From contig JAKAKU010000016.1 in assembly GCA_021824385.1 (NCBI GenBank), positions 1-12,146 on the forward strand: a stretch of 12,146 nucleotides of DNA. The letters are read 5' to 3'. The notes below the pieces were generated by a model. That model was not told the origin of the DNA, made no database searches, and saw only the letters and a program-made list of their open reading frames with translations. Both the position numbers and the translations under genes were made by a program. Below, in pieces: positions 1 through 12,146 of the stretch (the first letter of the stretch is position 1; each line of letters starts with the position of its first letter). Source of the stretch: a bacterium. Lineage in GTDB: Bacteria; Patescibacteriota; Microgenomatia; UBA8517.

Positions 1-524
1 TTTATTCGTGCTTTCACATTCTCTGAATTTGCAATCCAATGTTCAATTTTTTGTGCAGAATTATAATCAAATATGCGTAAAAAATGTGCTATTACTTCCC
101 CATATATACGAATAAATATATTTTTCCTCCAATCCATTCCCGTTTTCATCCCATACAAAAACCGTGGAGGTGTATGACAATACGCAACTACTTTTGTCTG
201 TAGCCCAACCTTAAAACCCCGTGCTACATAATTGCTACACGAGGTAATTACCAAATCAAATTGTGACAGATCTAAACTCCCCCAAATCCACGGATGCAAA
301 AAACGAAGCGGGCTATAGAGCCTCCAAGGCCGTAAAATTGGGGCAAATGAACTTTCGATAATTTTTCGATCTGTGAAAAGCTTGTCTGCCTCTGAATTTT
401 TTATTCGAAATGAAGTGTATATGGGAGCCGTAGGGTACATGTCTGCAAGAACACGAAGCACTCGTTCTGCCCCTCCCGCGTCTTTAATGTAATCATGAAC
501 AAGTGCAATTTTTAATTTTTTCAT
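1..524 (-). CDS. Glycosyltransferase family 4 (GT-B fold), N-terminal part, cut by window edge
   Basis: The first 174 residues of a GT4-type sugar transferase are present; the C-terminal nucleotide-sugar-binding half lies beyond base 1. The N-terminus has the family signature: a short beta strand, then HDYIKDAGGAERVL (residues 10-23), where the glycine-rich loop after the first strand sits near the acceptor and nucleotide phosphates. Further on are VVAYCHTPPRFLYG (112-125) and IANSENVKARI (164-174), both typical of CPR and bacterial GT4 enzymes acting on polysaccharide or glycolipid precursors at the cytoplasmic face. The ATG follows the stop of the upstream exonuclease gene with a single base between (TAA-T-ATG), so it is probably translated from the same message. 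No Shine-Dalgarno sequence is visible. The family is secure; the sugar and acceptor cannot be read from sequence. Confidence 0.88.
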   Translation of the reverse strand, partial: MKKLKIALVHDYIKDAGGAERVLRVLADMYPTAPIYTSFRIKNSEADKLFTDRKIIESSFAPILRPWRLYSPLRFLHPWIWGSLDLSQFDLVITSCSNYVARGFKVGLQTKVVAYCHTPPRFLYGMKTGMDWRKNIFIRIYGEVIAHFLRIFDYNSAQKIEHWIANSENVKARI

Positions 525-525
525 A

Positions 526-1431
526 TTAGAGTAATGATAATTGATTTTTAGCTATGAATAATTTGGCGGTATCTTGCATACGTTTTGTAAGTGTTTTAAA
601 TCCATATTCTTCAAACAGCGCAATTCCCTCGCTACTATCAAGCTTCCAAAGTGCACAATCGTCTAGATGAAATTCTGGAAGAGGAACATCTCTTACAATT
701 GTCGCAAGCTTTTTAGATAAATGAGCAGATGTCTGACCGTTCACCAGTTTTTCCCTCAACTTTACGGGTATTTCATCTGACTTGCTAAAGATATTTTCAA
801 CAGTACCAAATTCTTCAATTAGTTTGATTGCAGTTTTTGGACCTATTCCTGCGACCCCTTTGTAATTATCAGAAGGGTCTCCTACGAGTGCTTTGTACTC
901 AACAATTTTATCAGGATACACCCCCATTTTCGTTTTTGTATCCTCTGCCTTCATCAGTTTCCCATTATTCAATCCATTTGGCATGTAAAGGAATATTTTA
1001 TTCGTGACGAGTTGCAATAAATCTCTATCTCCCGTCACAACGATTATTTCATCAAAATAAGGATCAGTCTCAAGCTGAGTTACAATTGTTCCAATAACAT
1101 CATCGGCTTCGTATCCTGGTTTTTCAAAAAACGGAATGTGAAATGCGGTGAGTGTTGTTCGTGCTTTTTCAAACTGCGAAATTAAGTCAGTATCAACTTC
1201 TGCTCTTTGAGCTTGATATTCTTCGCTTAGTTTATTCCGAAAGGTCGGCTCTTTTGTATCGAACGCAAATGAAATGTGTGAGGGTCTGAAATCTTGAAGT
1301 ATTTTGAGAAGCATACTCATCATGCCATAAACGGCGTTAATTGGCTCATGAGCTTTTGTGGTGAGCGGAGGAAGTGCGTGATATGCACGATGAAGTGTTG
1401 CATTTCCGTCGAAGATTACAAATCGGTTCAT
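526..1431 (-). CDS. Stand-alone 5'-3' exonuclease (DNA polymerase I N-terminal/FEN-like domain)
   Basis: A 301-residue protein equivalent to the 5'-nuclease domain of DNA polymerase I, without polymerase. Such enzymes remove RNA primers and 5' flaps during Okazaki fragment maturation and repair. The metal-binding acidic residues are all visible: D8 (FDGN), D58 (FAFDTKEPTFR), E108/D110/D111 (GYEADDVIGT), D135/D137 (TGDRDLLQL) and D185/D188 (VGDPSDN). The helix-hairpin-helix DNA-binding motif GVAGIGPKTAIKLI follows at 192-205. Length fits the family (about 290-320 residues). The ATG overlaps the ftsH stop codon by four bases (ATGA), implying translational coupling; no Shine-Dalgarno sequence is seen. 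It could be called ExoIX/Xni-like, but the complete metal site suggests a real Pol I-type flap nuclease. A separate polA lacking this domain would be expected elsewhere in the genome. Confidence 0.95.
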   Translation of the reverse strand: MNRFVIFDGNATLHRAYHALPPLTTKAHEPINAVYGMMSMLLKILQDFRPSHISFAFDTKEPTFRNKLSEEYQAQRAEVDTDLISQFEKARTTLTAFHIPFFEKPGYEADDVIGTIVTQLETDPYFDEIIVVTGDRDLLQLVTNKIFLYMPNGLNNGKLMKAEDTKTKMGVYPDKIVEYKALVGDPSDNYKGVAGIGPKTAIKLIEEFGTVENIFSKSDEIPVKLREKLVNGQTSAHLSKKLATIVRDVPLPEFHLDDCALWKLDSSEGIALFEEYGFKTLTKRMQDTAKLFIAKNQLSLL

Positions 1432-3245
1432 TTTGTACCAACAATTTTCTCAAACTCATCACGGTCCAAAGTTTCATTTACCAAGAGGGCCTCGGCAACT
1501 TTGTCGAGATCTTTTCGATGTTTCTTGACAAGCACTATTGCTTCGTCTCTTGCTGTCATAATAATCTTTTGAACTTCTATATCAATTTTTTCTTGCATTG
1601 CTTGAGATACTTGTGATCCCGCAAACGGATTTTCATTTTCGTTTCCTGTTGTATCAAAATTAATTGGCCCCAAGCTACTCATTCCAAAATCAGTAACCAT
1701 CGCTCGTGCAAGCGCAGTTGCGTGCTCGATATCATTACTGGCACCCGCAGTCATTTCTTTAAAAACAACTTCTTCGGCTGCTCTCCCTCCGAGCATAGCT
1801 GCAAGTTGGTCCAGAAGGCGCCCACGGGTTTCATGTGTTCTGTCAGCTGCAGGAGGAATTAATGTATGACCAAGACTCATTCCGCGTGCCACAATTGAAA
1901 TTCGGTGAACTGGATCCATCTTGGGAAGAAAATGAGTCACAATAGCATGTCCTGCTTCATGGTAAGCAGTAATCTTTCGATCATCATCACTTTGGAGTCG
2001 TTTCTTTGCAGGCCCCATTTTAACTTTTGTAGCTGCTTCTTCAATGTCTTGCATTTGAACTTCGCTTTTATTCTCACGAGCAGCAAGAATGGCAGCTTCA
2101 TTTAACATGTTTTCAAGATCAGCCCCAGAAAAACCAACAGTTCGGTCGGCAACTCGTCCCCAATTTACCCCTTTCTCAAACTTCTTTCCCATTGCGTGAA
2201 TTTTTAAAATTGCCAAACGTCCATCTTTATCAGGCATGTCTAAAACAACTCTTCTATCAAATCTTCCTGGACGAAGAAGAGCTGGATCTAACAAATCTCC
2301 TCTATTTGTCGCCGCCATTACAATGACATTGTCATTTTGGGTAAAACCATCCATTTCTACCAAAATCTGATTTAAGGTTTGTTCACGCTCATCGTGCCCA
2401 CCCATCACACCTTTTCCTCGCTGTCTTCCTATTGCATCTATTTCATCAATAAAAATAATTGCAGGTGCTTGTGCCTTTGCAGTTGCAAATAAATCTCGAA
2501 CGCGTGAAGCTCCAACCCCAACGAGCATTTCCATAAATTCAGAGCCGGCCATGCTGAAAAACGCTACTCCAGCCTCTCCCGCAACTGCTCGAGCCAACAA
2601 TGTTTTTCCTACTCCTGCGGGTCCTACTAGTAGCACTCCTTTTGGAGTGCGTGCCCCAATTTTTTTGTATTTAAGAGGGTTTCGTAAAAAGTCGACTACT
2701 TCTTCCAATTCTTTCTTAGCATCGTCAACTCCTGCAACATCAGCAAACGTTGTTGATTGTTTGCCCTTAGCAAAGAGCTTCGCCTTGCTTCTACCAAAGC
2801 TAAAAATATCTTGGGCCCCTTTTGATTGGGCGCGTAGCAAAAAGAAAAAGAGTGCTGCCATAAAAATAAGTGGTAGTAGTATTCCAGCCAAGTCACTAAC
2901 AAACTTTGAAGCCGCTTGGTCTGTAATATCGTATGAAACGGTATTGGGGGCTATCTTTGCACGATCGAGCAGTTCTGGAAAACTGAGACTTGGTTCTTTA
3001 AGGGCGGTTTTTTTAGACCCGTCGTTGTATTCGAGAGTTAGATGATCGTCAGCAACACTTACCTTTTTTACTTTCTGGTCGCGAATGTCATTTAAGGCTT
3101 GCGACATGTCTTCTTTAGGAACATTGAAGTCTCCTTGAAACAGGGTGAGGGCAAATGGGAGAAGGAACAGTACGATAAACGCACCAATTAAAATACGGGT
3201 GAGATTTATTTTTAAACGAAACTCTACTTTCTTTTGTTTTTTCAT
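1428..3245 (-). CDS. ftsH: ATP-dependent zinc metalloprotease FtsH
   Basis: Membrane-anchored AAA+ protease that extracts and degrades membrane and short-lived cytosolic proteins as a hexamer. Positions are counted from the upstream GTG (subtract 6 for the ATG start). TM1 is at about 21-42 and TM2 at about 125-143, enclosing an external domain of about 80 residues. Then come Walker A GPAGVGKT (214-221), Walker B IIFIDEIDAIG (269-279), arginine fingers R334/R337 in RPGRFDRR, the zinc site HEAGH (435-439) and D511 in GASNDIE. I chose ATG at 3245 (605 residues): a GTG at 3263 is in frame, but an extended -10 box at 3274-3282 would put the transcript start near 3267, almost on that GTG. Oddities: the pore loop reads EMLVGVG where most FtsH have EMFVGVG, and Walker A has A and V where PP..T is usual. 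Confidence 0.97.
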   Translation of the reverse strand: MKKQKKVEFRLKINLTRILIGAFIVLFLLPFALTLFQGDFNVPKEDMSQALNDIRDQKVKKVSVADDHLTLEYNDGSKKTALKEPSLSFPELLDRAKIAPNTVSYDITDQAASKFVSDLAGILLPLIFMAALFFFLLRAQSKGAQDIFSFGRSKAKLFAKGKQSTTFADVAGVDDAKKELEEVVDFLRNPLKYKKIGARTPKGVLLVGPAGVGKTLLARAVAGEAGVAFFSMAGSEFMEMLVGVGASRVRDLFATAKAQAPAIIFIDEIDAIGRQRGKGVMGGHDEREQTLNQILVEMDGFTQNDNVIVMAATNRGDLLDPALLRPGRFDRRVVLDMPDKDGRLAILKIHAMGKKFEKGVNWGRVADRTVGFSGADLENMLNEAAILAARENKSEVQMQDIEEAATKVKMGPAKKRLQSDDDRKITAYHEAGHAIVTHFLPKMDPVHRISIVARGMSLGHTLIPPAADRTHETRGRLLDQLAAMLGGRAAEEVVFKEMTAGASNDIEHATALARAMVTDFGMSSLGPINFDTTGNENENPFAGSQVSQAMQEKIDIEVQKIIMTARDEAIVLVKKHRKDLDKVAEALLVNETLDRDEFEKIVGTK

Positions 3246-3273
3246 AATGGGAAATGGACTCACAAAACAAACT

Positions 3274-3282
3274 ATTTTAGCA
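3274..3282 (-). promoter_or_regulatory. Candidate extended -10 promoter for ftsH
   Basis: On the minus strand TGC-TAAAAT lies at 3282-3274, just past the stop of the preceding tRNA-binding protein gene. It matches the TGn-TAnAAT extended -10 form. No good -35 hexamer lies 16-18 bases upstream. It predicts a start near 3267 and a leader of about 22 nt to the ATG at 3245. ftsH may also be read through from trpS. Confidence 0.45.
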
Positions 3283-3283
3283 C

Positions 3284-3640
3284 TTACCGAACTTTAGTGC
3301 CATTGGGGACTTTTGATGATAAGTTGAATAATACCGGTGGGGTATCTTCGTCTTCTGCAGGTACTGCCATTACCATCATCCCCTCGCTAAAGTTATACAC
3401 TCCAGCCTCATCAGCAGGGCCAATTCTCTTCGGTTCCAAGTTTACAACAAACGGAAACTGTTTGCCGATGAGATCTTCAGGTTTGTAAAACTTCATAATA
3501 CCACTGAAAATTTTCTTCTTACCCATTTCTCCAAAATCGACAGTGAGCTGCATTACCCAATGACTCCACGAAGGAACATCAGCACTTTCGACGGTACCAA
3601 TGCGAATTTCAACCTTTTCGAAATCTGTTATTGAAATCAT
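3284..3640 (-). CDS. tRNA-binding OB-fold protein (Trbp111 / MetRS C-terminal domain-like)
   Basis: A 118-residue protein of the EMAP/Trbp111/CsaA type, which binds the outer corner of tRNA as a dimer. Family signs are the opening ITDFEKVEIRIGTVESAD (3-20), a central strand region ending in FPFVVNLEPKRIGP (62-75), and AGVYNFSEGMMVMAV (79-93), which corresponds to the conserved S-EGM segment of this fold. In many bacteria this domain is fused to the C-terminus of methionyl-tRNA synthetase; here it stands alone, starting 4 bases after the trpS stop, so it is co-transcribed with the tryptophanyl enzyme. It could assist a MetRS lacking this domain or act as a general tRNA chaperone; CsaA-like chaperone activity is an alternative. 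No Shine-Dalgarno sequence is visible. Confidence 0.88.
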   Translation of the reverse strand: MISITDFEKVEIRIGTVESADVPSWSHWVMQLTVDFGEMGKKKIFSGIMKFYKPEDLIGKQFPFVVNLEPKRIGPADEAGVYNFSEGMMVMAVPAEDEDTPPVLFNLSSKVPNGTKVR

Positions 3641-3644
3641 ATTT

Positions 3645-4625
3645 TTAAATGAAACCTATTCTACTATACATTTCTTGTAAGATTGGGTGGGAAATGGCGT
3701 AAGCCTTTTTAGCACCGTCTTCTAAAGTAGCAGAGAGATCGTTTATATTCCTCTTTTCATGAAACTTTTGCTGAATCTCTGATAAAAATAGAGAAACAGA
3801 TTCAAAAACTTCTGTTTTAAATGCTCCGTAACTTATGCTCGAAAATTTCTCCTGAGCATCTTTCATTTCTACTCCACTCACTTGGCAATAAATCTCAAGG
3901 AGATTTGAAATTCCTGGTTTATTCTCAGGGTCATAAACAATTTTATTGTCACTATCAGTTACTGCAGACATTATTTTCTTTTTGACATCATCAAGCGAAT
4001 CAAGAAGTCCAATTGTTCCTGAAGGATCATCTACGCTTTTGCTCATTTTCTTTGCAGGATTTGAAAGGCTCATTATTCTTCCTCCGACTTTCGGAATACT
4101 TGCTTGAGGCAAAACAAATATATCACCATATTTTTTATTAATTCGCTCCGCAATGTCTCTGGTTAATTCCACATGTTGTTTCTGGTCTTCCCCAACAGGG
4201 ACATGTGTTGTTTTGTAGAGCAAGATATCCGCAGCCATGAGAGAGGGGTAATCAAAAAGTCCAACAGAAACAGTATCCTTTCCCTCTGACTTTTCTTTGT
4301 ATTGTGTCATACGATTCATTTGCCCCATTGAAAGATAGCAATTGAGTATCCAAGCCAAATTTGCATGATCCGGATTGTGGGACTGAACAAAGAGAAGTGA
4401 TTTGGTTGGGTCTATTCCCACTGCCAAAAGCATTGCCGCAAGATCGTATGAGTTATTTTTTAGCTCTGTCGGATCCTGAAAAACAGTAATTGCATGGAGG
4501 TCTACTACACAAAAAATGTTAAACCCATCTTCCTGGCTCTTCACCCACTGCTTCATTGCACCGATGTAATTTCCCAAATGAAGATTCCCCGAAGGCTTGA
4601 TGCCTGAGAAGACGCGCTTTTCCAT
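3645..4625 (-). CDS. trpS: Tryptophanyl-tRNA synthetase
   Basis: Class I aminoacyl-tRNA synthetase that charges tRNA-Trp. Numbered from the ATG at 4625 (326 residues, normal for the family): the HIGH-type signature is HLGN (16-19) within SGIKPSGNLHLGNYIGAM, the substrate-pocket segment LFDYPSLMAADILLY is at about 123-137, VGEDQKQHVELTRDIAERIN follows at about 144-163, and the ATP-binding loop KMSKS is at 193-197. A GTG two codons upstream (4631) is in frame; ATG is preferred because neither has a Shine-Dalgarno sequence and the family normally begins about five residues before SGIKPSG. The gene follows a CAT-anticodon tRNA by about 46 bases, with a run of seven T on the minus strand (4658-4652) between them. 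It heads a tightly packed series with the tRNA-binding protein, ftsH and the exonuclease. Confidence 0.97.
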   Translation of the reverse strand: MEKRVFSGIKPSGNLHLGNYIGAMKQWVKSQEDGFNIFCVVDLHAITVFQDPTELKNNSYDLAAMLLAVGIDPTKSLLFVQSHNPDHANLAWILNCYLSMGQMNRMTQYKEKSEGKDTVSVGLFDYPSLMAADILLYKTTHVPVGEDQKQHVELTRDIAERINKKYGDIFVLPQASIPKVGGRIMSLSNPAKKMSKSVDDPSGTIGLLDSLDDVKKKIMSAVTDSDNKIVYDPENKPGISNLLEIYCQVSGVEMKDAQEKFSSISYGAFKTEVFESVSLFLSEIQQKFHEKRNINDLSATLEDGAKKAYAISHPILQEMYSRIGFI

Positions 4626-4671
4626 GACCACAGTGTAGCGTATCGAGGTAGAAAAAAATAGAAGTTGTTTG

Positions 4672-4744
4672 TGTCAGGGGAGAGGCTTGAACTCTCGACC
4701 GCAGGTTTATGAATCCTGTGCTCTACCAGCTGAGCTACCCTGAC
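4672..4744 (-). tRNA. tRNA with CAT anticodon (elongator Met type, or Ile2 if lysidinylated)
   Basis: Cloverleaf of 73 nt read on the minus strand. The acceptor stem is GTCAGGG/CCCTGAC with discriminator A; the D stem is GCTC/GAGC; the T arm is GAGAG-TTCAAGC-CTCTC. The anticodon loop TTCATAA gives CAT (plus-strand 4711-4709). Next genomic bases are CAA, so CCA is not encoded. G1:C72 pairing and C11:G24 mark it as elongator-type, not initiator. The anticodon stem CAGGA/ACCTG has an A31-A39 mismatch. Met versus Ile(k2C) cannot be settled by eye. Confidence 0.93.
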
Positions 4745-4753
4745 GTGATGACT

Positions 4754-4762
4754 ATTTTACCA
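4754..4762 (-). promoter_or_regulatory. Extended -10 promoter before the CAT tRNA at 4672-4744
   Basis: Minus strand reads TGG-TAAAAT at 4762-4754, ending ten bases before the tRNA 5' end at 4744, a spacing that would give a leader of only a few nucleotides for RNase P to remove. The -35 region is occupied by the hairpin at 4764-4797 and shows no clear hexamer. Confidence 0.5.
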
Positions 4763-4763
4763 T

Positions 4764-4797
4764 AACAAAGGCCCCTTTTTACAAAGGAGCCCTTGTT
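4764..4797. other. Strong 15-bp hairpin between two tRNA genes
   Basis: Minus strand AACAAGGGCTCCTTT pairs with AAAGGGGCCTTTGTT across a four-base loop, with two G:U pairs and no bulges. On the minus strand, the direction of both flanking tRNAs, no T run follows it. On the plus strand it is followed by a T-rich stretch (TTGTTTTCTTCT). It may be a processing signal or weak terminator of the upstream tRNA transcript, or a bidirectional element; I cannot decide. Confidence 0.45.
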
Positions 4798-4805
4798 TTC
4801 TTCTG

Positions 4806-4874
4806 TTGCGGCGCCGGGAGTCGAACCCGGCCTGAAAGATTATGAGCCTTTCGTGCACCGTACACTACACCGCA
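4806..4874 (-). tRNA. tRNA with CAT anticodon (elongator type, probably Met), small D arm
   Basis: A 69-nt cloverleaf on the minus strand. Acceptor TGCGGTG/CGCCGCA with discriminator A, anticodon stem AAAGG/TCTTT around loop CTCATAA (anticodon CAT), T arm CCGGG-TTCGACT-CCCGG, variable loop of four bases. The D arm GTG-TACGGTG-CAC is short. CCA is not encoded. U1:A72 is a weak pair, but T11:A24 and the lack of the three G:C pairs in the anticodon stem argue against an initiator. It is downstream of ftsB. Confidence 0.92.
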
Positions 4875-4898
4875 TGTTTGTGTTTGATTAAGCCACCT

Positions 4899-4927
4899 AT
4901 TCTAGCAGAGTTCAATCACTCAAACAA
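4899..4927 (-). promoter_or_regulatory. Promoter for the CAT tRNA pair, overlapping the end of ftsB
   Basis: Minus strand TGC-TAGAAT (4907-4899) is an extended -10 box; TTGTTT (4927-4922) sits exactly 17 bases upstream, inside the last codons of ftsB. Twenty-four bases separate the -10 from the tRNA 5' end. Confidence 0.5.
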
Positions 4928-5287
4928 ATTGAGCCATTCTTTCCAATGAGGTATTTTTTTCTCAGTATCTGCTTTCGAATTAACAAAAACGAGCCGTGGG
5001 GACAGCTTTTTGACCTCACTAGCTGGTGGGAGAATAAAAACCACTTCATTGCTATGTGCCAAGCCAAGTGTGTCACGCGCGACACGCTCAATGTATATCT
5101 GCTTCCCCGCTAACACCAACTCGTTATGAAGTTCAGTATTTTTTCGGGATTCAGACTCTAGATGAAGCTGTGCAGCCTGCAAACTGTCTTGCGCCTTCAA
5201 AAACAGCCTCAAACTTCCTAATAATGAATTACCGAGGAACAACAGGAGGCCAATATAGATTACGTGGTGAAGCTTAAGGTTTTTCAT
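4916..5287 (-). CDS. ftsB: FtsB/DivIC-family septum formation protein
   Basis: A 123-residue bitopic membrane protein. The N-terminus is short and basic, one membrane helix covers about 9-29 (VIYIGLLLFLGNSLLGSLRLF), a heptad-like coiled coil follows at about 30-60, and the family block YIERVARDTLGLAHSNEVVFILP (65-87) matches the usual 'IE..AR..LGL...GE.V..' of FtsB/DivIC. These proteins bridge FtsL and FtsQ/DivIB in the divisome on the outer side of the membrane. The last 30 residues are a charged extension ending WKEWLNLFE. Length and layout are normal for the family. The gene is divergent from the recombinase across a 110-base AT-rich gap, and two CAT tRNAs follow. The name FtsB rather than DivIC is conventional; sequence alone does not separate them. 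Confidence 0.85.
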   Translation of the reverse strand: MKNLKLHHVIYIGLLLFLGNSLLGSLRLFLKAQDSLQAAQLHLESESRKNTELHNELVLAGKQIYIERVARDTLGLAHSNEVVFILPPASEVKKLSPRLVFVNSKADTEKKIPHWKEWLNLFE

Positions 5288-5320
5288 ATTGACTCAATCT
5301 ATAAGATATATTAATCTATA
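5288..5320. repeat. Small palindrome and direct repeat in the ftsB leader region
   Basis: ATTGA-C-TCAAT (5288-5298) is a perfect palindrome around one base and touches the ftsB ATG. AATCTATA occurs twice in direct orientation (5296-5303 and 5313-5320), 17 bases apart. They could be an operator or may just reflect AT-rich promoter DNA; no -10/-35 pair for ftsB stands out in the gap. Confidence 0.35.
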
Positions 5321-5344
5321 CATAATTCATCTGGCCCATAATAT

Positions 5345-5373
5345 TTGACAAATAACATGTGATGGTTTATTAT
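5345..5373 (+). promoter_or_regulatory. Near-consensus sigma70-type promoter for the tyrosine recombinase
   Basis: TTGACA (5345-5350), a 17-base spacer and TATTAT (5368-5373): six of six and five of six consensus bases at the ideal spacing. It predicts a start near 5380 and a leader of about 18 nt to the ATG at 5398. It is the strongest promoter match in the window. Confidence 0.8.
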
Positions 5374-5397
5374 ATCAACTTGAGCTGAAAAATTCGT

Positions 5398-6279
5398 ATG
5401 AAAGAGACAACAAACACAAAGAAACAAATCGCGGACTACGTACCTCTTTTTGTAAAAAGTTTACAAGACAAGGGCCGTTCCCCCTCAACTGTGCTGGCAT
5501 ATCGGTCAGATATCGACCAACTATTAAGTTTCCTCTATGAGAGAAACAAGACCCTCACAGACGAGGTGCGCAGTGTTGACCTCGAAAACTTTCGAGATTT
5601 TCTGCTTGCCCAGAAATATACGGCAAAATCAACTTCAAGAAAGCTTAACGCAATTAAGACGTTCTTCCGTTGGCTTAAAGACAATAAGTTTGTAGAAAAA
5701 GATCCTTCACGAGATGTCAGTCATCCAAAGATTGAAGCTAGTGTGCCTCAATTTTTGACTGAAAAAGAATATCGATCACTGCGAGATCATGTCAGAAGCG
5801 ATGTTCGAATTTCTGCTATGGTTGAGCTTATTTTGCAAGCTGGTCTTCGTATTTCAGAGGTAGCAAACTTAAAACTTGAACACTTAAAGGCTGACCGCCT
5901 TACGGTTGAATCATATGCAACACAGCCGGAACGAGAAGTTCCCCTCACTGCGCCTGCAGTAGCTGCTATTCAAATGTATATGACTGCACGTCCACAACTC
6001 CCAAATGCAATTCATTTGTTTGTAAGTAAAAACGGAAAACCGCTTGCTGTGCGCAATATTCGTGCTGCAATTGATCGATATTTGCAAAAAGCTGAAATGC
6101 CACAATATTCAGTGAACGATCTTCGAACAACTTTCATGGTTGAAAACCTAAAGCGTGGAGTTGATCTTATTCTCCTCTCTCGAGTTTCAGGGCACAAACG
6201 ACTTTCGACAACAGAACGTTATTTGGAGCTTGCTCAAATCAAAACTTCTGGAAGTAAACAGCACTTAAACGAGCTGTAA
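5398..6279 (+). CDS. Tyrosine recombinase (XerC/XerD-like) with altered active site
   Basis: A 293-residue site-specific recombinase of usual Xer length. The N-terminal SAM-like core-binding domain covers about 10-95 (SPSTVLAYRSDIDQLLSFL, then SRKLNAIKTFFRWL); the catalytic domain runs from about 115. Visible active-site residues are R151 (GLRISE), R243 (NDLRTTF), H266 (SGHKRLS) and nucleophile Y275 (ERYLEL). Two usual residues are absent: N240 stands where the His of the HxLR box is expected, and the beta-hairpin segment SYATQPEREVPL (172-183) has no lysine where the catalytic Lys normally lies. It may be a Xer for chromosome dimer resolution that tolerates these changes, or a DNA-binding relative with weak cleavage. 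It has its own strong promoter, converges on the small coiled-coil gene with three bases between stops, and lies between tRNA genes, but I see no att-like duplication of a tRNA end. Confidence 0.88.
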   Translation: MKETTNTKKQIADYVPLFVKSLQDKGRSPSTVLAYRSDIDQLLSFLYERNKTLTDEVRSVDLENFRDFLLAQKYTAKSTSRKLNAIKTFFRWLKDNKFVEKDPSRDVSHPKIEASVPQFLTEKEYRSLRDHVRSDVRISAMVELILQAGLRISEVANLKLEHLKADRLTVESYATQPEREVPLTAPAVAAIQMYMTARPQLPNAIHLFVSKNGKPLAVRNIRAAIDRYLQKAEMPQYSVNDLRTTFMVENLKRGVDLILLSRVSGHKRLSTTERYLELAQIKTSGSKQHLNEL

Positions 6280-6282
6280 TTT

Positions 6283-6501
6283 TTAGTTTTCGACTTTCTC
6301 CCCGTGTGACCGGAGTTCATCTTCAATTGATTGCAAATGCGCCTCATAGACTTTGAGCGTTGTATATTTCATTTCAGATGCACTATCTTCGTGATGCACT
6401 CCCCGGAAATTTTTACGCAAAAACTTAACTTTTTCCGTGAGTTTCTCTCGTTCGGCTCTCAAATATGATATTTTTTCGCTCTTTGTGGGTGTTTTTTGCA
6501 T
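6283..6501 (-). CDS. Small charged coiled-coil protein, function unknown
   Basis: A 72-residue protein, MQKTPTKSEKISYLRAEREK..., rich in K and E with helix-forming heptads at about 9-32 and 45-68 and no cysteine or membrane segment. I do not recognise a family. A longer reading frame would start at 6516, but that start lies inside the 3' end of tRNA-Ile; the ATG at 6501 avoids this and lies 4 bases past the discriminator base. No Shine-Dalgarno sequence can fit, so if real it is translated from a processed tRNA-mRNA transcript or a nearly leaderless RNA. It converges on the recombinase with three bases between stops. Codon and amino-acid content look protein-like, but the short length makes this less certain than its neighbours. 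Confidence 0.6.
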   Translation of the reverse strand: MQKTPTKSEKISYLRAEREKLTEKVKFLRKNFRGVHHEDSASEMKYTTLKVYEAHLQSIEDELRSHGEKVEN

Positions 6502-6505
6502 AATG

Positions 6506-6577
6506 TGGGTGTGCATGGGATCGAACCATGGACGGCCGACTTATAAGATCGGTGCTCTACCGCTGAGCTACACACCC
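6506..6577 (-). tRNA. tRNA-Ile with UAU anticodon
   Basis: A 72-nt cloverleaf: acceptor GGGTGTG/CACACCC with discriminator A, D arm GCTC-AGCGGTA-GAGC, anticodon stem CCGAT/GTCGG (T:G at the top), loop CTTATAA giving anticodon TAT, T arm CATGG-TTCGATC-CCATG. CCA is not encoded. It reads AUA codons, which are used in the window (for example several in the gene at 10029-11243). Most bacteria read AUA with a CAU tRNA modified to lysidine by TilS; a genomic UAU tRNA is uncommon and is known from a few lineages without TilS. Confidence 0.95.
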
Positions 6578-6589
6578 ATTAATAGAGGT

Positions 6590-6595
6590 ATTATA
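6590..6595 (-). promoter_or_regulatory. -10 box (TATAAT) for tRNA-Ile(UAU)
   Basis: Perfect TATAAT on the minus strand, 12 bases before the tRNA 5' end at 6577. No -35 match is found at 16-18 bases; that place is taken by the upstream terminator hairpin. Terminator and promoter are packed within about 55 bases. Confidence 0.6.
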
Positions 6596-6599
6596 CGAC

Positions 6600-6643
6600 A
6601 AAAAAAGTGGCAGGGCTTTGAGAATTGATTCTCACCGCCCCAC
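6600..6643 (-). terminator. Intrinsic terminator of the gene at 6655-7050
   Basis: On the minus strand a hairpin with an inner perfect stem TGAGAAT/ATTCTCA, a small internal loop, GGGC/GCCC pairs and outer GTG/CAC (6643-6607) is followed directly by seven T (6606-6600). It starts about 12 bases after the stop codon. This is the only clear hairpin-plus-T-run terminator in the window. Confidence 0.85.
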
Positions 6644-6654
6644 CTCTAATCGAG

Positions 6655-7050
6655 CTATTCTTCAACACCGTCAATCTGATCGAGCAGTTGTGATTCCGAA
6701 ATATTCAAAGACTGTTCTTGATACCCCTTGTCTGCTAATGCGGCATCAAATTCAGATCTAATGACAAACCACGTAACATCACCGTAACCCGGCAAATCGA
6801 CAAGCGTGATCTGCACTAAATCAGATTCGAGAATTGGCCAAATTCTGACGGTTGGCCCTTTTACAAGCCCATTCGTTGTTTTTCTTCCAAGCGGAATTGC
6901 AGAGAAACCATCTTCCACAGATTTTGGAACTCTAAAAGAAAAAGGGTTCGTGGGGAATTTGCTATGTCGAATAATGATCTCCCCGTCAAAAGCCTCAAGT
7001 GAAAGTTCTGCAAAATTCGAAGAACCAGCCTGCAAACACAACTTAGTCAT
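6655..7050 (-). CDS. Conserved-looking hypothetical protein, function unknown (131 residues)
   Basis: I do not recognise a family. The protein opens MTKLCLQAGS, is mixed beta strand-like in its first 100 residues (FDGEIIIRH, PTVRIWPI, LVQITLVDLPGYGD, TWFVIRSEF) and ends in an acidic helix (about 115-131). There is one cysteine and no signal peptide or membrane segment, so it is probably cytosolic. VDLPGYGD (84-91) resembles a GTPase G3 segment, but there is no P-loop, so I do not call it a GTPase. The start at 7050 is fixed by a GGAGG box 7 bases upstream, preferred over the in-frame GTG at 7068. It has its own extended -10 promoter and a strong terminator, which makes it a stand-alone transcription unit and probably well expressed. 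Confidence 0.8.
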   Translation of the reverse strand: MTKLCLQAGSSNFAELSLEAFDGEIIIRHSKFPTNPFSFRVPKSVEDGFSAIPLGRKTTNGLVKGPTVRIWPILESDLVQITLVDLPGYGDVTWFVIRSEFDAALADKGYQEQSLNISESQLLDQIDGVEE

Positions 7051-7057
7051 CAAGATA

Positions 7058-7062
7058 CCTCC
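7058..7062 (-). promoter_or_regulatory. Shine-Dalgarno box deciding the start at 7050
   Basis: GGAGG on the minus strand, 7 bases before ATG at 7050. It is the only full-length Shine-Dalgarno match I find ahead of any start codon in this window. Confidence 0.85.
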
Positions 7063-7080
7063 ATCCACTTCGAGAGGTAT

Positions 7081-7089
7081 ATTATATCA
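7081..7089 (-). promoter_or_regulatory. Extended -10 promoter for the gene at 6655-7050
   Basis: TGA-TATAAT on the minus strand (7089-7081), a perfect extended -10. Predicted start near 7074, leader of about 24 nt including the GGAGG box. No convincing -35. It lies just after the stop of the ATPase gene (7098). Confidence 0.7.
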
Positions 7090-7097
7090 AGAAGGGA

Positions 7098-9461
7098 CTA
7101 CAAATTCGACCGTCGTGCAATTTCTGCATCAACAAGTTTTACATCCCTACCATACTTAATTCGACTCATTTCAGTAATAATCTTTGCAATTTCTGGGTTT
7201 TTCTCTTTTTGGATTTCGTTATAATCCTTAGCAAGATTCATTGAAAATGGCAGCACTGGCTCGTTGTTAACGAGCGTTTTTATATACACATGGTATCGCT
7301 CAACATTTTGTAAATCTTCTTCTCCAAAGACAGGGGTAAATTGGCGTGCAAGATAATTTGCATCATCCACTCCAACCCGATAACTAATAATTGTTCCAAC
7401 GTTTCCAAATATGGCATCTTTAATTTCCTGGTCAATTTGGCCCACAAACTGATTGGCAACGATAAGGGACAATCGATATTTTCGAGCTTCAGACAATATT
7501 TGTGCAAAATCAGGTGTCGCAAAATTTTGGAATTCGTCGACATACAGATAAAAGTCACGGCGTTGACTTTCTGGAATATCACTTCTACTCATGGCGGCCA
7601 TGAGAATACGTGGAACCAAAATAAGACCCAAAAAGTTACTGTTCTCTTCTCCAAGTTCTCCTTTCGAAAGATTTACCAACAAAATTTTCCCATTATCCAT
7701 AATTTCCCGGAAGTTAAAGGAGCTTTGAGATTGTCCAATAAGATTACGAATCATTTTGTTCGTCACAAACCGACCAAATTTAGAAGTAATGTAGTCCAAG
7801 GTTTCTGACTTATGAAAGTCCGATGTTTGTGCAATCTGATCGGTCCAATACCGTCTCACGATTGGATCGGTCACTTTTGGTAATAGTTCCTTTACGTAAT
7901 TTACATCAGTTAACACGCGCATCACTTCAATAAAAGTATTTCCTTCTTCGCTCATAACAGTGAGCATTGCGTTTCTAACAGCATGTTCAAACCGAGGCCC
8001 TACAATACCTGTTTTGTAAGGGTCGAACAATTTGTACATGAGGTTAATCACACTTGTGGTTACGAAATGCTTTTGATCTTCAGTTTTTGCCTCAAGTAGA
8101 TTGAGTCCCATTGGACGAGCAACATCACTCGGCCTAAAATAAATAACGTCCTCAGCTCTCTCTGGTGGAATAAACTCCAAGAGCTCTTCAACGGCGTCCC
8201 CATGTGGGTCCATAAAGCAGAGGCCCTTACCATTTCGTATATCTTGCTTCATAAGTTCAAGCAAAAATTTCGATTTACCTGTACCTGTCTTTCCAATAAT
8301 ATATGTGTGTCGAAGTCGGTCGGCGTCGCCTATGTAAATATTGCGTTTAACCCCACGAAATGAATTTTCACCAAGAAATAGTCCTTCAGACGGTATTTGT
8401 GCAGGCGCAGGAGCGCTTTTTGCTGTCAGCCAGAAAATATGAGGTGTTGTAATAAGTTTATTGGGAAAATGGAAAACAGTAGCTATTTCTTCAGAATTTA
8501 ATATTGATGGTCGGTTTCCGAATACATCAAACATCGGATGATATCGATAAATAAAGTCTTCAACAAAGGCAGATTTGCGACGTATTTTTCTCCCTCCAAA
8601 CCCATTGAACTCTCCTTCAAATTGAGAGAGAGCAGTAGAAATGTTGTCCAGGTGAACTTTGGCAGCTTCTTCAGTTTTGGCAACTACTACGACACGAAGC
8701 GAAATTTCAAACCCAGGTTTACTAATTTTGTTTTCAATGGCTTCAAGCGTTTTTGCAGAGGTTGAATATTTTGCCTGTTCAGGGTTGCTTTCTTGCTTTT
8801 TAGTGTTTGCAATAAATGCACTCCCCGCTGACTTCCACGAGTTGTCGACAGGAGACATGAGAAGCTGAATCGATGCTCCCTCGCCCTCTCCCATTTTGGC
8901 TAGAGCAGAAGTGAGAGATGCAAGCGGATCGGTGGGAAGTTCTTTAAATGTTTTGAGTGGATAAAAGCTTTCCTTTTTTAGTTGAAACGATTTATATGAT
9001 ACTTTTCCATCCGAAGTAAAGATGTTGTATTCTGGGACCTCTATAATATCTGCTTCTGGATAGGCGCCATGAATTTGTTTTTCGACTAAGTCTTGTAGAT
9101 TTTTGTATGTCCATACATAGAAGCGAATATCTTCACTCTTAGCAACAATTTCAAAGGAAATTTGCGGTTGTGTACTAAATCGCTGTTTCCATCCTCCCTT
9201 TTTTACGGCATAGAGCGAGGCAAAAACTTGCTCCATGGCATCAATTTTAACCTCATTACTCCTTGAGACAGCAACCTGCAGTAAAACCGAATTTAAAGAC
9301 CGTTTCTCACGATCTCGGAAGCGATAAAAATACATTCCCACCCATGCTCCAATAATGAGCGCCATAAACAGTATCGAAAAAACTGCAATTCCAATAAAAA
9401 TAGCTCCGAAGTCAATTCCGAGTACACTTGCAGGATTATTGAGGGGCAATGGTGTATTCAT
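7098..9461 (-). CDS. Membrane-anchored TraD/VirD4/VirB4-like P-loop ATPase (type IV secretion-type)
   Basis: A 787-residue ATPase of the FtsK/HerA-TraD superfamily. A single membrane helix near the N-terminus (about 19-46, IFIGIAVFSILFMALIIGAWVG core) is followed by basic FRDREKRS, so the bulk is cytosolic. Residues about 55-350 form a region typical of these CPR proteins. The motor domain has Walker A GKTGTGKS (390-397), MDPHGD (417-422), Walker B FYLYVDE (637-643), and VANQF (668-672), the sensor-like motif of TraD/VirD4 coupling proteins. It probably moves DNA or protein across the envelope, or powers pili or DNA uptake; no relaxase or other secretion gene is in the window to say which. 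The ATG lies 6 bases after the stop of the Pro/Gln-rich protein, so the two form an operon. Complete, with no frameshift. Confidence 0.88.
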   Translation of the reverse strand: MNTPLPLNNPASVLGIDFGAIFIGIAVFSILFMALIIGAWVGMYFYRFRDREKRSLNSVLLQVAVSRSNEVKIDAMEQVFASLYAVKKGGWKQRFSTQPQISFEIVAKSEDIRFYVWTYKNLQDLVEKQIHGAYPEADIIEVPEYNIFTSDGKVSYKSFQLKKESFYPLKTFKELPTDPLASLTSALAKMGEGEGASIQLLMSPVDNSWKSAGSAFIANTKKQESNPEQAKYSTSAKTLEAIENKISKPGFEISLRVVVVAKTEEAAKVHLDNISTALSQFEGEFNGFGGRKIRRKSAFVEDFIYRYHPMFDVFGNRPSILNSEEIATVFHFPNKLITTPHIFWLTAKSAPAPAQIPSEGLFLGENSFRGVKRNIYIGDADRLRHTYIIGKTGTGKSKFLLELMKQDIRNGKGLCFMDPHGDAVEELLEFIPPERAEDVIYFRPSDVARPMGLNLLEAKTEDQKHFVTTSVINLMYKLFDPYKTGIVGPRFEHAVRNAMLTVMSEEGNTFIEVMRVLTDVNYVKELLPKVTDPIVRRYWTDQIAQTSDFHKSETLDYITSKFGRFVTNKMIRNLIGQSQSSFNFREIMDNGKILLVNLSKGELGEENSNFLGLILVPRILMAAMSRSDIPESQRRDFYLYVDEFQNFATPDFAQILSEARKYRLSLIVANQFVGQIDQEIKDAIFGNVGTIISYRVGVDDANYLARQFTPVFGEEDLQNVERYHVYIKTLVNNEPVLPFSMNLAKDYNEIQKEKNPEIAKIITEMSRIKYGRDVKLVDAEIARRSNL

Positions 9462-9467
9462 AGGTGT

Positions 9468-9836
9468 TTACTTCTTTCCAAAAATGACCCGCCAACCTTT
9501 AGAAAATGCTTTTCCCACTTCGCGGAGCCAGTACATATCAAGCCAGGTGACTGCTAGGTTAGACGGACCATGTGCGCCTTTTTCGAGTTCCTTTTCATCC
9601 GCTGCCAACTCAACAGGGACCAGCACTGCAGGGGTTGTATCTTCCACGACAACTTGCGTTGGTACAGGGGTAGCAATTACTTGATTGTTGTCATTTACCA
9701 CAGCCTGAGGTGCTTGTGGAGGTGCCGATACGCCAAGCTGCTGTTGAGTTTCCGGAACGATCGGCTGCTCAACTCTCGGCTGTACAACCTCCGGTTGCTG
9801 TGGTGGTTGCTCAGGTGTTAATTCAGGGGTACTCAT
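9468..9836 (-). CDS. Small Pro/Gln/Val-rich protein upstream of the secretion-type ATPase
   Basis: A 122-residue protein: a disordered proline/glutamine/valine-rich segment (about 1-75, many PxQ, QP and VVP repeats), a short acidic linker (ADEKELEKG, 79-87), and a compact C-terminus WLDMYWLREVGKAFSKGWRVIFGKK (98-122) that looks like an amphipathic, membrane-associating or docking helix. I do not recognise a named family. No signal peptide is seen. A longer frame would begin at 10028, but it would translate the antisense of the riboswitch, so the ATG at 9836 is chosen. A -10 box at 9848-9843 would start the RNA at or within a base or two of this ATG, suggesting a leaderless message. Its position 6 bases ahead of the ATPase suggests an accessory or adaptor role for it. 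Confidence 0.72.
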   Translation of the reverse strand: MSTPELTPEQPPQQPEVVQPRVEQPIVPETQQQLGVSAPPQAPQAVVNDNNQVIATPVPTQVVVEDTTPAVLVPVELAADEKELEKGAHGPSNLAVTWLDMYWLREVGKAFSKGWRVIFGKK

Positions 9837-9842
9837 AACATC

Positions 9843-9871
9843 ATTGTATATGCCTAGTTGCTCACGAGCAA
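9843..9871 (-). promoter_or_regulatory. Promoter for the Pro/Gln-rich protein-ATPase operon
   Basis: Minus strand TTGCTC (9871-9866), 17-base spacer, TACAAT (9848-9843). The predicted start falls at about 9836-9837, that is, on the ATG, so the RNA would be leaderless. An alternative -10, TATACA (9850-9845), would also leave almost no leader. Confidence 0.5.
9858..9871. repeat. Perfect palindrome TTGCTC-AC-GAGCAA shared by two divergent promoters
   Basis: Six-base arms around AC. Each arm read outward acts as the -35 hexamer of one of the two divergent promoters (minus 9871-9843, plus 9858-9886), both with 17-base spacers. It may also be an operator for a dimeric regulator. Confidence 0.6.
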
Positions 9872-9886
9872 TGGAGATGGTACAAC
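9858..9886 (+). promoter_or_regulatory. Promoter for the riboswitch-controlled gene
   Basis: TTGCTC (9858-9863), 17-base spacer, TACAAC (9881-9886). Predicted start near 9893, a few bases before the P1-like stem of the riboswitch begins (9896). The -10 is a moderate match. Confidence 0.45.
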
Positions 9887-9895
9887 ATATTGAGT

Positions 9896-10004
9896 GATTG
9901 TGAATGCTCGCCACATTGGCGAGAAGGAAGTGGGTGGAAATCCCACGCTGTGCCGCAACGGTCAAAGCCCGAAAACTAGCAATCTCACCTACGCCATTCA
10001 GGCG
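9896..10004 (+). promoter_or_regulatory. Cobalamin (B12) riboswitch
   Basis: Elements of the cobalamin aptamer appear in order: P1 GATTG (9896-9900) with CAATC (9980-9984); hairpin CTCGCC-ACATT-GGCGAG (9907-9923); the AAGGAAG junction (9924-9930, cf. the conserved GGGAA); stem GTGGG/CCCAC around TGGAAAT (9930-9946, cf. GGTGAAAATCC); GCTGTGCCGCAACGGT (9947-9962, cf. the conserved CCCGCaACtGT); and a B12 box AAGCCCGAAAACTAGCAA (9965-9982) that fits 13 of 18 positions of the consensus RAGYCMGGAGACCKGCCD. A P13-like hairpin CGCC-ATTCA-GGCG follows (9992-10004), 24 bases before the ATG at 10029. CATTCA around its loop is complementary to TGAATG (9901-9906), a possible long-range contact. TTCTCG (10011-10016) can pair with CGAGAA (9920-9925), a possible alternative fold. 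Known members mostly repress when cobalamin binds. Neighbouring nrdJ and adenosyltransferase genes support the call. Confidence 0.85.
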
Positions 10005-10028
10005 AAGAAATTCTCGAGCAAGAAACAT

Positions 10029-11243
10029 ATGATAATTGAACGTGAAACTACTGATACTTCTTTTGCTTTACGTGGAACAGGAATGGACCTTCATGCTCAG
10101 ATGGAAATGATTCTGCAAACAAGAGTTGAGTCAAATAGTGTATCTGAATGGAAAGACGCAATTATTCAAAAAAACAATGCAGATCTCGAAGGGTTATATT
10201 TTGAATATCTTATCGAGTCCGGTGTTCTTCCATTTCATCTTCAGTTTTCAAACGGACGAGTGAGTTGTCCTGATTATGGCAACAAACCACTCCCAGATGT
10301 CGTTTCAAAGGCCGAACGCGAAGGATCTATTTACGAAAGCATACAAGCCATCGAAAATCGTCTTATACACTCAAAGGAGGAAGATTCGCATGTGTTGATT
10401 AGTCCCCCTGGTTGGTCTGGGTATCCGCACCCACATACCACGGCACAAATATACTATTATCAAAAAAAGGGCTCTGAGATACAAAGCATGACATTTGTTT
10501 CTCGAACTGCAACTCTTGAAGATTGTGAACGATTACAAAAATACCTAACCGGACAAACGAATGATGTAGTTTTATCAGAAAAGGAACGTATCCTCTCCCT
10601 CACTTCACAGCCGCTTTCATTCAAAGGGCTCTCTCCACATGACGTTGTTTCGCGTTTCGAAGCAGCCACGCAATCAAACCTTTCCGAAATGCATGAGCTT
10701 ATCGACCATCGGCCTGAAATACAAGCAGATGTAAAAGAGTGCATTCGAGACTTTGCCCATTTCATCGAATACGAAATTGATGATGACACACCAGAGTCAC
10801 TCGCGTTCATTGAAAAGATGTTTGGCAAAACTATTCTTGATATGCAATCAGTTTTAACAAGAGGAAGAAAACCACAAACGAAAGCGGAATATTACGACAG
10901 TTACAAAACGTTTTCAGAGCATGAAGGGTGCAATGGAGGTGGAACTATATATAGTCGCGGCCTCACTGAACAGTCAGAAGATGAGGAATTTCCAAATCGA
11001 GGAATTTGTGCGATGAAAAACAAGTGTATTAGTGAGAAAAAGGGAGAGGAACAAGCACTTGGACTTTGTATGATTTGTAAAACATGCGACCGGGCTTTTA
11101 GATCAGGAAAGACACTCGAAGAGATTGCGTTAATTGCAGAGGCAAAAGAAACTAAAAACAAAACAAAAGAAGTGGAAGCAGAAGGCACTTCCCTTTTTGC
11201 AAAAGCTGCATTGTCATTTATCGTGGCCTTGTTTGCAGGATAA
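10029..11243 (+). CDS. Unknown cysteine-rich protein with hydrophobic C-terminal tail, under B12 riboswitch
   Basis: A 404-residue protein I cannot assign to a family. Residues 1-295 look globular and cytosolic-type, with a notable SPPGWSGYPHPHT (125-137) and no signal peptide. A cysteine cluster follows: C301, C327, C333, C347, C350, C353 (CNGGG, CAMKNKC, CMICKTC), suggesting a zinc- or Fe-S-binding segment. After a K/E-rich stretch (366-386) comes a short hydrophobic tail (389-403, LFAKAALSFIVALFA), possibly a membrane anchor. Start choice: the frame is open upstream to 9894, but those 45 codons are the riboswitch, so the first ATG after it is used. No Shine-Dalgarno sequence is present; the 24 bases between P13 and ATG may be the control element. 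It converges on the adenosyltransferase gene with two bases between stops. Likely role, by context only: cobalamin capture, salvage or a B12-sparing function. Confidence 0.82.
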   Translation: MIIERETTDTSFALRGTGMDLHAQMEMILQTRVESNSVSEWKDAIIQKNNADLEGLYFEYLIESGVLPFHLQFSNGRVSCPDYGNKPLPDVVSKAEREGSIYESIQAIENRLIHSKEEDSHVLISPPGWSGYPHPHTTAQIYYYQKKGSEIQSMTFVSRTATLEDCERLQKYLTGQTNDVVLSEKERILSLTSQPLSFKGLSPHDVVSRFEAATQSNLSEMHELIDHRPEIQADVKECIRDFAHFIEYEIDDDTPESLAFIEKMFGKTILDMQSVLTRGRKPQTKAEYYDSYKTFSEHEGCNGGGTIYSRGLTEQSEDEEFPNRGICAMKNKCISEKKGEEQALGLCMICKTCDRAFRSGKTLEEIALIAEAKETKNKTKEVEAEGTSLFAKAALSFIVALFAG

Positions 11244-11245
11244 TA

Positions 11246-11791
11246 CTAAGATTTCTTCCCCATCCAAAGCGTTTCACTTTCTTTTGCTTTGCTATTTTCA
11301 GCACGAAATACCATAAACAAATAATCTGAGAGCCTGTTGAGGTATTTTAATACTTCAAGGGGTACTGCTTCTTTTTGAGAAAGGGCGACAACAGCCCGTT
11401 CTGCACGCCGAACAAGTGACCGTGCATACATAATATGAACTGCACTTTCCGTACCTTGTGGAAGTAAAAAATTCTTGAGTGGCGGAAGTGATTGTTCAAA
11501 CTCGTCAATTTGTTTTTCAAGCAGTTGAACAGATGACTCGTGTATTTGAAGTGGAGCTTTTGATAGTATTCCCCCGATTTGAAATAACTCCGTTTGAATT
11601 TGTGATATGAAAGATTTCGTCTTTCGCACTTTGGTGTAAAAACTGGCAATTCCCAAATAACTATTTGCTTCATCGATTGAGCCAATGGCCTCTATTCGTA
11701 GAGAAGACTTAGAAACTCTGTTTCTTTTTTTTGGATCTAGTTCGAAGAGTGAAGTTTTTCCCCGGTCACCGGTTTTGGTATAGATAGACAT
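11246..11791 (-). CDS. pduO: PduO-type cob(I)alamin adenosyltransferase
   Basis: Transfers adenosyl from ATP to cob(I)alamin to make adenosylcobalamin (coenzyme B12). The 181-residue protein has the family marks in order: SIYTKTGDRGKTSLF (2-16, ATP-binding N-terminus), EAIGSIDEANSYLG (about 32-45), NFLLPQG...ARSLVRRAERAVV (about 104-132, with the conserved RRAER), and YLNRLSDYLF (about 145-154, whose N and D belong to the active site). Its length is normal. A GTG two codons upstream is in frame, but the ATG at 11791 is favoured: its A is the last base of the nrdJ stop (TGATG), so it is translationally coupled to nrdJ. Its product is the cofactor that NrdJ needs. It is not the unrelated CobA/BtuR or EutT type. 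Confidence 0.95.
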   Translation of the reverse strand: MSIYTKTGDRGKTSLFELDPKKRNRVSKSSLRIEAIGSIDEANSYLGIASFYTKVRKTKSFISQIQTELFQIGGILSKAPLQIHESSVQLLEKQIDEFEQSLPPLKNFLLPQGTESAVHIMYARSLVRRAERAVVALSQKEAVPLEVLKYLNRLSDYLFMVFRAENSKAKESETLWMGKKS

Positions 11792-12146
11792 CAGCACTCA
11801 CTGTGGCCACAGGTGTAACACTTGGCACAGCCTTCTTCAAAAACTAAGGTGTGACTGCCACATTCTGGGCACAAGTCTGCCTTTTGTTTTCCACTTAAAG
11901 GAAGTTCAGCTTGCATCATCATGCCGCCACTCGACTGCGCATCTGAAGGTGTTCCTCCAAAAAGAGACTGTTTCACTTCTCCATTGGTAGTGTGACCGTT
12001 TGATAATGCAACCCCATTCCCGTTGCTTACGCCATTTGGTACTGGCAAGTTCATGTTTTGTCGAAATCCGTAATGAGTGGCAATCGCAATACCAATGGCA
12101 TCAGGCAAACTCATAATACGATTTGCTCCAAACCCTACTGATCGTC
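11791..12146 (-). CDS. nrdJ: B12-dependent class II ribonucleotide reductase, C-terminal end (cut by window edge)
   Basis: The last 117 complete codons of NrdJ, which reduces ribonucleotides to deoxyribonucleotides with adenosylcobalamin as radical source; the catalytic barrel is beyond the right edge. The frame is open to the end of the window. Visible: SLPDAIGIAIATHYG, typical of the part after the barrel, then a linker rich in N, G and S, then the zinc-ribbon-like end LCPECGSHTLVFEEGCAKCYTCGHSEC-stop, whose cysteines (CPEC, CAKCYTC, terminal C) are characteristic of this NrdJ subfamily and include the pair thought to re-reduce the active site. It is followed by the adenosyltransferase with a one-base overlap. 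Its promoter and any riboswitch of its own would lie outside the window. Confidence 0.93.
   Translation of the reverse strand, partial: RSVGFGANRIMSLPDAIGIAIATHYGFRQNMNLPVPNGVSNGNGVALSNGHTTNGEVKQSLFGGTPSDAQSSGGMMMQAELPLSGKQKADLCPECGSHTLVFEEGCAKCYTCGHSEC

Follow-up and report, generated by a model that had tools for sequence, protein, structure and literature searches.

Cobalamin riboswitches share a mechanism in which ligand binding hides an element of the ribosome site through a kissing loop, and they often repress B12-independent isozymes. To our knowledge, little has been established about how CPR bacteria acquire B12, and among the listed titles and opening lines of abstracts from open-licence PubMed Central we found no description of a CPR protein under riboswitch control. 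The riboswitches described in PMC10409787 are thiamine riboswitches. A second point of comparison is the Cys-rich domain (CRD) of class II ribonucleotide reductase (RNR), which, according to Loderer et al. 2017 (PMC5704485), has six Cys, binds zinc and relays electrons to the active site; in the NrdJa+b form a gene of its own encodes it. The window, by which we mean the whole stretch of 12,146 nucleotides that was analyzed, is contig C135 of a genome of 926,600 bases (68% complete), and it places a cobalamin riboswitch immediately before a gene, here called X, whose protein, judged by sequence comparison, is the founder of a fast-diverging and previously unnamed family of Patescibacteria (CPR).

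Table 1. Features of the window around gene X, with their coordinates, strand and basis.
Feature	Position	Strand	Basis or remark
Cobalamin riboswitch aptamer	9881..9998	+	RF00174 cmscan; sub-threshold RF01689 at 9918-9981; conserved core
Small hairpin CGCC-ATTCA-GGCG after the core	9992..10004	+	Sequence, folding
GAGCAAG element, overlapping the ribosome-binding region	10016..10022	+	13 nt before ATG 10029
Gene X, 404 aa, no known family	10029..11243	+	ORF; no Pfam; phmmer
Putative PAS-like alpha/beta core of X, residues about 64-160; SPPGWSG at residues 125-131	10218..10508	+	
GCNGGG, containing Cys301, ahead of a low-confidence loop	10926..10943	+	Alignments, structure model
Cys cluster/putative zinc ribbon, residues 328-353 (C328, C333, C347, C350, C353)	11010..11087	+	Alignment A2
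C-terminal helix with hydrophobic end, window clade (window, G001, G035)	11115..11237	+	Model; hydropathy 1.35-1.79
pduO-type cobalamin adenosyltransferase, tail-to-tail with X	11246..11797	-	PF01923 E 3e-50
nrdJ C-terminal end with Cys-rich tail	11791..12146 (window edge)	-	Main nrdJ match elsewhere

The initial annotation had proposed a cobalamin riboswitch in front of X, and the covariance model bears this out: cmscan matched RF00174 at 35.7 bits (gathering score 31.5; E 3.9e-6), the single match to this model genome-wide. RF01689 (AdoCbl-II) scores 33.2 bits on the same element, under its gathering score of 36.5, and reaches 39.3 in a relative of the same genus. Minimum-free-energy folding alone leaves the element undistinguished (z -1.17); it is the covariance model that serves as evidence, and by it the riboswitch is real. 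The core features picked out earlier by eye were confirmed in part: the GGAA junction and the CCGCAAC box form invariant columns when the window riboswitch is aligned with those of nine relatives, and the GGTGGAAATCC stretch is only partly common to the same 10 hand-chosen sequences. A transcription start predicted just 5' of the riboswitch found no counterpart in a consensus scan of 9650-11300, which returned no plus-strand promoter-like site ahead of the riboswitch. The 449-aa reading frame originally considered starts at 9894, within the riboswitch; the likely start is the ATG given in Table 1. The sequence GAGCARG or GTGCARG occurs no more than 40 nt before the assigned start in 31 of 48 family members, against 0.9% in shuffles. 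A fixed ribosome-site element adjoining the aptamer points to translational control of X, and the GAGCAAG element of the window is likely the translational expression platform of the riboswitch.

The association between riboswitch and X extends well beyond the window. At a match threshold of E 0.001 per genome, 59 of 95 related genomes have a cobalamin riboswitch (47 by RF00174, 50 by RF01689), with 42 above the curated cut-off and 17 of the 59 known only from matches below it. When the genes behind these riboswitches were assigned by reading the downstream ORFs, an X-like protein was found in 49 of the 59 genomes and in 35 of the 42, and in 40 of 48 cases X starts inside the riboswitch match or at most 30 nt past it. 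Only G041, where the riboswitch lies at a contig edge, and G071 have a riboswitch with neither X, nor the DUF4430 pair, nor the long ORF described below. The G071 riboswitch (C13:22639-22791; L008, L070) scores 49 bits with RF00174, and no ORF of at least 100 aa starts in the next 1.5 kb.

Two profiles approach the linkage from the protein side. The first, derived from the window protein and built blind to riboswitches, matched 15 of the 95 genomes; in 14 of them a cobalamin riboswitch match precedes X on its own strand, under the curated cut-off in five (G032, G035, G047, G049 and G053); X is the third gene behind the riboswitch in G053, G086 is the only one of the 15 with no upstream match, and no riboswitch was detected for the X of either G086 or G016. 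The second, a short-form profile built from proteins behind riboswitches, none of them from the 58 test genomes, matched 84 of 281 genomes of the class. Outside the first 95 it gave 60 matches in 58 genomes. For 48 of the 60 matches, the 2 kb upstream contain a same-strand riboswitch, and for the other 12 none was detected there; 40 of these 48 riboswitches are above the curated cut-off and 8 below it. At about one riboswitch per megabase, we estimate the chance expectation for such linkage at well under one. Relatives of X do therefore co-occur with the riboswitch. This and a significant covariance match were the two points on which the initial annotation had made its proposal depend, and both came out in its favor; membership of X in an AdoCbl-supply regulon is well supported.

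What kind of protein X might be is less readily approached by homology. The earlier impression that it is no known B12 enzyme or transporter agrees with the Pfam and NCBIfam searches, which gave no such family match above cut-off: Pfam gave nothing for the window protein up to E 1, 46 members searched against Pfam gave weak matches only (best E 0.0015, mostly zinc-finger types and one HypA), and 28 members searched against NCBIfam gave a single weak match (E 0.0045). A phmmer search returned 20 database proteins, X itself included, none with a functional name; the two named relatives come from one Woesebacteria and one Roizmanbacteria assembly, names that would place the window among Patescibacteria of the Microgenomatia type. 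Neither sequence nor Foldseek yielded a solved structural relative. The family is coherent: 47 of 48 members were recovered by profiles built without them or their close relatives, and 45 of 48 were still recovered once the last 75 residues were removed, with reversed controls recovering 0 of 48. Its divergence is best appreciated next to that of NrdJ: for the window genome against its genus mate, identity is 46% in X and 86% in NrdJ, and the corresponding values are 44% and 76% for G008-G048 and 26% and 70% for G008-G024. In G002 (C33; L011, L088) X lies in two frames, and it is intact in the genus mate G038 (L012); the split is either an assembly error or decay.

A first alignment of X relatives has invariant SPPGWSG-type, GCNGGG and C-terminal CxxC positions. 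The Cys at position 301 is invariant in alignments A1 and A2, as is the corresponding Cys in A3, and C333, C347, C350 and C353 are invariant in A2. Among the 28 short members that make up A3, the only invariant positions are five Cys (one in the SC[GP]-type motif, the other four in the ribbon), and one more Cys close to the end is almost invariant. Not every member of the family has the ribbon: the longer members G069 and G090 have no CxxC at all. A Cys lies within the last four residues of 35 of the 48 members, in a spacing that differs from the NrdJ CRD array, and the window protein continues for 51 residues beyond its last Cys; in ORFs of at least 200 codons in the fetched loci, a terminal Cys was seen in 63 of 85 X-profile matches and in 11 of 194 others without a zinc-ribbon tail. 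The Cys cluster may bind zinc. Inspection of A3 by eye reveals several C-terminal zinc-ribbon types, found repeatedly behind widely differing N-terminal domains; members of the family look as though they had swapped tails.

The AF2 model of X (24 sequences, pLDDT 83, pTM 0.62) comprises a PAS-like core (64-160), a helical region, the Cys cluster and, after GCNGGG, a loop that is disordered (pLDDT under 50 at residues 303-322). The same core appears in a weaker model made for a short member (11 sequences, pLDDT 67). When both models were compared with known structures, PAS-type chains were the commonest rows, and as their Z-scores are no better than 5.4 the name is provisional; a PAS-like core is thus weakly indicated by the models. 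Hydropathy gave no membrane span in 47 of 48 members, the single passing member having one at its C-terminus, and the G090 protein has a moderately hydrophobic N-terminus. X is most likely cytosolic.

The neighborhood of X is suggestive in its own right. As the initial annotation described, X lies tail-to-tail with pduO and the end of nrdJ (the PF01923 match and the coordinates agree), with 2 nt between X and pduO and an overlap between pduO and nrdJ; the main nrdJ match of this genome (TIGR02504) is on contig C137. The initial annotation also asked whether homologues sit beside nrdJ, and X adjoins nrdJ and pduO in many lineages. Since pduO is present in 76 of the 95 genomes and nrdJ, above its curated cut-off, in 78, mere co-occurrence of the three genes says little and adjacency says more; the same count of nrdJ implies that most of these relatives depend on AdoCbl for DNA synthesis. 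X and pduO are neighbors in lineages f1, f4, f8, f19, f21, f24, f30 and f31. The order nrdJ, riboswitch, pduO, X is found in seven genomes (G177, G132, G141, G122, G275, G253 and G107; six of f19 and one of f31), where pduO was identified by PF01923 in all; the identification of nrdJ is from Pfam for G177 and from inspection by eye for the other six. Because each stretch has a single riboswitch, one switch appears to cover both pduO and X. The order nrdJ, pduO, riboswitch, X occurs in G061, G072, G074, G077, G081, G091 and G057, and X is tail-to-tail with pduO in G000, G001 and G035. G083 (96% complete) has the riboswitch and X with no match to nrdJ or pduO, and G058, G065, G082 and G090 have X with no pduO match.

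On its other side, across window positions 7098-9836 of the minus strand, X is accompanied by a TraG/VirD4-like ATPase gene and a small Pro-rich gene. Genes that look alike by eye follow X or lie next to it in G035 (L032), G061, G072, G122, G132, G171, G253, G265 and G292, which suggests an old conserved block. As the small Pro-rich neighbor has been kept too, the nearness of X to nrdJ and pduO may in part reflect inherited gene order.

X is not the only gene found behind these riboswitches. Ten of the 95 genomes (G003, G004, G006, G010, G014, G019, G053, G061, G073 and G087) have there a DUF4430 protein (PF14478) paired with a small membrane protein; DUF4430 was assigned by Pfam and its partner was named by eye, a relative of the partner in G472 matching DUF6580. 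We take such DUF4430 and DUF6580/ECF-like pairs to be of the B12 import type, and this one is a likely B12 import pair of CPR. Five of the ten genomes also have X, which in G010, G014, G019 and G061 is behind a second riboswitch. A long ORF (470-657 aa) outside the X family follows the riboswitch in G063, G066, G087 (there in addition to the DUF4430 pair) and G094, with pduO just upstream in G063, G087 and G094. In a wider sample of the phylum, RF01689 occurs in 68 of 379 genomes, 18 of them in the class of the window, and at 17 loci read outside that class the genes behind it are DUF4430-like genes, genes for class III RNR and other, unknown ORFs, as well as three whose proteins are faintly X-like. 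The class III, B12-independent RNR genes behind AdoCbl-II riboswitches are at L234 (G381; NRDD, PF13597 E 2e-89) and L245 (G491, by eye). At L235 (G477) and L240 (G138) the riboswitch is followed by repeat proteins that by eye are like the transcobalamin alpha domain; the Pfam matches of the G138 protein are sub-threshold cyclase/TED matches only.

The same kind of switch in so many relatives, often beside nrdJ, makes it probable that X takes part in obtaining or activating B12. The interpretation that we favor, and to which we give about an even chance, is that X is a cytosolic AdoCbl-supply factor, repressed by AdoCbl through a translational riboswitch and acting beside PduO for NrdJ. AdoCbl would bind the riboswitch in the X mRNA and turn translation off; when X is made, its PAS-like domain and Cys/zinc-ribbon tail might handle, reduce or deliver a corrinoid, and the corrinoid so supplied would be converted by PduO to the AdoCbl needed by the B12-dependent ribonucleotide reductase NrdJ. 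We infer the ligand and the direction of switching, and likewise the corrinoid role of X, for which a search found no homology to any corrinoid protein. Other points that count against this interpretation are the genomes with X and no match to pduO or nrdJ, the X genes with no riboswitch detected, the many riboswitch matches below the curated cut-offs, the members with no CxxC, the possible inheritance of gene order, and the divergence of X, which is much faster than that of NrdJ and would be odd for a catalytic partner. The suggestion of the initial annotation that X is a salvage factor is supported in part, by the riboswitch linkage and the nrdJ/pduO adjacency, and the role itself would be a reasonable reading. 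More tentatively, X may be the founder of a new class of proteins that handle corrinoids inside the cell, in which a PAS-like domain with a Cys/zinc tail would capture scavenged corrinoid and activate it by reduction for PduO and NrdJ; CPR bacteria would then depend on it instead of the known cobalamin reductases and chaperones.

X might alternatively act on NrdJ itself. It would then serve the enzyme in redox chemistry, assembly or regulation, be in greater demand when AdoCbl runs short, and have a Cys/zinc tail that works like the CRD or descends from it. The terminal Cys and the link to nrdJ are what led us to consider the CRD, and the X profile does match the NrdJ tail of G472 (E 3e-4) across an SCPD motif and the ribbon, so that the X tail may be related to the CRD or may work like it. 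Against a partnership with NrdJ, a profile comparison of X with the tails of 31 local NrdJ proteins gave nothing significant (probability 17-25%, P about 1e-3), with only the ribbon aligning convincingly; most of the local NrdJ tails printed already have a Cys array of their own; in those printed at length, SLPD takes the place of the SC[GP]-type Cys of X; and G083 has X with no nrdJ match. We consider this alternative unlikely.

The TraG/VirD4-like ATPase gene (7098-9461), two genes from X, raises the question of whether X could capture B12 outside the cell or after translocation, perhaps leaving through the adjoining T4SS-like machinery. The Pro-rich gene kept beside X in several lineages, the fast divergence of X and the hydrophobic C-terminal helix of the window clade would all fit with this. 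It sits less well with the hydropathy results and with the Cys-rich zinc ribbons, which are suited to the reducing cytosol, and the DUF4430 and membrane-protein pair is already driven by other riboswitches in some of these genomes; we regard export as having a poor chance of being correct. A further possibility, that X replaces a B12-dependent activity without itself needing B12, has a parallel in the class III RNR genes behind AdoCbl-II riboswitches in other CPR classes. It is very improbable for a protein that has neither a match to RNR nor a strong one to any other enzyme family, for which sequence and Foldseek searches gave no solved relative, and which has a riboswitch in common with pduO, a B12-using gene.

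Through the riboswitch, an unannotated and very fast-evolving family becomes a testable B12 protein, with PduO and NrdJ as its likely partners and AdoCbl shortage as the condition under which to look. More generally, the riboswitch marks a small B12 regulon in CPR that comprises the import-type pair, a B12-independent RNR in some other classes and, most often, X, and it illustrates how riboswitches can flag genes whose proteins have diverged almost past recognition.

Compared with known systems, the locus is familiar in some respects and distinctive in others. Like RF00174 and RF01689 systems (clan CL00101), it exceeds the RF00174 cut-off, conserves the core and has a start codon close downstream, but the gene controlled belongs to an unnamed family and is not a transport, synthesis or isozyme gene. 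The DUF4430 and DUF6580/ECF-like pair is also found behind cobalamin riboswitches in these genomes and differs in that its members are by eye membrane or surface proteins, whereas X looks cytosolic. PduO-type adenosyltransferase (PF01923) has the neighborhood and, in seven genomes, the riboswitch in common with X, yet has no sequence match to it and is a separate protein. For the core of X, PAS domains such as that of VqmA are a provisional comparison, at the Z-scores given above. As for the NrdJ CRD or the stand-alone NrdJb (PMC5704485), X may resemble it in a C-terminal, zinc-ribbon-like Cys array, usually with a Cys near the end; X also adjoins nrdJ, and its profile faintly matches the tail of a single distant NrdJ. 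It differs in the comparison with the 31 local tails, in an upstream domain for which no NrdJ counterpart was found, and in being under the control of a riboswitch.
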